In this document: piece by piece, positions 1 through 64,000 of the stretch
How positions within the stretch are numbered: position 1 is the first letter of the stretch
Layout of the letters: each line of letters begins with the position of its first letter
Assembly (NCBI RefSeq): GCF_000022145.1
Contig: NC_011891.1
Location: 4,632,501 to 4,696,500, forward strand
Source: Anaeromyxobacter dehalogenans 2CP-1
GTDB lineage: Bacteria > Myxococcota > Myxococcia > Myxococcales > Anaeromyxobacteraceae
Reading direction: 5' to 3'
DNA: 64,000 bases
Program-made: the position numbers and the translations under genes
Notes under the pieces: generated by a model
Seen by the model: the letters and a program-made list of their open reading frames with translations, nothing else
Databases searched by the model: none
Told to the model about the DNA's origin: nothing

Positions 1-44
1 AGCGCCAGCGCGCCCCCGACGGCCTTGCGGCGGCGGACGGTCAC
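1..44 (-). CDS. pstA: Phosphate ABC transporter permease PstA, N-terminal fragment
   Basis: Only the first 14 codons are in the window (GTG start, then TVRRRKAVGGALA). The start overlaps the pstC stop in a GTGA arrangement, and GGAGGGG stands just upstream as ribosome binding site. Position directly after pstC in an operon led by pstS makes PstA the expected product, the second inner-membrane permease subunit of the high-affinity phosphate importer. The call rests on gene order; the fragment is too short for homology. Confidence 0.7.
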   Translation of the reverse strand, partial: MTVRRRKAVGGALA

Positions 45-1051
45 GCCGCCCCTCCGGACATGCGGCGCACCAGGCGCTTCACGAAGGCGGCGGCGAGCGC
101 GTTCAGCACGAAGGTGAACAGGAAGAGCTCGACGCCGATGAAGAACAGCACCGAGTAGTGCGCGCCCCCGAACACCACCTCGCCCATCTCCGCGGCGATG
201 GTGGCGGGGAGCGTGCGCACCGAGTCGCCCAGGCTCCAGGAGGTGATGGCCGCGTTGCCGGAGGCCATCAGCACGATCATGGTCTCGCCGATGGAGCGGC
301 CGAAGCCGAGGACCACGCCGGCGAGGACCCCCGGGGCGGCCGCGGGCAGGATCACCCGGAACGCCGTCTCCCAGCGCGTGGCGCCGAGCGCCAGCGAGGC
401 CTCGCGGTAGGCGCGAGGCACCGCCTGGAGCGCGTCCTCGCTCACCGTGAAGATGACCGGGATGACCGTCAGCGCCAGCCCGAGCCCGGCCACCACCGCG
501 TTCAGCCGGAACGTGAAGCCGAACGCGGACTGCAGCCAGGTCGCCATCACCATCAGGGCGAAGAAGCCGAGCACGACCGAGGGGATGCCGGCGAGCAGCT
601 CGATGACCGGCTTCAGCACCTCGCGCAGCCGGCGCGGCGCGAACTCCGAGGCGTAGAGCGCCGCCGCGATGCCGACCGGGACCGAGACCAGCATGGACAC
701 CGCCGTCACCTTCAGCGTGCCGACGAACAGCGGGATCATCGAGTACTTCGGCACCCCGCTCACCGGCTGCCACATGTAGCCGGGCGGCCGGCTGGGGCGG
801 AGCACCTGCGGGAGGAACATCTTGCCGAAGCTCGCCTCGCCCCGGACCTCGGGGTCGGTGAGCAGCGGCAGCGCCTCGCGCGCCACGAACACGAAGATGA
901 GGACGACGGCGGCGATCCCCGTGAGCGCGATCAGGGTGATGATCCCCCGGATCGCCGCCTCGCGGAGCTGCCGCCGCCGGATGGAGGGGAGAGGGCGGTC
1001 CTCCCCCCTCCGGAGCGGTGCGATGGCCGGCACGGACGCGGATTCAGCCAT
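41..1051 (-). CDS. pstC: Phosphate ABC transporter permease PstC
   Basis: 336 aa inner-membrane permease of the PstSCAB phosphate importer. After a basic N-terminus (residues 1-35) a first membrane helix follows, then a periplasmic stretch and a MetI-type permease domain from about residue 110 onward with the EAA-type loop (EASLALGATRWETAF, then GRSIGETM near residue 255), which docks the ATPase PstB. Length is slightly above the usual 300-320 aa because of the long N-terminus. It follows pstS by 51 bp and overlaps pstA by 4 bp. Three GTGRC repeats at 11-bp spacing lie just upstream, so it may also be started from its own Pho-regulated promoter. Confidence 0.95.
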   Translation of the reverse strand: MAESASVPAIAPLRRGEDRPLPSIRRRQLREAAIRGIITLIALTGIAAVVLIFVFVAREALPLLTDPEVRGEASFGKMFLPQVLRPSRPPGYMWQPVSGVPKYSMIPLFVGTLKVTAVSMLVSVPVGIAAALYASEFAPRRLREVLKPVIELLAGIPSVVLGFFALMVMATWLQSAFGFTFRLNAVVAGLGLALTVIPVIFTVSEDALQAVPRAYREASLALGATRWETAFRVILPAAAPGVLAGVVLGFGRSIGETMIVLMASGNAAITSWSLGDSVRTLPATIAAEMGEVVFGGAHYSVLFFIGVELFLFTFVLNALAAAFVKRLVRRMSGGAA

Positions 1052-1068
1052 GGCTCGATTGCGCGGAC

Positions 1069-1095
1069 GTGGCGGCCGTGTGACGGGACGGTGAC
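1069..1095 (-). promoter_or_regulatory. Putative Pho box upstream of pstC
   Basis: Plus strand shows GTGGC at 1069, GTGAC at 1080 and GTGAC at 1091, exactly 11 bp apart; on the coding strand these read GTCAC/GCCAC. PhoB of enterobacteria binds TGTCA direct repeats with 11-bp spacing, so this is a good PhoB-site candidate. It sits in the 51-bp pstS-pstC gap. Confidence 0.6.
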
Positions 1096-1102
1096 GACGC
1101 CC

Positions 1103-1921
1103 CTACTTGATCGGGAAGTAGCCGACCTTGGTGACGAGCTGCTGGCCCTCGGGCGAGAGGCAGTAGTCGATGAACGCCTTCACCTCGCCGGCCGGCTTGG
1201 CGCGCGTGTACATGAACAGCGGGCGGGCCAGCGGGTACTTCCCGCTCTTCACGTTCTCGGCGCTGGGCGCGTACGCCTGGCCGTCGGCGCCCACCACCTT
1301 CACCTCCTTCACCCCCTTGGCGTAGGCGGCGCCGCCGTACCCGATGCCGCCCTTCTCCTTCGCGACCGCGTTCACCACCGCGGCCGTGCCGGGGAGCGTC
1401 TGCGCGGCCGGGGCGTAGTCGTCGCCCTTCAGCACGTGCTCCTTGAAGAACACGTAGGTGCCGGAGGAGTTCTCGCGGGAGTAGAGGACGATGCGCTGGT
1501 CGGGCCCGCCCACCTGCTTCCAGTTGGTGACGTCGCCCACGTAGATCTGGTGGAGCTGGTCGATGGTGAGCTGGCTCACCGGGTTCGACTCGTTCACGTA
1601 CAGCGCGACGCCGTCCTGCGCGACCGGGATCTCGGTGGGGAGGACGCTGTAGCGCTCGCGCACCTTGCCCTTCTCGTCCGACTTCATCGAGCGCGAGGCG
1701 TTCGCGATGTCGGTGGTGCCGTTGATGAGCGCGGCGATCCCGGTGCCGGAGCCGCCGCCGGTGACCTGCACCTTCTTGCCGGGGTTCTTGTTCATGTAGT
1801 CCTCGGCCCAGCGCTGGGCGAGGATCACCATCGTGTCGGAGCCCTTCACGGTCACGGCGGCGGAGGCGAGGGCCGGAACCGCCGCGGCGAGCGCGGCGAG
1901 GGCGAGCAGCATGCGCTTCAT
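1103..1921 (-). CDS. pstS: Phosphate-binding periplasmic protein PstS
   Basis: 272 aa. A Sec signal peptide (KR followed by a long Leu/Ala core, cleavage after ALASA about residue 21) leads into a PBP-like fold beginning VTVKGSDTM, with the phosphate-contact segments GGGSGTGIAALINGTTDIA and SRENSSGTY typical of PstS. It delivers phosphate to PstC/PstA. ATG is preceded by AAGGAG at good spacing. Upstream (1976-2002) are three GTGAM repeats at 11-bp spacing, consistent with PhoB control. Confidence 0.95.
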   Translation of the reverse strand: MKRMLLALAALAAAVPALASAAVTVKGSDTMVILAQRWAEDYMNKNPGKKVQVTGGGSGTGIAALINGTTDIANASRSMKSDEKGKVRERYSVLPTEIPVAQDGVALYVNESNPVSQLTIDQLHQIYVGDVTNWKQVGGPDQRIVLYSRENSSGTYVFFKEHVLKGDDYAPAAQTLPGTAAVVNAVAKEKGGIGYGGAAYAKGVKEVKVVGADGQAYAPSAENVKSGKYPLARPLFMYTRAKPAGEVKAFIDYCLSPEGQQLVTKVGYFPIK

Positions 1922-1975
1922 GGAGTTCTCTCCTTCTCGGTTGGCTGCGATCTAGATCTCGACGAGGGAGGACCG

Positions 1976-2002
1976 GTGACGGTCGCGTGACGACCGCGTG
2001 AA
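1976..2002 (-). promoter_or_regulatory. Putative Pho box upstream of pstS
   Basis: GTGAC at 1976, GTGAC at 1987 and GTGAA at 1998: three direct repeats with exact 11-bp periodicity. On the coding strand the unit reads KTCACGCGRYC. It lies about 55-80 bp before the pstS start, where an activator site is expected. Confidence 0.7.
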
Positions 2003-2025
2003 CCCGTCACCGGGCCGCCGGACGC

Positions 2026-3210
2026 CTAGAACTTCGCCTGGAGCTGCGCGACGAAGCTGTCCTTCTTCGGGTCGGATGGCGCCGTGTCGCCCTTCTCCCG
2101 GTTCATCGGGTGGTAGTAGGCGACCGACAGCTTCAGGTTGCTGCTGAGGATGGTGTGCAGCGCCGCCGAGACCTCGTCGGTGATGAAGACCTTCCCCTGG
2201 TTGGCCGCGAGGTTGCGGTCGAGCTTCACGTTCGGGTTGAACGTGTCGTAGCGGACGGCCACCTGGTTCCAGGGCCCGACGTTCTGGGTGAGGATGACGT
2301 CCCAGCCGTAGCCGATGAGCCCCAGGCTGTCGCCGGCGCCGCCCGCGCCGGTGCCGATGGCGGTCTTGCCCCACACGTACTCGCCCTTCAGCGCGGTGCC
2401 ACCGACCGGGAGCAGGTCGAGGTAGAGCTGCAGGTCGGCGCCGAGGCGCACGCGATCGTAGGTCTCGTTGGTGGCCGAGGTGTAGTCGATGGTCTTGCCG
2501 TACCAGCCGGACACGCCGCCGGTGATCATGCCGAGGTCGACGCCGAGGCGGCCGATCACGTCCTTGCGCTGGTCGTTGTCCTTGCCGGCCGCGCCGTCCA
2601 CGCCGTTGCCGTTGAACACGCCCACCTTGAAGTTCACCGGGCCGTAGGCGCCGCGGAGGGCGACGCCGAGGTCGTACTCGCCCTTCAGGAAGTGGCCGGC
2701 GAACATGGCGCGCTCGAGCAGGTCGAGGTCGGAGGAGGAGCGGATGCCGACGTCGTAGCCGAACGGCATGAGCTGGAGGCCGGCGTCGATCGCGAAGCCC
2801 TTCAGGAAGGGCAGCTTGAACGAGGCGTACGCCTCCTTGAGGCCCACGCCGGAGGGCGTGGCATCGAGCTGGATAACGTACTGCGCGAGGTCGGTGTCGT
2901 AGACGGCCTTGAAGCGGCCGCGGCGGACGTAGAAGCCGTCGCGCTGGGGCGCGCCCTTCTCGTACTTCGCGGCCTCGAGCCAGCCGAACCGCGGCTGGAC
3001 GTAGCCGGAGAACTTGAGCTTCTTCAGGCCGGAGACGTCGGTCTTCATCTCGGCGAGCTGCTCGGCGAGGGCGTCCACCTGGCCCTTGAGCGCGGCGGTG
3101 TCGACCTCGGAGGATTCCGCGGGCGCGGAGGACGCCGGCGCGGCGGCCTCCTGCGCCAGCGCCGCGGGCGCGAGCCCGACGGCGAGGATGGCGGCGATGA
3201 GACGGTTCAT
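2026..3210 (-). CDS. OprP/OprO-type phosphate-selective porin
   Basis: 394 aa outer-membrane protein. Signal peptide at residues 1-19 (ends ALAQ), then an Ala/Ser/Pro linker, a short predicted coiled coil (about residues 38-65, rich in L-x-x-L and E/K) that could serve in trimerisation or peptidoglycan contact, then a beta-barrel with alternating aromatic strands (SGYVQPRFGW, FYVRRGRFK, SFVAQLQAKF at the C-terminus ending in Phe). The YVRRGRF segment is typical of the phosphate-selective porin O/P family. Placed between the pho regulators and pstS, with GTGAC repeats upstream, it probably brings phosphate through the outer membrane under starvation. Confidence 0.88.
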   Translation of the reverse strand: MNRLIAAILAVGLAPAALAQEAAAPASSAPAESSEVDTAALKGQVDALAEQLAEMKTDVSGLKKLKFSGYVQPRFGWLEAAKYEKGAPQRDGFYVRRGRFKAVYDTDLAQYVIQLDATPSGVGLKEAYASFKLPFLKGFAIDAGLQLMPFGYDVGIRSSSDLDLLERAMFAGHFLKGEYDLGVALRGAYGPVNFKVGVFNGNGVDGAAGKDNDQRKDVIGRLGVDLGMITGGVSGWYGKTIDYTSATNETYDRVRLGADLQLYLDLLPVGGTALKGEYVWGKTAIGTGAGGAGDSLGLIGYGWDVILTQNVGPWNQVAVRYDTFNPNVKLDRNLAANQGKVFITDEVSAALHTILSSNLKLSVAYYHPMNREKGDTAPSDPKKDSFVAQLQAKF

Positions 3211-3301
3211 GGGTTCCTTGCCCCTGTCGTGTTGGACGACGAGCGGATGCTCGGTTCGGGGGCTTTGTAGGAAGCCGGCGTGGCGCGCCCACGGCGCCGG
3301 G

Positions 3302-3346
3302 GTGACGCTTGCGTGAAGCGGTCACGTTCGGTGAACGATGCGTGAC
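3302..3346 (-). promoter_or_regulatory. Putative double Pho box upstream of the porin gene
   Basis: Two pairs of repeats at 11-bp spacing: GTGAC 3302 / GTGAA 3313 and GTGAA 3331 / GTGAC 3342. A further GTGAC stands at 3364. Same unit and spacing as at pstC, pstS and phoB. Confidence 0.65.
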
Positions 3347-3395
3347 GAACGCGCGAGCGGCGGGTGACCGGGGCGCGCCGGAGGCGCCGCGGCGG

Positions 3396-4526
3396 TCACG
3401 CCGCCGGCAGGCGGGCCCAGAGCCGGGTGCCGCCGGCGCCGCTCTCGACGCCGACCTCGCCGCCCATGCCCTGGACCAGGTGCTTCACGATGGCGAGGCC
3501 GAGGCCGGTGCCGCCCTGGTCACGCGATCGGCCCGAGTCCACCCGGTAGAAGCGCTCGAACAGCCGCGGCAGGTGGTGGCGCTCGATGCCGGGGCCGGTG
3601 TCGGCGACGGACACCACCCAGGCGTCGCCGTCGCGCGCCGCCGACACGGTCACCGACCCGGCGGCGGTGTACTTCACCGCGTTGTCCACCAGGTTCACGA
3701 GCACCTGCTCGAGCGCGCGGCCGTCGGCGCGGACGACGGCGCCGGCCGGGACCTCGGCGCGGAGCGCGAGCCCCTTCGCGCGCGCGGCCGACGCGAACAG
3801 CTCCAGCACCTGCCGCGCCAGCGCCCCCACCCCCACCGGCGCCAGCTCGAACGTCCACTGGCGCGACTCGATGCGCGAGAGGTCGAGCAGGTCCTGGGTG
3901 AGCCGCGAGAGCCGCTCGGCGTGGCGCGCCACGATCTCCACGAACGCGCGCCCCGCGGCGGGGTCCTCCACCGCGCCGGAGAGCAGCGTCTCCGCCGCCG
4001 CCCGGATCGCGGCGATGGGCGTGCGCAGCTCGTGGCTGGCGTTCGCCACGAAGTCGCGGCGCGTCGCCTCGGCCCGCCGGGCATCGGTGACGTCCCGGAG
4101 CAGCACCAGCACCTCGCCGCGCAGCAGCGGCGAGAGCGCGGCGAGGTAGGTGCGGCGCTGGATGGGCAGCTCCAGCCGGCGCGCGGTGCCCTCCAGCGCG
4201 CGCTTCACGGCTTCCGACAGCTCCGCGCTGCGGGTGATCTCGAGCGGCGTCAGGCCCGCGGCGCGCCCGCTCGCGGCCAGCGTGTCGAAGGCGGCGTTCG
4301 AGGCGCGCACCCAGCCGTCGCGCGAGATGAGCGCGGCGGCGTCCGGCAGCGCGGCGAGCAGCTCCTGCTCGGCCGGCACGCGCAGCGCGGAGAAGCGCCG
4401 GCGCTCGCGCTCGGCGAGCAGCTCCTCCAGCTCGCGCACGTCGCGCCCCAGGTCGGCGGGCGGCCCGCCCGACAGCTCCGCCCGCAGCGCGCGGATCGCG
4501 GCCGCCAGGGGCGATCTCGACAGCAC
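3396..4526 (-). CDS. phoR: PhoR-like sensor histidine kinase (soluble)
   Basis: 376 aa from the GTG at 4524-4526, seven bases after the phoB stop; a longer upstream reading frame overlaps phoB and is not needed. Order: short N-terminal coiled-coil-like region (1-50), PAS-type domain (about 52-150), HisKA with phospho-acceptor His165 in NASHELRTP, HATPase_c with the N box (NLVDNAVKY), G1 (DTGPGI) and G2 (GGTGLGLAI). Partner of the adjacent PhoB. Unlike E. coli PhoR no membrane helix is visible, so it must sense through protein contact (for example PstB/PhoU) or be tethered otherwise. Confidence 0.88.
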   Translation of the reverse strand: MLSRSPLAAAIRALRAELSGGPPADLGRDVRELEELLAERERRRFSALRVPAEQELLAALPDAAALISRDGWVRASNAAFDTLAASGRAAGLTPLEITRSAELSEAVKRALEGTARRLELPIQRRTYLAALSPLLRGEVLVLLRDVTDARRAEATRRDFVANASHELRTPIAAIRAAAETLLSGAVEDPAAGRAFVEIVARHAERLSRLTQDLLDLSRIESRQWTFELAPVGVGALARQVLELFASAARAKGLALRAEVPAGAVVRADGRALEQVLVNLVDNAVKYTAAGSVTVSAARDGDAWVVSVADTGPGIERHHLPRLFERFYRVDSGRSRDQGGTGLGLAIVKHLVQGMGGEVGVESGAGGTRLWARLPAA

Positions 4527-4533
4527 GCCGCCC

Positions 4534-5226
4534 TCAGCGCTTCTCGCTCGGATCCACGAGGCGATAGCCGATCCCCCGCACCGTCTCCAGCAGGTCCCGT
4601 CCCGACCCCAGCTTCTCACGGAGCCGCTTCACGTGCGTGTCCACCGTGCGCGTCTCGACCTCGGCGGACATCTCCCACACGTCCTCGAGGAGCTGATCGC
4701 GCGACTGCACCCGGCCCAGCCGCGACATGAGCGTGGTGAGCAGCTTGAACTCGAGCGGCGTGAGCACCACCTCCGCGCCGTCCACGTAGACGCGGTGGGA
4801 CTCCACGTCCACGCGGATGGGCCCGACCGACTCCGGCGGGCGCTCCGACGGGCGCGCGCCGGCACGGCGGAGCACCGCCTTCAGCCGGAGCACCAGCTCG
4901 CGCACGCTGAACGGCTTGGTCACGTAGTCGTCGGCGCCCAGCTCGAAGCCGACCACCCGGTCCACCTCGTCGCCCTTGGCGGTGAGCATCACCACCGGGA
5001 CGTGCCGGGTGCGGGGGTCGGACTTGATCTGCCGGCACACCTCCGTCCCCGAGACGTCGGGCAGCATGACGTCGAGCAGGACGAGGTCCGGCACGCGGCG
5101 GCGGAGGTGCGAGAGCGCCTGCTCGCCGGTGGTGGCGAGCAGCGTCTCGAACCCGGACGCGCGCAGGTTGAAGTCGAGGAGCGAGAGCAGGTCTCGCTCG
5201 TCGTCCACCAAGAGAACGGACGTCAC
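4534..5226 (-). CDS. phoB: Phosphate regulon response regulator PhoB
   Basis: 230 aa from the second GTG (5226), chosen because AAGG lies 7 bases upstream; a GTG at 5232 would add two residues. Receiver domain 1-120 with the acidic pair DDE near residue 8, phospho-acceptor Asp52 (LLDVMLPD) and the conserved Lys of LTAKG; winged-helix DNA-binding domain of OmpR/PhoB type from about 130 (LTPLEFKLL; TVDTHVKRLREKL; VRGIGYRL). It should bind the 11-bp-spaced repeats in this locus. Co-transcribed with phoR. Confidence 0.93.
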   Translation of the reverse strand: MTSVLLVDDERDLLSLLDFNLRASGFETLLATTGEQALSHLRRRVPDLVLLDVMLPDVSGTEVCRQIKSDPRTRHVPVVMLTAKGDEVDRVVGFELGADDYVTKPFSVRELVLRLKAVLRRAGARPSERPPESVGPIRVDVESHRVYVDGAEVVLTPLEFKLLTTLMSRLGRVQSRDQLLEDVWEMSAEVETRTVDTHVKRLREKLGSGRDLLETVRGIGYRLVDPSEKR

Positions 5227-5250
5227 GCCCACACCTTAACGCAGGGCCGG

Positions 5251-5288
5251 GTGACGGGCGCGTGGCGGCCGTGCCACGGAAAGGTGAA
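5251..5288. promoter_or_regulatory. Putative Pho box between phoB and the divergent OmpA-like gene
   Basis: GTGAC 5251, GTGGC 5262 and GTGAA 5284 fall on one 11-bp register, with a degenerate GCCAC at 5273. The site lies in the 91-bp divergent gap, so it could autoregulate phoBR and also act on the gene starting at 5318. Confidence 0.5.
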
Positions 5289-5305
5289 GTCGACGCCGGC
5301 GGGGG

Positions 5306-5317
5306 TAGGATGGCGGG
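5306..5317 (+). promoter_or_regulatory. -10-like hexamer for a leaderless transcript
   Basis: TAGGAT at 5306-5311 is followed by only six bases before the ATG at 5318, and no Shine-Dalgarno sequence is present. That spacing would put transcription start at or next to the A of ATG. Confidence 0.4.
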
Positions 5318-6391
5318 ATGCGCCCGGCCGCCGCAGCCCTGCTCCTGCCCGCCCTCGCCTGCGCCGCCGGCGCGCGGCCCCCGTCCGCGCTGGGCGCCGC
5401 GGACGCCGGGCCGAGCCGCTGCCTGCTCCTGGCGCCGTTCGAGAACGCCAGCGACGCGCCGCACGCCGGCGAGGCGGCCACCGCCGCGGTGCGGGCCGCG
5501 CTCGATCCCGCCCGGACCGCCGCGCTCGCCGACGACGACCTGCGCGCGCTGTTCCGCGAGACGCCGCTCGAGCTTCCGGAGGGCGTCTCCCCCTCGCTCG
5601 CGCTCGAGCTCGCCGAGCTGACCGGCGCGGACGCGGCGGTCTACGGCACGGTGGAGGGCCGCTCGCGCGACGCGGCCGCGCCCACCCTGCTCGTGTCGCT
5701 GCGCGTGGTCGACGCCGGCCGCCGCGAGCTGCTGGTGGCCGAGACGGTCCCGGTCCGCCCCGCCGCCGGCGAGGCGCCCGAGGACGCCATCCGGCGCGCC
5801 CTCGCCGCGGCGCGCCCGGCGCTGGCGCGCCTCGGGGACGCCTCGGGGCGCCGCTGCTTCGACCCGGCCCGCCTCGGCGCGCTTCGCGGCGTGGCGATGG
5901 CCGAGGTGCGCCGCCAGCCCGCGCCGGCGCCGGCCGCCGTGGTGGTGCCGGTCGCCGCCGCGGCGATGCCGGCGGCGCCCGGGCCCGCGGCGGAGCCGGC
6001 GGGCACGCGCACGCCGCGGCAGGCGGACTGGGCGCGGCGACTTGCCGCAGGGGAGCGCTTCCTGCTCGAGGACGCCTCCTTCGCCGGACGGACCGCGGAG
6101 CTCCAGCGCGACGGCGGCCTGGCCGACCTCGTGCTCGCGCTCGCCGCCGCGCCGGGTGTGGCGGTCCGGGTCGAGGCGTTCGTGGACGCCACGCCCGACG
6201 CGCAGGCCGACCAGCGCCTCTCGCAGGCCATGGCCGACGCGGCCGTCGGGCGCCTGCGCGAGCTGGGCGTGGCCGAACGACGTCTCTCCGGGGTCGGATG
6301 CGGCGGGGAGCGCCCGCTCCTCCCCAACTTCACCGTTCGTGGACGTACCGCGAACCGGCGTCTCGAGATCGTGGGGCACGCCGAGCCGTGA
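5318..6391 (+). CDS. Secreted protein with C-terminal OmpA-like domain
   Basis: 357 aa. N-terminal export signal (ends ALACAAG; the Cys is a weak lipobox match). Residues about 28-190 resemble periplasmic proteins that assemble a name-tagged component (LLLAPFENAS, DAAVYGTVEGRS, LRVVDAGRRELL), reminiscent of TolB-N/FlgO-like folds; this part is not firmly assigned. Residues about 235-355 form an OmpA-type peptidoglycan-binding domain: regular LREL-GVAERRLSGVGCG and a final GRTANRRLEIV, which carries the family's usual Asn-Arg-Arg signature. Divergent from phoB across a Pho-box-like site, so phosphate control is possible. Confidence 0.7.
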   Translation: MRPAAAALLLPALACAAGARPPSALGAADAGPSRCLLLAPFENASDAPHAGEAATAAVRAALDPARTAALADDDLRALFRETPLELPEGVSPSLALELAELTGADAAVYGTVEGRSRDAAAPTLLVSLRVVDAGRRELLVAETVPVRPAAGEAPEDAIRRALAAARPALARLGDASGRRCFDPARLGALRGVAMAEVRRQPAPAPAAVVVPVAAAAMPAAPGPAAEPAGTRTPRQADWARRLAAGERFLLEDASFAGRTAELQRDGGLADLVLALAAAPGVAVRVEAFVDATPDAQADQRLSQAMADAAVGRLRELGVAERRLSGVGCGGERPLLPNFTVRGRTANRRLEIVGHAEP

Positions 6392-6443
6392 CGGCGGGCG
6401 CAGCCGGTCGTCCCTTGGCTGCGGGGGAGGTAGCATCGGACGC

Positions 6444-7397
6444 GTGGAAGCCAGTCAGCCGGGCCGGACGCCAGCGGTGATGGCGCTCGCGCCGCCGCAG
6501 GATGCGGCGGTGCGCTCCGCGTTCGCGTCCACGCCGCTGGCGTGGCTGCTGGGCGCGTTCGCCACCATCCTCTCGGTGGGCGCGGTGGACTCGCTCACCC
6601 GCAGCGACGTCTCGCTCATCCTCTTCTACCTGGTGCCCATCGGCTTCGGGACCTGGTTCGTCTCGCTGCGCTGGGGCGCGGCGCTGGCGGTGGCGAGCGC
6701 GGCGGTCTCCACCGGCGCGGACGTGCTGTGGCGCCTGCAGCACGCCGCGCAGGACCTGGCGATCGGGACCCAGGTGTGGAACGGCTTCATGCTGCTCGGC
6801 ACCGCGACCGCGCTGGTGCTCGTGCTCGGCGCGCTGAAGGGGCGCCTGGAGGGGCAGGAGCTGCTCGCCCGCACCGACGCGCTCACGCAGATCGCGAACC
6901 GGCGCGCGTTCATCGAGGCGGCGCAGCTCGAGCTGGAGCGCGCCCGCCGCCACGGCCGGCCGCTCACGGTGGCGTACGTGGACTGCGACGACTTCAAGCT
7001 GGTGAACGACCGGCTCGGCCACGCGGAGGGCGACGCGCTGCTCGTCACGGTGGCGCAGACGCTGCGGGGCGGCACGCGCGCGGTGGACGCGGTGGCGCGC
7101 CTCGGCGGCGACGAGTTCGGCCTGCTGCTGCCCGAGACCGACGCGGCCATGGCCGATGCGCTGCTCGGACGCCTGCTGGCGACGCTGCAGGCCGCGGTCA
7201 CGCGGCACGGCGGCTGGAAGGTGGGCTTCTCGGTGGGCGCCGCGGTGTTCCTGTCCCCGCCGGACGACGTGGACGACCTGATGGCCCGCGCCGACGAGCT
7301 CATGTACGGCGCCAAGCGGCACGCCAAGGGCTCGATCCGCCTGGACGTGTTCGGGGGGATCGCGCCGGTGGCCGCGGACGGGACCGATCCGCGGTAG
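6444..7397 (+). CDS. Membrane-anchored diguanylate cyclase (GGDEF)
   Basis: 317 aa from GTG 6444 (305 aa if ATG 6480 is used; neither has ideal ribosome-binding spacing, and TAGCAT 7 bases before the GTG suggests a leaderless start). Four predicted membrane helices in about residues 30-135 form a small sensory module, then a GGDEF domain from about 150: DALTQIANRR, the D-D metal site in YVDCDDFK, the intact RLGGDEFG active loop and an RAVD I-site five residues before it. It should make cyclic-di-GMP and be product-inhibited. No EAL domain. Confidence 0.88.
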   Translation: MEASQPGRTPAVMALAPPQDAAVRSAFASTPLAWLLGAFATILSVGAVDSLTRSDVSLILFYLVPIGFGTWFVSLRWGAALAVASAAVSTGADVLWRLQHAAQDLAIGTQVWNGFMLLGTATALVLVLGALKGRLEGQELLARTDALTQIANRRAFIEAAQLELERARRHGRPLTVAYVDCDDFKLVNDRLGHAEGDALLVTVAQTLRGGTRAVDAVARLGGDEFGLLLPETDAAMADALLGRLLATLQAAVTRHGGWKVGFSVGAAVFLSPPDDVDDLMARADELMYGAKRHAKGSIRLDVFGGIAPVAADGTDPR

Positions 7398-7405
7398 ACA
7401 GGGGC

Positions 7406-8569
7406 ATGCGCTTCTTCGCCACCTGCGCCAAGGGCACCGAGGGTGCCCTGCGGCGCGAGCTGTCCGGCCTCCGCCTCCCCGCCGTCCGCGGCGATCGCGG
7501 CGGCGTCTCGTTCGAGGGGGCGCTGGAGGCCGGCATGCGGGCCTGCCTGCACGCGCGGACCGCCATGCGCGTCCTGCTGGAGCTGGCGCGCTTCCCGGCC
7601 CCGGACGCGGCGGCGCTGTACGAGGGCGCGCGCGCGGTCGCGTGGCAGGACTGGCTCGACGTGCGGACCACGCTGGCGGTGGAGGCGACCGTCTCCTCGA
7701 CCACCATCACGCACTCCGGCTTCGCGGCGCTCAAGGTGAAGGACGCGGCGGTGGACGTGCTGCGCGAGCGGCTCGGCGCGCGCCCGGACGTGGACCCGAA
7801 GGACCCGGACGTGCGGATCGTGCTGCACCTCGCCCGCGACGAGGCCACGCTGTCGCTCGATCTCGCCGGCGCGCCGCTGCACCGGCGCGGCTACCGCGCG
7901 GTGACCACCGAGGCACCGCTCAAGGAGACGCTGGCCGCGGCGGTGCTGCTGCTCGGCGGCGTCGACCCGGCGCTCCCCTTCGCCGACCCGATGGCCGGCT
8001 CCGGGACGCTCGCCATCGAGCACGCGCTGCGCGCCCGGCGCATCGCGCCCGGCCTGGACCGCGCGTTCGGCTTCCAGCGCTGGCCGAGCTACCGGGGCGG
8101 CCCGCAGTCGGCCTGGGACCGCATGAAGGCGGCGGCGCGCGCCGAGATCCTGCCGCGGGCGCCGGCGCCGATCGTGGCGCGCGACGGGCACCCGAAGGCG
8201 ATCCAGGCGCTCCGGCTGAACGCCGCCGCGGCGGGCGTGGAGGCCGACCTCGAGATCTCGCAGGCCGACGCGCGCGACCTCCAGCCGTCCGCGGACGCGG
8301 GCGCCATCGTGACCAACCCGCCCTACGGCGAGCGCCTGGGCGGCGGCGGCGAGGGCGCGAGCGCGGCCGAGGCGCGCGTCGCGGGCAAGAAGCTGCAGGG
8401 CTTCTACCGCGGCCTGGCCGAGATGCTGGTGCGCCACCACGGCTGGACCGCGGTGGTGCTCTCCGGCAACCCGCTCCTCGAGCGGGCCATCCCGATCCGG
8501 CCCGCGGTGGATCACCGGCTCTGGAACGGACCCCTCGAGGCCCACCTGCTGAAGTACGAGCTCCCGTGA
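7406..8569 (+). CDS. rlmL: RlmL-type THUMP-domain 23S rRNA (guanine-N2) methyltransferase
   Basis: 387 aa. N-terminal ferredoxin-like plus THUMP region (1-155; FFATCAKGTEGALRREL), then a Rossmann methyltransferase domain: SAM motif I in FADPMAGSGTLAIEHAL (about 190-205), Asp in ARDGHPKAI, and motif IV NPPYGERL (about 305), the signature of N2-guanine methyltransferases. Corresponds to the N-terminal, m2G-forming half of E. coli RlmKL. ATG is 8 bases after the stop of the cyclase gene, so the two are probably co-transcribed. The precise target base is inferred from the family. Confidence 0.82.
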   Translation: MRFFATCAKGTEGALRRELSGLRLPAVRGDRGGVSFEGALEAGMRACLHARTAMRVLLELARFPAPDAAALYEGARAVAWQDWLDVRTTLAVEATVSSTTITHSGFAALKVKDAAVDVLRERLGARPDVDPKDPDVRIVLHLARDEATLSLDLAGAPLHRRGYRAVTTEAPLKETLAAAVLLLGGVDPALPFADPMAGSGTLAIEHALRARRIAPGLDRAFGFQRWPSYRGGPQSAWDRMKAAARAEILPRAPAPIVARDGHPKAIQALRLNAAAAGVEADLEISQADARDLQPSADAGAIVTNPPYGERLGGGGEGASAAEARVAGKKLQGFYRGLAEMLVRHHGWTAVVLSGNPLLERAIPIRPAVDHRLWNGPLEAHLLKYELP

Positions 8570-8574
8570 CCTCC

Positions 8575-8604
8575 TTGCGGAGCGCCGGACGCCGCGCCTA
8601 ACGT
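8575..8604 (+). promoter_or_regulatory. Putative promoter, leaderless type
   Basis: TTGCGG (8575-8580), an 18-bp spacer, TAACGT (8599-8604), then six bases to the GTG at 8611. No Shine-Dalgarno sequence is present. Confidence 0.4.
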
Positions 8605-8610
8605 TCCCGC

Positions 8611-9150
8611 GTGGCCGCCCCCGCCCCGCTCCTCGCCCTCGCGCTGGCGCTCGCCGCCGGCGGCCCGGGGGGTGCGCCGCCGGTGCCGGTGGCACCCTCG
8701 CGGCAGGGCACGCTCGACGCCCGGCGCGAGGCGATCGCGCAGGAGCTGCTTCGGATCGGTGGCGCGCTCCAGCGCGAGATCGAGGCCGGCGACGTGGGCG
8801 CGGTCCTGGCGCGCGTGCCGGCCGAGGGGCTGCGCTGCGCCGGGCAGGTGGTGCCGCGCGCGCGGGTGGAGCGCGACCTGCGCGAGTCGTCGCGCTGGCT
8901 GCACCAGACGCTGTTCGGCGCGCCCGAGGGCGCCGGCGGCGGCGCGCCCGCGAGCCTGCGCGCGTTCCTGGCGCGGGCGAAGGAGGTCGCGGTGATGGTC
9001 AGCTTTCGCCGCGACCCGCGCGCCGGCCCGGTGGGCCGGCCCTGCCTCGAGTTCCGCGCCCGCGACCTGGTGAACCCTGCCCCGCCGTTCTGCTTCGAGA
9101 AGCAGGGCAAGCGCTGGTGGCTCACCGAGTCGCTGTATCCGTGCGGCTGA
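8611..9150 (+). CDS. Uncharacterised secreted protein
   Basis: 179 aa, GTG start. Not recognised. Residues 1-20 form a hydrophobic Leu/Ala segment that reads as a signal peptide. The mature part has an Arg/Glu-rich helical stretch (35-75), four cysteines (RCAGQV, RPCLEF, FCFEKQ, YPCG) that could pair in an oxidising compartment, and ends in WWLTESLYPCG. Transcribed convergently with the thioredoxin/TPR gene, with a cluster of palindromic repeats between them. Confidence 0.6.
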   Translation: MAAPAPLLALALALAAGGPGGAPPVPVAPSRQGTLDARREAIAQELLRIGGALQREIEAGDVGAVLARVPAEGLRCAGQVVPRARVERDLRESSRWLHQTLFGAPEGAGGGAPASLRAFLARAKEVAVMVSFRRDPRAGPVGRPCLEFRARDLVNPAPPFCFEKQGKRWWLTESLYPCG

Positions 9151-9151
9151 C

Positions 9152-9307
9152 GTCCCTCGACTCCGCGCGGCCGTTCGGCCGCGCTACGCTCGGGATGAGC
9201 GACCTCCATCCGCTCACCCTGAGCGTAGGCGGGCCGCAGGCCCGCCGGAGTCGAAGGGTCGCCCTGAGCGTGGGCCACGCCGGCGGCGTGCCCCGAGTCG
9301 AAGGGCC
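9152..9307. repeat. Cluster of three REP-like palindromic repeats
   Basis: Between two convergent genes. Units at about 9216-9259 and 9262-9306 both run CCCTGAGCGT ... GAGTCGAAGGG around a GC palindrome (GGCGGGCC GCA GGCCCGCC in the first). A third unit at about 9152-9194 is the same in reverse orientation, around GCGCGGCCG TTC GGCCGCGC. Each would fold as a strong hairpin and may end transcription from both sides. Confidence 0.8.
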
Positions 9308-10621
9308 TCAGTGCTGCAGCGCCGCCAGGCGGCTGCGGGCGCGGGCGAGCTGGCCGTGGGGCCGGAGCCCCTCCGGCAGCGCCTGCCCCTCGGCGATCGC
9401 GCGCTGCAGGGTGGCGCGCGCGGCGTCGTCCTCCCCGAGCGTCTGCTCCGCCTCGGCCTTCAGCACCAGCACGCGGATGCGCCGCGGCCCCTGGGCGCGC
9501 TCCAGCGCGCGGCCGGCGGCGGCGAGCGCGTCGGCGGGCCGGTCGAGCTTGAGGTAGAGCACGGCCAGGTTGGTGGGCGGCACGTACTCGCCGGGCAGGT
9601 CGCGCTCCGAGGCGAGCAGCGCCGGGAGCGCGCGGGCCGGCTCGCCCAGGCGGACCGCGGCCGAGAGCCGCTGGCCGTCGAACGCGGAGCGCGCGAGGGG
9701 CGTGGGCGCGCGGGCGGCCTCGCGCTCGAGGAACGCGAGCCACCGGCGCGCCAGCGCCTTCGCGCCGGCCGCGTCGCCGGCCGCGTCGCGGGCGGCGGCC
9801 AGGCCGTCGTAGAGCCAGGAGCGGTCGTCGGCGAGCACGTCCTTCGCGTCGAGCGCGCGGCGCGCGACCGGCTCCAGCGCGGCGAGCGCCGCCCGCCGGG
9901 CCGCCTCGTCCTCCAGCTCGAGCGCGCAGGACAGGCCCTGCGCCGCCACCCGGGCCCGGCCCGGGCCGGACGGGACCGAAGGGAGCGCCTCGCGGGCGGC
10001 GCCGGCGCAGGCCGCCGGATCGCCGGCGAGGCCGAGCGCCTGGACCCGCGCCTCCGCGGCGCGGGCGCGGCCCGGCCAGCGCGGGCCGCCCGCCGCGAGC
10101 GCATCCTGGTAGGCGGCGGCCGCGTCGGCGTGGCGGCGCTCGCCGGCCAGGCGATCGGCGCGGGCCAGCGCCGCGTCCGCCTCGGACGCGCGGGCCTTGC
10201 GGAGCGCGCGCTCACCGTCCAGCGCGAGCTTCTCGATCTGCGCGGCGGTGGCCGTGCCGGCCCAGCGGAGCACCACGCCCTCGGTGGCCGGGTCGATGAT
10301 CATCAGCGTGGGCCACACGTCGATCGGGAACTGCTCCACGAACGGCGCGTTGCCGGGCTTCTCGGTGTCGATGTCGAGCCGGACGAACCGCCCGGCGAGC
10401 TTCCGGAGCCGCGCGTCCGGGAGGACGTAGGCCCGCATGAAGCGGCAGGTGGGTCACCAGGGGGCCCAGACGTCCACCAGCATCGGGACGTTCCGGGCCT
10501 TGGCCTCGGCGAGCGCGCGAGGGTAGTCGTCTTCGATGACGCCCTTCGGCGCGGCGGCGGCGGCCGGAACGGCGGCCGAGAGCGAGGCGGCGGCGAGGGC
10601 GGCGAGCAGGGCGGTGCGCAT
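9308..10621 (-). CDS. Candidate selenoprotein: thioredoxin-fold domain with TPR-like C-terminus, in-frame UGA
   Basis: 437 codons if the TGA at codon 56 is decoded. Codons 1-24 give a signal peptide (MRTALLAALAAASLSA then Ala-rich). The frame continues as MLVDVWAPW-UGA-PTCRFMRAYVL, so the stop replaces the first cysteine of the W-C-x-x-C redox motif; the partner Cys59 is kept. The rest of the fold is intact (LDIDTEKPGN; cis-Pro in WPTLMIIDP). From about residue 130 to the end are Ala-rich helical repeats of TPR type. With UGA as Sec, this is an exported UxxC thiol oxidoreductase; with UGA as stop, only a 55-aa fragment plus an internal ATG (10438) ORF remain. The downstream part shows no decay. 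Confidence 0.7.
10454..10456 (-). other. In-frame UGA at the redox-motif position (possible Sec codon)
   Basis: Codon 56 counted from ATG 10621. Flanking codons are TGG before and CCC ACC TGC after, so the motif reads W-[UGA]-P-T-C. A small hairpin (CCGC, 5-base loop, GCGG) begins 9 bases after the UGA, but its loop lacks the G expected in a canonical bacterial SECIS. Confidence 0.65.
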
Positions 10622-10666
10622 GCGACCGCAGGTATAACGCGATCCCGCCGGCGGTCCAGCGTCGCG

Positions 10667-11179
10667 TCACCGCCCGAGGGCGGCCCGGACCTCCTCGAAC
10701 GTGGACTCCGACAGGTACATCTCCAGCGCGCCCTCCGGCAGCACGAGGCGGGCCGGCTGCCGGAAGCCCTTCTTCGGCGGCTCGGGCGGCCGGGCCTCCA
10801 GGATCTTCGACGCCTCCACCCGGATCGCCACCCGCCCCGCGCGGCGCGCCGCGTCCAGGCCGGCAGCCGTGAGCGGCACCGGCTCCAGCAGCCGCCGCCG
10901 GAACGGCAGCGCGAGCCAGTAGGCGCCCTGCGCGATGACCGCGCCCCACACCACCGCCATGCTCCGCCAGGTGAAGACGTTGACGATGACGGCGAGGAGC
11001 GAGCCGATCATGAGGATGTTCGCGATGCGGTGGACGAGGTCCTCCCAGCGCCGGGGCCGCAGGATCACGAGCTCGCCCGGCAGCACGTGGAGCTGCCCCT
11101 TCACCGCGCCGCCGCGCACCGGCTTGCCGGCCGGATCCACCAGCAGCGCGAGCACCGTCCCGAACGCCTTCGGCTCCAT
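10667..11179 (-). CDS. Small membrane protein, unknown function
   Basis: 170 aa from ATG 11179, which has GGGAGG at good spacing; the longer upstream frame is not needed. Not recognised. Two membrane helices (about residues 52-72 and 77-97) are flanked by a soluble N-terminal domain with a VDPAGKPVRGG turn and a C-terminal soluble domain that ends in a charged helix (STFEEVRAALGR). Upstream of and co-oriented with the thioredoxin/TPR gene, 45 bp apart, so possibly in the same transcript. Confidence 0.7.
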   Translation of the reverse strand: MEPKAFGTVLALLVDPAGKPVRGGAVKGQLHVLPGELVILRPRRWEDLVHRIANILMIGSLLAVIVNVFTWRSMAVVWGAVIAQGAYWLALPFRRRLLEPVPLTAAGLDAARRAGRVAIRVEASKILEARPPEPPKKGFRQPARLVLPEGALEMYLSESTFEEVRAALGR

Positions 11180-11208
11180 CCGTCCTCCCGTCGTGGAAGG
11201 GGGCGAGG

Positions 11209-12372
11209 CTACACCGGCGCGCGCCCGCGCGGGGGTCTTCCGCACAGCAGCCAGTTCGCGACGAACCCCACCCCCACGCCCGCCACGCAGGTCGCGACCA
11301 CGCCCGGCCACCCCGCCGCGTGCAGCGCCAGGCCCGGCACCGCCGAGCCCAGCGTCCCGCCCACGTAATAGAACGTGAGGTACAGCGCGCTCGCGCCGCC
11401 CTTGGCCGTGCGCGCCGTCACGTTCACGAACCCCGGCGCCACCGCCTGCGCGGTGAAGGTGCCGAGCACCAGCACCAGCAGCCCCGCGATCGCGAGCGGG
11501 AGCGAGCCCGCCAGCGCGGCCAGCATCCCCAGCGCCTCGACCACCAGGCCGATGCCGATGAGCCGTCGCGGCGGGATGCGCCCCGCGAGCCGCCCCGCGA
11601 TCGGCGAGGCGACCACGCCCGCCGCGTACACCAGGTAGACCGCCGAGATCTGCCCGGTGGTGAGGTGCCAGGGCGCGCCGGCCAGGTGGTACGGGAGGTA
11701 GGTGAAGATCCCGATCCAGCCGAAGAACAGCGAGGCGCCCACCAGGTAGGCGCCGAGGAGCCGCGGATCGCGCAGGTGGCCCAGCATGCCGCGCGTCGCC
11801 GAGGCCCAGCCGATCACCGGCGCACCCGTCGCCGGCGCCAGGCCGCGCGCGAGCGCGAGCGCCGCCGCGAGCGTCACGATCGCGAACGCGACGAACGCCG
11901 CGCGCCAGCCCGCGTTCGCCGTGATGGCCCCGGACAGCACGCGGCCCGCCAGCCCGCCCACCACCGAGGCCGCGATGATCCCGCCCACCACCGCCGGCAG
12001 GTCCGCGTTCCGGAAGCGGTCGCCCGCGTAGGCCACCGAGACCGCCGTGACCCCCGGCACCAGCACCCCCTGCATGGCCCGGAGCACGAGGAGCACGGAG
12101 AAGGAGGGCGCGAAGGCGCAGGCCAGCGTGGCGAGCGCGAGCAGCGCGGTGGACCCCGCCATCACGCGACGCCGCCCGATCGCGTCCGCCAGCGGCCCGT
12201 AGAAGCTGGAGGCCGCCGCCACCGCGAGCACGACCGCCGAGACCGTCAGGCCCGCCCGCGCCGGCCCCACCCCGAACTCGCGCGAGATGACCGGCAGCAC
12301 CGGCTGCGTGACGTACATGTCCGCGTAGACCGCGACCGTCCCCGCGTAGAGCGCCGCCGTCTCCCGTCGCAC
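11209..12372 (-). CDS. MFS transporter, drug-efflux type
   Basis: 387 aa from GTG 12372. Twelve predicted membrane helices. The N-terminal half has the MFS loop motif in GPLADAIGRRRVM (about 60-72) and a motif-C-like proline/glycine helix; the second half repeats it in GRLAGRIPPRRLIG. The start VTQPVLPVISREFGV is typical of the YnfM/AraJ-like exporter group. The substrate cannot be read from the sequence. No linked regulator is visible. Confidence 0.85.
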   Translation of the reverse strand: MRRETAALYAGTVAVYADMYVTQPVLPVISREFGVGPARAGLTVSAVVLAVAAASSFYGPLADAIGRRRVMAGSTALLALATLACAFAPSFSVLLVLRAMQGVLVPGVTAVSVAYAGDRFRNADLPAVVGGIIAASVVGGLAGRVLSGAITANAGWRAAFVAFAIVTLAAALALARGLAPATGAPVIGWASATRGMLGHLRDPRLLGAYLVGASLFFGWIGIFTYLPYHLAGAPWHLTTGQISAVYLVYAAGVVASPIAGRLAGRIPPRRLIGIGLVVEALGMLAALAGSLPLAIAGLLVLVLGTFTAQAVAPGFVNVTARTAKGGASALYLTFYYVGGTLGSAVPGLALHAAGWPGVVATCVAGVGVGFVANWLLCGRPPRGRAPV

Positions 12373-12406
12373 CCGCGCACGATACCGCGCGGGCGGCGAG
12401 CCCGCC

Positions 12407-13483
12407 TCAAGGCGCGGCGCCGCCAAGGTGCGTCCCCGCGTACGCGTCCACGAGCGCCTCTCCGAAGACCCGCCGCGCCTCCTCGAGGTTGTGGCCACGG
12501 CAACGGATGCGAAGGTTGTCCGCCGTCGAGGCCCCGCCGCACGCGCGCGGAAGGATGTGGTCCAGCTCGAGCCGGTGCGTCGACCCGCAGCGCTCCCCCG
12601 ACGCGAGGAGGAAGGTGCACCGCCCGCCGTCGCGGGCCCAGACCTCGCGACGGACGTGGACCGGGATGTGGTCCGGCTTGGAGGGACGGATGGTCTTCTG
12701 CGGCTTCGCCGTGAGCCCCTTGCGCCGCGCACGATCGGCGATGAGCAGATCGAGCGCCGCCTCGAGGACGTTCTCGCGGGAGGCGCCGGGCATGGAGTGA
12801 GAGAGCGCGTCCCGCGCCGCATCGAGCTTCTTCAGGAATGCCTTGGAGACGGTGAGGTGCATCCGCGCCTGGTCCGAGTCGAGCCAGGCGACGGAGCTGG
12901 ACTTGGCGACCGGTACCGCAACACAGGCCGCCTGCGGGATCGACGCGGATGGCTCGGCGGAAGGGGAGACGGGTGGCGTTTCATGCGCATGAAACAGAGC
13001 AACCGGCGCGGGGGCCGCGTCACGCAATGCCTCGGCCGGGAGCGCAGCAGGCACCGTGATCCGGAGTGGCACGACGACTTCGCGCCGCGGCGGGTTCTCG
13101 ACTGGCCGGATGGATGCAGCGACCGCTGCCGCTTCGCGGCTCGACAGGCCGAAGAAGCGCGGCAGCACCTCCGCACAATTGTCGGTGGTCACCACCTTCG
13201 CCAGCTCGCAAACCGACGAGAGGCACAGGCGGCCCTCCCGGAGCGCACCCTCCACCGCGGGATGGCGCTGGATGAGCTCGGCGGCAGTCTTCCGGAGCTG
13301 GGCGGAGCCGGCCGAGAGCTTCAGCTCCCGATGGAGGAACGAGAACAGCGACGTGTGCCCGCGCTGCTGCCAAAGCCCCCGCCGGTCGAACTCCGCCAGC
13401 GCAAGCAGGAACTCCACCATCGCGTGCCGCTCGGACCGCAGCAGCTCGACGAGACGCTTCGTGAACTCGGTTGCGTTCTCCAT
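12407..13483 (-). CDS. HNH endonuclease-domain protein, copy 1
   Basis: 358 aa. Residues 1-140 form a helical domain (FTKRLVELLRSERHAM, LWQQRGHTSLFSFLHREL, AAELIQRHPAVEG) resembling the DUF222-like regions found in front of many HNH nucleases; residues 145-205 are a variable Pro/Ala linker; a conserved helical segment (LTVSKAFLKKLDAARD) precedes the HNH domain at about 285-345 with RCTFLLASGERCG, LELDHILPRACGG and NLRIRCRGHN. The metal-binding His and Asn are present. Its paralogue at 36963 differs mainly in the linker and in the last 8 residues. No ribosome binding site is obvious; a leader of about 390 bp is shared with copy 2. Confidence 0.88.
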   Translation of the reverse strand: MENATEFTKRLVELLRSERHAMVEFLLALAEFDRRGLWQQRGHTSLFSFLHRELKLSAGSAQLRKTAAELIQRHPAVEGALREGRLCLSSVCELAKVVTTDNCAEVLPRFFGLSSREAAAVAASIRPVENPPRREVVVPLRITVPAALPAEALRDAAPAPVALFHAHETPPVSPSAEPSASIPQAACVAVPVAKSSSVAWLDSDQARMHLTVSKAFLKKLDAARDALSHSMPGASRENVLEAALDLLIADRARRKGLTAKPQKTIRPSKPDHIPVHVRREVWARDGGRCTFLLASGERCGSTHRLELDHILPRACGGASTADNLRIRCRGHNLEEARRVFGEALVDAYAGTHLGGAAP

Positions 13484-13947
13484 GCACGAAGCATCGCACG
13501 CTCATTTCGCCTTCCGTAAAACGCACCAGGATCGTCTCAGGCGCGCGAACGCGACCAGGGTCTCGCGACCCCTCGGCTCGCTACCCAGCGCCGCAAACCG
13601 CGCCCTGCGAGCGCGCCAGACCCCTGCGCCCCAGCGTTTCCGCTCGCGCAAGCCGCTCCCCACCTCGACCCCGTCAAGCGCGAAGAACGTGCCCGTTGGG
13701 CCGCAAGCATTCAGTCACTCACGGTGACCGCCCTCGCGCGCGCCCCGCGCCCCCGCGCCCCGCGCCCCACCCACGAGCCTCTCGCAAGCCGATCCCCGGC
13801 CCGGGTTCCGGCCGACCAGCCCCGCCCCGGAGCGCCCCCGCACCCTCAAAGCCCATCCTCCGCCCGTGGTTCGACAAGCTCACCACGAGCGGCATCAGCT
13901 CCCGCACCCTCGAGCCCCTCCGCCCTTCGACAAGCTCACCACGAGCG
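12420..13947 (-). mobile_element. HNH-REP module, copy 1 (candidate mobile unit)
   Basis: The unit comprises REP-like palindromes (13869-13947), a conserved non-coding leader (13484-13868) and the HNH gene. The same arrangement is found in inverted orientation at 36552-38020. Homology starts at the REP (GCTCGTGGTGAGCTTGTCGA), passes through blocks such as GTGAGTGACTGAATGCTTGC and GGTGCGTTTTACGGA, and ends within the HNH C-terminus after DAYAG, where the two copies diverge. Leader lengths match to within about 5 bp. No target-site duplication or terminal inverted repeat was found, so mobility is inference. The 505-base gap 13484-13988 holds only this leader and the repeats. Confidence 0.5.
13869..13947. 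repeat. Two REP-like units
   Basis: TTCGACAAGCTCACCACGAGCG occurs at about 13870-13891 and again at about 13926-13947. The same family occurs at 36552 and, as variants, at 63767-63875. Confidence 0.8.
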
Positions 13948-13988
13948 CCTTCAGAACCCCGCGGCACCCTCAAAGTCCCTCACCCCCC

Positions 13989-14492
13989 CTACCCCGCCGC
14001 CACCTTCACCCGCTCCTCCACCTTCCCCGCCCCCCGCCGCTTCATCGACAGCCCCAGCGTGAACCGCGCCACCGGCTCGTCGCCGTACTTGTCCGGCACC
14101 GTCGCGACCACCTCGACCGGCAGCGTGACCCGCTCGCCGGTCCGGTCCGCCTCGCGCACCGCCTCCGCGACCCGGAGGCCGTCCCGCGAGCGGAACACCA
14201 CGTCGCCGTCGGCGCGCTTCAGGAAGTCGGCCTTCAGGTCGGCGAAGATCAGGTTCACGCCCTTGTGCTTCGAGTAGATGAGCCGGGCCGCGACCAGCCC
14301 GCCGGCGATGTCGGCGCCGGCGCAGAGCGCGCCGAAGTACATCGACCCGAGGTGGTTCCGCGACTGCCAGCGCAGCGGGATCTTCACCGCGCAGCCCTGC
14401 TCGTCGAGCTCCAGCACCCGCGGCCCGAGGAACAGCAGCACCGGGATCTTCAGCGACAGCAGGCGGACCAGCGCGGTCTCCTTCAGCAGCAT
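13989..14492 (-). CDS. DUF4442 hot-dog-fold protein, probable thioesterase
   Basis: 167 aa. The single hot-dog domain is recognised from the central segment SRNHLGSMYFGALCAGADIAGG, where family members carry N-H-x-x-[ST]-x-[HY] near the helix of the hot-dog fold, and by the closing strands KGVNLIFADLKADFLKRADG and VPDKYGDEPVARFTLGLSMKRR. PaaI/DUF4442 relatives hydrolyse acyl-CoA thioesters, but the substrate is unknown. It stands alone between the HNH module leader and two POT transporter genes. Confidence 0.72.
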   Translation of the reverse strand: MLLKETALVRLLSLKIPVLLFLGPRVLELDEQGCAVKIPLRWQSRNHLGSMYFGALCAGADIAGGLVAARLIYSKHKGVNLIFADLKADFLKRADGDVVFRSRDGLRVAEAVREADRTGERVTLPVEVVATVPDKYGDEPVARFTLGLSMKRRGAGKVEERVKVAAG

Positions 14493-14620
14493 GCTCGGGC
14501 TCCCCGCGCGCTCGGCGCGCCATGACGCAGCGCGTGAATCATAGGGGGCGCAGCCGATCCGCCGCGCCGCCCCTGCGGGGGCCAGGCTCCCGGGCGACGC
14601 GCCCGCGCCGGCGCCGGCGC

Positions 14621-15991
14621 CTACTCGGCCGCGGTGGCCTGCGGCAGCGCCACCGGGCGGTAGCGCCGGGCGATGGCCTGGAACGCGAACGCGGCGGCGA
14701 GCATGAGCGCGGCGAACGCCCAGAAGTACGCGGCGCCGGTGAGCGGCACGAGCTCGGTGACGAGCGCGGTGAGCAGGTTCCCGAGCGCGATGGTGAGGAA
14801 CCAGAGCGACATGATGGTGCTGCGCATGGAGCGCGGCGCCTGCGTGTAGCTGAACTCGAGGCCGGTGACCGACACCAGCACCTCACCGGTGGTGAGCAGC
14901 AGGTACTGCGGCAGCTGCCAGAGCGCGTGCGGCGCGTGGCCGGCGTCGATGAGCGTCTGCACCACCGCCGCCGCCGCGAACGAGAGCACGGTGAGGAACA
15001 TGCCGCCGGTCATGCGCGAGAGCGGCGTGCGGGCGATCCCGCGCCGCTCCAGCGCCGGGAAGATCACCCAGTTGAAGAGCGGGATGAGCGCCATCACCAT
15101 GAACGGGTTCAGCGCCTGGAGCTGCGCCGGCGAGAGCGTGAAGGTGCCGAGGTGCAGGTCCATGTCCTTCGCCTGGAGCACCCAGCTCGAGCCCTTCTGG
15201 TCGTAGAGCGCCCAGAACAGCGTCACCGCCGCGTACACGCCCATGATGCGGAACACCGCCCGCGCGCCGTCCACCGCCTCCTGCGGGTGGCGCTCGCGCG
15301 CGACGTCCAGCCAGTGCTGCCCGGGCTTGCCGGTGCCGAGGCGCGAGAGCGCGTAGCCGACCACGCGGAACAGGCCGTGCGGGTTCGGACCGGAGGGCGG
15401 CGCGAACGCGTAGTGCTTGCGGCCGAGCCAGAACACCACCAGCGCGATCGCCATGAGCACGCCGGGCAGCGCGAACGCCAGCGAGGGGCCGACCGTGAGG
15501 AGCAGGAGCGGGATGAGGAGCTTCGCGCTCGCCGAGCCGAGGTTGATCGACCAGTAGAACCAGCCGTACACGCGCTGCAGCAGCCCGTGCTGCTCGGGCC
15601 GGAACTGATCGCCCACGAACGCCGACACGCACGGCTTGATCCCGCCGGCGCCCGCGGCGATGAGCGCGAGCCCCACGAAGAAGCCGGTGCGCGTCTCCCA
15701 GGCGGCGAGCACGCCGTGGCCGAGCACGTAGAACAGCGAGATCCAGAGGATGGTCCGGTAGCGCCCCAGGAACCGGTCGGCGATCCACCCGCCCACCAGC
15801 GGCGTGAGGTACGTCGCCATCACGAAGTAGTGGTAGTAGGCCTTCGCGTCCTGCGCCTCGTACAGCAGGTGCTGGAGCATGTAGACGGTGAGGATCGAGC
15901 TCGTCCCGTAGAACGAGAAGCGCTCGCAGGCCTCGTTGCCGACGATGTACTTGACCTGCGGCGGGTAGCGCTCGGGCGCGGACGCGGACAT
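14621..15991 (-). CDS. Proton-dependent oligopeptide transporter (POT/PTR2), copy A
   Basis: 456 aa from ATG 15991 (a TTG at 16030 would add 13 residues). A 12-14-helix POT-family protein: the N-terminal NEACERFSFYGTSSIL carries the E-x-x-E-R-F-x-[FY]-Y-G motif of proton-coupled peptide symporters, then YLTPLVGGWIADRFLGRY and GGIKPCVSAFVGDQF (PTR2 signatures). Helix pair in the middle (about 225-300) and YDQKGSSWVLQA match the family. It follows its paralogue by 42 bp in the same orientation. Confidence 0.9.
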   Translation of the reverse strand: MSASAPERYPPQVKYIVGNEACERFSFYGTSSILTVYMLQHLLYEAQDAKAYYHYFVMATYLTPLVGGWIADRFLGRYRTILWISLFYVLGHGVLAAWETRTGFFVGLALIAAGAGGIKPCVSAFVGDQFRPEQHGLLQRVYGWFYWSINLGSASAKLLIPLLLLTVGPSLAFALPGVLMAIALVVFWLGRKHYAFAPPSGPNPHGLFRVVGYALSRLGTGKPGQHWLDVARERHPQEAVDGARAVFRIMGVYAAVTLFWALYDQKGSSWVLQAKDMDLHLGTFTLSPAQLQALNPFMVMALIPLFNWVIFPALERRGIARTPLSRMTGGMFLTVLSFAAAAVVQTLIDAGHAPHALWQLPQYLLLTTGEVLVSVTGLEFSYTQAPRSMRSTIMSLWFLTIALGNLLTALVTELVPLTGAAYFWAFAALMLAAAFAFQAIARRYRPVALPQATAAE

Positions 15992-16033
15992 GGCGCGCGA
16001 GTCTGCCACGGGAGCCCCGGGGCCGGGCAACCG

Positions 16034-17329
16034 CTACGCCGCCGCCTCCGCCGCCGGCGGCGCCTCCACCGGCCGGTACCAGCGGGCCACCGCCGCGAAC
16101 ACGAACGCGGCCGCGAGCATCATCGCCGCGAAGAACGCGTAGTACGCGACGCCCTGGAAGCGGTTCAGCCAGGCGACGAGCGCGGTGAGCAGGGAGCCGA
16201 CCGAGATGGTCACGTACCAGAGCCCCATCACCACGCTGCGCAGGTGCTTCGGCGCCTGCGAGAACGCGAACTCGAGCGCGGTGACCGAGACCAGCACCTC
16301 GCCGATCACCAGGAACACGTACTGCGGGATCTGCCAGGCCACGTGGAGCGCCGCCCCGCCCTGCAGCGCCGACTCCACCGCGGCCGCCGCCACGAACGAC
16401 AGCACCGTCACGAACATGCCGACGGTCATCTTGCGCAGCGCGGTCACCTTCACGCCGCGGCGCTCCAGGGCCGGGAACACCCAGACGGCGAACACCGGGA
16501 TGAACGTGAGCACCATGGCCGCGTCGAGCGTCTGCACGTTGCCGGCGGCGATCTGGAAGCCGAACACGTGCCGGTCCATCCGCTCGGCCTGGAGCGTCCA
16601 CGACGACCCGTACTGGAAGAAGAGCGCCCAGAACACGATCACCGGCGCGAACACCGCCAGGATGCGCAGCACCGCGCCGGCCGCCGAGCCGCGGCCCGGG
16701 CCGCCGTCCTCCGCGGGCGGGGCGACGCGCGCCGGCGGCACGTGCACGTAGCGGCCGCGCCCCAGCCAGAAGACCAGCAGCGCCGCCGCCATGGCGACGC
16801 CCGGGACGCCGAACGCCACCCGCGGGCTCACGTGGTCGAGCAGGAGCGGGATGACGATCGTCGAGACGGTCGAGCCGAGGTTGATCATCCAGTAGTAGAG
16901 GTCGTACAGCCTCGCGAGCAGCCCCTTGTCCTCCGCGGGGATCTGGTCGCCCGCGAAGGCGGAGGCGCAGGGCTTCAGGCCGCCCGCGCCGATGGAGATG
17001 AGCGAGAGGCCGACCAGCAGCCCCCAGGCGCTCTCCCACACCGCCAGCACCGCGTGCCCGGCCACGTACCCGAGCGACAGCCACAGGATCGTGTTGTACC
17101 GGCCCCAGTACCGGTCGGCGAGCAGCGCGCCGAAGATGGGCATGAGGTACACCGCGCCGGTGAACACCTGGTAGGCGGTGACCGCCTCGTTCTCGGCGAA
17201 CCCCAGGTTCCGCACCATGTGCAGCACCAGGATGGACGCCATCCCGTAGTACGAGAACCGCTCGGCGGCCTCGTTCCAGGCGAGGAACTTGATGGACGGC
17301 GGGAAGCGGGACTTCGCGGTCTCGGGCAT
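16034..17329 (-). CDS. Proton-dependent oligopeptide transporter (POT/PTR2), copy B
   Basis: 431 aa from ATG 17329 (ATG 17347 adds six residues; neither has a clear ribosome binding site). Carries NEAAERFSYYGMASIL (the ExxERFxYYG motif), YLMPIFGALLADRYWGRY and GGLKPCASAFAGDQI. Clearly paralogous to the next gene along its whole length, but lacks about 25 residues in the central loop. The tandem pair suggests an old duplication, possibly with divided substrate range (di- and tripeptides or related compounds). Confidence 0.9.
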   Translation of the reverse strand: MPETAKSRFPPSIKFLAWNEAAERFSYYGMASILVLHMVRNLGFAENEAVTAYQVFTGAVYLMPIFGALLADRYWGRYNTILWLSLGYVAGHAVLAVWESAWGLLVGLSLISIGAGGLKPCASAFAGDQIPAEDKGLLARLYDLYYWMINLGSTVSTIVIPLLLDHVSPRVAFGVPGVAMAAALLVFWLGRGRYVHVPPARVAPPAEDGGPGRGSAAGAVLRILAVFAPVIVFWALFFQYGSSWTLQAERMDRHVFGFQIAAGNVQTLDAAMVLTFIPVFAVWVFPALERRGVKVTALRKMTVGMFVTVLSFVAAAAVESALQGGAALHVAWQIPQYVFLVIGEVLVSVTALEFAFSQAPKHLRSVVMGLWYVTISVGSLLTALVAWLNRFQGVAYYAFFAAMMLAAAFVFAAVARWYRPVEAPPAAEAAA

Positions 17330-17408
17330 GCGGGGGCACTGTGCCATGCCGGGGGGCCGCGCGCGAGACGCTGCGCGGCGCAGGGGCCCCGGTTACAAAG
17401 GCGCGCCG

Positions 17409-17717
17409 ATGATCCGGATCTCGACCGAGGAGGCCGCGCAGCGCATCGCGCAGGGCGGCTACGACCTGGTGGACGTGCGCGAGCCGCACGAGTGGGCCGG
17501 CGGACACATCCCCGGCGCGCGCCACGTCCCGCTCGGCGCGCTCGCCCGCGCCCCCGCCGACCACCTGACGCGCGACCGCGTCATCTTCGTGTGCGGCCAC
17601 GGCATGCGCAGCCAGACCGCGTGCGCCATCGCCCGCAGCGCCGGCCTGAGCGAGGTGTTCAGCGTGGACGGCGGCGTGGTGGGCTGGGCCGCCGAGGGCC
17701 GCCCGCTGTCGCCCTGA
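17409..17717 (+). CDS. Single-domain rhodanese-like sulfurtransferase
   Basis: 102 aa. One rhodanese domain: YDLVDVREPHEWAGGHIPGA at 18-37, then the active-site loop FVCGHGMRSQTA with catalytic Cys near residue 61, and GGVVGWAAEGRPL at the end. The loop has the six-residue size and CGHGMRS form seen in PspE/GlpE-like proteins rather than Cdc25 phosphatases. It would shift sulfane sulfur in the cytoplasm; no export signal. Convergent with the DUF423 gene. Confidence 0.85.
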   Translation: MIRISTEEAAQRIAQGGYDLVDVREPHEWAGGHIPGARHVPLGALARAPADHLTRDRVIFVCGHGMRSQTACAIARSAGLSEVFSVDGGVVGWAAEGRPLSP

Positions 17718-17730
17718 GCCGCGCGCGCTC

Positions 17731-18105
17731 TCAGCGCCCGCCGCGCAGCGCGGACACCCCCAGCGCGATCCAGCCGGCGATGAACGCGACGCCGCCGAAC
17801 GGCGTGACGGCCCCGAGCGCGCGCACGCCGCTCAGCGCGAGCGCGTAGAGGCTGCCGGAGAACAGCACCGTCCCGGCGAGGAACGCCCAGCCGGCGAACG
17901 CGGCCGCGCCGCCGGGCGTCCGCGCGTACGCCCAGCCCGCGGCCAGCAGGGCGAGCGCGTGGTACATCTGGTACTGCGCGCCGGTCTGGAAGACGGCCAG
18001 CAGATCCGGCGCCAGCCGCGCCTTCAGCGCGTGCGCGCCGAACGCGCCCGCCGCCACCGCCACCGCCCCCGAGATCGCGCCGAGCGCGAGGAAGAGCCTG
18101 TCCAT
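17731..18105 (-). CDS. DUF423 family small membrane protein
   Basis: 124 aa, four predicted membrane helices. The N-terminal FLALGAISGAVAVAAGAFGAHALK and the later QTGAQYQMYHALALL, FSGSLYALAL and TPFGGVAFIAGW are the hallmarks of DUF423 (YwdK/YgdD). Function of the family is unknown. Divergent from the pterin dehydratase gene, 87 bp apart. Confidence 0.9.
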   Translation of the reverse strand: MDRLFLALGAISGAVAVAAGAFGAHALKARLAPDLLAVFQTGAQYQMYHALALLAAGWAYARTPGGAAAFAGWAFLAGTVLFSGSLYALALSGVRALGAVTPFGGVAFIAGWIALGVSALRGGR

Positions 18106-18192
18106 GGCGGCGGAGTATCGCCGATCGCCCGGCCGGGCGGGCGTCCCGCCTTGGCCTTGCGGCGGCGCGGCGCGGCCCGCACACGCTCGGCC

Positions 18193-18546
18193 ATGGACCT
18201 GGACTTCGCGAAGAGGAAGTGCGTGCCGTGCGAGGGCGGCATCCCGGCGCTCGCGCCGGACGCGGTGGACGCCGGGCTGGGCGCGCTCGACGGGTGGGAC
18301 GCGCAGGAGGGGAAGACGCGGCTGCACAAGCACCTGCGCTTCGCCGACTTCGTCGCGGCCATGAAGTTCGTGAACGCGATGGCGGACCTCGCCGAGGCCG
18401 AGGGCCACCACCCGGACTTCTGCGTGCACTACTCCACCGTGGACGTGACGCTGTGGACGCACGCGGTGGGCGGGCTCTCCGACAACGACTTCATCCTGGC
18501 CGCGAAGCTGGACCGGCTGCGCGAGGCCGCCGCCGCGCGTCGCTGA
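18193..18546 (+). CDS. phhB: Pterin-4a-carbinolamine dehydratase
   Basis: 117 aa. Recognised by EGHHPDFCVHYSTVDVTLW (about 72-90) followed by THAVGGLSDNDFILAAKLD, which matches the family motif of paired His, Pro, Tyr, Trp/His and terminal Asp. It dehydrates 4a-hydroxytetrahydrobiopterin to recycle the cofactor of aromatic amino-acid hydroxylases, and in some bacteria has a separate role in molybdopterin metabolism. No phenylalanine hydroxylase gene is next to it. The N-terminal KRKCVPCEGGIPAL is also usual for the bacterial branch. Confidence 0.9.
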   Translation: MDLDFAKRKCVPCEGGIPALAPDAVDAGLGALDGWDAQEGKTRLHKHLRFADFVAAMKFVNAMADLAEAEGHHPDFCVHYSTVDVTLWTHAVGGLSDNDFILAAKLDRLREAAAARR

Positions 18547-18626
18547 GCGCGCCCTCGGCGGGCGCGCTGAATAGGCGCCGCGCGCGCGCCGTCACTCCGG
18601 TGGAGGGAAACCGCACCGGAGGAACC

Positions 18627-19007
18627 ATGACGAACGTCGCCCGCAAGCTCGCCCTCGCCGCCGCCCTCGCCGCCGCCGTCCCCGCCGCCGCGCACGCGAA
18701 GCCGTGCGATCACGACGCGCCGGTGGTGACGTACCCGGCCCCGGCGCCGCTCCCCGCGCCGGCCGGCTGGCGCGACGATCGCTGGGACGATCGCGGCCCG
18801 CGGCCGCACGACGGCTGGCGCGCCCGCGAGCGCGCCGCGCTCCGCGCCGAGTACGCGCGGCTCGACGGCGCCCGCGACCGCTTCTACGCGCGCTGGAACG
18901 GCTACCCGCCCCCGGGGAAGGCGCGCAAGTTCGAGCGCTGGTACGCGCACGAGCGCGGCGAGCTCGACCGCCGCTGGGAGGCGCTCGAGGGCTACGCCTG
19001 GCGTTGA
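18627..19007 (+). CDS. Small secreted Arg/Pro-rich protein
   Basis: 126 aa; GGAGGAA before ATG. Signal peptide 1-24 (ends AAHAK). The mature protein is Pro-rich at first (VVTYPAPAPLPAPAGW), then strongly charged (about one residue in four Arg), with many Trp/Tyr (RFYARWNGYPP, FERWYAHERGELDRRWEAL) in two helical stretches. Not recognised beyond this. An exported, basic, helical protein, perhaps binding envelope or RNA surfaces; no function assigned. Confidence 0.65.
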   Translation: MTNVARKLALAAALAAAVPAAAHAKPCDHDAPVVTYPAPAPLPAPAGWRDDRWDDRGPRPHDGWRARERAALRAEYARLDGARDRFYARWNGYPPPGKARKFERWYAHERGELDRRWEALEGYAWR

Positions 19008-19141
19008 GGCCCGCGTTCCCCGCGCCCTCACCACCCGCTCACCTCGGAGCACCCCGCCGCCCGCCGTGCGCCCCCGCGCCGGCGGGCGGCCCCGTCTCGA
19101 CGCCGTGGACCCCGCGCCGGTTCGCGGTTAGACCAGGAGAC

Positions 19142-20344
19142 GTGTCGCGCTCCGCCCTCTCCTTCGCCGTCTTCCTCGCCGTCGTGCTGTCCATCCTCGG
19201 CGGCATGCACGCCTACCTGTGGCTGCGCCTGGTGCGCGACCCGTCGCTGCCGGAGCCCTGGCGGCGGATCGGCACCGTGCTCCTGGCGCTGCTCGCCGTC
19301 GCCATCCCGGTGGGCATGTTCTCGGTGCGGCTCGCGTCCGGCTGGGCGGCGCGCTGGCTGCCCGTCGCCGCGTTCACCTGGCTCGGCCTCGCGTTCATCC
19401 TGTTCTGCGCCGTGGCCGCCATCGACCTCGCGCGCCTCTCCGCCCAGCTCGCGCTGTTCGTGGGCGACTGGCTGCGCCAGGTCCCCGATCCGCCCGCGGA
19501 CCCGGGCCGGCGGCTGTTCGTGGCGCGGGCGGTGGCCGGCGGTGCGGTGGTCGCGGCGGGCGGCTCGGCCGCGCTCGCGTTCCGGAGCGCCACCGGGCCG
19601 GCCGAGATCCACGAGGTCGCGGTCCGGCTGGACCGGCTGCCGCCGGCGCTGTCCGGCCTGACCATCGCGCAGATCTCCGACCTGCACGTCGGCCCGGCCA
19701 TCCGCGAGCGCGAGGTGCGCCGGGTGGTGGAGCAGACGAACGCGCTCCGCCCCGACGTCATCGCCATCACCGGCGACCTCGTGGACGGCAGCGTGCGCGA
19801 GCTGGGCCACGCGGTCGGCGAGCTGTCGCGGCTGCAGGCGCGGCACGGCGTGTTCTTCGTCACCGGCAACCACGAGTACTACTCCGGCGTGGACGCCTGG
19901 GTGGCGGAGCTGGGGCGGCTCGGGATCCGCGTGCTGCGGAACGAGCGCGTGACCGTGGGCGACGCGGGCGCGTCGATCGACCTCGCCGGCGTGGACGACT
20001 GGAGCGCGGGCCAGTTCGGGAACGGCCACGGCATGAACCTGCCGCGCGCGCTGGACGGGCGCGATCCGGAGCGCAGCCTGGTGCTCCTCGCCCACCAGCC
20101 GCGCGCCATCGGCGAGGCGGTGCGCGCCGGCGTGGAGCTGCAGCTCTCCGGGCACACCCACGGCGGGCAGATCTTCCCGTTCAACCTGCTGGTCCGGGCC
20201 GCGTATCCGTACGTGAAGGGGCTGTACGCGCACGACGAGGCGAGCGCCCGCGGGCAGATCTTCGTGTCGCGCGGCACCGGGTACTGGGGCCCGCCCATGC
20301 GCCTCGGCTCGCCGCCGGAGATCGCCAAGATCGTCCTGACCTGA
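19142..20344 (+). CDS. Membrane-anchored metallophosphoesterase (YkuE/YaeI-like)
   Basis: 400 aa from GTG 19142 with AGGAG upstream. Four membrane helices lie in residues 1-150, then a calcineurin-like phosphoesterase domain: ISDLHVG (about 180), GDLVDG, TGNHEYYSG, AHQP and SGHTHGGQIFPFN, i.e. all metal-binding motifs D-x-H, G-D-x-x-D, G-N-H-[DE] and G-H-x-H. The SGHTHGGQ form is the YkuE type, associated with lipid or nucleotide pyrophosphate hydrolysis at the membrane. C-terminal FVSRGTGYWGPPMRLGSPPE also fits that group. Confidence 0.88.
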   Translation: MSRSALSFAVFLAVVLSILGGMHAYLWLRLVRDPSLPEPWRRIGTVLLALLAVAIPVGMFSVRLASGWAARWLPVAAFTWLGLAFILFCAVAAIDLARLSAQLALFVGDWLRQVPDPPADPGRRLFVARAVAGGAVVAAGGSAALAFRSATGPAEIHEVAVRLDRLPPALSGLTIAQISDLHVGPAIREREVRRVVEQTNALRPDVIAITGDLVDGSVRELGHAVGELSRLQARHGVFFVTGNHEYYSGVDAWVAELGRLGIRVLRNERVTVGDAGASIDLAGVDDWSAGQFGNGHGMNLPRALDGRDPERSLVLLAHQPRAIGEAVRAGVELQLSGHTHGGQIFPFNLLVRAAYPYVKGLYAHDEASARGQIFVSRGTGYWGPPMRLGSPPEIAKIVLT

Positions 20345-20484
20345 CCTGATCGGGACGCCACCGGCGAGCGCTCGCCCGGGGGGACGGGGCGTTTCACGGT
20401 GCGTCGCGAACGCCGGCGTGGCCCGCTTGGGCCCTGCCCGCGCGGTAAGCACCGTTTTACCCTTGGCGTTCGCAGGAGGCAGCC

Positions 20485-22806
20485 ATGCGGGCCCGCTCCA
20501 TCGCCATCGTCGTCGCGGTCTTCGCCGCCGCGGCGCTCACCGCCGTGTTCGTGGTCTCGCAGCTCCCGCACGCGGGGCGCACCAGCCCGCTCCCGGGGAC
20601 GCCCGGGGCCGCGGTCGCGACCTCGAGCCCGCCCGCGCCGCCGGCCACCGCCTCCGACGGCTTCCTCGACGTGCGGGTGACCGCGGGCGGCGCGCCGCAG
20701 GCGGGCGCGGAGGTCCGGGCCTACCTGCGCGCGCGCGGCGCGAACGGCGCCCCCGCCTGGCTCGCGGCCGGGATCGGCGTCGCCGGGAAGGACGGCGTGG
20801 CGCGGCTGGCGGCCCGCCCCGGCGCGTACCTGGTGGCGGCGCGCGCGGTGGGGCTCGCTCCCGGACGGGCCGAAGTGATCCGGCCGAGCGGCGAGGAGGT
20901 CACGCACGCGGACGTGGCGCTCGCGCCGCCGGTCGCGCTCTCGGGACGCGTGACCGGGCCGGATGGCCGGCCCGCGCCGGCCCGCCTGGAGCTGGTCCCG
21001 CTCGCCTCGGCGCTCGGCGACGCGGCACCGGACGCGCCGCCGGAGGAGCTGGCCCGGGTGGAGACGGGGCGGCGCGGCGCGTTCGAGGTGCCCGGGCTCG
21101 CGCCGGGCCTGTACGCGGTGCGCGCCGACGGCGCCGGGTTCCACGCGCTGCTCGTGCCACGGGTGGCGGTGCCGCGCGCCGCGCCGCTCGAGCTGCGGCT
21201 CGACGCGCTGGCGCTGCTCGACGGCGCGGTGACCGGCGCCGACGGCCGGCCGGCGGCGGGCGCGGTGGTGCGGGCCGCCTCGGCGGACCACTCGGCCGAG
21301 ATGACGGTGGGTGAAGACGGGCGCTTCCAGCTCCCGGTCCCAGCCGGCGAGTACCGGCTGCTGGCCGGGCGTGGCGGCGAGGCCGCGGCGCTCGCGGAGC
21401 GGGTGACCGCGGGCCCGGGGACGGCGCGGCGCGGGCTGGCCCTGCGGCTCGGGCCGGGGGCGGCGCTGGAGGGGCAGGTGGTGCGCGCCTCGGACGGCGC
21501 GCCGCTCGCCGCGGCCGAGGTGGTGCTGCGGCCGCACCAGGCGTCGGCCGCGCTGGCGCGCGCCACCGCCGACGCGTCCGGGCGCTTCCGCGTGGAGGGG
21601 CTCGCGCCCGGGCCCTGGGACGTGCTCGCCGCCGCGCCCGGCGCCACGCCGGGGCGGGCCGAGGCGGTGACGCTCGAGCCGGGCCGGAGCTTCCCGCTGC
21701 GCCTCGCGCTGGCGGGGCTCGGCGCGGTCGAGGGCGTGGTGACGGATCCGGCCGGCCGGCCGCTGGCGCGCGTGCGCGTGCGCCTCGGCGCGCGCGGCGA
21801 CGGCCTCGCCGCGCTCGCGCCGCGGGAGGCCCGCACCGACTTCGAGGGGCGCTTCCGCCTGGAGGACGTGGAGGTGGGACGCGCCGAGCTGGCCGCGGTG
21901 CAGGACGGGGCCGCGCTCGGCGCGGCGCGCGCGGTGCGCGTGCAGGCGGGCCGGGCGGCGCGGGCCGACTTCTTCCTCGCCCCGCCGGGCGCGCTCGCCG
22001 GTCGGGCCTCCGCGGGCGGCAAGCCCCCGCCGCTCGGGACCGCCGTCCTCGCCGCCACGCTCCAGGGCCCACCGCAGGTGGCGCGCACCCTCGTCGACGC
22101 GAGCGGCAACTTCGAGCTGCTGCTGCCCGCTGGCGACTACCGCGTCCTGGCGGCGCCGGCCGACGCGGCCGGCACAAACGTCCGCGCCGCGCCGACGTTC
22201 GCGCGGGTGGAGCCGGGCGGCACCACGCGGCTCGAGCTGCGGGTGACGGCGGCCGCCGAGGAGGAGGGGCCGGAGGTGCGCGTGCTCGAGCCGGGCGGCG
22301 CGCCGTCGGCCGGCGCGGAGGTGACGCTGGCCCGCCCCGGCGACGCCCGGGTGGCGATGGCGGCCCGGGCCGGCGAGGACGGCCGCGTGCGGCTGGGGCG
22401 CGACATGGGCCTGGCCGGGCGCGAGGTGGAGGTGCGGGCGCACAATGGCGGGCGCAGCGGCGCGTTCACCGGGCGGCTGCCGGCCGCCGGCGCGGTCGCG
22501 GTGACGCTCTCGCCCGGCGCCGCGCTGGAAGGCGTCGTCCGCGGCGGCGGGGCGCCGGTGAAGGGGTTCGCGCTGGAGGTCGCCTCGCAGCCGGCGCCGG
22601 AGGGCTGGCGCACGCTCGAGGTGCACCGCTTCGCCGGGGATCGGTTCGAGCTGGGCGACCTGCCCGCCGGGCCGCTGCGCGTCGCGGTGCGCACCGCGGA
22701 CGGGCGGCGCGGCGAGGCGGAGGTGCGGCTCGCGGCGGGCGAGGTGCGGCGCCTCGAGGTCGCGGTCTCGGCGGCGGTGCCGGCGCGCGCCCCCGCCGGC
22801 CGGTGA
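20485..22806 (+). CDS. Large exported protein of tandem carboxypeptidase-regulatory-like (Ig-like) repeats
   Basis: 773 aa; AGGAGG before ATG. One N-terminal membrane helix/signal anchor (residues 6-27). Residues 55-760 consist of about eight transthyretin-like CarboxypepD_reg repeats, each with a pattern such as LSGRVTGPDGRPAPA, LDGAVTGADGRPAAG, VEGVVTDPAGRPLARVRV followed by FEVPGLAPGLYAV or FRVEGLAPGPWDVLA. No catalytic peptidase domain. Such repeats serve as adhesive or structural stalks on the surface of myxobacteria. Ala/Gly-rich composition comes from the GC content. Confidence 0.8.
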   Translation: MRARSIAIVVAVFAAAALTAVFVVSQLPHAGRTSPLPGTPGAAVATSSPPAPPATASDGFLDVRVTAGGAPQAGAEVRAYLRARGANGAPAWLAAGIGVAGKDGVARLAARPGAYLVAARAVGLAPGRAEVIRPSGEEVTHADVALAPPVALSGRVTGPDGRPAPARLELVPLASALGDAAPDAPPEELARVETGRRGAFEVPGLAPGLYAVRADGAGFHALLVPRVAVPRAAPLELRLDALALLDGAVTGADGRPAAGAVVRAASADHSAEMTVGEDGRFQLPVPAGEYRLLAGRGGEAAALAERVTAGPGTARRGLALRLGPGAALEGQVVRASDGAPLAAAEVVLRPHQASAALARATADASGRFRVEGLAPGPWDVLAAAPGATPGRAEAVTLEPGRSFPLRLALAGLGAVEGVVTDPAGRPLARVRVRLGARGDGLAALAPREARTDFEGRFRLEDVEVGRAELAAVQDGAALGAARAVRVQAGRAARADFFLAPPGALAGRASAGGKPPPLGTAVLAATLQGPPQVARTLVDASGNFELLLPAGDYRVLAAPADAAGTNVRAAPTFARVEPGGTTRLELRVTAAAEEEGPEVRVLEPGGAPSAGAEVTLARPGDARVAMAARAGEDGRVRLGRDMGLAGREVEVRAHNGGRSGAFTGRLPAAGAVAVTLSPGAALEGVVRGGGAPVKGFALEVASQPAPEGWRTLEVHRFAGDRFELGDLPAGPLRVAVRTADGRRGEAEVRLAAGEVRRLEVAVSAAVPARAPAGR

Positions 22807-22839
22807 CGGGCGGCCCCGGGCCGGTTACAGGGGAGGCCC

Positions 22840-23367
22840 ATGTCCCTCCCCGTCGTCGGCAAGGCGCACGAGGCCAGCGCCGCGCAGCCCTTCACCTGGT
22901 TCGTGTACGGCTCCTCGCTCGATCCCGAGGCGTTCGCCGCCTGGGCGCGCGATCACGGCTACGCGCCCCCCGACCTCGGGCAGGGCCGGCCCGCGGCGCT
23001 CCCCGGCTTCCGGCTCGCGTTCGACGTCGTGTCGCGCTTCTGGGGCGGCGCGGTGGCGAGCCTGGCGGAGGCGGAGGGGGAGGCGGTGGAGGGGCTGGCG
23101 CTCGCGCTGCCCGGCGTGGCGCGCGGGATGGTCGAGCACAAGGAGGGCGTCATCTCCGGGCTGTACGCGCCGCAGGAGGTGACGCTCCGGCTGGCGGACG
23201 GGTCCGCGGCGCGCGCCGTCGCGTTCCGCGCCGCGCCGGACCGCCGCCTGGCGCGAGACGCGCCGCCCTCGCCCGCCTACCTCGAGGCGGTGATCCGCGG
23301 CGCGCGCGCCGCCGGGCTGTCCGACGCGTGGATCCGCAAGCTCGAGGCGCTGCGCCCGGCGCGCTGA
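22840..23367 (+). CDS. Gamma-glutamylcyclotransferase-like (AIG2/GGCT fold) protein
   Basis: 175 aa. The N-terminal FTWFVYGSSLDPEAFAAWA gives the YGS[LN]xxP signature of the gamma-glutamylcyclotransferase fold, and GFRLAFDVVSRFWGGAVASL plus GMVEHKEGVISGLYAPQEV match the rest, with the catalytic Glu expected in EHKEG. These proteins release 5-oxoproline from gamma-glutamyl peptides. GGGGAGG precedes the ATG. Convergent with the sirtuin gene. Confidence 0.75.
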   Translation: MSLPVVGKAHEASAAQPFTWFVYGSSLDPEAFAAWARDHGYAPPDLGQGRPAALPGFRLAFDVVSRFWGGAVASLAEAEGEAVEGLALALPGVARGMVEHKEGVISGLYAPQEVTLRLADGSAARAVAFRAAPDRRLARDAPPSPAYLEAVIRGARAAGLSDAWIRKLEALRPAR

Positions 23368-23379
23368 CCGCCGCGCCCG

Positions 23380-24219
23380 CTACCCGGCGCCGAGCGCCGC
23401 CACGATCCCGGGGAGGCGCGCGCAGGCGCTGCCGCGCGCGAAGAAGCCGCGCTCCGACCGGGCGGCCAGCTCGGCGAACGGGTTCTCCTCGGGGTTCACG
23501 TCCACCAGCGCCGCGCCGCGGTGGAACGCGATGCGGCCGATCTGCATGGGCAGGTTGGTGGCGCCGCTCGTGCCGACCACCAGGAGCAGGTCGGCCGCCT
23601 CGGCAGCGCGGACGGCGCTGTCCATCCGGTAGTTCGCCTCGTCGTAATACTCGTCGAACCAGAGCACGTGCGGGCGCAGCCAGCCGCCGCAGGCGGGGCA
23701 GGAGAGCTGGGAGCGCTCGCGCTCGGTGAACGGGTCGTCCTTGCGGCGCGGCGCCATCGCCGGCAGGTCCAGCAGCCCGACGCCGCACTCCGCCGCGCAG
23801 CGGACGTAGGCGGCGTCGCCGTGGATGCAGAACACGCGGCGCGAGCCGGCCCGGCGGTGCAGCCCGTCGATGTTCTGCGTGACGAGCGTGAACCGCTCGC
23901 CCAGCGCCGCCTCGAGCCGCACCAGCGCCTCGTGCCCCGGGTTCGGCCGGGCGTCGCGGCACACGCCGAACCGGTACAGGTACCAGCGCCACACCTCGTC
24001 CGGCGCGGCCTCGAACATCTCCCGCGTGGCCATCTCCTGCGGCATGTAGTTGCGGGAGCCGACCACCCAGTAGCCCTCCGCGCCGCGGAACGTGGGGATG
24101 CCGCTCTCCGCCGAGATCCCGGCGCCGGTGAGCGCCACCACCTTCCCGCCCGACCCCCGCACCTCGGCCAGGATGCGCTCCAGCTTCGCCTCGAGCCCCG
24201 CGGTCGCCATGCCGTCCAT
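23380..24219 (-). CDS. Sir2-family NAD-dependent protein deacylase
   Basis: 279 aa. All core motifs are visible: TGAGISAESGIPTFRG (about 31-46, NAD binding), TQNIDGLHRRAG (about 113-124), catalytic His in CIHGD (about 133), zinc ligands in RCAAEC and SCPACGG, then GTSG and VNPEENPF. Family members remove acetyl or longer acyl groups from lysine, or act as ADP-ribosyltransferases. The start lies one base after the stop of the BtuF-like gene, so the pair is translationally coupled. Confidence 0.92.
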   Translation of the reverse strand: MDGMATAGLEAKLERILAEVRGSGGKVVALTGAGISAESGIPTFRGAEGYWVVGSRNYMPQEMATREMFEAAPDEVWRWYLYRFGVCRDARPNPGHEALVRLEAALGERFTLVTQNIDGLHRRAGSRRVFCIHGDAAYVRCAAECGVGLLDLPAMAPRRKDDPFTERERSQLSCPACGGWLRPHVLWFDEYYDEANYRMDSAVRAAEAADLLLVVGTSGATNLPMQIGRIAFHRGAALVDVNPEENPFAELAARSERGFFARGSACARLPGIVAALGAG

Positions 24220-24220
24220 G

Positions 24221-25087
24221 TTAGCCCGCCGGCGGACCCCGCAGCTCCCCCTCGCGGCGGGCCGGCAGCCGCTCGCCGCGCGCCACCGCGGCCACGATGC
24301 CGGCGAGCGCGCGCACCCCGTCGGTGAGGGCGGCCGGGCCGGGCTGCAGGATGATCGCGCTCCGCACCTCGTAGAGCTGGTCCTCCCGCACCGCCGGGAC
24401 CTCCGACCACCCCGGCCGCGCCCGGATCACCTCGCGGCGGGCCTTCTTCCCGCACCAGCTCGCCACCACCGCGTCCGGCGCGCGCCGCGCCACCTCCTCC
24501 GCGGCGACGATCCGGCCCCTGGCCGCGTGCGAGGCGCGGGTCTCCGCGCACACGTCGTCGGCGCCGGCCAGCTCCAGCAGCTCCGAGACCCAGCGGATCC
24601 CGGCGATGAGCGGGTCCGGCCACTCCTCGAAGAACACGCGCGGGCGCCGGGGCAGCGCGGCCGCCGACTCCGCCACCCGCGCCAGGCCGGCCTCGAGCTC
24701 GGCCGCGAGCGCCTCCCCCGCCTCGGCGCGGCCCACCGCGGCGGTGACCAGCCGGAGCGTCTGGAGGATCTCCGCCACCGAGCGCTGGTTCGTGACCAGC
24801 ACCGGGATCCCGCGCCGCACCAGGTCGCGAGCGACGTCGGCCTGAAGGTCGGAGAAGCCGACCACCAGGTCCGGCCGGAGCGCCGCGATCGCGTCCCCGT
24901 CGGCGGACAGGAACGCGCTCACCCGCGGCTTGCGGCGGGCCTCGGGTGGACGGACGGTGAACCCGGAGACGCCCACCACCAGGTCGCCCGCGCCGATGCG
25001 GTAGAGCGTCTCGGTGGTCTCCTCGGTGAGGCACACCACGCGGCGGGGGTGCGGCGGGGCCTGCGAGAGGAGCGCGGCGAGATCCAC
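24221..25087 (-). CDS. BtuF-like periplasmic-binding-fold protein without signal peptide
   Basis: 288 aa from GTG 25087 (AGGGGG upstream); GTG 25114 would add nine basic residues. Fold of class III binding proteins for cobalamin or siderophore importers: RRVVCLTEETTETLYRIGAGDLVVGVSG, RPDLVVGFSDLQADVARDL, the long helix AEILQTLRLVTAAVGR, then ELLELAGADDVCAET. No signal peptide, lipobox or membrane helix under either start, and no ABC permease or ATPase beside it. A cytoplasmic ligand-binding role, coupled to the sirtuin, is possible. Confidence 0.72.
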   Translation of the reverse strand: MDLAALLSQAPPHPRRVVCLTEETTETLYRIGAGDLVVGVSGFTVRPPEARRKPRVSAFLSADGDAIAALRPDLVVGFSDLQADVARDLVRRGIPVLVTNQRSVAEILQTLRLVTAAVGRAEAGEALAAELEAGLARVAESAAALPRRPRVFFEEWPDPLIAGIRWVSELLELAGADDVCAETRASHAARGRIVAAEEVARRAPDAVVASWCGKKARREVIRARPGWSEVPAVREDQLYEVRSAIILQPGPAALTDGVRALAGIVAAVARGERLPARREGELRGPPAG

Positions 25088-25134
25088 GTTGGGCCCCCTG
25101 GCGCGACGGCGCACCCCGGTTATAAGGGGTGGGC

Positions 25135-25512
25135 GTGTCCACCGCCGTCACCGAAGGCATCGAGGTCACCGTCCGCAGCACGTTCCGGCCCGAGCGCTCC
25201 GAGCCCGGGCGGTTCCTGTTCTCGTACACGGTGCGGATCGCGAACCAGGGCGAGGTCCCGGCGCAGCTCGTGTCGCGCCGCTGGATCATCCTCGACGCGA
25301 GCGGCGAGCGCGAGGAGGTGGTGGGCGACGGCGTGGTCGGCCAGCAGCCCCACCTCGAGCCCGGCGAGCACTTCGAGTACACCAGCTTCTGCGTGCTGAA
25401 GACGCCGCACGGCTCGATGCGCGGCACCTACCGGATGGTGCGCGACGACGGGCAGGCGTTCGACGCCACCATCGCGCCGTTCCCGCTGGTCGTGCCGGGC
25501 TCGCTGAACTGA
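25135..25512 (+). CDS. apaG: ApaG (Co2+/Mg2+ efflux protein family)
   Basis: 125 aa from GTG 25135 with AGGGG before it; usual ApaG length. Beta-sandwich fold (FN3-like) with FSYTVRIANQGEVPAQLVSR, WIILDASGEREEVVGDGVVGQQP, LEPGEHFEYTSFC, and the family's closing GSMRGTYRMV. Linked in enterobacteria to Co2+ resistance and found next to apaH; here it stands alone. A TATAAG hexamer lies 8 bases before the start. Divergent from the BtuF-like gene. Confidence 0.93.
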   Translation: MSTAVTEGIEVTVRSTFRPERSEPGRFLFSYTVRIANQGEVPAQLVSRRWIILDASGEREEVVGDGVVGQQPHLEPGEHFEYTSFCVLKTPHGSMRGTYRMVRDDGQAFDATIAPFPLVVPGSLN

Positions 25513-25519
25513 TCGCGAC

Positions 25520-25535
25520 GGCGCCGGCGGGCGCC
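25520..25535. terminator. GC hairpin after apaG
   Basis: GGCGCC-GGCG-GGCGCC, a perfect 6-bp stem with 4-base loop 8 bases after the apaG stop. No T-run follows, so intrinsic termination is uncertain. Confidence 0.35.
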
Positions 25536-25536
25536 G

Positions 25537-25705
25537 CTCAGAGCGCGTGAATCCATCCCCGGACCGAGCCAGGCGGTCGAGACGCGAGCAGCGCGAGGCG
25601 CGACGACCGAGCATGCCCCGAGGCATGCGAGGGAGGAGCAACGACGCGATGCGACGCGGATCGGCCGCCGCGGCGACGGGAGGGGATGGGTTCACGTGCT
25701 CTCAG
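25537..25705. mobile_element. MITE-like element, about 159 bp between CTCAG repeats
   Basis: Terminal inverted repeats of 19 bp (AGCGCGTGAATCCATCCCC at 25542; AGCACGTGAACCCATCCCC read inward from 25700), 17 of 19 matching. Both ends are flanked by CTCAG (25537-25541 and 25701-25705), as expected of a 5-bp target duplication. The interior has no ORF and holds a central hairpin (GCATGCC-CCGA-GGCATGC). The tips resemble the right tip of the neighbouring IS (AGAGCGTGAAGGAATCGG), so this IS family may mobilise it. Together with the IS left end it fills the 342-base gap after apaG. Confidence 0.7.
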
Positions 25706-27202
25706 GGACCGTGAAGTAATCCGTCCGCGCTGCGGGTGCGGCGCGGGCAGGCGCCCGGGGTCGAGCGCGCCCACCTTCGGGGACGCGGGGGCGTCGGAGG
25801 GCTCGTTCAGCCGGCGGAGCTCGGTCCGGCGCCGGGAGTCCCGTCCGGAGGCGATTAGGCCGAGAGTCTGCTCGCGATGAGACGCATGATGTTGAAGCTG
25901 ATCGCGGCGAGCAGCACGATCGTCTTCACCTTTACCAGCCCTCGGACGTTCAGCCGGTCGAGTCGCCGGTGCACACGGAGATCTGCGTTCGTCCTCTCGG
26001 CGAGGACGCCGCGCTGCACGTAGACGCGCTTGGCGTCCTCTGTCCCCATCCGCACGCGCCAGGCCCCGATCGCAGGTGTGTCGTTGCGCTTCGGAGCGTG
26101 CGGATCGACGGCTTTGCTCTTCGGCTTCGGCAGCGGCGCATACGGAGTCGCGCCCCGCTCTGCGATGGCCTCGATGTTGTCGAGCGTCACGAAGCCACCG
26201 TCGACCAGGTACTCGCGTGGCGTCTCGCCCGTTCGGCGCCGGATCTCGTCGAGCATCGGCACGACGTGCGGCTGGTCGGTACCGTTGTTCGTGACGTCGG
26301 TGCCCACGATGACACCGCTCTCGTCCGTCGCGAACTGCACGTTGTAGGCGGGCCGGAACCCACCGTCCGCCATCTTCATCACGCGGCTCTCCGCGTCCGT
26401 GGTGCTGACGCGGATCTCGCCGCGACGCCTCGCGTCCGAGGGCTTCTTCTCGTCTCGCTCGACGCGCTGCTTCTCGACGACTTCGACCTCCGCAAGTGCG
26501 GCCTCGACGGCATCGAGCCGAGCTTGCGCGGCCCGCTCCTTCGCAGCCTGCACACGCTTCGTCGAAGCTGACGGATCGCTCTCGATCTCGCGCCTGAGCT
26601 TTCGGACCTGTTCCTCGGCTTCTTTGCGGCAGCGCTCCAGTGACTGACGACGCCGGAAGCTCGCCGCGCCGGCGCTCGCCCGGACCTTCATCCCGTCCTG
26701 CGCCACGCGCCGGAGCTGCACCACGCCTTCCTTCATGAGCGCGGCCAGCACCTGCGTCATGAGCCGGTCGAGCTTCTTCCCGTGCTCCACGCGAAAGTCG
26801 GCGAGCGTATGGTGGTTCACCGGCACCCCGCCGCAGATCCAGCGGTAGGGCGCGTCCCGCTCGCACAGCCGCTCGAGCAACCGCGCGCTCCCCACGCCCT
26901 CCGAGTTGGCGAACAGCCACAGCGCGAGCAGCACCGCCGGGTCCGTCGCTGGCCGCCCAGCATTGCTGCCGCGCGACGCGATCTCGTCGTAGAACGCCGA
27001 CAGGTCCAGCCGCTCGACCAACGTCCAGATGGCGCGAACCGGGTGCTCGTCCGGGACCAGCGCTTCGAGGTCCGTCGGCTGCAGCGAGAGTTGATTTCGG
27101 ACCGGCCTCACCACCCGCGGCGCGTCGTGTTCGCTCACGCCCCGAGAAGATCACGGCCGGCGGCCACAGTCCATGGGGCACCGGCCGATTCCTTCACGCT
27201 CT
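25706..27202 (-). mobile_element. IS1182-like insertion sequence, about 1.5 kb
   Basis: Contains one transposase gene. Imperfect terminal inverted repeats: GGACCGTGAAGTAATCCGTC from 25706 and AGAGCGTGAAGGAATCGGCC read inward from 27202 (15 of 20 match). CTCAG stands immediately outside both ends (25701-25705 and 27203-27207); the left one is shared with the MITE-like element. The right-hand CTCAG contains the stop codon of the gene at 27204, which the insertion therefore preserves. Confidence 0.75.
25855..27138 (-). CDS. IS1182-family DDE transposase
   Basis: 427 aa. N-terminal DUF772-type helical domain (VRNQLSLQPTDLEALVPDEHPVR, then GRPATDPAVLLALWLFAN and HHTLADFRVEH), a charged central helix (about 155-240) that is typical of this IS family, and a C-terminal RNase-H-like catalytic domain: VAQDGMKVRASAG, VIVGTDVTNNGTDQPH, REYLVDGGFVT and VLAERTNADLRVHRR, which supply the likely DDE residues. 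It appears full length and unbroken. Base composition is visibly lower in GC than the neighbours, fitting recent arrival. Confidence 0.92.
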   Translation of the reverse strand: MSEHDAPRVVRPVRNQLSLQPTDLEALVPDEHPVRAIWTLVERLDLSAFYDEIASRGSNAGRPATDPAVLLALWLFANSEGVGSARLLERLCERDAPYRWICGGVPVNHHTLADFRVEHGKKLDRLMTQVLAALMKEGVVQLRRVAQDGMKVRASAGAASFRRRQSLERCRKEAEEQVRKLRREIESDPSASTKRVQAAKERAAQARLDAVEAALAEVEVVEKQRVERDEKKPSDARRRGEIRVSTTDAESRVMKMADGGFRPAYNVQFATDESGVIVGTDVTNNGTDQPHVVPMLDEIRRRTGETPREYLVDGGFVTLDNIEAIAERGATPYAPLPKPKSKAVDPHAPKRNDTPAIGAWRVRMGTEDAKRVYVQRGVLAERTNADLRVHRRLDRLNVRGLVKVKTIVLLAAISFNIMRLIASRLSA

Positions 27203-27203
27203 C

Positions 27204-28724
27204 TCAGCGCCGGACCAGCTCGTCGAGCAGGTCGCGCTCGGTGAGCAGCCCGCGCTTCAGGAGCGCGCGGAACAGCGCCGCCATCGCCTGCGCGGGCTTC
27301 ACGATCTCCGGCTCGGCGGGCGCGCCGGCGGCGAGGCGCTCCAGCGCCGACAGGATGGCGCGCTCACCGTCGGTGAACGGCGACGGGTCGGCCATCGGCA
27401 CCGGCGTGAGCGTGCCCAGCCCCTCCTGCGGGATGGCGCCGAGCAGCGCCGCCCGCGCGGCCTCCACCTCCTCGGGCCCCGGGTGATCCTCGAGCTCGAG
27501 CGAGAGGCCGGGTGACAGGGGGGCGGCGAGCGCGCGCGGGGCGGCCGGCGATGGTGCGGACGGCAGCGGTGCAGACGGCAGCGGTGCGGACGGCAATGGT
27601 GCGGACGGCGAGGGTGCGGCCGGCAGCGGGGCGGCGCGCGCCGGCGCGGCGGGGGCGGGGGCGGGCGCGGGGGCGGGACGGGCCGCCGGTGGTGCCGGGG
27701 GCGCGCCGGCAGGGCGCGGGATCGGCTGCGGCGCGTGGCCGGGGCGGACGGCGCCGGCGGGCGCGGGCGGCGGGGGGCGGAAGGCGGACGCGCCGGGAGG
27801 CCGGGCGCCCGGGGGCGCCAGCGCGCCGGGCGGCGGGAGCGGACGGGTGGGGCCGGCGGGGACGCGACCCGCGGCGCCGGGCGGCGGCCCGGGGCGCGGC
27901 GGGGCAGCGGGCGCGGGTCGCGCCTGCGGCGGGATGGCCTGGGCCGACCCCGGGGCGGGCGCGGGCCGCGCCTGCGGCGGGATCGCCGGGCCGAACCCCG
28001 GGGCGGGCGCGGCGGCGGGGCCGGGCGGCCGCGGCGCGGGCGGCGCCGCCACCGCGGCGCCGGCGGGGCGCGGCGCGGCGGCGGACGCAGCGTCGGTGGG
28101 GGGCGCGGCGCCGGGCGGCGGCGCGGCCCGGGGTGCGGCAGGGCGGGGGGCGGCTGCGGCGGCGCCGCTGCCGAAGAACGCCTCCAGCGCGTCCTTCGAG
28201 CCGCCGCCGAACGGGTCGAGCACCGCCTCGCCGGGCGGGTCGTCGGCGTCGAGGTCGAGCGCGATCGCCTCGATGGCGTGGTCGTGCGGGTACCGGTCCC
28301 TCACCGCGGCCGCGATCTCGCGATCGCCGCCGATGCACACCTTCACCTTTCGCCCGGTGCGGAAGCGCAGCTCGTCCACCACCGCCAGGTTGGTGGGATC
28401 GGACATCGCCACCGCGAGCGTGCCGGTGTCGGCGCCGAGCGGGAAGACGTTGTTGCGCAGCGCGAACTCGCGCGGCACGAGGCGCAGCGCCAGCTCCAGC
28501 GCGTACGGCTCGAGCGCGTCGAGGTGCGCCACCTCGTAGCCGTACTTGCGCGACAGCGCCTGGACGATGTCCGCCTCGCCCGCGAGCTTCAGGTCCACGA
28601 GCGCCTGGCCGAGCCGGACGCCCCACTGGCGCTGGTGCCCGAGCGCGGACTGCAGCTGCGTGGCGTCGATGACGCCCGCCTCGAGCAGGAGCTCCCCGAG
28701 CCGCCTCTTCCCGATGGCGTCCAT
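27204..28724 (-). CDS. GspE N-terminal (MshEN-like) domain protein with Pro/Ala-rich linker, no ATPase
   Basis: 506 aa. Residues 1-165 have a GspE-N-type domain: RRLGELLLEAGVIDATQLQSAL, then LGQALVDLKLAGEADIVQALSRKYGYEVAHL and a second subdomain with LRLVPREFALRNNVFPLG and VAMSDPTNLAVVDELRFRTGRKV, the usual GspEII_N pattern; some relatives bind cyclic-di-GMP. Residues 185-405 are low-complexity Pro/Ala/Gly with five perfect or near repeats of LPSAP type. A helical tail of about 90 residues closes it. The Walker motifs of GspE/PilB are absent. The stop codon lies in the CTCAG target of the adjacent IS. Confidence 0.72.
   Translation of the reverse strand: MDAIGKRRLGELLLEAGVIDATQLQSALGHQRQWGVRLGQALVDLKLAGEADIVQALSRKYGYEVAHLDALEPYALELALRLVPREFALRNNVFPLGADTGTLAVAMSDPTNLAVVDELRFRTGRKVKVCIGGDREIAAAVRDRYPHDHAIEAIALDLDADDPPGEAVLDPFGGGSKDALEAFFGSGAAAAAPRPAAPRAAPPPGAAPPTDAASAAAPRPAGAAVAAPPAPRPPGPAAAPAPGFGPAIPPQARPAPAPGSAQAIPPQARPAPAAPPRPGPPPGAAGRVPAGPTRPLPPPGALAPPGARPPGASAFRPPPPAPAGAVRPGHAPQPIPRPAGAPPAPPAARPAPAPAPAPAAPARAAPLPAAPSPSAPLPSAPLPSAPLPSAPSPAAPRALAAPLSPGLSLELEDHPGPEEVEAARAALLGAIPQEGLGTLTPVPMADPSPFTDGERAILSALERLAAGAPAEPEIVKPAQAMAALFRALLKRGLLTERDLLDELVRR
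27553..27627. repeat. 15-bp minisatellite within the linker of the GspE-N protein
   Basis: Five tandem units GGTGCGGACGGCAGC (variants GGTGCAGACGGCAGC, ...CAAT, ...CGAG, GGTGCGGCCGGCAGC) in exact 15-bp register. On the coding strand each encodes five residues of Pro-Ser-Ala-Pro-Leu type, so copy number can change without a frameshift. Confidence 0.85.
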
Positions 28725-28804
28725 GCGCGGCGGATCCTACCTTCGCCCCGCACGGCGGGTCGAGCCCCTCGGGGCGCGCGCGACGCCCATCCGCCTACAT
28801 GCGC

Positions 28805-29281
28805 TCAGCGGCCACCGCCGCCACCGGACGCGGCGTCCGCGCGGGTGGCGATGGCCAGCCGGCTCAGGCCGGCGCCGCGGGCGAGCTCCATCACCTGCAC
28901 CACCCGGCCGTGCGGCACGCCCTCGTCCGCCTGCACCAGCACCACCAGCTCCGCGTTGCGGCCGGCCGCCTCGGCGAACGCGGCGGTGAGCGCGTCGTCG
29001 GCGAGCACCTTCCCGCCCACCACCGCGCGCCCGTCGGCGAGCACCGCCACCGCCAGGTCCTGCGGGATCTGCGAAGCCTCGCCCTTCCCGCCCTTCGGCA
29101 GGTTCACCTTGAAGCCGCCCTTCTCCTGGCCGGCCTCGGCGATCGCCGTGGTCGTCACCATGAAGATGATGAGGAGGACGAGGAAGATGTCGGTGAGCGG
29201 CGTGATGTTGATGTCGGCGAAGATCCCGCCGCCGACCTCGTCCTCGCCGCCGTCGCCGCTCGAGGGTCCGCCGAGCGCCAT
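28805..29281 (-). CDS. ExbD/TolR-family biopolymer transport protein
   Basis: 158 aa. A short cytoplasmic N-terminus, one membrane helix at about 28-48 preceded by INITPLTDIFLVLLIIFM (the conserved Asp of the helix that carries the proton), then a periplasmic ExbD domain (AVAVLADGRAVVGGKVL, ELVVLVQADEGVPHGRVVQVMELARGAGL). Extra Gly tail. Start is 3 bp after the TolQ-like stop; the two form the proton-driven inner-membrane motor. No TonB or TolB gene is in the cluster. Confidence 0.9.
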   Translation of the reverse strand: MALGGPSSGDGGEDEVGGGIFADINITPLTDIFLVLLIIFMVTTTAIAEAGQEKGGFKVNLPKGGKGEASQIPQDLAVAVLADGRAVVGGKVLADDALTAAFAEAAGRNAELVVLVQADEGVPHGRVVQVMELARGAGLSRLAIATRADAASGGGGGR

Positions 29282-29284
29282 GCG

Positions 29285-29986
29285 CTAGCCCTCCCCGGCG
29301 CTGCGGGCCGCGGGCTCCTGCGGGCGGGCGCCGCCCGCGAGGACCTCCTTCACGATCTCGAGGTACTCCTCGGTGAGCAGGCGGAGCTGCAGCGCGAGCT
29401 TCTGCACGTGCACGTTGAGGAAGTTGAAGATCACCACCGCCTCGATCGCCACCGCGATGCCGCCCGCGGTGGTGACGAGCGCCTCGGAGATGCCGGCCGC
29501 CACCACCGTGAAGCCGCCCTGCCCGGTGGCGGCCATCTGGCGGAACGCGTGCATGATGCCGACCACGGTGCCGAACAGGCCCACGAACGGCGCGGTGGCG
29601 CCGACGGTGCCGAGGATCCACAGGTTGCGGCGGAGCTTCAGGTTCACCTGCTGGCGCTCGCGCTCCACCGCCGCGGCGATCTTCTCGGCGGTGGGCGCCG
29701 GGGCCCGGCCGCCGGGGCCCGGCCGCGGCGCCACCGCCACCAGGCCGGCCAGGAACACGTCGGCCGCCGGCGAGCCGGAGCGCTCGCACTGCGCGCGCCC
29801 GTCCTCGAGGTCGCCCCGGTACAGCGCGCGGGTCACCGCGTCGGCCAGGCTCTTCGCCCGGGCGGTGAAGCCCCAGAGCGCGATGCCGCGCTCGATGGCG
29901 ACCGCGAGCGCGATGACCGAGCACGCGACGATGATCCACATCGACGCGCTGCCGGTCTTCATGATGCCGACGAGGCTGGTGTCCAA
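29285..29986 (-). CDS. ExbB/TolQ-family proton channel protein
   Basis: 233 aa from TTG 29986, chosen because GGAG lies at good spacing and LDTSLVGIM resembles family N-termini; the ATG at 29962 has no ribosome binding site. Three membrane helices: 14-35, 108-130 (GTVGATAPFVGLFGTVVGIMHAF, the ExbB signature) and about 152-172 (SEALVTTAGGIAVAIEAVV). Paired with the ExbD/TolR gene 3 bp downstream. Its long first loop (PRPGPGGRAPAP) is somewhat extended. Confidence 0.9.
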   Translation of the reverse strand: MDTSLVGIMKTGSASMWIIVACSVIALAVAIERGIALWGFTARAKSLADAVTRALYRGDLEDGRAQCERSGSPAADVFLAGLVAVAPRPGPGGRAPAPTAEKIAAAVERERQQVNLKLRRNLWILGTVGATAPFVGLFGTVVGIMHAFRQMAATGQGGFTVVAAGISEALVTTAGGIAVAIEAVVIFNFLNVHVQKLALQLRLLTEEYLEIVKEVLAGGARPQEPAARSAGEG

Positions 29987-30105
29987 GGTGCGTCTCCGGG
30001 GTGGGGAACGGAGGGAGTCTAACCGCGGCCTCGCGCCGGCGGGGGGCTTCTCGGTCCCTCGGCGGCGAACGCGCGGGGGCCCGCGCGCATTCCCCCTGAC
30101 GCCTG

Positions 30106-30978
30106 TCAGTCGGCCCGGCCGGGGGACCCGGGAGCGGGCGCCGGCTCGGCGCGGAACAGGTCCGGCGGCGGCGGGGCAGAGCGCTCGTCCAGCTCGACCA
30201 CGCGCGCGCCGCGCGGCGGGTCCAGCCGGAACAGGCCGGGATCGAGGGCGGGGTTCACCTCCACCTCCCGCCAGCGCAGCTCGAGCCGGACGCGCGGGCG
30301 CTCCGAGCGCAGCTTCACCTCGGACGGGAAGCGCCCCTCGCTCGCGGGCGAGAACGCGCCGAAGGCGAGGTCGTATTCGCCCGGCCCGCCCCCCTCGACC
30401 GTGCGCCAGGAGCGCTCCACCGCCGCGCCCCGCCCGATCCGCAGCACCTGCGCCCACGGGCCCGCCTCGAGCGTGAGCGCGACGTGGCCGGCGCCGGGCT
30501 CGGCGGCGGCGGGCCGGCCGTCGAGGAGCGGCGCGCCGCCGCACAGGATCCGCACCAGCTCGCCCGCCGTGAGCGGCAGCGGCACCAGGCGCGCCAGGTT
30601 CTCGGGGGTCGCCTCGCCGCGGTAGAGCACCTTGCTCCGCGCGTCGTACAGCGAGAAGCGCCCGTCGGCCGCGACCAGCACGGCGGCCACGTTCCCGAAG
30701 AAGTCGAGCGTCTCGAGGTGCAGCCGGTCCGGCACCTCCGCCGCCACGAACTGCGAGACGGTGCCCGACTGCCCCTGCGCGTCCACCGCGACGCGGGCCT
30801 CGCCGCGCACCGCGCGCACCCTCCCCTGCGCCGCCTGGACCTGCGCGAGCAGCGCGGCCGGGTCGAGCGACAGGTCGGGGGGCGGCACGCGTGGGCGGCA
30901 GCCGGCGGTGGCCAGCGCGGCGAGCGCGAGCGCGGCGAGGCGGGAGGGCGCGAGGGCGATGCGGGCTCGGGTGGGCAT
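30106..30978 (-). CDS. Outer-membrane lipoprotein, LolA/DUF4292-like
   Basis: 290 aa. Lipoprotein signal with lipobox ATAGC (Cys about residue 27). Mature part: AQGRVRAVRGEARVAVDAQGQSG, a long set of beta strands (FVAAEVPDRLHLETLDFFGN, GRFSLYDARSKVLYRGEAT) and LPLTAGELVRILCGGAPL, patterns shared with the LolA/LolB-like half-barrel families such as DUF4292. Possibly a lipid or lipoprotein carrier at the outer membrane. Starts 9 bp after the preceding lipoprotein gene; 119 bp before the TolQ-like gene. Confidence 0.68.
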   Translation of the reverse strand: MPTRARIALAPSRLAALALAALATAGCRPRVPPPDLSLDPAALLAQVQAAQGRVRAVRGEARVAVDAQGQSGTVSQFVAAEVPDRLHLETLDFFGNVAAVLVAADGRFSLYDARSKVLYRGEATPENLARLVPLPLTAGELVRILCGGAPLLDGRPAAAEPGAGHVALTLEAGPWAQVLRIGRGAAVERSWRTVEGGGPGEYDLAFGAFSPASEGRFPSEVKLRSERPRVRLELRWREVEVNPALDPGLFRLDPPRGARVVELDERSAPPPPDLFRAEPAPAPGSPGRAD

Positions 30979-30987
30979 CGGCGGGAT

Positions 30988-31878
30988 CTAGAACAGCCGG
31001 CCGGCGCGCTCCAGCAGCGCCTTCGCCCGGCGGCGCGCCACCCCGCGCTCCGGGGCGCGATCCGGGTCGCCCCCGTCGCCCGGCGCGAGCACCTCGCCGA
31101 GCAGCCGCTCGAACAGCGCGCGATCCTGGACCAGGACCGCGTAGGTCTCGGCCTCGGCGACGCGGGCCAGCGGCTCGGCGGGGAACAGCGCCCGCGCGCG
31201 ATCGAAGTGGGCCCGCGCCGCGGCCGCGCCCCCGCCGGCCGCGACCGGGAGCGCCGCGCGCCAGGCGCCCAGGGCGCGGTGCGGGCCGGCCGCGTCCACG
31301 CGCTCGTCGAGCGCGGCGGTGCGCGACATCATGGCGAGCGTCGCGTCCTTCACCGCGAGGACCGCGGCGTAGCCGCTCGTCTGGGCCGAGCGCATCGACC
31401 CGAGCGCGAGCCAGTAGAGCGCCTCCGCCCCGGGCGCCTCCACCCGCGCGGCGGCGGCGGCCGGATCGTCGCCTTGGTCGATGGCCTGCGCCCACGCCGG
31501 CGAGAGCGCCCGCAGCGCCCGCTCCGCCGCCCGCGCGGATGCGTCCCAGGCCTGCCGGGCGCGCGCGGGATCCTCGGCGGCGAGGCCGGCGAACGCCTCG
31601 GCGCGCGCGATGCGCAGCTCGGGGCCCGGATCGCGGGGGCGGACCGTGGCGGCGCGCCCGTAGGCGGCGATCGCCTCGGCGAGGCGGGCCGGCTCGTCGC
31701 GATCGGCGTAGGCGCGGTCGCCCTCCGCGAGCGCCTGCTCGTAGCGCTCGGCGGCGGCGCGCGCGGCGTCGGGCGACGCGGGCGGCGGCGCCTCTGCGGC
31801 GCGCCGGCACGCGGGCCCGGCCAGCGCCACGGCGGCCGCGGCCGCGAGGGCGGCCAGGGGGGTCCGGGAGGCGTTCAC
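30988..31878 (-). CDS. TatT-like periplasmic TPR lipoprotein
   Basis: 296 aa, GTG start. Signal peptide with a weak lipobox (GPAC). All-helical mature protein with TPR-like repeats (AAIAAYGRAATVRPRDP, LRIARAEAFAGLAAEDPARARQAWDASARAAERAL) and ALYWLALGSMRSAQTSGYAAVL, the pattern of the TRAP-associated TatT component family. C-terminal half HFDRARALFPAEPLARVAEA matches too. No TRAP permease lies nearby, so it probably serves another envelope complex of this cluster. Confidence 0.65.
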   Translation of the reverse strand: MNASRTPLAALAAAAAVALAGPACRRAAEAPPPASPDAARAAAERYEQALAEGDRAYADRDEPARLAEAIAAYGRAATVRPRDPGPELRIARAEAFAGLAAEDPARARQAWDASARAAERALRALSPAWAQAIDQGDDPAAAAARVEAPGAEALYWLALGSMRSAQTSGYAAVLAVKDATLAMMSRTAALDERVDAAGPHRALGAWRAALPVAAGGGAAAARAHFDRARALFPAEPLARVAEAETYAVLVQDRALFERLLGEVLAPGDGGDPDRAPERGVARRRAKALLERAGRLF

Positions 31879-31906
31879 GGTGCGTGGCTCCGGCCGGCGG
31901 CGGACG

Positions 31907-32905
31907 TCACCGCCGCTTCTTCCCGCCCGGCTTGCGGCCGGGGGCGCGGGCGCGGGCGCCGGCCGCCTTCTCCTTGCGGGCCGGGCGCTTCGCCGGGTGC
32001 GGCCGCGCCGGCCCCTTGGCGTTCCCGGCGGCGGGGCGCTTCGCGGCGGGGCGAGCAGGCGCGGCGGGGCGCTTCGCCTTCACGGCCGCCGCCGGTGCAC
32101 GGGTGGCGGACGCGGGGCGCGCGCCGGGCGCCGGACGCGCGGCGGGCGCGGGCGGGCGCGCGGCCTGCGTCGCCGGGCGCGGCGGCTGTGCGGGGCGCGA
32201 CGGGGCGGCGCCGGGCCGGGCCGGCGCGGCGGCGGGGGGACGCGGCGCCGCGGCGGGCGCCGGCGCGGGGCGGGCACCGGCGGGCGGGGCGGGCCGCTGC
32301 GGCGCCGGGGGCGGCGCGAGCGGACGCGGCGGCGCCAGCGACCGCCCGGTGACCGGCGCCGGGCGCGGCGGCTGCGCGCGCGACAGCTTCGCGAGCCGCG
32401 CCTCCTCCTCGGCCGGCGTCACCACCAGCGGCGCCTGCCCGGCGCGCTGCCGGGTCTCGTCGTCGGCGCTGTAGTAGAGCTGGAACGAGGCGAGGCCGCG
32501 CACCACCAGCTCCCCGCGGTGGTTCTCGGCCCAGGTCTCGATGTCCACCGCGTAGCGGCCGCCCTCCTCGAAGCGCCGGTCCACCACGCGGCCGCGCACC
32601 GTGAGCACGTCGCCGGGCCACACGATCTTGACGAACCGCGCCTGGAACCGGCGCAGCCGCGCGCCGCGCACCCAGTCCATCACCAGCTCGCCCAGGAAGC
32701 CCATGCTGAGCATGCCGGGGGCGAGCGCGCTGGGGAACCCGGCGTTCTTCGCGTGGACCTCGTCGATGCAGAGCGGGTTCCAGTCCTGCGCCGCGCCGGC
32801 GTAGCGCGCGATCTGCAGGCGGTCCACCGGCGGCTTCACCAGCGGGGGCAGCTCGTCCCCCACCTTGACCGCCTCGAAGTAGAGCTGGCGTGCGGTGAGC
32901 GTCAT
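31907..32905 (-). CDS. MaoC-like hydratase domain with 150-residue histone-H1-like tail
   Basis: 332 aa. Residues 1-160 form a hot-dog MaoC domain: QIARYAGAAQDWNPLCIDEV (catalytic Asp and His pattern D-x-N-P-[IL]-H partly replaced by D-W-N-P-L-C), GMLSMGFLGELVMDW, VWPGDVLTVRGRVVDRR. Residues about 180-332 are Pro/Ala with Lys/Arg increasing to the end ([26 protein letters not shown]), like bacterial histone-H1 domains. Follows a second hydratase gene by 7 bp; the two probably form a heterodimeric enoyl-CoA hydratase (HadAB-like). The missing catalytic His means the partner must supply it. Confidence 0.7.
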   Translation of the reverse strand: MTLTARQLYFEAVKVGDELPPLVKPPVDRLQIARYAGAAQDWNPLCIDEVHAKNAGFPSALAPGMLSMGFLGELVMDWVRGARLRRFQARFVKIVWPGDVLTVRGRVVDRRFEEGGRYAVDIETWAENHRGELVVRGLASFQLYYSADDETRQRAGQAPLVVTPAEEEARLAKLSRAQPPRPAPVTGRSLAPPRPLAPPPAPQRPAPPAGARPAPAPAAAPRPPAAAPARPGAAPSRPAQPPRPATQAARPPAPAARPAPGARPASATRAPAAAVKAKRPAAPARPAAKRPAAGNAKGPARPHPAKRPARKEKAAGARARAPGRKPGGKKRR

Positions 32906-32912
32906 CGTCCCC

Positions 32913-33347
32913 TCAGCGGCGCAGCAGCAGCGTCTCGCGCGACCGGAACACCACCTTGCCCTCCGGGTCGCGGCCCTCGTCCTCGAGCACGAGGACGTCG
33001 GTGGGGCCGCTCGCGCCGGCGCGCTCCTGCACGTCGGCCACCCGGGTCACCACGGTGATGCGGTCGCCGGCCACCAGCGGCCGGGCGTACTCGAGCTGCT
33101 GCTCGCCGTGCAGCACCGAGCGCGTTCCGAGGTCGAGCGAGTGGCGGAAGCGCTCGTTGGAGGTGAGCGCCGCCGGGAACGTCGGCGGGGCGACCAGCGC
33201 CGGGAAGCCGGCGGCGCGGGCGACGGCCTCGTCCTGGTAGAGCGGGTTGGGGTCGCCGAGCGCCTCGGCGAAGCGGCGGATCGCGCCGCGCTCCACCTCG
33301 TGGACCACCGGCTCGCTCTCCCTGCCGATCAGCGATCTGTCGAGCAT
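32913..33347 (-). CDS. MaoC N-terminal-like (FAS1-type) dehydratase subunit
   Basis: 144 aa hot-dog domain: HEVERGAIRRFAEALGDPNPLYQDEA, FPALVAPPTFPAAL, HGEQQLEYARPLVAGDRITVVTRVADV, FVSRETLLLR-type end. The first segment is the family's substrate-side motif. These half-domains pair with a MaoC partner, here the adjacent gene, to hydrate trans-2-enoyl-CoA as in mycobacterial HadA/HadB. The start lies 12 bp after the upstream dehydrogenase-like gene, so the three are probably an operon. Confidence 0.82.
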   Translation of the reverse strand: MLDRSLIGRESEPVVHEVERGAIRRFAEALGDPNPLYQDEAVARAAGFPALVAPPTFPAALTSNERFRHSLDLGTRSVLHGEQQLEYARPLVAGDRITVVTRVADVQERAGASGPTDVLVLEDEGRDPEGKVVFRSRETLLLRR

Positions 33348-33359
33348 GCGCCCTCTCGT

Positions 33360-34349
33360 TCACCGGCCCGCGGGCAGGTCGAGCACCGTGACCAGCCCGC
33401 GCAGCTCCGTCACCGCCGCCGCCGCGTTCACCACCGCCGCGGCGGTGGCGGCGTCGCCGGGGATGCCGCCCGGCACCACCAGCCGGAGCGGCGGGTCCGC
33501 GTCCAGCTCGACCTCGTCGCGCGGGTCGTCCGCGTCCACCGCGATGGTCAGCTCGAGCCGCACCACCTCGCGCTCCTCGGCGAACACGCGCGCGACCTGC
33601 GTGAAGCCCGCCACCTGCCCGCGCCGGACCGGCACCGGGCCGCCGCGCGCGTCCTCCTCCGCGACCAGCGGCGCGAGCTCCTCGTCCACCTCGTCCACCC
33701 CGAGCCCGAGGCCGGTGGCGGCGAGCGCGGCCGACTCGGCCAGGCCCACGTGCCCGACCTCGCCGCGCTCGGCGGCCTCGTGGAACGCGTCCTCGTCGAG
33801 GCCGGCGCCGATCTTCCGCAGCAGCGCCGCGCGCCGCTTCGACGCGTCCACCACCCGCAGGCCGCGCACGTGGCGCACCGGGCCGGTCGCGTGCCCGAGC
33901 ACCGCGGCCAGCCGGTCGAGCACGAAGCCCGGGTTCGCGCCGGTGCCGAGCACGGCCACGTTGCGCTGCTCGCAGAGCGCGTCGAGCGCGTCGGCGGCCT
34001 CCTCGTGGCGCAGCCACGGGTACGCGAGCTCCTCGCAGGTGGACACCACCGAGAGCCCGGCGCGCACCGCGCGCTCGAGGTCGGGGCGGACGGCGTCGAG
34101 CGTGCTCGCGGTCGCGAGCAGCAGCACGCCCCCCTTCGCCGCGGCGAACGCCGCCTTCGGGTCCGCCGCGATCTTCAGGGCGGGCGCGGGGACCCCCAGC
34201 AGCTCGCCGAGCGGCCGGCCGGCCAGCGAGGCGCCGGAGTCCACCGCGCCGACCAGCTCGAGGTCCGGACGGGCGATCACGGCGCGGGCGATCGCCCGTC
34301 CGATCTCGCCGAGGCCCATCACCACCACCGGGATGCCGCGCGCGTCCAA
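33360..34349 (-). CDS. DapB-like NAD(P)-dependent dehydrogenase (2,4-diaminopentanoate dehydrogenase-like)
   Basis: 329 aa from TTG 34349, which has GGAGGGG at close spacing. N-terminal Rossmann fold (IPVVVMGLGEIGRAIARAV), then VLLLATASTLDAVRPDLERAV, STCEELAYPW, the substrate-domain run GTGANPGFVLDRL and VRVVDASKRRAALLRKIGAGL with GHVGLAESAALAA, which are characteristic of the 2,4-diaminopentanoate/amino-acid dehydrogenase group related to dihydrodipicolinate reductase. The actual substrate is not known. First gene of the likely operon with the two hydratases. Confidence 0.75.
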   Translation of the reverse strand: MDARGIPVVVMGLGEIGRAIARAVIARPDLELVGAVDSGASLAGRPLGELLGVPAPALKIAADPKAAFAAAKGGVLLLATASTLDAVRPDLERAVRAGLSVVSTCEELAYPWLRHEEAADALDALCEQRNVAVLGTGANPGFVLDRLAAVLGHATGPVRHVRGLRVVDASKRRAALLRKIGAGLDEDAFHEAAERGEVGHVGLAESAALAATGLGLGVDEVDEELAPLVAEEDARGGPVPVRRGQVAGFTQVARVFAEEREVVRLELTIAVDADDPRDEVELDADPPLRLVVPGGIPGDAATAAAVVNAAAAVTELRGLVTVLDLPAGR

Positions 34350-34413
34350 ACGCCCCTCCGGAGGACCCGGGCGACGTGGCGTCGATCGCCGGATCTTCAA
34401 AGATTCACGGGCA

Positions 34414-34443
34414 TTTATAGTGCACGTGATCGGGGCCTATCAA
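34414..34443 (-). promoter_or_regulatory. Sigma70-type promoter for the DapB-like gene cluster
   Basis: On the minus strand TTGATA (34443-34438), an 18-bp spacer, then TATAAA (34419-34414), about 65 bp before the TTG start. The sequence is unusually AT-rich for this genome. The 213-bp gap 34350-34562 otherwise holds only a CCCCGC/GCGGGG hairpin at 34461-34480. Confidence 0.65.
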
Positions 34444-34562
34444 GAATTCCGGGCAGCGGGCCCCGCCGAGCCGTGCGGGGGTGGATGTGCGCGCGCAATC
34501 ACGCGGGGTGCAGGGCGCACCGAGTCAACCTGCGGGCTTTGCTGGGAAAGGACGGGGCCGGC

Positions 34563-35168
34563 TCAGGACCCGATGAGCTGCTCGAGGTAGGCGCGCGCCA
34601 CCGGGACCGACCACTCGCGCGGCCCGATCACCATCGAGACGAGCTTCCCGTCCTTCCCGACGATGTACGACTCGGGGAACTTGTACGAGTCCGGGCAGCC
34701 GCCGCGGGCGGCGCAGTAGTAGCGCATCGTGACCGACTGGTCCGCGTCGAGCACCACCGTGGCCCCGGCGGTCGACCCCATGTAGGGAGGCGCGGAGATG
34801 AACTCGCGCACGGGGTCCCAGGCCTCGTCGACCGAGACCGCGACCATCCGGAACTTGCCCGGGTACTTCGCCTCCAGCTCCCGACCGAGGGCCAGCATCG
34901 AGGGCATCTCGGTGCGGCAGGGCGGGCACCAGGTGGCCCAGAAGTTCACGAACACCACCTGCCCCTTCGCGCTCGCCAGCGAGAACCGGGTGCCGTCGAG
35001 CGAGATGAGCTCGATGGGCGGCGCCGGCACCGACGTGGCGCGCTCGATCCCGAAGCGATCGAGCTCGGCCTGGGAGACGGCGGGGCGGGACTCCTTGCAG
35101 GCGGCGAGCCCCACCAGCGCAACGAGGGCGGCGAGGGCGGCGGCCGGGCGGACGGACCGGGTGCTCAT
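34563..35168 (-). CDS. TlpA/ResA-like thiol-disulfide oxidoreductase lipoprotein
   Basis: 201 aa. Lipoprotein signal with lipobox LAAC (Cys24). AhpC/TSA-like thioredoxin fold: APPIELISLDGTRFSLAS, FVNFWATWCPPCRTEMPSM with redox Cys at about 79 and 82, cis-Pro near FPESYIVGKDG. The segment around MRYYCAARGGCPDSYKF carries a second Cys pair not usual in the family. Reductant-side partner for haem or envelope thiols is the family role. No cytochrome c maturation gene is adjacent. Confidence 0.9.
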   Translation of the reverse strand: MSTRSVRPAAALAALVALVGLAACKESRPAVSQAELDRFGIERATSVPAPPIELISLDGTRFSLASAKGQVVFVNFWATWCPPCRTEMPSMLALGRELEAKYPGKFRMVAVSVDEAWDPVREFISAPPYMGSTAGATVVLDADQSVTMRYYCAARGGCPDSYKFPESYIVGKDGKLVSMVIGPREWSVPVARAYLEQLIGS

Positions 35169-35197
35169 GGCGGGAAGTTCTTACACGAGGGGCCGCC

Positions 35198-35227
35198 TTG
35201 CCGCCAGCGCGCCGCCCGGTACACACT
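35198..35227 (+). promoter_or_regulatory. Putative promoter, leaderless type
   Basis: TTGCCG at 35198-35203 and CACACT at 35222-35227 with an 18-bp spacer, then six bases to GTG 35234. No Shine-Dalgarno sequence is seen. Confidence 0.35.
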
Positions 35228-35233
35228 CCGCGC

Positions 35234-36346
35234 GTGCGCGGCCTCATGGGCAGCTTCGCGGTGCTCCCGCTCGGCGAGCTGGTGGAGCTGCTCGCGCGGC
35301 GCGCCATGACCGGCGCGCTCACCTGCGAGCGCGGCTCGGTGCGCAAGACGCTGCAGCTCCGCGGCGGCGCGGCGGTGGCGGCCGCGTCCAACGATCCGCG
35401 CGAGTTCCTCGGCCAGCTGCTCGTCAACTACGGCCACCTCACCGAGGCGCAGCTGCAGAAGGCGTTCGAGACGCAGGAGCAGACGCGCGTCCGGCTGGGC
35501 CGGGTGCTCGTCATGGTGGGCCTGGTGGCGCCGGAGACGGTGCGCGAGGTGCTCGCCATCAAGATCCGCGAGACGCTGCTCGACGTGTTCCTGTGGGACT
35601 CGGGGGTGTTCACGTTCGACGACGCGCCGCCGGCCGCCGTGGACGAGCTCGATCCGGAGGTGCCGCTCGCCGAGATCGCGCGCGAGGCGGAGTTCCGCGC
35701 CACCGCGTGGAGCGCGTTCCGCGCGCAGTTCCCGAGCGGCGCCGCCACGCTGGAGGTGGACGAGGCGCGCGTGCCGCCGGGCCTCGCGCCCGGCACGGTG
35801 GACGGGCGGCTGCTCGCGCTGGCGCGCGCCGGGAAGACCATCGACGAGGTCGGCCTCGCGCTCAACGCCACCGACTTCCACCTGCACCAGCGGCTCTACG
35901 CGCTCGCGAACCAGGGCGTGCTCCGCGCCGCCGCGCCCGCGCCGGAGGTGGGCGCCGTCGCGGTGGAGCGCGAGGCGGCGGAGCTGGTGGAGCGCGCCCG
36001 CGGGCTGCTCGCCGACGGGCGCGCGGACGAGGCGGAGCTGGCGGCCGCGCGCGCGGCCGAGCTGGCGCCGGCGTGGGCGCCCGCGCGCGCGGCGCGGGCG
36101 GAGGCGGAGGCGGTGCTCGGGGAGCGGCTCCAGGCGGAGCTGCTCGGAGGAACGCTCCGGCCGGCGGCGCAGGTGTCGGCGCCGGATCTGGCGCGCATGC
36201 GGCTGCCGGCGGCGGATCGGTACCTGCTCTCGCGGTGCGACGGGAAGCGCAGCGTGGCCGAGCTGGTGCGCGCGGCGCCGATGCGCGAGCTGGACGTGCT
36301 GAAGGCGCTGCGGAGGTTCGCGGATTCGGGGTTGGTGGGGTGGTGA
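35234..36346 (+). CDS. DUF4388 (PATAN-like) regulatory protein
   Basis: 370 aa from GTG 35234 (366 aa from ATG 35246). Residues 1-115 match DUF4388: LMGSFAVLPLGELVELLARRAMTGALTC with LQLRGGAAVAAASND, found in two-component and motility proteins of myxobacteria. Then LGQLLVNYGHLTEAQLQKAF and LGRVLVMVGLVAPETVREVL, two helical units like those at the start of GspE-N domains. The C-terminal third (RYLLSRCDGKRSVAELVRAAPM, LDVLKALRRFADSGLVGW) looks like a PqqD/winged-helix type end. No catalytic domain. Likely a scaffold or signalling protein. Confidence 0.72.
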   Translation: MRGLMGSFAVLPLGELVELLARRAMTGALTCERGSVRKTLQLRGGAAVAAASNDPREFLGQLLVNYGHLTEAQLQKAFETQEQTRVRLGRVLVMVGLVAPETVREVLAIKIRETLLDVFLWDSGVFTFDDAPPAAVDELDPEVPLAEIAREAEFRATAWSAFRAQFPSGAATLEVDEARVPPGLAPGTVDGRLLALARAGKTIDEVGLALNATDFHLHQRLYALANQGVLRAAAPAPEVGAVAVEREAAELVERARGLLADGRADEAELAAARAAELAPAWAPARAARAEAEAVLGERLQAELLGGTLRPAAQVSAPDLARMRLPAADRYLLSRCDGKRSVAELVRAAPMRELDVLKALRRFADSGLVGW

Positions 36347-36360
36347 AGGCGGACGGATGC

Positions 36361-36573
36361 GGCTCGTGGTGAGCTGATGCCCGCTCGTGGTGGGCTGATG
36401 CCCGCTCGTGGTGGGCTGATGCCCGCTCGTGGTGGGCTGATGCCCGCTCGTGGTGGGCTGATGCCCGCTCGTGGTGGGCTGATGCCCGCTCGTGGTGGGC
36501 TGATGCCCGCTCGTGGTGGGCTGATGCCCGCTCGTGGTGGGCTGATGCCCGCTCGTGGTGAGCTTGTCGAACC
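36361..36573. repeat. 21-bp tandem array derived from a REP-like unit
   Basis: Unit CCCGCTCGTGGTGGGCTGATG repeats eight times in exact register (about 36377-36544), framed by a first unit with GTGAGCTGATG and a last unit that returns to the regular REP form GCTCGTGGTGAGCTTGTCGA. It looks like a slippage or recombination amplification of one REP half. An ORF over it (MPARGGL repeats) is a by-product. With the module leader it accounts for the 616-base gap 36347-36962. Confidence 0.85.
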
Positions 36574-38020
36574 GCGGGCGGGGGATGGGCTTTGAGGGGG
36601 TGGCTGGGTCGGGGGCGGGGTTGGTTGGCCGGGGCCGGGGCCGCGGGGATCGGCTTGCGAGAGGCTCGTGGGGTGGGACGCGGGGCGCGGGGCGCGGACC
36701 TGGCGCGCGCAAGAGGCTGTCACGGTGAGTGACTGAATGCTTGCGGCCCAACGGGAACGCTCAGCGGGCTTGACGGGGTTGGAGCGGGGAGCGGCCTACG
36801 CGAGCGGAATCGCTGGGACGCAGGGGCCTGGTGCGCTCGCGGGGCGCGGCTGAGGCGCTGAAGAAGGTGCGGAGGGGTCGCGGGACCTTGGGCGCGTTCG
36901 TGCGTCTGGGGCGGTCCTGGTGCGTTTTACGGAGGGCGAAATCCGCGTGCGATGCTTCGTGCATGGACAACGCAGCCGAGTTCACGAAGCGTCTCGTCTC
37001 CCTGCTCCGTTCCGAGCGGCACGCCATGGCGGAGTTCCTGGTGGCGCTGGCGGAGTTCGACCGGCGGGGCCTTTGGCAGCAGCGCGGGCACACGTCGCTG
37101 TTCTCGTTCCTCCGGCGTGAGCTGGGGCTGTCGGCCGGCGCGGCGCAGTACCGGAAGACGGCGGCGGAGCTCATCCAGCGGTACCCGGCGATCGAGGGTG
37201 CGCTTCGGGACGGGAAGTTGTGCCTGTCGTCGGTGTGCGAGTTGGCGAAGGTGGTGACGGCCGAAAACTGCGCGGAGGTCCTGCCGCGGTTCTACGGGCT
37301 GTCGAGCCGGGATGCGGCGGAGGTGGCTGCCTCGATCCGGCCCGTGGAGAACCCGCCTCGGCGCGAGGTCGTCGTGCCGATCCGGGCGGCGGCTGTGCCG
37401 GCGGCGGTGACGGCGCCTGGCGCAGCGCCGGTTCTATTTCGGGCGCCCGAACCAAATGCACCCAACCGGGTCGAGATCGCGGCTCCTGTAGAACCCGCTC
37501 GCAGTGAGCCTGTCGACCTGCGAGCGGCGCCGCGTGCTGCGAAGCCCGGCTCGGTCGACTGGCTCGACGGGGATTCGGCGCGCATGCACCTCACCGTCTC
37601 CAAGGCATTCTTGAAGAAGCTCGACGCCGCGCGGGACGCGCTCTCGCACTCCATGCCCGGCGCCAGCCGCGAGAACGTCCTCGAGGCGGCGCTCGATCTG
37701 CTCATCGCCGATCGTGAACGGCGCAAGGGGCTCACGGCTCGGCCGCAGAAGACCGTCCGTCCCTCCACGCGGCCGGACCACATTCCTGCCCACGTTCGCC
37801 GCGAGGTCTGGGCCCGCGACGGCGGGCGGTGCACCTTCCTCCTCGCGTCGGGGGAGCGCTGCGGGTCGACGCACCGGCTCGAGCTGGACCACATCCTTCC
37901 GCGCGCGTGCGGCGGGGCCTCGACGGCGGACAACCTTCGCATCCGCTGTCGTGGCCACAACCTCGATGAAGCCCGGCGGGTCCTCGGGGACGCGCTCGTG
38001 GACGCCTACGCGGGCGGCTG
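36552..38020 (+). mobile_element. HNH-REP module, copy 2 (candidate mobile unit)
   Basis: Same parts as copy 1 in the opposite orientation: REP-like unit (36552-36573), leader of about 390 bp (to 36962) and HNH gene, with common blocks CGGCTTGCGAGAGGCTCGTG, GTGACTGAATGCTTGCGGCC and GGTGCGTTTTACGGA. Homology stops after DAYAG at about 38018. The 21-bp array lies at its outer edge. The HNH stop is 1 bp from the stop of the convergent transpeptidase gene. Confidence 0.5.
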
Positions 38021-38036
38021 GCGCCGGTCCGGATGA
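36963..38036 (+). CDS. HNH endonuclease-domain protein, copy 2
   Basis: 357 aa. Near-identical to copy 1 in residues 1-140 and from about 215 to 350 (LTVSKAFLKKLDAARD; HVRREVWARDGGRCTF; LELDHILPRACGG; RIRCRGHNLDEARRV), but with a different Pro/Ala linker and a different tail (GGWRRSG instead of THLGGAAP). The HNH residues are intact. The shared but diverging linker suggests that both copies are under selection at the N-terminal domain and nuclease, not at the linker. Confidence 0.88.
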   Translation: MDNAAEFTKRLVSLLRSERHAMAEFLVALAEFDRRGLWQQRGHTSLFSFLRRELGLSAGAAQYRKTAAELIQRYPAIEGALRDGKLCLSSVCELAKVVTAENCAEVLPRFYGLSSRDAAEVAASIRPVENPPRREVVVPIRAAAVPAAVTAPGAAPVLFRAPEPNAPNRVEIAAPVEPARSEPVDLRAAPRAAKPGSVDWLDGDSARMHLTVSKAFLKKLDAARDALSHSMPGASRENVLEAALDLLIADRERRKGLTARPQKTVRPSTRPDHIPAHVRREVWARDGGRCTFLLASGERCGSTHRLELDHILPRACGGASTADNLRIRCRGHNLDEARRVLGDALVDAYAGGWRRSG

Positions 38037-38037
38037 C

Positions 38038-39291
38038 TCAGGGCGCCGGGGCCTTCGCGGTCCGCAGGCCGGGCGCGGCAGCGCTGGCGACGCGGTTCGA
38101 GAAGTACGCCTCGAGCGCGTCGCGGGCCACGGCGGTGGCGCGGGTCCGCCACTTCTGGCCGTTCACCACCAGGGTCGCGACGGCGACCTCGGGACGATCC
38201 AGCGGCGCGTAGCCGACGAACCAGGAGTAGTCGCGGTACGGCGACGGGTCGGTCAGCGAGCCGGTCTTGCCGGCCACCTCGACGCCACGGAGCGAGCCGG
38301 GGCCGCCGCGGCGGAACACCTTGCGGGCGGTGCCCTCGGTCACGGTGCTGCGCATGGCCTCGGCGAGCGCGCCGGCGACCTGCTCGTCGATCACGCGCCA
38401 GGGCGCGGGGGGCACGGGCGGGGAGGCGCCGTCGGCCTCCTCCACCAGCGAGGGCGGGACGAACACGCCGCCGTTCGCGACGGTGGCGGCGAGGAGCGCG
38501 GCGTGCAGGGGGGACAGCCGCACGGGGCCGAAGCCGGCGGCGGTGTTCGCGAGCTCGAAGGGATCCTCGGGGATGGGCGCGGGCGAGACCTCCACGGGCA
38601 GCGCGAAGGGGATGGGCTCGCCGAACAGGAACCGGCCGGCGGCGGTGCGCAGCTCGGCGGCGCCGAGGTCGCGGCCGGCGAGCTTCGCGAACACGACGTT
38701 GGCGCTGTGGCCGAGCGCGGAGGTGAGGCTGAGGCAGCGGCTGTCGCGGCGCGGGTCGTCGGCGAGGAGCTTGGGCTGCAGGCGGCGCTTGCCGCCGTGG
38801 TAGCAGACCTCGTCATCGGGGCGGACGCCGCGCTCGAGCAGCGCGGCGGTGGTCACGATCTTGAAGATGCTGGCGGCGGGCGCCAGGGCGGCGCGCGCGA
38901 GCCCCTTGCGCGCGGGCTCGGCCTCCGAGTGCTCGGCCATGGCGAGCACGCGGCCGGTGGCGGGCTCGATGAGGACGGTCACGCCCCAGGGCACGGCGTT
39001 CGACGCGAGCGTGCGCTCGAGGCGCGCCTGCAGGCGCGGATCGATCGTCAGCACCGCCCGCCCCTGCCCGAGCGGCGCGACCCATCGGCCCAGCGCGGCG
39101 TCGTAGCGGGGCTCCCCGAGCGGCGCTGTCCGCTCGGCGGCGGCGGGGGTGGAGGTGGAAGTAGGGGTCCCGGCCGCGGCGCTCGCCGCCGGGGCCGCCG
39201 CGTGGGCGGGCTCGGGGCGCGGGGCGGCCAGTCCCGCGAGCACGAGCGCGCTCGCGGGGAGGAGCCAGACGGAGAGCTTGGAGTGCTTCAT
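38038..39291 (-). CDS. Penicillin-binding-protein transpeptidase-domain protein
   Basis: 417 aa from ATG 39291 (a longer upstream frame is not needed). Signal peptide 1-31 (ends PAHAAA), Ala/Thr/Ser linker, then a transpeptidase domain alone: catalytic SxxK as PAASIFKIVTT (about 138-148), SxN as GHSANVVFAKL and KTG as VAGKTGSLTDPSPYRDYSW. LTIDPRLQARLERTL matches the N-terminal part of class B PBPs and MrdA-like domains. No glycosyltransferase domain. Acts in the periplasm in peptidoglycan cross-linking; its small size and lack of a membrane anchor are unusual for class B. Confidence 0.85.
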   Translation of the reverse strand: MKHSKLSVWLLPASALVLAGLAAPRPEPAHAAAPAASAAAGTPTSTSTPAAAERTAPLGEPRYDAALGRWVAPLGQGRAVLTIDPRLQARLERTLASNAVPWGVTVLIEPATGRVLAMAEHSEAEPARKGLARAALAPAASIFKIVTTAALLERGVRPDDEVCYHGGKRRLQPKLLADDPRRDSRCLSLTSALGHSANVVFAKLAGRDLGAAELRTAAGRFLFGEPIPFALPVEVSPAPIPEDPFELANTAAGFGPVRLSPLHAALLAATVANGGVFVPPSLVEEADGASPPVPPAPWRVIDEQVAGALAEAMRSTVTEGTARKVFRRGGPGSLRGVEVAGKTGSLTDPSPYRDYSWFVGYAPLDRPEVAVATLVVNGQKWRTRATAVARDALEAYFSNRVASAAAPGLRTAKAPAP

Positions 39292-39411
39292 CGGACCGGA
39301 GGCGGGAGACGGGCGCAGTGTGCCCCACGCGGCCGCCCGCGTCAAAATACGGAGCGTTCGGGCGAGGACCACCGCCTCGCCCGGGCTCCGCCCCCGATCC
39401 GACGTCCGCCG

Positions 39412-42297
<2,886 letters not shown>

Positions 42298-42304
42298 GCG
42301 TCAC

Positions 42305-42325
42305 CTCGAGATGGGAAAATCTCGA
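42305..42325 (-). promoter_or_regulatory. Inverted repeat in the ppdK leader
   Basis: TCGAGAT-GGGAAA-ATCTCGA (plus strand), a perfect 7-bp stem with 6-base loop. On the coding strand the 3' arm runs into CGAGG, the probable Shine-Dalgarno of ppdK, so the folded form would hide it. Confidence 0.45.
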
Positions 42326-42425
42326 CTGCGCCCGGAAAACGCAGCCGTGGAGCCACCATGCTCGATCGGAACGGCGCGCGGGACAACCCGCTGGTTCGCG
42401 GGACGCCCCGTCCCGGCGGTGCGGC

Positions 42426-42441
42426 GTTGACCGGGGTCAAC
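42426..42441. promoter_or_regulatory. Palindrome GTTGACC-GG-GGTCAAC, possible operator
   Basis: Seven-base arms with a 2-base centre, standing in the 178-bp gap between ppdK and the PP-loop gene stop. A CG-only palindrome follows at about 42450-42470. Confidence 0.25.
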
Positions 42442-42475
42442 CGTGCACAAGCGCGCGCGGCGGCGCGCGCGGACC

Positions 42476-43531
42476 CTATATCCGCATCGCCTCGACGCGG
42501 GCCTCGTCGTGCTCCGGCTCGACCTCGTAGGTCTCGACCAGGTCGCCCTCGCGCCACTCCACCACCACGCGCCCGGCGTCCTTCCCCTTCCCGTAGCGCG
42601 CCACGATCCGCGCGGCGAGCTGGCGCTCCTCCCAGGTCGGCACGCCCTCGACCAGGGCCACCGGCCCGAGCACGTCCCGCGCCTCCACCCGGGCGCGCCC
42701 CTCCACGTGGTGCTCGAGCAGCGCGTTCTCCACCTCGGTGCGCCCGACGATGAGCTTCGCGCGCGGCGAGAGCCGGAAGTGGCGGCCGGTGGAGAGCAGC
42801 ACCACGTCCTCGCGCTCCAGCTTCCGCGGCTCGCCCCGCGCCTCGCGCGCGTCGAGCACGTCGAAGAACTTCCGCGAGAACGCCTCGTCGGTGAGGTAGC
42901 AGCAGCCGCCCGCCGGCTGCGGCCACTCCGAGATCCCCATCTCCTCGGCGAGCGCCATCTGGCGGGTGCGGCCGCGGCCGCTGATGTCGAGCAGCCGCTC
43001 GCGATCGACGATCCCCTCCTTCTCCGGGATGGTCGGGGGCAGGAGCTTCGCCGAGAGCGGGCGGAGCAGGCGCCCGTCGAGCCCGCTCTCGCGCTCGATG
43101 ATCCGCAGCGTGTCGCGGCGCTGGCTCTTCGGGCGCTGGCCGAGCACCTCGCCGGTGAAGATGAAGTCGGCGCCCTCCGCCTCCATGATCTCCTTCGCCC
43201 GGCGCATCATGAACACGCGGCAGTCCACGCACGGGTTCGCGTTCGCGCCGTAGCCCCAGCGCGGGTTCACGAGCATGTCGAAGTAGCCGGGGCCGGAGAT
43301 GTCCACGTACTCGATGTCCACCTCGAGGTCGGCGGCGGCGCGGAGCGCCTCGTTCTGCGGGACCGTGCCGTCGGGGCGCCCGCCCTTGCGGCGCTGCGTC
43401 TCGGTGATGCAGAAGCCGGTGTAGAAGTTCACCGCCTTCACCTCGATGCCCTGCCCGCGGACCAGCGCCAGCGCCAGCGTCGAGTCGAGCCCGCCGGAGA
43501 TCAGTCCGATCGCCTTGCCCTGCTTGCCCAT
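42476..43531 (-). CDS. PP-loop ATP pyrophosphatase, tRNA-thiolation type (MnmA/ThiI superfamily)
   Basis: 351 aa. N-terminal PP-loop AIGLISGGLDSTLALALV (8-25). The segments NPRWGYGANANPCVDCRVFMM and FTGEVLGQRPKSQRRDTLRIIERESG are characteristic of a deltaproteobacterial/archaeal group related to MnmA; the CxxC there and GGCCYLTDEAFSRK later may bind zinc or take part in sulfur transfer. A second domain (about 220-351) follows. Together with the TusA-like gene 44 bp upstream it suggests a sulfur relay for tRNA 2-thiolation. Exact target base not assigned. Confidence 0.7.
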   Translation of the reverse strand: MGKQGKAIGLISGGLDSTLALALVRGQGIEVKAVNFYTGFCITETQRRKGGRPDGTVPQNEALRAAADLEVDIEYVDISGPGYFDMLVNPRWGYGANANPCVDCRVFMMRRAKEIMEAEGADFIFTGEVLGQRPKSQRRDTLRIIERESGLDGRLLRPLSAKLLPPTIPEKEGIVDRERLLDISGRGRTRQMALAEEMGISEWPQPAGGCCYLTDEAFSRKFFDVLDAREARGEPRKLEREDVVLLSTGRHFRLSPRAKLIVGRTEVENALLEHHVEGRARVEARDVLGPVALVEGVPTWEERQLAARIVARYGKGKDAGRVVVEWREGDLVETYEVEPEHDEARVEAMRI

Positions 43532-43575
43532 GTCGCCTTCCAGGCCCGGCGGCGCGCGCGCCGCGGGGCCGCCGT

Positions 43576-43830
43576 TCAGCGGGCGCGCTTGCGCACGAAG
43601 CTCTTCCAGGCCGCGCCGTCCTGGAAGGTCCCGAGGTGCTCGTTCCGCGTCGCCTTGCACCACATCGGCATGTCGAGCGCGATGCCGGGATCGGTGGCGA
43701 TCACGAGCAGCACCGCCCCCGCGTCCATCGCCTTCACCGCCTTCGCGGTCTCGACGATGGGGAACGGGCACAGCCGCCCCGAGGTGTCGAGGGTGCGCGC
43801 GGGCGCGGGCATCGGTGCGGTGAGCGCCAT
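43576..43830 (-). CDS. TusA/SirA-family sulfur carrier protein
   Basis: 84 aa. The fold is identified by LDTSGRLCPFPIVETAKAVKAM, which has the invariant CPxP with the persulfide Cys at about 21, and by LLVIATDPGIALDMPMWCKA. A second Cys in the WCKAT position is common among TusA-like proteins in sulfur-oxidising or selenium-handling bacteria. Upstream of and probably co-transcribed with the PP-loop enzyme, its likely recipient. Confidence 0.85.
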   Translation of the reverse strand: MALTAPMPAPARTLDTSGRLCPFPIVETAKAVKAMDAGAVLLVIATDPGIALDMPMWCKATRNEHLGTFQDGAAWKSFVRKRAR

Positions 43831-43892
43831 GCGCGTCTCCCTTTAGCCGCTCGCGCCGGCCGCGGCAACGGGCGGTCCGGCCGGGCGCTTCC

Positions 43893-43921
43893 TTGAGCCC
43901 GGCGCCATCGGGGGGTAGCTT
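43893..43921 (+). promoter_or_regulatory. Putative promoter, leaderless type
   Basis: TTGAGC (43893-43898), 17-bp spacer, TAGCTT (43916-43921), then seven bases to ATG 43929, with no Shine-Dalgarno sequence. Confidence 0.5.
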
Positions 43922-43928
43922 GTCCGCC

Positions 43929-44462
43929 ATGCGCACATCCACCGTCCGCAGCCCGCGCGCCGCCGCCGCGCGCGCGCCGTTCGCGATCGCGCTCGCGCTC
44001 GCCTGCGCCGTCCCCGCCGCGGCCGCCGCCGCGGCGCCGGCGCCGGGCCCGTCCGGCTTCTCCGTCCTCGCCTCGCTGGGCGGCGGCGGCGAGCTGGGCC
44101 TCGACCACGGCCAGGCCGGCGTCATGGAGATCGAGGCGGTGCCGGGGCTGGAGCTGCCCGGGACCGGGCTGCGCCTCGAGGCGGGCCTGGCGCTCGGCCT
44201 CGAGCCCGACACGCACTTCGGCTTCCGCCCCGGCGCCCGCTACCAGCTGCCGCGCCTCCCGTTCCAGGTCCGCGTCGCCTTCGACGCCTCCAACTCGCGC
44301 GGCGACGGCATGCGCTGGCGCTGGCTGCTGGTCGGCCTCTCCACCGAGGTCCGGCTCACCGGCGCGTTCGGGCTGTTCGCCGAGGCCGACACCGGCGCGC
44401 CGCTCGCCGGGCGCTATGGCCTGCCGCTGCTCGTTCGCGGCGGCGCCAGCTTCCGCTTCTAG
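43929..44462 (+). CDS. Small outer-membrane beta-barrel-like protein
   Basis: 177 aa from ATG 43929. Signal peptide with a long Ala-rich core (ends about residue 42). The mature part alternates hydrophobic and polar residues in beta-strand fashion (FSVLASLGGGGELGLDHG, LRLEAGLALGLEPDTHFGFRPGARY, FQVRVAFDASNS, GGASFRF), and ends in Phe, a usual signal for BAM insertion. Not assigned to a named family. Followed after 3 bp by another secreted beta-rich protein. Confidence 0.6.
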   Translation: MRTSTVRSPRAAAARAPFAIALALACAVPAAAAAAAPAPGPSGFSVLASLGGGGELGLDHGQAGVMEIEAVPGLELPGTGLRLEAGLALGLEPDTHFGFRPGARYQLPRLPFQVRVAFDASNSRGDGMRWRWLLVGLSTEVRLTGAFGLFAEADTGAPLAGRYGLPLLVRGGASFRF

Positions 44463-44465
44463 GCC

Positions 44466-45296
44466 ATGCGATCGCTCGCCTCCGCGGCGCTGGTCGCCGC
44501 CCTGGCCGCCCTGATCTCGACCCCCGCCGCCGCCCAGCCCCTCCCCGCGCCCGGCGACGTGGAGGGCTGGACCGCCGGGCTCTCGACCGGCGTGGCGGGG
44601 CGCTTCGGCGGGTTCGAGATCGATCCGGGGGAGCACAACCCGCCCTTCCTGATCCTGGTCGGCGCGCGGGCCGAGGGCTGGTTCCCGGGCCGGCTCTCGC
44701 AGGCGGTGCGGCTGCGGGCGCGCGTGCTCGCGGGCGGCGAGGACCGGATCTTCGTGCCGTCCGACGGCGAGCTGGAGGCGGCCTGGGCGATCGGCTACCC
44801 CGAGTTCCGCTTCGTGCTCGGGCGCGTCGAGGCCGCGCGCGCCCCCGGGCTCGCGCTCCAGTCGCTCGTCCAGCTCGGCACGCTCCCCTCGGTGGAAGGG
44901 AACGTGACGGTGGGCTACCAGGCGCGCCTCGATTACCTGGCCGCACCGGTCGAGATGGTGCACGTGCGCTACCGTGGGCGCGCGCACCTCCCCGGCGCCG
45001 GTGCGACCACCGAGTCGGAGCAGGTGCACGCGGCGAGCGCCGCCCGGCTCCGCTACACGGTGGAATACCCGGCGGGCCCCATCCTCTCGGTCCAGGCCGA
45101 GGCGCTGAAGCTGTGGGAGAAGCCGGATCTGCTGGCGGCCGCCGAGGGTTCGGTCGGCTGGGCGGCGTTCGGGAGGGCGGTCGTGTTCGAGGCGGTGGCG
45201 CGCTGGCAGGGCTTCACGCGGCGCGCGCCGGCGCCGGACGATCGGCGGACCGACGGCGAGGTTCAGCTCCTGGCGGTGGCGCGGATCGGCCTGTAG
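44466..45296 (+). CDS. Exported beta-rich protein, probable outer-membrane barrel
   Basis: 276 aa. Signal peptide 1-23 (ends PAAAQP). The remainder has repeated amphipathic strands (GWTAGLSTGVAGRFGGFEI, LVGARAEGWFPGRLSQAVRLR, FRFVLGRVEAARAPGLALQSL, VTVGYQARLDYLAA) and ends in a hydrophobic strand (VQLLAVARIGL). The family is not recognised. Coupled to the preceding barrel-like gene; both may form one surface structure. Confidence 0.58.
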   Translation: MRSLASAALVAALAALISTPAAAQPLPAPGDVEGWTAGLSTGVAGRFGGFEIDPGEHNPPFLILVGARAEGWFPGRLSQAVRLRARVLAGGEDRIFVPSDGELEAAWAIGYPEFRFVLGRVEAARAPGLALQSLVQLGTLPSVEGNVTVGYQARLDYLAAPVEMVHVRYRGRAHLPGAGATTESEQVHAASAARLRYTVEYPAGPILSVQAEALKLWEKPDLLAAAEGSVGWAAFGRAVVFEAVARWQGFTRRAPAPDDRRTDGEVQLLAVARIGL

Positions 45297-45374
45297 GGGG
45301 CCCCTACCCCCGGGGCGGGGAATTGGCGGGAGGGTCCGGTGTTCGGCCTGGCGGCGCGGCGGGGGGCCGGCGCG

Positions 45375-45403
45375 TTGTCCACCCCGGGCGATCCTGATAT
45401 CTG
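45375..45403 (+). promoter_or_regulatory. Sigma70-type promoter for the triple-DsbA gene
   Basis: TTGTCC (45375-45380), 17-bp spacer, TATCTG (45398-45403), about 37 bp before the ATG. It would give a short leader carrying GGGAGA as ribosome binding site. Confidence 0.55.
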
Positions 45404-45440
45404 CGGTGGCTCTGACTTGGCTGGAAGGGAGACGGGACAC

Positions 45441-47456
45441 ATGAAGCACGTGAGCTGGGTGGTCGCGCTCGTCATCGGGTTCGCGATCGGATTCGTCGGG
45501 CGCGGCTCGTGGGATGCGGGCGGCCGGCCGTCCCGCGCGCCCGTGGGCGCGCCCACGCGCGCGCGTCCGGTGGAGGATCCGAAGGCCGTCTACCGGGTCC
45601 CCGCGGACGACTCGCCGGTGCGCGGCCCGGCCGACGCGCTCGTCACCATCGTCGAGTCGTCCGACTTCCAGTGCCCGTACTGCAAGCGCGGCGCGGCCAC
45701 CATGAAGCAGGTCGAGGAGGCGTACCGCGGCAAGGTGCGCTTCGTCTTCAAGCACAACCCGCTCTCGTTCCACCCGCAGGCCATGCCGGCCGCGCTCGCC
45801 GCCGAGGAGGCGCGGGCGCAGGGCGGCGACGAGAAGTTCTGGGCGCTGCACGACAAGCTGTTCGACTCGGCCCCCGCGCTCGACCAGGCCGCCATCGAGA
45901 AGGCCGCCGGCGAGCTCGGCCTCGACGTCGCCAAGGTCCGCGAGGCGATGCAGGCCGGCACCCACCGCGCCCGCATCGAGCGCGACCAGAAGCTGGTGGT
46001 CGGCCTGGGCGCACCGGCCACCCCGACGTTCTTCGTGAACGGGCGGAAGATCGCCGGCGCGCAGCCGATCGAGGCGTTCCGCGCGGTGATCGACGAGGAG
46101 CTCGCCAGGGCCGAGCAGCTCGTCCGGTCCGGCACGCCGGCGTCGCAGGTCTATGCGAAGGCCATCGAGCGCGGCGCGACCGCCCCGGTGTTCCTGCCCG
46201 GCACCGTGCCGCCCCCGACCGCCGCCGCGCCCTCGCCGGCCGCCCCGGCGCCGGCGGCCCCCGCGGCCCCGCCGCCCGCCACCTACGCGAAGGTCCCGCT
46301 CCGCGCCGACGACCCGGCGCGCGGCCCGGCGGACGCGAAGCTGACGGTGGTGCTGTTCTCCGACTTCCAGTGCCCGTTCTGCTCCCGCGTCGAGCCCACC
46401 CTGAAGCAGCTCGAGCAGGCGTACCCGGGCCAGGTGCGGATCGTGTGGAAGCACCAGCCGCTCTCCTTCCACCCGAACGCCATGCCGGCGGCCATCGCCG
46501 CCGAGGCGGCCCGCGAGCAGGGCAAGTTCTGGCCGATGCACGAGAAGCTGTTCTCGAACCAGCAGGCGCTCTCCCCCGCGACCTACGAGCAGTACGCGAA
46601 GGAGCTCGGCCTCGACCTGCGCAAGTTCCAGGCGGCGGTGGCGGCGCGCAAGGGCGCCGACCGGATCGCGGCCGATCAGCAGCTCGCCGGGTCGGTGGGC
46701 GCGAACGGCACGCCGACGATGTTCTTCAACTGCCGCCAGGTGGTGGGCGCGCTCCCGCTCGAGCGGATGCGCCCGGTGGTCGAGGAGGAGCTGAAGAAGG
46801 CGGACGCGCTGCTGAAGGGCGGGAAGGCCGGCGCCGGGTTCTACGAGCAGGCCTGCCAGGCGAACCTGGCGCTGAAGCCGGCCGCGCCGCAGCAGGGCGC
46901 GGTGGTCCCGGCGGCGCTGCCGGCCGGCCAGCCGGTGCAGGGCCTCGCGGTCCGCGCCGACGACCCGATCCGCGGCAACCCGAAGGCGCCGGTCACGATC
47001 GTGCTGTTCTCGGACTTCCAGTGCCCGTTCTGCGCCCGCGTCGAGCCGACGCTCGCGCAGGTGCAGAAGACGTACGGCGACAAGGTCCGCGTGGTCTGGA
47101 AGCACCAGCCGCTCGGCATGCACCCGAACGCGCTGCCCGCGGCCGAGGCCGCCGAGGCGGCCCGCGAGCAGGGCAAGTTCTGGCAGATGCACGAGAAGCT
47201 GTTCGCGAGCCAGCGTGAGCTGTCCGACGCGCTGTACGAGCGGGCCGCCCGCGAGATCGGCCTCGACGTGGCCCGCTTCGACGCGGCCCGCCGCTCCGGC
47301 CGCGCCCGCACCCGCATCGCCGAGGACCAGGCGCTGGCCGCCCGCATCGGCGCGCAGGCCACGCCCACCATGTTCGTGAACGGCGTGAAGGTGGAAGGCG
47401 CGGTGCCGTTCGAGCAGATCCGCGCGGTCGTCGATGCCGAGCTCGCGCGCCGCTAG
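45441..47456 (+). CDS. Membrane-anchored fusion of three DsbA-like thioredoxin domains
   Basis: 671 aa. An N-terminal helix (5-20) anchors it or is cleaved. Three DSBA/Thioredoxin_4 domains follow, each starting DD-P-[VAI]-R-G-x-A: redox motif CPYC at residues 78-81, CPFC at 311-314 and CPFC at 528-531. Each domain repeats FKHNPLSFHP or WKHQPLSFHP, the helical insert and a cis-Pro (ATPTFFVNG, GTPTMFFN, ATPTMFVNG). Linkers are Pro/Ala-rich (about 245-285). Domains 2 and 3 are the more alike, pointing to stepwise duplication. Acts on periplasmic thiols; whether the copies differ in substrate is unknown. Confidence 0.88.
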   Translation: MKHVSWVVALVIGFAIGFVGRGSWDAGGRPSRAPVGAPTRARPVEDPKAVYRVPADDSPVRGPADALVTIVESSDFQCPYCKRGAATMKQVEEAYRGKVRFVFKHNPLSFHPQAMPAALAAEEARAQGGDEKFWALHDKLFDSAPALDQAAIEKAAGELGLDVAKVREAMQAGTHRARIERDQKLVVGLGAPATPTFFVNGRKIAGAQPIEAFRAVIDEELARAEQLVRSGTPASQVYAKAIERGATAPVFLPGTVPPPTAAAPSPAAPAPAAPAAPPPATYAKVPLRADDPARGPADAKLTVVLFSDFQCPFCSRVEPTLKQLEQAYPGQVRIVWKHQPLSFHPNAMPAAIAAEAAREQGKFWPMHEKLFSNQQALSPATYEQYAKELGLDLRKFQAAVAARKGADRIAADQQLAGSVGANGTPTMFFNCRQVVGALPLERMRPVVEEELKKADALLKGGKAGAGFYEQACQANLALKPAAPQQGAVVPAALPAGQPVQGLAVRADDPIRGNPKAPVTIVLFSDFQCPFCARVEPTLAQVQKTYGDKVRVVWKHQPLGMHPNALPAAEAAEAAREQGKFWQMHEKLFASQRELSDALYERAAREIGLDVARFDAARRSGRARTRIAEDQALAARIGAQATPTMFVNGVKVEGAVPFEQIRAVVDAELARR

Positions 47457-47472
47457 CGGCCCCGCAGGTCCC

Positions 47473-48288
47473 GTGGCGTCGGGGGTGGGCGCGCCGGCGC
47501 CCGCCCCGCTCGCGCCCGCCGTCGCGGCCGCCTGGGATGCGCTCCACCGCGCGTTCGACCGGATCTTCGTGATCACGATCGAGCGCGCGGCGGAGCGGCA
47601 GGAGCGCGTCCGCACGCGGCTGACCGGGCTCGACTACCGCTTCCATCTCGGGATGGACAAGCGGCTGCTCGATCCGGCGCGCCGCGCCGCCGAGGGCTAC
47701 GACGAGGCGGCGGATCGCGCCGCCGCGCGCCGCTCGCGGACGATGACGCCGGGCGAGCTCGCCTGCGCCATCTCGCACCTGCAGATCTACCGGGCGGCGG
47801 TGGAGCACGGCTGGGAGCGCGTGCTGGTGTTCGAGGACGACGTGCTGCCCCGGTACGAAGACCTGGCGCTCCTGCCGCAGACGCTGGAGCAGCTCCCCGA
47901 CGACTGGGAGCTCGCCTACCTGGGCTACACCAACTTCGAGAAGGTGACGCCCTACCACCGCGCCAAGCAGGCGACGTACCTCGTCGCCGCCGCGCTCGGG
48001 CTGATGAAGTGGACGCCGGCGGAGATCCGCCGCTTCCACCCGCGGCGCTTCAGCGAGAACCTCAAGGTGGCGGGCCTGCACCACTGCGCGCACGCCTACG
48101 CGTTCACCCAGGCGGCGGCCCGCAAGCTGGTCGCGGCGCAGACCCCGCTGGCGCGCAACGCCGACCAGCTGTTCGTCCACATGGTGCTGAGCGGCAAGCT
48201 GCGCGCGTTCGTCACCGAGCCGAAGTTCTTCGACCAGGAGGCCGGGTCCGGCAAGGCGGCCGACTACTCGTTCATCTTCCACGACTGA
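47473..48288 (+). CDS. Glycosyltransferase family 25 (LPS-type)
   Basis: 271 aa from GTG 47473; other GTG codons and an ATG at 47434 inside the previous gene are possible starts. GT25 fold: FDRIFVITIERAAERQERV, SRTMTPGELACAISHLQIYRA with the conserved G-[EC]-x-x-C-x-x-S-H, then VLVFEDDVLPRYEDL with the metal-binding acidic cluster. C-terminal part HHCAHAYAFTQAAARKLVA and ADQLFVHMV also match. It adds sugars, often galactose, to the lipopolysaccharide core. It stands 16 bp after the triple DsbA gene. Confidence 0.8.
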   Translation: MASGVGAPAPAPLAPAVAAAWDALHRAFDRIFVITIERAAERQERVRTRLTGLDYRFHLGMDKRLLDPARRAAEGYDEAADRAAARRSRTMTPGELACAISHLQIYRAAVEHGWERVLVFEDDVLPRYEDLALLPQTLEQLPDDWELAYLGYTNFEKVTPYHRAKQATYLVAAALGLMKWTPAEIRRFHPRRFSENLKVAGLHHCAHAYAFTQAAARKLVAAQTPLARNADQLFVHMVLSGKLRAFVTEPKFFDQEAGSGKAADYSFIFHD

Positions 48289-48293
48289 CCGCC

Positions 48294-48315
48294 GGCCCCC
48301 GCCATGCGGGGGGCC
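48294..48315 (+). terminator. GC hairpin between the glycosyltransferase and panD
   Basis: GGCCCCCGC-CAT-GCGGGGGGCC, a near-perfect stem of 9 pairs with one bulge, 6 bases after the stop codon. No T-run follows. Confidence 0.45.
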
Positions 48316-48333
48316 GGGCGGCGGGCGCGGGTG

Positions 48334-48362
48334 TTGCGCGAACCGACCCGACCATGTAAGAA
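48334..48362 (+). promoter_or_regulatory. Promoter of the panD-trp operon
   Basis: TTGCGC (48334-48339), 17-bp spacer, TAAGAA (48357-48362), 13 bp upstream of the panD ATG. The only good promoter candidate upstream of trpE. Confidence 0.45.
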
Positions 48363-48375
48363 AACGAGTCCTGCC

Positions 48376-48771
48376 ATGCGTCGGACCTTCTTCAAGGCGA
48401 AGATCCATCGTGCGACCGTGACGCACGCGGATCTCGAGTACGAGGGCTCGGTCTCCATCGACGAGGACCTGCTCGAGGCCGCGGGCATCTGGGAGTACGA
48501 GGCCGTCCACATCTGGAACATCACCCGCGGCACCCGGTTGCAGACGTACGCGATCAAGGGTGAGCGCGGCTCCGGCATCATCTGCATCAACGGCGCGGCC
48601 GCGCACCTCAACCGCCCCGGCGACATGGTGATCCTCGCCACGTTCGCCGAGCTGGAAGAGGCCGAGGCTCGCGACTTCAAGCCCACCGTGGTCCTCGTCG
48701 ACCGCCAGAACAAGATCGTGGCCAAGGACGCCGTCGAGGTGCCCGGCCCGGCACGCAGGGTGACGGCATGA
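48376..48771 (+). CDS. panD: Aspartate 1-decarboxylase (pyruvoyl enzyme), PanD
   Basis: 131 aa. The self-processing site is [17 protein letters not shown], cleaved between Gly24 and Ser25 to form the pyruvoyl group. [19 protein letters not shown] at the start and [17 protein letters not shown] in the middle are family signatures. It makes beta-alanine for pantothenate and CoA. Its stop overlaps a 9-codon ORF by ATGA and trpE follows, so it is placed at the head of the tryptophan operon, an unusual partner. Confidence 0.95.
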
Positions 48772-48797
48772 CGGTGCGTCTTTGGCAAGTCCGCTGA
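48768..48797 (+). CDS. Nine-codon [12 protein letters not shown] between panD and trpE
   Basis: ATG overlaps the panD stop (ATGA), one Trp codon at position 6, TGA at 48795-48797. The TGA stands one base before a CTG in the trpE frame, and the hairpin TCCGC-TGAGCT-GCGGA (48790-48805) spans the stop. It could be a leader peptide, a remnant of the original trpE start, or chance. Confidence 0.3.
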
Positions 48798-48798
48798 G

Positions 48799-50376
48799 CT
48801 GCGGACCACCCCCGATCTCCAGACCTTCCTCTCCCTCTGCAGCCCCGGCCGCGCGGTCCCGGTGCGCGTCGAGATCGACGCCGACACCGAGACGCCGGTC
48901 TCGGCGTTCCTGAAGCTCTCGCGCGGCGAGCGCCACGCGTTCCTCCTCGAGTCGGTGGAGGGCGGGGAGCGGAGCGCGCGCTTCACGTTCCTGGGCGCGG
49001 CGCCGCGGGCGCTGCTCCGCTGGAAGCTGGGCGACCCCGGCGATCCCATCGCCGCGCTCCGCGCCGCGCTCGCCACGCACCGGGCGGTGCGGGTGCCCGG
49101 CGTCCCGCGCTTCTCCGGCGGCTTCATGGGCCACGTCTCCTACGACGCGGTCCGCCTGTTCGAGCCGCGCGTCCCCATCGCGAAGGCCGACGAGCTGGGC
49201 TTCCCCGACGTCCTGCTCATGGACTTCGACGAGCTGGTGGCGTTCGACAACCGCCGCCACTCGCTCCACGTCATCTGCGAGGTGCGCTGCGACGAGGGCG
49301 ACGACCCGCGCGCGCTCTACGCCGACGCGGTCCGCCGCATCCGCCGCCGCCTGGCGGTGCTGGCGCGGCCGCTCTCCGATCGCCGCCCGCGCCGGGCCGG
49401 GCCGCCGGCGGTGCTCGCGCCGCGGGTCCGCCGCGAGGCGTTCGAGGCGGCGGTGCGGCGCGCCAAGGAGTACGTCACCGCCGGCGACTGCCAGCAGATC
49501 GTCCTCTCCCAGCGCTTCGACGCCGAGACCTCGCTCCCGCCGTTCGAGATCTACCGGGCGCTCCGCCGCGTGAACCCCTCGCCGTACCTGTTCTTCGTGA
49601 AGGACGGGCCGCGCGCGCTGGTCGGCTCGTCGCCGGAGACGCTGGTGAAGCTCGAGGACGGCGAGGTGACGCTGCGGCCCATCGCCGGCACGCGCCCGCG
49701 CGGCGCGGACGCGGCCGAGGACCAGGCGCTCGAGGCCGAGCTGCGCGCCGACCCGAAGGAGAACGCCGAGCACGTCATGCTGGTGGACCTCGGGCGCAAC
49801 GACGTGGGGCGGGTGTCCGCCACCGGCACCGTGAAGGTCGCCGCGCTGAAGACGGTGGAGCGCTACTCGCACGTGATGCACCTCGTCTCGGAGGTGCGCG
49901 GGCGGCTCGCCCCCGGCCGCACGGCGGTGGACGTGCTCCGGGCCGGCTTCCCCGCCGGCACGCTCTCCGGCTCGCCCAAGGTGCGGGCCATGGAGATCAT
50001 CGACGCGCTCGAGCCGGCCCGCCGCGGCCCCTACGGCGGCGCGGTGGGCTACTTCGACCGCGGCGGCGACATGGAGATGTGCATCGCGATCCGCACGCTG
50101 CTCGCGAACGGCCGGCGCGTGTCGGTGCAGTCCGGCGCCGGCATCGTCTACGACTCCGACCCGGCCGCCGAGTACCAGGAGACCGTCAACAAGGCGCGCG
50201 CGGTGTTCACCGCGGTGGCGCAGGCCGAGGCGCGCGGGCTGGACGCGCCGCCGGCTGCCGCGCCCCGCGGGCGCGCCGGCGCGCAGAAGGCGCAGGCGGC
50301 CCCCGCGCGGCAGCGGCGCGCGGCCGGATCGCGCGGCCGCCGCGCGGCGCCGCGCGGGAAGGGGGCGAGGCGATGA
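48799..50376 (+). CDS. trpE: Anthranilate synthase component I
   Basis: 525 aa if started at CTG 48799, 504 aa at GTG 48862. TrpE homology (DLQTFLSLCSPGRAVPV before VRVEIDADTETPVSAFLKL) begins upstream of the GTG, but the frame back to the panD stop has no ATG, GTG or TTG. The Trp-feedback element LLESVEGGERSARF is present; the chorismate-binding domain has QIVLSQRF, RVNPSPYLFF, SSPETLVKL, GTRPRG and LSGSPKVRAMEIIDALEP. About 45 C-terminal residues form a basic Ala/Arg-rich extension (RRAAGSRGRRAAPRGKGARR). First committed step of tryptophan synthesis, with TrpG. Stop overlaps trpG by ATGA. Confidence 0.93.
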   Translation: MRTTPDLQTFLSLCSPGRAVPVRVEIDADTETPVSAFLKLSRGERHAFLLESVEGGERSARFTFLGAAPRALLRWKLGDPGDPIAALRAALATHRAVRVPGVPRFSGGFMGHVSYDAVRLFEPRVPIAKADELGFPDVLLMDFDELVAFDNRRHSLHVICEVRCDEGDDPRALYADAVRRIRRRLAVLARPLSDRRPRRAGPPAVLAPRVRREAFEAAVRRAKEYVTAGDCQQIVLSQRFDAETSLPPFEIYRALRRVNPSPYLFFVKDGPRALVGSSPETLVKLEDGEVTLRPIAGTRPRGADAAEDQALEAELRADPKENAEHVMLVDLGRNDVGRVSATGTVKVAALKTVERYSHVMHLVSEVRGRLAPGRTAVDVLRAGFPAGTLSGSPKVRAMEIIDALEPARRGPYGGAVGYFDRGGDMEMCIAIRTLLANGRRVSVQSGAGIVYDSDPAAEYQETVNKARAVFTAVAQAEARGLDAPPAAAPRGRAGAQKAQAAPARQRRAAGSRGRRAAPRGKGARR

Positions 50377-50987
50377 GCGGCGCGCGCCCGGTCCGGCTGC
50401 TGCTGGTGGACAACTACGACAGCTTCACCTTCAACCTGGTGCAGTACCTGGGCGAGCTGGGCGCCGAGGTGGAGGTGTTTCGCAACGACGAGATCGACGT
50501 GCCCGGCATCCGGGCGCGCCGCCCCGACGCGCTGGTGCTCTCGCCCGGCCCGTGCACGCCGGACCAGGCGGGGGTGACGCTGGAGGTGCTCCGGACGCTC
50601 TCGGGCGCGCTGCCCATCCTCGGCGTGTGCCTCGGGCACCAGGCCATCGGCCAGGCGTTCGGGGGCAAGGTGGTGCGGAACGTCCGCATCGTGCACGGCA
50701 AGGCGAGCCCGGTGCACCACCGCAACCAGGGCATCTACGCCGGGCTGCCCGCGCCGTTCCAGGCCGGGCGCTACCACTCGCTCGTGGTCGAGCGCGAGAG
50801 CCTCCCCGAGGCGCTCGAGATCACCTCGTGGACCGAGGAGGGAGAGATCATGGGCCTGCGCCACCGGGCGCTGGACGTGGAGGGCGTGCAGTTCCACCCC
50901 GAGTCGATCCTGACGCTGGATGGCAAGCGCCTGCTCGGGAACTGGCTCGCGCACGTCGCGCCGCGCGGCGAGGAGGCACGGCCGTGA
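50373..50987 (+). CDS. trpG: Anthranilate synthase component II (glutamine amidotransferase)
   Basis: 204 aa. Class I glutamine amidotransferase domain: LLLVDNYDSFTFNLVQYL at the start, oxyanion and nucleophile segment LGVCLGHQAIGQAFGG (Cys near 84), catalytic His/Glu in VQFHPESIL. It supplies ammonia from glutamine to TrpE. The absence of extra subdomains separates it from PabA only by context: overlaps trpE (ATGA) and trpD (GTGA), so a tryptophan role is clear, though it may also serve folate synthesis. Confidence 0.95.
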   Translation: MSGARPVRLLLVDNYDSFTFNLVQYLGELGAEVEVFRNDEIDVPGIRARRPDALVLSPGPCTPDQAGVTLEVLRTLSGALPILGVCLGHQAIGQAFGGKVVRNVRIVHGKASPVHHRNQGIYAGLPAPFQAGRYHSLVVERESLPEALEITSWTEEGEIMGLRHRALDVEGVQFHPESILTLDGKRLLGNWLAHVAPRGEEARP

Positions 50988-51997
50988 TCCAGCAGGCCAT
51001 CGCGAAGCTCCTGGAGGGCGAGGACCTCACCCGCGCCGAGGCGGCCCTGGTGATGACCGAGATCGCCGACGGCGGCGCCACCCCGGCCCAGTCGGGCGCG
51101 TTCCTGGCGGCGCTGCGCATGAAGGGCGAGACGGTGGACGAGATCGCCGGCGCCGCCGACGTGATGCGCCAGCGGGCGGACCGGGTGCGGGTGGATCGCG
51201 ACGTGTTCATCGACACCTGCGGCACCGGCGGCGACGGGCGCCACACCTTCAACATCTCCACCACCGCCGCGTTCGTGGCGGCCGGCGCGGGCGTGTGCGT
51301 GGCGAAGCACGGCAACCGCGCCGTGTCGTCGCGCTCCGGCTCCGCCGACGTGCTCGCCGCGCTGGGCGTGAACGTGGACGCGGACAAGGAGACGGTGGAG
51401 CGCTGCATCGAGGAGGTCGGCATCGGCTTCCTGTTCGCGGTGCGGCTCCACCCCGCGTTCAAGGCCATCGCCGGCGTGCGCCGCGAGCTGGGCGTGCGCA
51501 CCATCTTCAACCTGCTCGGCCCGCTCGCGAACCCCGCCGGCGCGCGCCACCAGGTGCTCGGCGTGTACGAGGCGCGCTGGGTGCCGGTGCTGGGCGGCGT
51601 GCTGGCGGCGCTGGGCGCCGCGCACGCGTTCGTGGTGCACGGCGAGGGGCTGGACGAGATCGCCGTGACCGGCATGACGCACGTCTGCGAGGTGAGGGAC
51701 GGCCAGGTGGAGCGCTACACCATCCGGCCCGAGGACCTGGGGCTGCCGCGGCGCGACGCCGCCGAGCTCGTCGGCGGCGACGCGGTGGCGAACGCCCGCA
51801 TCGTCACCGACGTGCTGGAGGGACAGGCGGGCGGGCCGCGCGACGCGGTGCTGGCGAACGCCGCCGCCGCGCTGGTGTGCGCCGGCGCCGCCAAGGACCT
51901 GCGCGACGGCGTGGCGCGCGCCGCCCGGTCCATCGACTCGGGCGCCGCCCGCGAGAAGCTGCGGCAGCTGGTGGCCGCCACCACGGTGCCGGCGTGA
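50984..51997 (+). CDS. trpD: Anthranilate phosphoribosyltransferase
   Basis: 337 aa, GTG start overlapping the trpG stop. Helical N-terminal domain (AIAKLLEGEDLTRAEAALVMTEI), then the PRPP-binding loop DTCGTGGDGRHTFNIST (about 77-93), VAKHGNRAVSSRSGSADVLAALG and FLFAVRLHPAFKAIAGVRRELGVRT, all typical. Transfers phosphoribose to anthranilate, the second step of the pathway. Confidence 0.97.
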   Translation: MIQQAIAKLLEGEDLTRAEAALVMTEIADGGATPAQSGAFLAALRMKGETVDEIAGAADVMRQRADRVRVDRDVFIDTCGTGGDGRHTFNISTTAAFVAAGAGVCVAKHGNRAVSSRSGSADVLAALGVNVDADKETVERCIEEVGIGFLFAVRLHPAFKAIAGVRRELGVRTIFNLLGPLANPAGARHQVLGVYEARWVPVLGGVLAALGAAHAFVVHGEGLDEIAVTGMTHVCEVRDGQVERYTIRPEDLGLPRRDAAELVGGDAVANARIVTDVLEGQAGGPRDAVLANAAAALVCAGAAKDLRDGVARAARSIDSGAAREKLRQLVAATTVPA

Positions 51998-52776
51998 CGG
52001 TCCTCGACGGCATCCTGGCCCGGAAGGTCGACGAGGTGGCCGCCCGCCGCGCGGCCGAACCCGACGCGGCGCTGGCCGCGCGCGCCGCCGCCGCCCCCCC
52101 GCCACGCGGGTTCGAGGCGGCGCTCTCGCCGCGCGGCGGCCCGCTGCGCGTCATCGCCGAGGTGAAGCGCGCCAGCCCCTCCGCCGGCGCCATCCGCGCC
52201 GGCCTCGACGCGGTGGCCCAGGCGCGCCGCTACGCCGCCGCCGGCGCTGCGGCCATCTCGGTCCTCACCGACGGCCCCGGCTTCGGCGGCTCGCTCGACG
52301 ACCTGATGGCGGTCCGCGCCGCGGTGGACGTGCCGCTGCTCCGCAAGGACTTCGTGGTGGACCGGTACCAGCTCCTCGAGGCCCGCGCCGCCGGCGCCGA
52401 CGCGGCGCTGCTCATCGTGGCCGGGTTGGCGCAGGACGACCTGCGGCGGCTGCTCGACGGCTGCGGCGAGCTGGGGCTCGCGGCGCTGGTCGAGGTCCAC
52501 GACGACGCCGAGGCCGAGCGCGCGCTCGCGGCCGGCGCGCGCATCGTCGGCGTCAACAACCGCAACCTCCACACCTTCCACGTGGACCTCGCCACCTCCG
52601 AGCGCATCCTGCCGTCGCTCCCGGCGGCGGTGAAGGGCGTGGCGGAGAGCGGCGTGCGCACCCCGGAGGACGCGGCCCGGCTGCGCCGCGCCGGGGCCGC
52701 GAACCTGCTGGTGGGCGAGGCGCTGGTGCGCGCCGAGGACCCGGCCGCGCTGCTGCGCGCGCTGGGCGAGGCGTGA
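51994..52776 (+). CDS. trpC: Indole-3-glycerol-phosphate synthase
   Basis: 260 aa, GTG start overlapping trpD by 4 bp. (beta/alpha)8 barrel with [20 protein letters not shown] (catalytic Lys), [70 protein letters not shown] and [13 protein letters not shown]. Closes the indole ring from carboxyphenylaminodeoxyribulose phosphate. Not fused to TrpF, which is the next gene. Confidence 0.97.
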
Positions 52777-53395
52777 TGGCGCCGCCGCCCAGGGTGAAGA
52801 TCTGCGGGGTGACCCGGCTCGAGGACGCGCTCGAGGCCGCACGGCTGGGCGCGGACGCGGTTGGCTTCAACTTCTGGCCGCGCTCGAAGCGCTACGTCCC
52901 GCCGGCCACGGCGCGCGCGTTGGTGGCCGCGCTGCCGCCGTTCGTGACGGCCGTGGGCGTGTTCGTGGATCCCACGCGCGAGGAGCTGCTCGCCGCGGTG
53001 GCGGCCTCCGGGGTGCAGGTCGCGCAGCTCCACGGGGACGAGCCGCCGGAGCTGCTCGAGGGCCTGCCCTTCCCCGTGGTGAAGGCCATCCGCGTGGGCG
53101 GGCCCGAGGCGCTCGACCAGCTCGCGCGCTACCCGGCCGCGGCCGGCTTCCTGCTCGACTCCGCCTCGCCGGGCTACGGCGGCAGCGGGGTCGCGTTCGA
53201 CTGGGCGCTCGCGGCGCGCGCCGCGGAGCGGACCGCGGTCGTGCTGGCCGGCGGGCTCACCCCGGCCAACGTGGCGGACGCGATCCGCGCGGTGCGGCCC
53301 TGGGCGGTGGACGTGGCGAGCGGCGTCGAGTCGGCGCCCGGCGTGAAGGATCGGCAGCTCATGGCGCGGTTCGTCCGCGCGGCAAAGGAGACGAC

Positions 53396-53399
<4 letters not shown>
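52776..53399 (+). CDS. trpF: Phosphoribosylanthranilate isomerase
   Basis: 207 aa from ATG 52776 (TGATG overlap with trpC). Barrel motifs: [28 protein letters not shown] (catalytic Cys in KICG), [53 protein letters not shown] (catalytic Asp and phosphate loop), [32 protein letters not shown]. Third step of the pathway. Stop overlaps the trpB start. Confidence 0.97.
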
Positions 53400-54696
<1,297 letters not shown>

Positions 54697-54700
<4 letters not shown>

Positions 54701-55554
54701 GCCCGCGCCCCGCCCGCAAGCCCCGCGCCGCCGCCGCGCCCGTCGCGGCCGAGCGCCCCGACCGCATCTCGGCCGCGTTCGAGCGCTGCCGCGCCGAGCG
54801 CCGGGCCGCGCTCGTCACCTACGTGATGGGCGGCGACCCCGACCTCGCCACCGCGCGGGACATGGCGCTCGCCTGCGTGGAGGGCGGCGCCGACCTCGTC
54901 GAGCTTGGGGTGCCGTTCTCGGATCCCATCGCCGACGGCCCCACCATCCAGGCCGCCGCGCAGCGCGCGCTCGGCGCTGGCACCACGCTCGAGGACGTGC
55001 TCGGGATCGCCGCCGCGGTCCGCGCGCGCTCGCAGGTCCCCATCGCGCTCATGGGCTACCTCAACCCCATGCTGGCGGGCGGGGTCGAGCGGCTCGTGCG
55101 CGGCTGCGCCGACGCCGGCGTGGACGCGCTCATCATCCCCGACCTGCTGCCCGAGGAGGCCGAGGTGCTCGCCCCGGCGTCGGCCGAGGCCGGCGTGAAG
55201 CTGGTCTACCTGCTCGCGCCCACCTCGAACCCGGCCCGCGTCGAGGCCGCGGCCCGGGCCGCCACCGGCTTCCTCTACTTCGTGTCGGTGACCGGCGTGA
55301 CCGGGGCGCGCCACGCGGTGGCCGAGGAGATCGCGCCGCTCGTGTCCGCGGTGCGGGCCCGGACCGACCTGCCGGTGGTCATCGGCTTCGGCGTGGCCTC
55401 GCCCGAGCAGGCGCGCGCGCTCGGCCCGCTCGCCGACGGCGTGGTGGTCGGGAGCGCGATCGTGAAGCGGATCGCCGAGGGCGGCTCGCGGCGCGCTCGC
55501 GCCGAGCGGGTCACGCGGTTCGTGCGATCGCTGGGGCGCGCGCTGCGGCGCTGA
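54697..55554 (+). CDS. trpA: Tryptophan synthase alpha subunit
   Basis: 285 aa, GTG start overlapping trpB, GGGAGG upstream. Barrel with catalytic Glu in [20 protein letters not shown] (about 71) and Asp in [30 protein letters not shown] and [14 protein letters not shown] bind the substrate phosphate. Cleaves indole-glycerol phosphate and passes indole to TrpB. The N-terminal 20 residues are a basic Ala/Pro/Arg extension. Last gene of the operon; convergent with the small zinc-ribbon gene 7 bp away. Confidence 0.96.
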
Positions 55555-55561
55555 TCGGGCG

Positions 55562-55786
55562 CTACGCCAGCCCGCCCGCCGGGTGGATGACCTGCACGGC
55601 GCCGTCGGCCCGGCGCATGTGCGGGTGGGAGATCCAGCGGCACCGCGGGCAGAAGCTCGCGGCGTGGCCCCCCTCGCCGAGGCGCACCTCCAGGTCGCCG
55701 TCGCACAGCAGGCAGCCGCCCGGCAGGACGATGTCGCGGCGCTCCCCGGCGCCGGCTGCTTCCCTGGGCTCGCGCTCGGCCTTCAT
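55562..55786 (-). CDS. Small zinc-ribbon protein
   Basis: 74 aa. Not assigned. Two CxxC knuckles (CLLC and CPRC), about 20 residues apart, form a probable zinc ribbon, followed by [18 protein letters not shown]. An acidic/basic N-terminus ([17 protein letters not shown]) and no export signal. Separated from aroF by about 160 bp without a clear promoter. Confidence 0.55.
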
Positions 55787-55947
55787 GTGGATCAGGTAAG
55801 GCTTCCCGCGCGCATGGCAAGCGGCCGCGTCCCGGGCGAGCGCCGGACGGCCCGCGCGACCGGCCAGGAGCGTGCTCGGTTCGGGTGCGTCTCCCGCGGC
55901 GGGGCCAGGGCGGCGGGCCGGCCGGGCGTCCCCTCCGCGGCCTCCGG

Positions 55948-56961
55948 CTATACCCCGCGGCCCACGGCCCCGGCGATCACCCGCACCTGGCGCATCAGCT
56001 CGTCGAACTCGGCCGGCGTGAGCGACTGCTGGCCGTCGGAGAGCGCCTTCTCCGGCCGCGGGTGGACCTCGACGATGATGCCGTCCGCGCCGGCGGCGAT
56101 GCCGGCCCGCGCCATGGCGGGCACGTGGGCGCGCAGGCCGATGCCGTGCGACGGGTCCACGATCACCGGCAGGTGCGTGAGCGCCTTCAGGATGGGGACC
56201 GCGTTCAGGTCGAGCGTGTTGCGCGTCATGGTCTCGAAGGTGCGGATGCCGCGCTCGCACAGCGCCACCTGGTAGTTGCCCTCCGAGACCACGTACTCCG
56301 CCGCCATCAGCCACTCCTTGATGGTGGCGGAGGGGCCGCGCTTCAGCAGGATGGGCCGGCGCACGCGCCCGAGCTGCCGGAGCAAGGAGTAGTTCTGCAT
56401 GTTGCGGGCGCCGATCTGCAGCACGTCGGCGTAGTCCGCCACCATGTCGAGGTGCTCGACGTCCATCACCTCGGTGACGACCTTCAGCCCGGTCTCCTCG
56501 CGGGCGGCCGCGAGCAGCTTCAGGCCCTCCTCGCCGAGCCCCTGGAACTCGTACGGGCTGGTGCGCGGCTTGAAGGCGCCGCCGCGCAGGAACCGGGCGC
56601 CGGCCGCCTTCACCGCGTGCGCCGCCTCGAGCAGCTGACCGCGCGACTCGACCGAGCACGGCCCCGCCATCACCGCCAGGGCCGTGCCGCCGAGCGGCAC
56701 GCCGCCGACGTCGATGACCGTGTCCTCCTCCTTCACCTCGCGGGACACGAGCTTGAACGGCTGCGACACCCGGATCGCGTCGGCGACGCCCGGCAGCGTG
56801 GTGAACAGCTCCGGCTCGAGGCCGCCCTTGTTGCCGGTGATGCCGATCGCCACGCGCTGCGCGCCGGGGATCGGGTGTGCGGTGAGGCCGAGGCTGCGGA
56901 TCTTCTCGATCACCGCGTCGATCTCCGGCTGGCCGGCGTGGGGCTGCATGACGACGAGCAT
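55948..56961 (-). CDS. aroF: 3-deoxy-7-phosphoheptulonate (DAHP) synthase
   Basis: 337 aa from ATG 56961 (GGAGGCGG upstream). Type Ibeta DAHP synthase with an N-terminal ferredoxin-like (ACT-like) domain ([21 protein letters not shown], about 1-70) and a barrel: [99 protein letters not shown]. First step of the shikimate pathway; the ACT-like domain is the usual place for feedback by aromatic amino acids. Faces the trp operon tail to tail. Confidence 0.95.
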
Positions 56962-56983
56962 GGGTCCGCCTCCGGGGAGCCCG

Positions 56984-57012
56984 GTTGTACTGCGCGGCGG
57001 CGGGGGGAACAA
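56984..57012 (-). promoter_or_regulatory. Promoter of aroF
   Basis: On the minus strand TTGTTC (57012-57007), 17-bp spacer, TACAAC (56989-56984), 22 bp before the ATG. No attenuator-like structure was seen. The rest of the 235-bp gap to the lipase gene shows nothing else I can support. Confidence 0.55.
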
Positions 57013-57196
57013 GGACGCGGTCGATCGCCCCGCCGTCCGCCCCGGCGTCCCCGGGCCGCGGGGCGCCTTCGCACCCGGCGTCCGTCTCGGCGTCGCCTGG
57101 CGGGCCGCGCATGCCCGGATCACGGGACGTCAAGCCCGCTGACGGGCGCTGCCCGCCGCCCGCAAGCTCGCTAGATTGGTCTTCGGAGGCGCGACC

Positions 57197-58060
57197 ATGC
57201 GGGTGGCGCGGTGGGTCCGGCAGGCGGCGCGGGTGGTCGAGGAGCTGGCGGCGGCGTACGACGGGAGCGTCCGCCGCCGCCCGGTGGAGCGGCGCACCGA
57301 CTTCTCGCGCTGCGAGCACCCGGTGCTCATCCTCCACGGCTTCTTCAGCTCGCGGCGCACCTGCGCGGTGCTCGAGCGCCGGCTGCGCCGCGACGGGATG
57401 GGCGTCTTCACGCTCGACCTCGGCGGCCTCGGCGGCACGCTCAACACCCGCGGCATCGACGACGTCGCCGACCTGGTCCGGGCCAAGATCGAGCGGCTCT
57501 ACGCCCGCCACCCCGGGCTCGGCCCGCTCACCATCGTCGGCCACTCCAAGGGCGGGCTCATCGCCGCGTACTACGTGAAGAAGCTGGGCGGCTGGCGGCG
57601 CACGCGCGCGGTGGTGACGCTCGGCACCCCGCACCACGGCACGCCGGTCGCGCTGCTCGGGCTGCCGGTGGGCTTCCTGGCGCGCTCGCTCTGGCAGCTC
57701 TTCCCGGGCAGCGTCTTCCTGCGCCGGCTCCACGACGGCCCCTGGCCGGGCCAGGTGCGGCTCGTGTCGATCTGGTCGCGCGACGACGGCGCGTCGCCCT
57801 ACCCGTCGGCGGTCATCGAGACGCACGGGCTGCCCCACCTCGCGAACGTCGAGGTGCAGGCGCACCACGCCGCGTTCCTCACCAGCAAGCGCGTCTACCA
57901 GGTGCTGCTGCACGAGGTGCTCGCCGCCGCCGAGGCGGCGCCGGCGCGACGCGGCCCGCTCACCGCCATGGAGGGCGGGCGCGTCGCCTCGGCGTCGGCC
58001 AAGGTCGATGCGCCGGCGCGGTCACGGCCCGGCGGCGCCGCCGGCACCGACGCGGCCTGA
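57197..58060 (+). CDS. Alpha/beta-hydrolase, triacylglycerol-lipase-like
   Basis: 287 aa; GGAGG before ATG. Alpha/beta-hydrolase fold: oxyanion strand PVLILHGFFSSRRTC, nucleophile elbow IVGHSKGGLIAAYYV (Ser about 121), VTLGTPHHGTPVAL and the catalytic Asp/His expected in IWSRDDG and HAAFLTS. The TPHHGTP segment is the signature of PlaB/lipase-class-2-like enzymes acting on lipids. No clear signal peptide, so probably cytoplasmic or membrane-peripheral. Confidence 0.82.
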   Translation: MRVARWVRQAARVVEELAAAYDGSVRRRPVERRTDFSRCEHPVLILHGFFSSRRTCAVLERRLRRDGMGVFTLDLGGLGGTLNTRGIDDVADLVRAKIERLYARHPGLGPLTIVGHSKGGLIAAYYVKKLGGWRRTRAVVTLGTPHHGTPVALLGLPVGFLARSLWQLFPGSVFLRRLHDGPWPGQVRLVSIWSRDDGASPYPSAVIETHGLPHLANVEVQAHHAAFLTSKRVYQVLLHEVLAAAEAAPARRGPLTAMEGGRVASASAKVDAPARSRPGGAAGTDAA

Positions 58061-58122
58061 CGCGCGTCGCGCCGCCGCCGCGCGGGGTCGCCGCGCACGC
58101 CCCGTCCGGCTATCCTGCCGCC

Positions 58123-58566
58123 GTGCGCGATCGGCGGTGGGACTTCCTGTACGACCGGCAGCGGCAGCCGGTGAAGGCGTACCTCCTCGAGCGGTTCGCC
58201 GAGGAGCTGGCGCGCGAGCTCACGGCGTGGCCGCCGCCGGAGCTCCAGTGGGAGAGCGAGGCGGAGCGCGCGCGCTGGGGCCACGGCGCTGCGGAGCGGC
58301 CGCGCGACGACGTCGTGCGGCTCGCCCTGGAGCTGGCGCGGCTCGATCTCGTCCGCGAGTACGACGAGGTCGAGCGGCGGCGTGAGCAGGAGGCGCACCG
58401 GCTGCAGACGCCCTCCGAGCAGGCCGCGCTCCACCTGCTCGTGCGCCTCGTCACCGAGGCCTGCCTGGACCTGAAGGAGCGCGCCGAGGGCGCCCACCTC
58501 ACCCGCGCCGACCTCGCGACCGTGCCAGACCTGCTGGAGCGCAGGCTGTTCCGCGTCACGCTCTAG
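58123..58566 (+). CDS. Uncharacterised helical protein
   Basis: 147 aa from GTG 58123, with TATCCT six bases before it (leaderless type). Not recognised. All-helical and strongly charged: WDFLYDRQRQPVKAYLLERF, then a long RLALELARLDLVREYDEVER run likely to coil, and a closing LATVPDLLERRLFRVTL. No cysteine-rich or catalytic motif. Confidence 0.6.
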   Translation: MRDRRWDFLYDRQRQPVKAYLLERFAEELARELTAWPPPELQWESEAERARWGHGAAERPRDDVVRLALELARLDLVREYDEVERRREQEAHRLQTPSEQAALHLLVRLVTEACLDLKERAEGAHLTRADLATVPDLLERRLFRVTL

Positions 58567-58592
58567 CGGGCGGGCGCCCGGACGCCGGGGGC

Positions 58593-58850
58593 TCAGCGGC
58601 GCGATCTCGGCAGCAGCGCGCCGTGCGGCCGCTCGGACGGCGGGCGGAGGTTCGGCGGCTTCACCATCCAGAGCACGAACAGGAACAGCGCCACCACGGC
58701 GGCGGCGACGAAGGCCGCGAACACCCACGGCAGGATGCCGTCCGCCGCTGCGTGCGGCCGGTAGATCGGCCCCTGCGCGGCGGCGGCGAACGCAAGCACC
58801 AGCGCGGTGAGCGCGAGCACGTGGCCTGCGGTGCGCGCGATCGGGTTCAC
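58593..58850 (-). CDS. Small two-helix membrane protein
   Basis: 85 aa from GTG 58850, overlapping the upstream small gene by 4 bp. Membrane helices at about 9-25 and 42-64 (WVFAAFVAAAVVALFLFVLW), then a basic tail. Not recognised. The coupling indicates a two-protein membrane unit with the next entry. Confidence 0.6.
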   Translation of the reverse strand: MNPIARTAGHVLALTALVLAFAAAAQGPIYRPHAAADGILPWVFAAFVAAAVVALFLFVLWMVKPPNLRPPSERPHGALLPRSRR

Positions 58851-59059
58851 GGCCCCGGCCCCCTCGCCCCCGGCGTCCGGCGCGGCCGGGAGAAGAACAT
58901 CCGGAACAGCGCCACGATCACGAGCGCCGCGACCAGCATCCACAGCCACCCGTAGCCGCTCCGCGGCGCCGGCGCGGCGTCCCCGCCCGCCTGCGCGAGC
59001 GCGGCGAGCGGCAGGAGCGCGGCCCAGAGGCCGGTGATGAGGCGAGCGAGCGGTGACAT
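58847..59059 (-). CDS. Small exported single-helix membrane protein
   Basis: 70 aa. Signal peptide (ends AALAQA, about residue 24), short Ala/Gly linker, one membrane helix (GWLWMLVAALVIVALFRMFF) and a basic end (SRPRRTPG). Overlaps the partner gene in GTGA form. The gap 59060-59234 has no gene I can support. Confidence 0.6.
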   Translation of the reverse strand: MSPLARLITGLWAALLPLAALAQAGGDAAPAPRSGYGWLWMLVAALVIVALFRMFFSRPRRTPGARGPGP

Positions 59060-59234
59060 CGAATCCCCCGCGCCACGCGATGAACCGGCGAGGCGCGACA
59101 GGAAGATGCGGACCGTGGACGCCAGGGGGAAGCGGCGCGGGGAGTGCCCAGCCGCGATGATCGGGCGGTCGCTCGGTCTGGGAGCGGGGGAGCGAGCGGC
59201 GCCGGCGCCTCACCCGCACCGCGCCCCGCCGGGT

Positions 59235-59594
59235 TCACCGGGAGGCAACGAACAGGTATCCGACTCCGGCGAGCACGAGCGTCCCGATCACTCCCACGAA
59301 CACCCCCGCCGTCCTCATGCCGCGCGCTTCCGCCTCGGAGGAGACCTGCGCCCACCCCGCCTCGTCGCCTCCCCGTCGCCAGAAGGTGTCGAGACCACGC
59401 GCCACCGTCAGCGGGCTAAGGATGCAGCTTGCCGCGAACCAGAGCGCGCCCCGGTACCAAGGGACCCGGTGACCGGCCGGCACGTCGCCCTTGCGATGCG
59501 AACGCGTGGGCGTGAGCCCCACGATCGCGGTCACGGCGTCCGGGTCGAGGTCGTCCGAGGTCATCGCCAGCCTGACGTGCGTTCGATCCTGCAT
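59235..59594 (-). CDS. DUF4279-like domain with C-terminal membrane helix
   Basis: 119 aa. HVRLAMTSDDLDPDAVTAIVGLTPTRSHRKGD is the conserved first half of DUF4279 (strand, then D-L-D-P-x-x-[IV]-T, GL-x-P, then KGD); the rest of the domain is replaced by a short linker and a helix (GVFVGVIGTLVLAGVGYLFV) at the C-terminus. Whether this is a truncated copy or a genuine membrane variant cannot be told. Confidence 0.55.
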   Translation of the reverse strand: MQDRTHVRLAMTSDDLDPDAVTAIVGLTPTRSHRKGDVPAGHRVPWYRGALWFAASCILSPLTVARGLDTFWRRGGDEAGWAQVSSEAEARGMRTAGVFVGVIGTLVLAGVGYLFVASR

Positions 59595-59676
59595 CGGCTC
59601 CTCTCCGGGCGCATCGCGCCGTCACTCGCCGGACGCTCGGCCGGCCCTGGCGGCGCTTCTCACGGAACGTCCTATC

Positions 59677-60240
59677 CTACGTCCGGTCGTCCGCGGCCTG
59701 CGAGCCGGATGGGCCCTCCAGGGCCACGAGCAGCGCGGACAGCCGGGCGTCCAGCTCCGCGACCGCGGCGGCGGGCAGCGCGGCGAGGAGCCGGCGCTCG
59801 TTCTCGACGTGGGCCTCGACGGCGCGGTCGATGAGCGCGAGCCCCTTGCGCGTCAGCTGGACCAGCACGCTGCGCGCATCCTGCTGGTTGGGGACGCGCT
59901 GGACGAGCCCGCGCTGCTCCAGGCGCTTGAGCCGATGCGTCATGGTCCCCGAGGTGACCATCAACGCCGAGAAGAGCTCGGTCGGGCTCAGGCGGTGCGG
60001 CGCGCCGGCGCGCCGCAGCGTGGCGAGCATGTCGAACTCCCACAGCTCGAGGCCGAACCGGGCGAAGCCTGCCTCCAGCGCCCGCTCCAGCAAGGCGGCG
60101 CAGCGCTTGATGCGGCCGATGGGGCCCATGGGGCTCGCGTCGAGGTCCGGACGCTCGCGGGCCCACTGCTCGAGGACGGCGTCCACCGCGTCCCGCCGGA
60201 CCGGCCCGGGGTCGCGCCCGGTCGTTTGTCTTGACTTCAA
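59677..60240 (-). CDS. MarR-family transcriptional regulator
   Basis: 187 aa from TTG 60240, chosen for the GGGGGAG six bases before it. Winged-helix: LELWEFDMLATLRRAG, RLSPTELFSALMVTSGTMTHRLKRLEQRGLV (recognition helix), RVPNQQDARSVLVQLTRKGLALID (wing with DxR), then a dimerisation helix. The start overlaps an inverted repeat CTTGACTTCAAG. Divergent from an EamA exporter 42 bp away, the usual pattern for a MarR repressor and its target efflux gene. Confidence 0.85.
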   Translation of the reverse strand: MKSRQTTGRDPGPVRRDAVDAVLEQWARERPDLDASPMGPIGRIKRCAALLERALEAGFARFGLELWEFDMLATLRRAGAPHRLSPTELFSALMVTSGTMTHRLKRLEQRGLVQRVPNQQDARSVLVQLTRKGLALIDRAVEAHVENERRLLAALPAAAVAELDARLSALLVALEGPSGSQAADDRT

Positions 60241-60273
60241 GATGTCTCCCCCGACAAATGTCTCGACCTCAAG
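60230..60273. promoter_or_regulatory. Two probable MarR operators
   Basis: CTTGACTTCAAG at 60230-60241 (perfect CTTGA-N2-TCAAG) and CTCGACCTCAAG at 60262-60273 (one mismatch), 32 bp apart centre to centre, in the 42-bp divergent gap. GACAAATGTC (60253-60262) lies between. Binding here would block both genes. Confidence 0.72.
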
Positions 60274-60282
60274 GTACCTCAC

Positions 60283-61155
60283 ATGCCGACCTCCGTCTCC
60301 TCCCCTCGCTGGCGCGACGTGCTCCTCACGGCGGTGGCCCCCGCGATCTGGGGCTCCACCTACATCGTCACGACGGAGCTCCTGCCCCCGCACCGACCGT
60401 TCACGGCGGCCCTCCTCCGCGCGCTGCCGGCCGGGGTGCTGCTGGTGCTCGTCGCGCGGCGGGTGCCCGTCCGCCGCGACTGGCCGCGCGTGCTGGTACT
60501 GGGCGCGCTCAACATCGGCGTGTTCCAGGCGCTGCTGTTCGTGGCGGCCTACCGGCTGCCGGGCGGGCTCGCGGCGGTGCTGGGCGCAGTGCAGCCGCTG
60601 CTGGTCATGGCGCTGGCCTGGGGGGTGGACGGCCGGGTACCGGCCCGGGCCACGCTGGCGTCCGCGGTCTCCGGGATCGGCGGCATGGCCGTGCTGCTCC
60701 TGTCCCCGCAGACCGTCTTCGAGCCGGTGGGCATCGCCGCAGCGCTCGCGGGGGCCGCCTGCATGGCGGGCGGCGTGTGGCTCACGCGGCGCTGGCGCCT
60801 CGATCTGCCGGTCCTCGCGCTCACCGGCTGGCAGCTCGTCGTCGGCGGGCTGATGCTCGCGCCGCTGGCGTGGCTGGCGGACCCGCCGCTGCCCGTGCTC
60901 TCGCGATCGCAGGTGCTGGCCTATGCCTACCTGAGCCTGGCCGGCGCGCTGGTCTCCTATGCGCTCTGGTTCCGCGGCGTCGCGCGGCTGCCCACGGTGG
61001 CCGTGTCGTCGCTCGGGCTGCTGAGCCCGCTCACCGCCGTCGTGCTGGGCTGGGCGCTCCTGTCGCAGGCGATGTCGGGCGCGTCGCTCGCGGGCATGGC
61101 GATCGTGCTCGCCAGCGTCCTCGGCGTGCAGTGGACCGCCTCGCGGACCAGGTAG
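60283..61155 (+). CDS. EamA/RhaT-type DMT exporter
   Basis: 290 aa, ten predicted membrane helices in two five-helix repeats, the EamA domains. The N-terminal APAIWGSTYIVTTELLPPHRP and the second-half GALVSYALWFRGVARLPTVAV are family signatures (amino acid or metabolite efflux). Divergent from marR with shared operators, so it is probably the regulated target. The substrate is unknown. Confidence 0.88.
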   Translation: MPTSVSSPRWRDVLLTAVAPAIWGSTYIVTTELLPPHRPFTAALLRALPAGVLLVLVARRVPVRRDWPRVLVLGALNIGVFQALLFVAAYRLPGGLAAVLGAVQPLLVMALAWGVDGRVPARATLASAVSGIGGMAVLLLSPQTVFEPVGIAAALAGAACMAGGVWLTRRWRLDLPVLALTGWQLVVGGLMLAPLAWLADPPLPVLSRSQVLAYAYLSLAGALVSYALWFRGVARLPTVAVSSLGLLSPLTAVVLGWALLSQAMSGASLAGMAIVLASVLGVQWTASRTR

Positions 61156-61251
61156 CGGCGCCCGGCGGAGGCTCCTGGCCGGTCCTCCGGATCGTCTGAC
61201 GGCGCCGGGCCGCCGCGCGCCGGGGCGGCCCCGGCGCGCGCGGCGACGCGG

Positions 61252-61905
61252 CTACTTCGGCGCCTTCGGCACCTTCTCCCAGTCGGCCAGGAACTTCTTC
61301 AGGCCGGCGTCGGTGAGCGGGTGCTTCGCGAGCTGCTCGATCACCGAGTACGGGATCGTCGCCACGTCGGCGCCGAGCTTGGCAGCCTCGAGGACGTGGA
61401 CCGGGTGGCGGACGCTCGCGACCAGCACCTGCGTCTTGAACCCGTAGTTCCGGTAGATCTGGACGATGTCGGCGACCATCGCCATGCCGTCCTGCGAGAT
61501 GTCGTCGAGCCGCCCGACGAACGGCGAGATGTACGTCGCACCGGCCTTCGCGGCGAGGAGCGCCTGGACCGGCGAGAAGCACAGGGTGACGTTCACCTTG
61601 GTGCCCTCGTCGGTGAGCGTCTTCACGGCGCGCAGCCCCTCGACGGTGAGCGGGACCTTGATGACCACCTGCGAGCCGAACTTCGCGTAGTGGCGCCCCT
61701 CGCGCAGCATCCCCTCGTAGTCGGTGGCGGTCACCTCGGCCGAGATCGGGCCGGGGACGAGCTGGACGATCTCCTTCAGCACGTCCTCGAAGCCGCGGCC
61801 GGTCTTGGCGACGAGCGAGGGGTTGGTGGTCACGCCGTCGCACAGGCCGAGGGCCAGGGCCTTCTTGATCTCGCCGACGTCCGCAGTATCGATGAAGAAT
61901 TTCAT
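61252..61905 (-). CDS. tal: Transaldolase / fructose-6-phosphate-aldolase family (small TalC type)
   Basis: 217 aa from ATG 61905. Barrel with [30 protein letters not shown], the Schiff-base Lys in [15 protein letters not shown] (about 85), [31 protein letters not shown] and [18 protein letters not shown]. Size fits the short transaldolase/FSA group (about 215-220 aa). It would link pentose and hexose phosphates. Divergent from kdsD. Confidence 0.93.
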
Positions 61906-61991
61906 GGTCTTCCTCCAGGGGGCCGGCGTCACATAGCGCACCCGCGCGCCCTGCCGCAAGCGCCGCGGAAGTGCTATATCGGCGGCCGACC

Positions 61992-63038
61992 ATGGCCTCC
62001 AGCCGCAGCAGCCGGGCCCGTGTGGTGAAGCTCCCCGTGCGTCGTTCGCGGGCGAGCGCCCGCCCGCGCCCCCGCACCCAGGATCTCGTCGCCTACGGCC
62101 GCACCGTCGTCGAGGCCGAGGCGCGCGCCATCGGCGCGGTCCCCCTCGACGACGCCTTCGCCACCGCCGTCCGCTGGATCCTCGGCTGCAAGGGCCGGGT
62201 GGTGGTGACGGGGATGGGCAAGCCGGGCTTCGTGGCCCAGAAGATCTCCGCCACGCTGGCCTCCACCGGCACCCCTTCGCTCTATGTCCACCCGGCCGAG
62301 GCCGCGCACGGCGACCTGGGCCGCATCGCGCGCGACGACCTGGTCTTCGCGCTCTCGAACTCGGGCGAGACCGAGGAGATCCTCCGGCTGCTCCCGTCGC
62401 TCAAGAAGATCGGGGCGAAGATCGTCGCGATCACCGCCGATCGCGCCAACCGGCTGGCGCGGGCGGCGGACCTGGTCATCGCCATCGGGAACGTCGAGGA
62501 GGCCTGCCCCATGGGCCTCGCCCCGACCGCGTCCACCGCGGTGCTGCTGGCGGTGGGCGACGCGATCTCGATGACGGTGCTCGCGAACCGCCCGTTCGAC
62601 CGCGAGGAGTACGCGCTGTTCCACCCGGGCGGCAAGCTCGGGCGCGGGCTGATGAAGGTGCACGAGCTGATGCGCGGCGAGAGCTCGAACCCAGTGGTGC
62701 GCGAGGACGCTCCGCTCGCCGCCGCGGTGGCGGTGATGACCGAGACGCCCGGCCGCCCCGGCGCGACCTCGGTGGTCGCCGCCGACGGCACGCTGGTGGG
62801 CATCTTCACCGACGGTGACCTGCGCCGCCTGGTCGAGCACGGCGAGACCGACTTCGCGCGCCCGGTCAGCTCCGCCATGTGCCGCGGCCCGAAGACGGTG
62901 CGCCCCGACGCGCTGGTGGTGGACGCGGCCCGCGTGCTGCGCCAGGCGCGCATCGACCAGGTGCCGGTGGTGGACGAGGCCGGTCGCCCGGTGGGCCTGC
63001 TCGACGTGCAGGACCTCCTCGCCGCCAAGATCCTCTGA
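61992..63038 (+). CDS. kdsD: D-arabinose-5-phosphate isomerase KdsD (KpsF/GutQ)
   Basis: 348 aa. A basic N-terminal extension of about 28 residues ([20 protein letters not shown]), then an SIS domain: [39 protein letters not shown] and [23 protein letters not shown]...[10 protein letters not shown] at its end; two CBS domains follow ([20 protein letters not shown] and [22 protein letters not shown]). Makes arabinose-5-P for KDO of lipopolysaccharide. Confidence 0.95.
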
Positions 63039-63045
63039 CCCCGCC

Positions 63046-63753
63046 GTGGCCCGCGCCCCCCGCCCGCGCGCCGTCCCTCCCCGCCCCGCGCACCGCGCGC
63101 GGAGCCTCCCGCGGGAGCGCGCGCTCGTCTCGGCGGTGGTGGAGACCTGCCACCGGCTGGCCGCGCTCGACCTCATCGGCGCGGGCGAGGGGAACGTCTC
63201 GGTGCGGCTCGGGCCGGACGCGTTCCTGGTCACCGCCTCGGGCGTGAACAAGGGGCAGCTCCGGCCCGGACACGTGCTGCGCATCGACGGCGACGGCGCG
63301 GTGACCCGCGGCGCGGGCCGCCCCTCGACCGAGCTGCGGATGCACCTCGCCGCCTACGCGGCGCGGCCGGACGTGGAGGCCATCGTCCACGCCCACCCCA
63401 TCACCGCGGTGGCGCTCACCGTCGCGGGCGCGCCGCCGCCGAACGACCTCGTGCCGGAGGCGGCGGTGACGCTGGGCGAGATCGCGCTCGCGCCGTTCGC
63501 GACGCCCGGCACCGGCGAGGTGCCCGCCTCGCTCGCGCCGTACCTGGCCCGCCACGACGTGCTGCTGCTCGAGCGCCACGGCGCGCTCGCGCTGGGGCGC
63601 ACGCTCGCCGAGGCGCTCGACCGGATGGAGACGCTGGAGCGGGTGGCGCGGATCGCGCTCGCCGCCCGGCTCGCGGGCCGCTGCACGCCGCTGCCCGGGG
63701 ACGCGGTGGACCGGGTGCTCCTCGCCGCCGGCAAGCCGGCGCGGAAGCGCTAG
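63046..63753 (+). CDS. Class II aldolase/adducin-family protein
   Basis: 235 aa, GTG start 7 bp after kdsD. A basic start (VARAPRPRAVPPRPAHRARS), then the aldolase II fold: GAGEGNVSVRLGPDAFLVTASGV, zinc ligands His-x-His in VEAIVHAHPITAVAL, LLLERHGALALGRTL with the third His. The family includes fuculose-phosphate aldolase and methylthioribulose dehydratase; the substrate is not settled here. Co-transcribed with kdsD, so a sugar phosphate is likely. Confidence 0.85.
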   Translation: MARAPRPRAVPPRPAHRARSLPRERALVSAVVETCHRLAALDLIGAGEGNVSVRLGPDAFLVTASGVNKGQLRPGHVLRIDGDGAVTRGAGRPSTELRMHLAAYAARPDVEAIVHAHPITAVALTVAGAPPPNDLVPEAAVTLGEIALAPFATPGTGEVPASLAPYLARHDVLLLERHGALALGRTLAEALDRMETLERVARIALAARLAGRCTPLPGDAVDRVLLAAGKPARKR

Positions 63754-63766
63754 CGCCAGCTCGCGG

Positions 63767-63875
63767 TTCGACAGGCTCACCGCGAGCGTTCTCGAGCGCC
63801 GCTCGCCCCTCGACAGGCTCGGGGCGAGCGGAATCCCGAAAGCCGCTCGGGGTGAGCTCCGTCGAACCCCGAGCG
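63767..63875. repeat. Cluster of three REP-like palindromes
   Basis: GGTTCGACAGGCTCACCGCGAGCG at about 63766, a perfect 11-bp-arm palindrome CCGCTCGCCCC ... GGGGCGAGCGG at 63799-63831, and CCGCTCGGGGTGAGC ... GTCGAACCCCGAGCG at about 63843-63875. They lie between the aldolase stop and a convergent gene, as at 9152. Confidence 0.8.
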
Positions 63876-63894
63876 AGGTCGCGGCGCGGAAGCG

Positions 63895-64000
63895 CTAGGG
63901 CAGCGGGTACAGGCCCGCGACCACCAGCGGCGCGCCGGGCGCGCTCGCCAGCAGCTCGGCGACCGTGCGGCCCAGCCCCGGCACCACCAGGTCCGGCGCC
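63895..64000 (-). CDS. Partial CDS, C-terminal end only
   Basis: The last 34 codons of a gene running out of the window: ends ...PDLVVPGLGRTVAELL, then VVAGLYPLP and stop. Not recognised; the segment has too little sequence for a family call. Convergent with the aldolase gene. Confidence 0.6.
   Translation of the reverse strand, partial: APDLVVPGLGRTVAELLASAPGAPLVVAGLYPLP

Follow-up and report, generated by a model that had tools for sequence, protein, structure and literature searches.

A predicted thioredoxin-like selenoprotein of Anaeromyxobacter dehalogenans 2CP-1 with a proposed tandem-hairpin SECIS whose G-loop lies 65 nt after the UGA

Comparison with orthologous sequences indicates that the gene at positions 9308 to 10621 (minus strand) of the analyzed window almost certainly encodes, despite an apparent stop at codon 56, a thioredoxin-like protein with a predicted selenocysteine (Sec) residue. 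Both of the hairpins that follow this UGA are under codon-level selection in the Sec loci and not in the Cys orthologs. We consider it likely that the product is an exported thioredoxin-TPR selenoprotein with the redox motif U-P-T-C, in which SelB and Sec-tRNA-Sec decode UGA 56 with the help of a tandem-hairpin SECIS; the computed support comprises the Sec/Cys exchange, the Sec machinery, the selection on both hairpins restricted to Sec loci and the absence of a SECIS at the canonical distance. With slightly less assurance, we propose that this element belongs to a distinct class of bacterial SECIS, in which a SelB-binding G-loop hairpin at 65 nt would be made workable by a spacer hairpin positioned where the mRNA enters the ribosome. 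The window is the whole stretch of DNA analyzed (64,000 nt), i.e. positions 4632501-4696500 of the closed host genome of 5,029,329 bases. The relevant features, in window positions, are:

9308..10621, minus strand: predicted selenoprotein gene, 437 residues plus stop, with codon 56 = TGA read as Sec
10550..10621, minus strand: N-terminal signal-peptide-like stretch, residues 1-24 (by eye: basic start, hydrophobic core, AxA)
10226..10537, minus strand: thioredoxin-like domain, residues 29-132 (Pfam Thioredoxin_7, 43.3 bits; Thioredoxin, 30.6 bits; both over the cut-offs)
10454..10456, minus strand: TGA codon 56 (predicted Sec), first position of the redox motif U-P-T-C (TGA in 26 loci, TGC or TGT in 44)
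10445..10447, minus strand: codon 59, TGC, the resolving Cys of UxxC
10399..10443, minus strand: hairpin 1, about 45 nt, starting 10 nt after the UGA; proposed spacer (from folds, codon-randomised z and covariation)
10378..10396, minus strand: hairpin 2, GCCGGGCG-GUU-CGUCCGGC, proposed to bind SelB; loop 65 nt after the UGA
10386..10388, minus strand: apical loop GUU of hairpin 2, found in 26/26 Sec loci
9311..10225, minus strand: helical TPR-like tail, residues 133-437 (TPR_12, 23.7 bits, cut-off 30.1; model and fold matches TPR-like)

Translation bears out the frame described in an earlier note on this DNA: it begins at ATG 10621, comprises 55 sense codons, the TGA (codon 56) and a further 381 sense codons, and closes with a TGA stop ending at 9308. 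The internal TGA indeed takes the place of the first Cys of a W-C-x-x-C motif whose second Cys is intact, and reading it as a residue gives VWAPW-U-PTC (in the context VDVWAPW-U-PTCRFM). The Pfam search assigned the region of the UxxC motif to thioredoxin-like families (PF13899, PF00085 and PF13098, all over the cut-off), while the match of the long, Ala-rich, helical tail to PF13424 (TPR_12) is weak and below the cut-off. The AlphaFold model (mean pLDDT 79), calculated from a three-row alignment, shows an alpha/beta N-terminal domain followed by ~300 residues of helical hairpins; its thioredoxin part is poor because of the shallow alignment, and Foldseek searches with it reported almost only TPR proteins, as generic matches. 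The signal-peptide-like stretch suggests that the protein may be exported, and its fold suggests a putative thiol-disulfide reductase or isomerase function.

The protein shares with the bacterial thioredoxin selenoproteins (PF00085, UxxC) the thioredoxin fold, a Sec residue (here predicted) that opens the redox motif, and the existence of Cys homologs. It differs from them in its predicted export, in the TPR-like tail of ~300 residues and in its score for the classical thioredoxin model TIGR01068, which is well under the cut-off (30 bits vs 96.8). The Trx7/PDZ selenoprotein (NF041199) and TsoB (NF045694) contain related thioredoxin-like domains, but match it only weakly (14 of 300 and 25 of 805 bits, respectively, far under the cut-offs) and have other partner domains. 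The 2006 inventory by Zhang et al. gives eleven selenoproteins for A. dehalogenans, among them "thioredoxin (2)" (PMC1794560). The gene described here is the only TGA-containing match to PF00085 in the host genome and is therefore probably one of these two; thus, the Sec protein as such has probably been counted already, and the new part is the geometry of its SECIS.

The assignment of Sec to codon 56 is supported by an alignment of 70 orthologous loci, all from one class of bacteria. The equivalent codon is TGA in 26 of them and TGC or TGT in the remaining 44, no other residue occurs among these loci, and the exchange always affects the first Cys of W-C-x-x-C. According to the taxonomy codes, the TGA loci span 13 genera and four families. 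Among them are loci from six further Anaeromyxobacter genomes (protein identity 69-96%), which excludes chance or a sequencing error; the nearest named relatives are PSR-1 (95-97% protein identity) and A. soli and A. terrae (70-71%). On a tree inferred with the trait column masked, at least six Sec/Cys changes are needed, and the independent switches are few (sign test, median p 0.125). Two candidates flagged as containing one TGA were discarded: a sequence from genome G003 (L028) encodes a normal WCAPC thioredoxin, and its TGA is simply the stop codon of that gene, and the ortholog from G129 has Cys at codon 56.

The host genome encodes all four components of the Sec pathway for which the earlier note had proposed a search: selA (over the cut-off), selB (649 aa, over the cut-off), the tRNA-Sec gene selC with the anticodon UCA (76.7 bits, in agreement with ARAGORN) and selD (381 bits), which carries an in-frame TGA of its own. 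Single in-frame TGA codons are also present in three formate dehydrogenase/molybdopterin oxidoreductase genes and three peroxiredoxin-family genes. selA scores above the cut-off in every genome with the TGA form of the ortholog, and a full selA is missing in four of the examined genomes with the Cys form (G017, G053, G076 and G091). One of these, G076 (genus code g21), is a complete genome with a Cys-type ortholog whose genus mates possess selA, and it has likely lost the use of selenocysteine recently.

These data bear on two readings in which codon 56 is not Sec. If the TGA were an ordinary stop or a null mutation, the gene would be split into parts that decay or work separately, and an ORF caller that does not allow read-through does start the second part at ATG 10438, as the earlier note anticipated. 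However, the TGA has been kept in 26 loci across a long divergence, the frame downstream is intact, the sole other residue at this codon is Cys (in 44 loci), and the selection on the RNA, described below, is specific to the TGA loci; we therefore rejected this explanation as extremely improbable, which upholds the earlier preference for Sec over a null mutation. Programmed read-through by another tRNA (e.g. Trp or Cys) is also very improbable: stem-loops downstream of a stop codon can in general stimulate read-through, and could do so here, but the alternative residue in the orthologs is always Cys within a catalytic CxxC motif, the full Sec pathway is present in the genome, the TGA form never occurs in a genome that lacks selA, and the loop of hairpin 2 is of the SECIS type.

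In the bacterial SECIS model, the apical loop must lie 16-37 nt after the UGA and contain an early G (PMC13188914, PMC10778597). We scanned the loci with a simple version of the published bSECIS rule (hairpin energy of -7.5 kcal/mol or lower) and found a qualifying hairpin with a loop 16-37 nt after the UGA in 0/26 Sec loci, and one at ~65 nt in 26/26. The statement of the earlier note that no canonical SECIS is visible thus holds for the zone that had been searched, but a SECIS-like hairpin farther downstream had been overlooked, and the 60 nt after the UGA, which the note proposed to scan, contain no qualifying hairpin. The short CCGC/GCGG hairpin mentioned there was rejected as a SECIS: its loop is 12 nt after the UGA and lacks a G at positions 1 and 2, and the hairpin is not kept in all Sec orthologs. 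The Rfam search, low-scoring matches included, reported nothing.

The distant element, hairpin 2, has the consensus GCCGGRCG-GUU-CGUCYGGC and satisfies the bSECIS hairpin pattern in 26/26 Sec loci, with all 8 pairs formed in 25 of them. One pair shows a GU/AU/GC exchange and another a GC-to-AU double change. The hairpin as a whole is nearly invariant, and its loop fits the N-G-U-N-N pattern exactly. When the first 9 nt after the UGA were kept unpaired, mimicking the ribosome, the pair probability of hairpin 2 was ~1.0 in 26/26 Sec loci, compared with a mean of 0.08 in the Cys loci. Hairpin 2 shares with the canonical bSECIS (E. coli fdhF type) the 3-nt G-U loop, the closing pair and a stem of 4-16 bp; it differs in that its loop lies at 65 nt instead of 16-37, nearly twice the published bacterial limit, with the structured hairpin 1 in between. 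We infer that hairpin 2 is the site of SelB binding.

The distant hairpin was located by means of codon use. In Sec loci, the third codon positions of codons +8 to +32 after the UGA exhibit an identity of ~0.8, compared with a mean of 0.63, an excess not seen after the equivalent codon in the Cys loci. Codon +20 is GCC in 24/24 full-length Sec loci and mostly GCG in the Cys orthologs, some of which (e.g. L062) specify the peptide AGRFVWL, also found in several Sec loci, by codons that do not form the hairpin. Folding after randomisation of synonymous codons gave for both hairpins together a mean z of -2.92 in Sec loci (26/26 negative, from -1.74 to -4.83) and -0.13 in the 44 Cys loci; the separate values (Sec and Cys, respectively) were -2.68 and -0.44 for hairpin 2, -2.01 and -0.41 for hairpin 1, and -0.29 and +0.23 for the canonical zone, and the flanks in Sec loci gave small values (upstream -0.51, downstream +0.36). 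The Sec alignment contains 20 double-change cells, compared with 7.3 in column shuffles, a number reached in 0/500 shuffles, and a Cys alignment of matched size and mean identity revealed no covariation above shuffles. The RNAalifold energies were -22.95 kcal/mol (Sec) and -2.72 kcal/mol (Cys).

Three Cys orthologs with the genus code g16 (L064, L070 and L072), close to the Sec sequence L077, still possess an intact hairpin 2, and another genome of the same genus, G042, has kept the TGA. The hairpin 2 of these Cys orthologs is likely a fossil SECIS that persists after a recent Sec-to-Cys change.

Hairpin 1 ends 2 nt before hairpin 2 and is less uniform: its inner register differs between clades and its loop varies (UCCC, UCAC, CUUCAC etc.), with no early G. 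RNAalifold draws in its place a short hairpin beside the UGA (columns 8-25); for this reason hairpin 2 is firm, while the exact form of hairpin 1 is not. It is conceivable, though in our judgment unlikely, that in this selenoprotein SelB binds hairpin 1, or else the small CCUGC/GCGGG hairpin next to the UGA, at an ordinary distance and through a loop that lacks the usual G, and that hairpin 2 merely helps, e.g. by pausing the ribosome. Hairpin 1 is likewise under selection (see its z above), its apical loop lies ~30 nt after the UGA in several loci, and the small hairpin shows a C-G/G-C exchange in 6 sequences. However, the canonical zone as a whole exhibits no folding selection, the variable loop of hairpin 1 contrasts with the nearly invariant hairpin 2, and in selD it is again the second hairpin that bears the G-loop. 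We infer that hairpin 1 serves as a spacer and not as a recognition element: it varies in length and register, its loop has no early G, and the layout of selD points the same way.

In 22 selD loci of Anaeromyxobacteraceae (L142-L163) two abutting hairpins follow the UGA: after 7 nt comes the hairpin AGATCCGC-CCN-GCGGATCT (19 nt), and directly after it a second hairpin, GGCGCAG-GUN-CUGCGCC, which bears the G-loop. The selD element thus shares its arrangement with the thioredoxin gene, but its first hairpin has only 19 nt and its G-loop is 33 nt after the UGA, within the normal range; it is therefore a parallel, and no second long-distance case. At least one pair of selD hairpin 1 is weakened in several of the 22 loci, and the hairpin is weak outside Anaeromyxobacteraceae; in the distant selD L168 it is preserved by changes on both sides. 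The formate dehydrogenases and two peroxiredoxin-family genes with clear hairpins have single hairpins at 19-23 nt, and a third peroxiredoxin-family gene has a plausible loop ~27 nt after the UGA. In this last gene (L132, G000:C1:1431339-1431743, with an in-frame TGA) no hairpin at 12-45 nt satisfies the simple bSECIS rule, and the weaker fold found there has a GAUCU loop; its SECIS may also be unusual.

Counted as unfolded bases between the UGA and the loop, the distances are ~20 nt in the thioredoxin gene, 14 nt in selD and 19-27 nt in the other SECIS genes. With the UGA in the A site, the E. coli SECIS has its lower part unwound inside the mRNA tunnel and its upper part intact (PMC4513850). 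By the mechanism that we propose, SelB and Sec-tRNA-Sec would read UGA 56 while the first ~10 nt of the mRNA beyond it are inside the entry channel, and hairpin 1 (45 nt), which begins about where the tunnel ends, would stay folded at the channel mouth. Hairpin 2, 2 nt beyond it, could then be contacted at its GUU loop by the winged-helix end of SelB, the folding of hairpin 1 having shortened the unfolded distance from 65 to ~20 nt, a value of the ordinary SECIS of the same genome (19-27 nt). Spacer hairpins of 19 nt (selD) and ~45 nt (thioredoxin gene) are proposed to hold this distance near 14-20 nt, and both hairpins would decay once codon 56 has turned to Cys.

According to reviews, some bacterial selenoprotein genes carry SECIS elements that do not conform to the 16-37 nt rule, and there must be distinct classes, none of which they describe (PMC9312934, PMC13188914), and our literature search, which was short on subscription papers, found no description of a two-hairpin or remote bacterial SECIS. 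The thioredoxin gene provides a concrete example of a non-conforming SECIS with a built-in evolutionary control, as the hairpins are lost where the same protein has Cys. A two-hairpin rule would aid the detection of genes missed by programs that rely on the SECIS distance, would show the reach of SelB, and could relax the sequence constraint beside the UGA in the engineering of Sec into proteins.

Analysis of the genomic neighborhood revealed that the upstream neighbor (window 10667-11311) accompanies the selenoprotein gene in the closest genomes only, and that the adjacency of the convergent downstream neighbor (window 8611-9150) is kept in the other Anaeromyxobacter loci. The intergenic region at 9160-9307 contains CCTTCGACTC.../GCTCAGGG motifs repeated in both directions and looks like a dispersed REP-like repeat.
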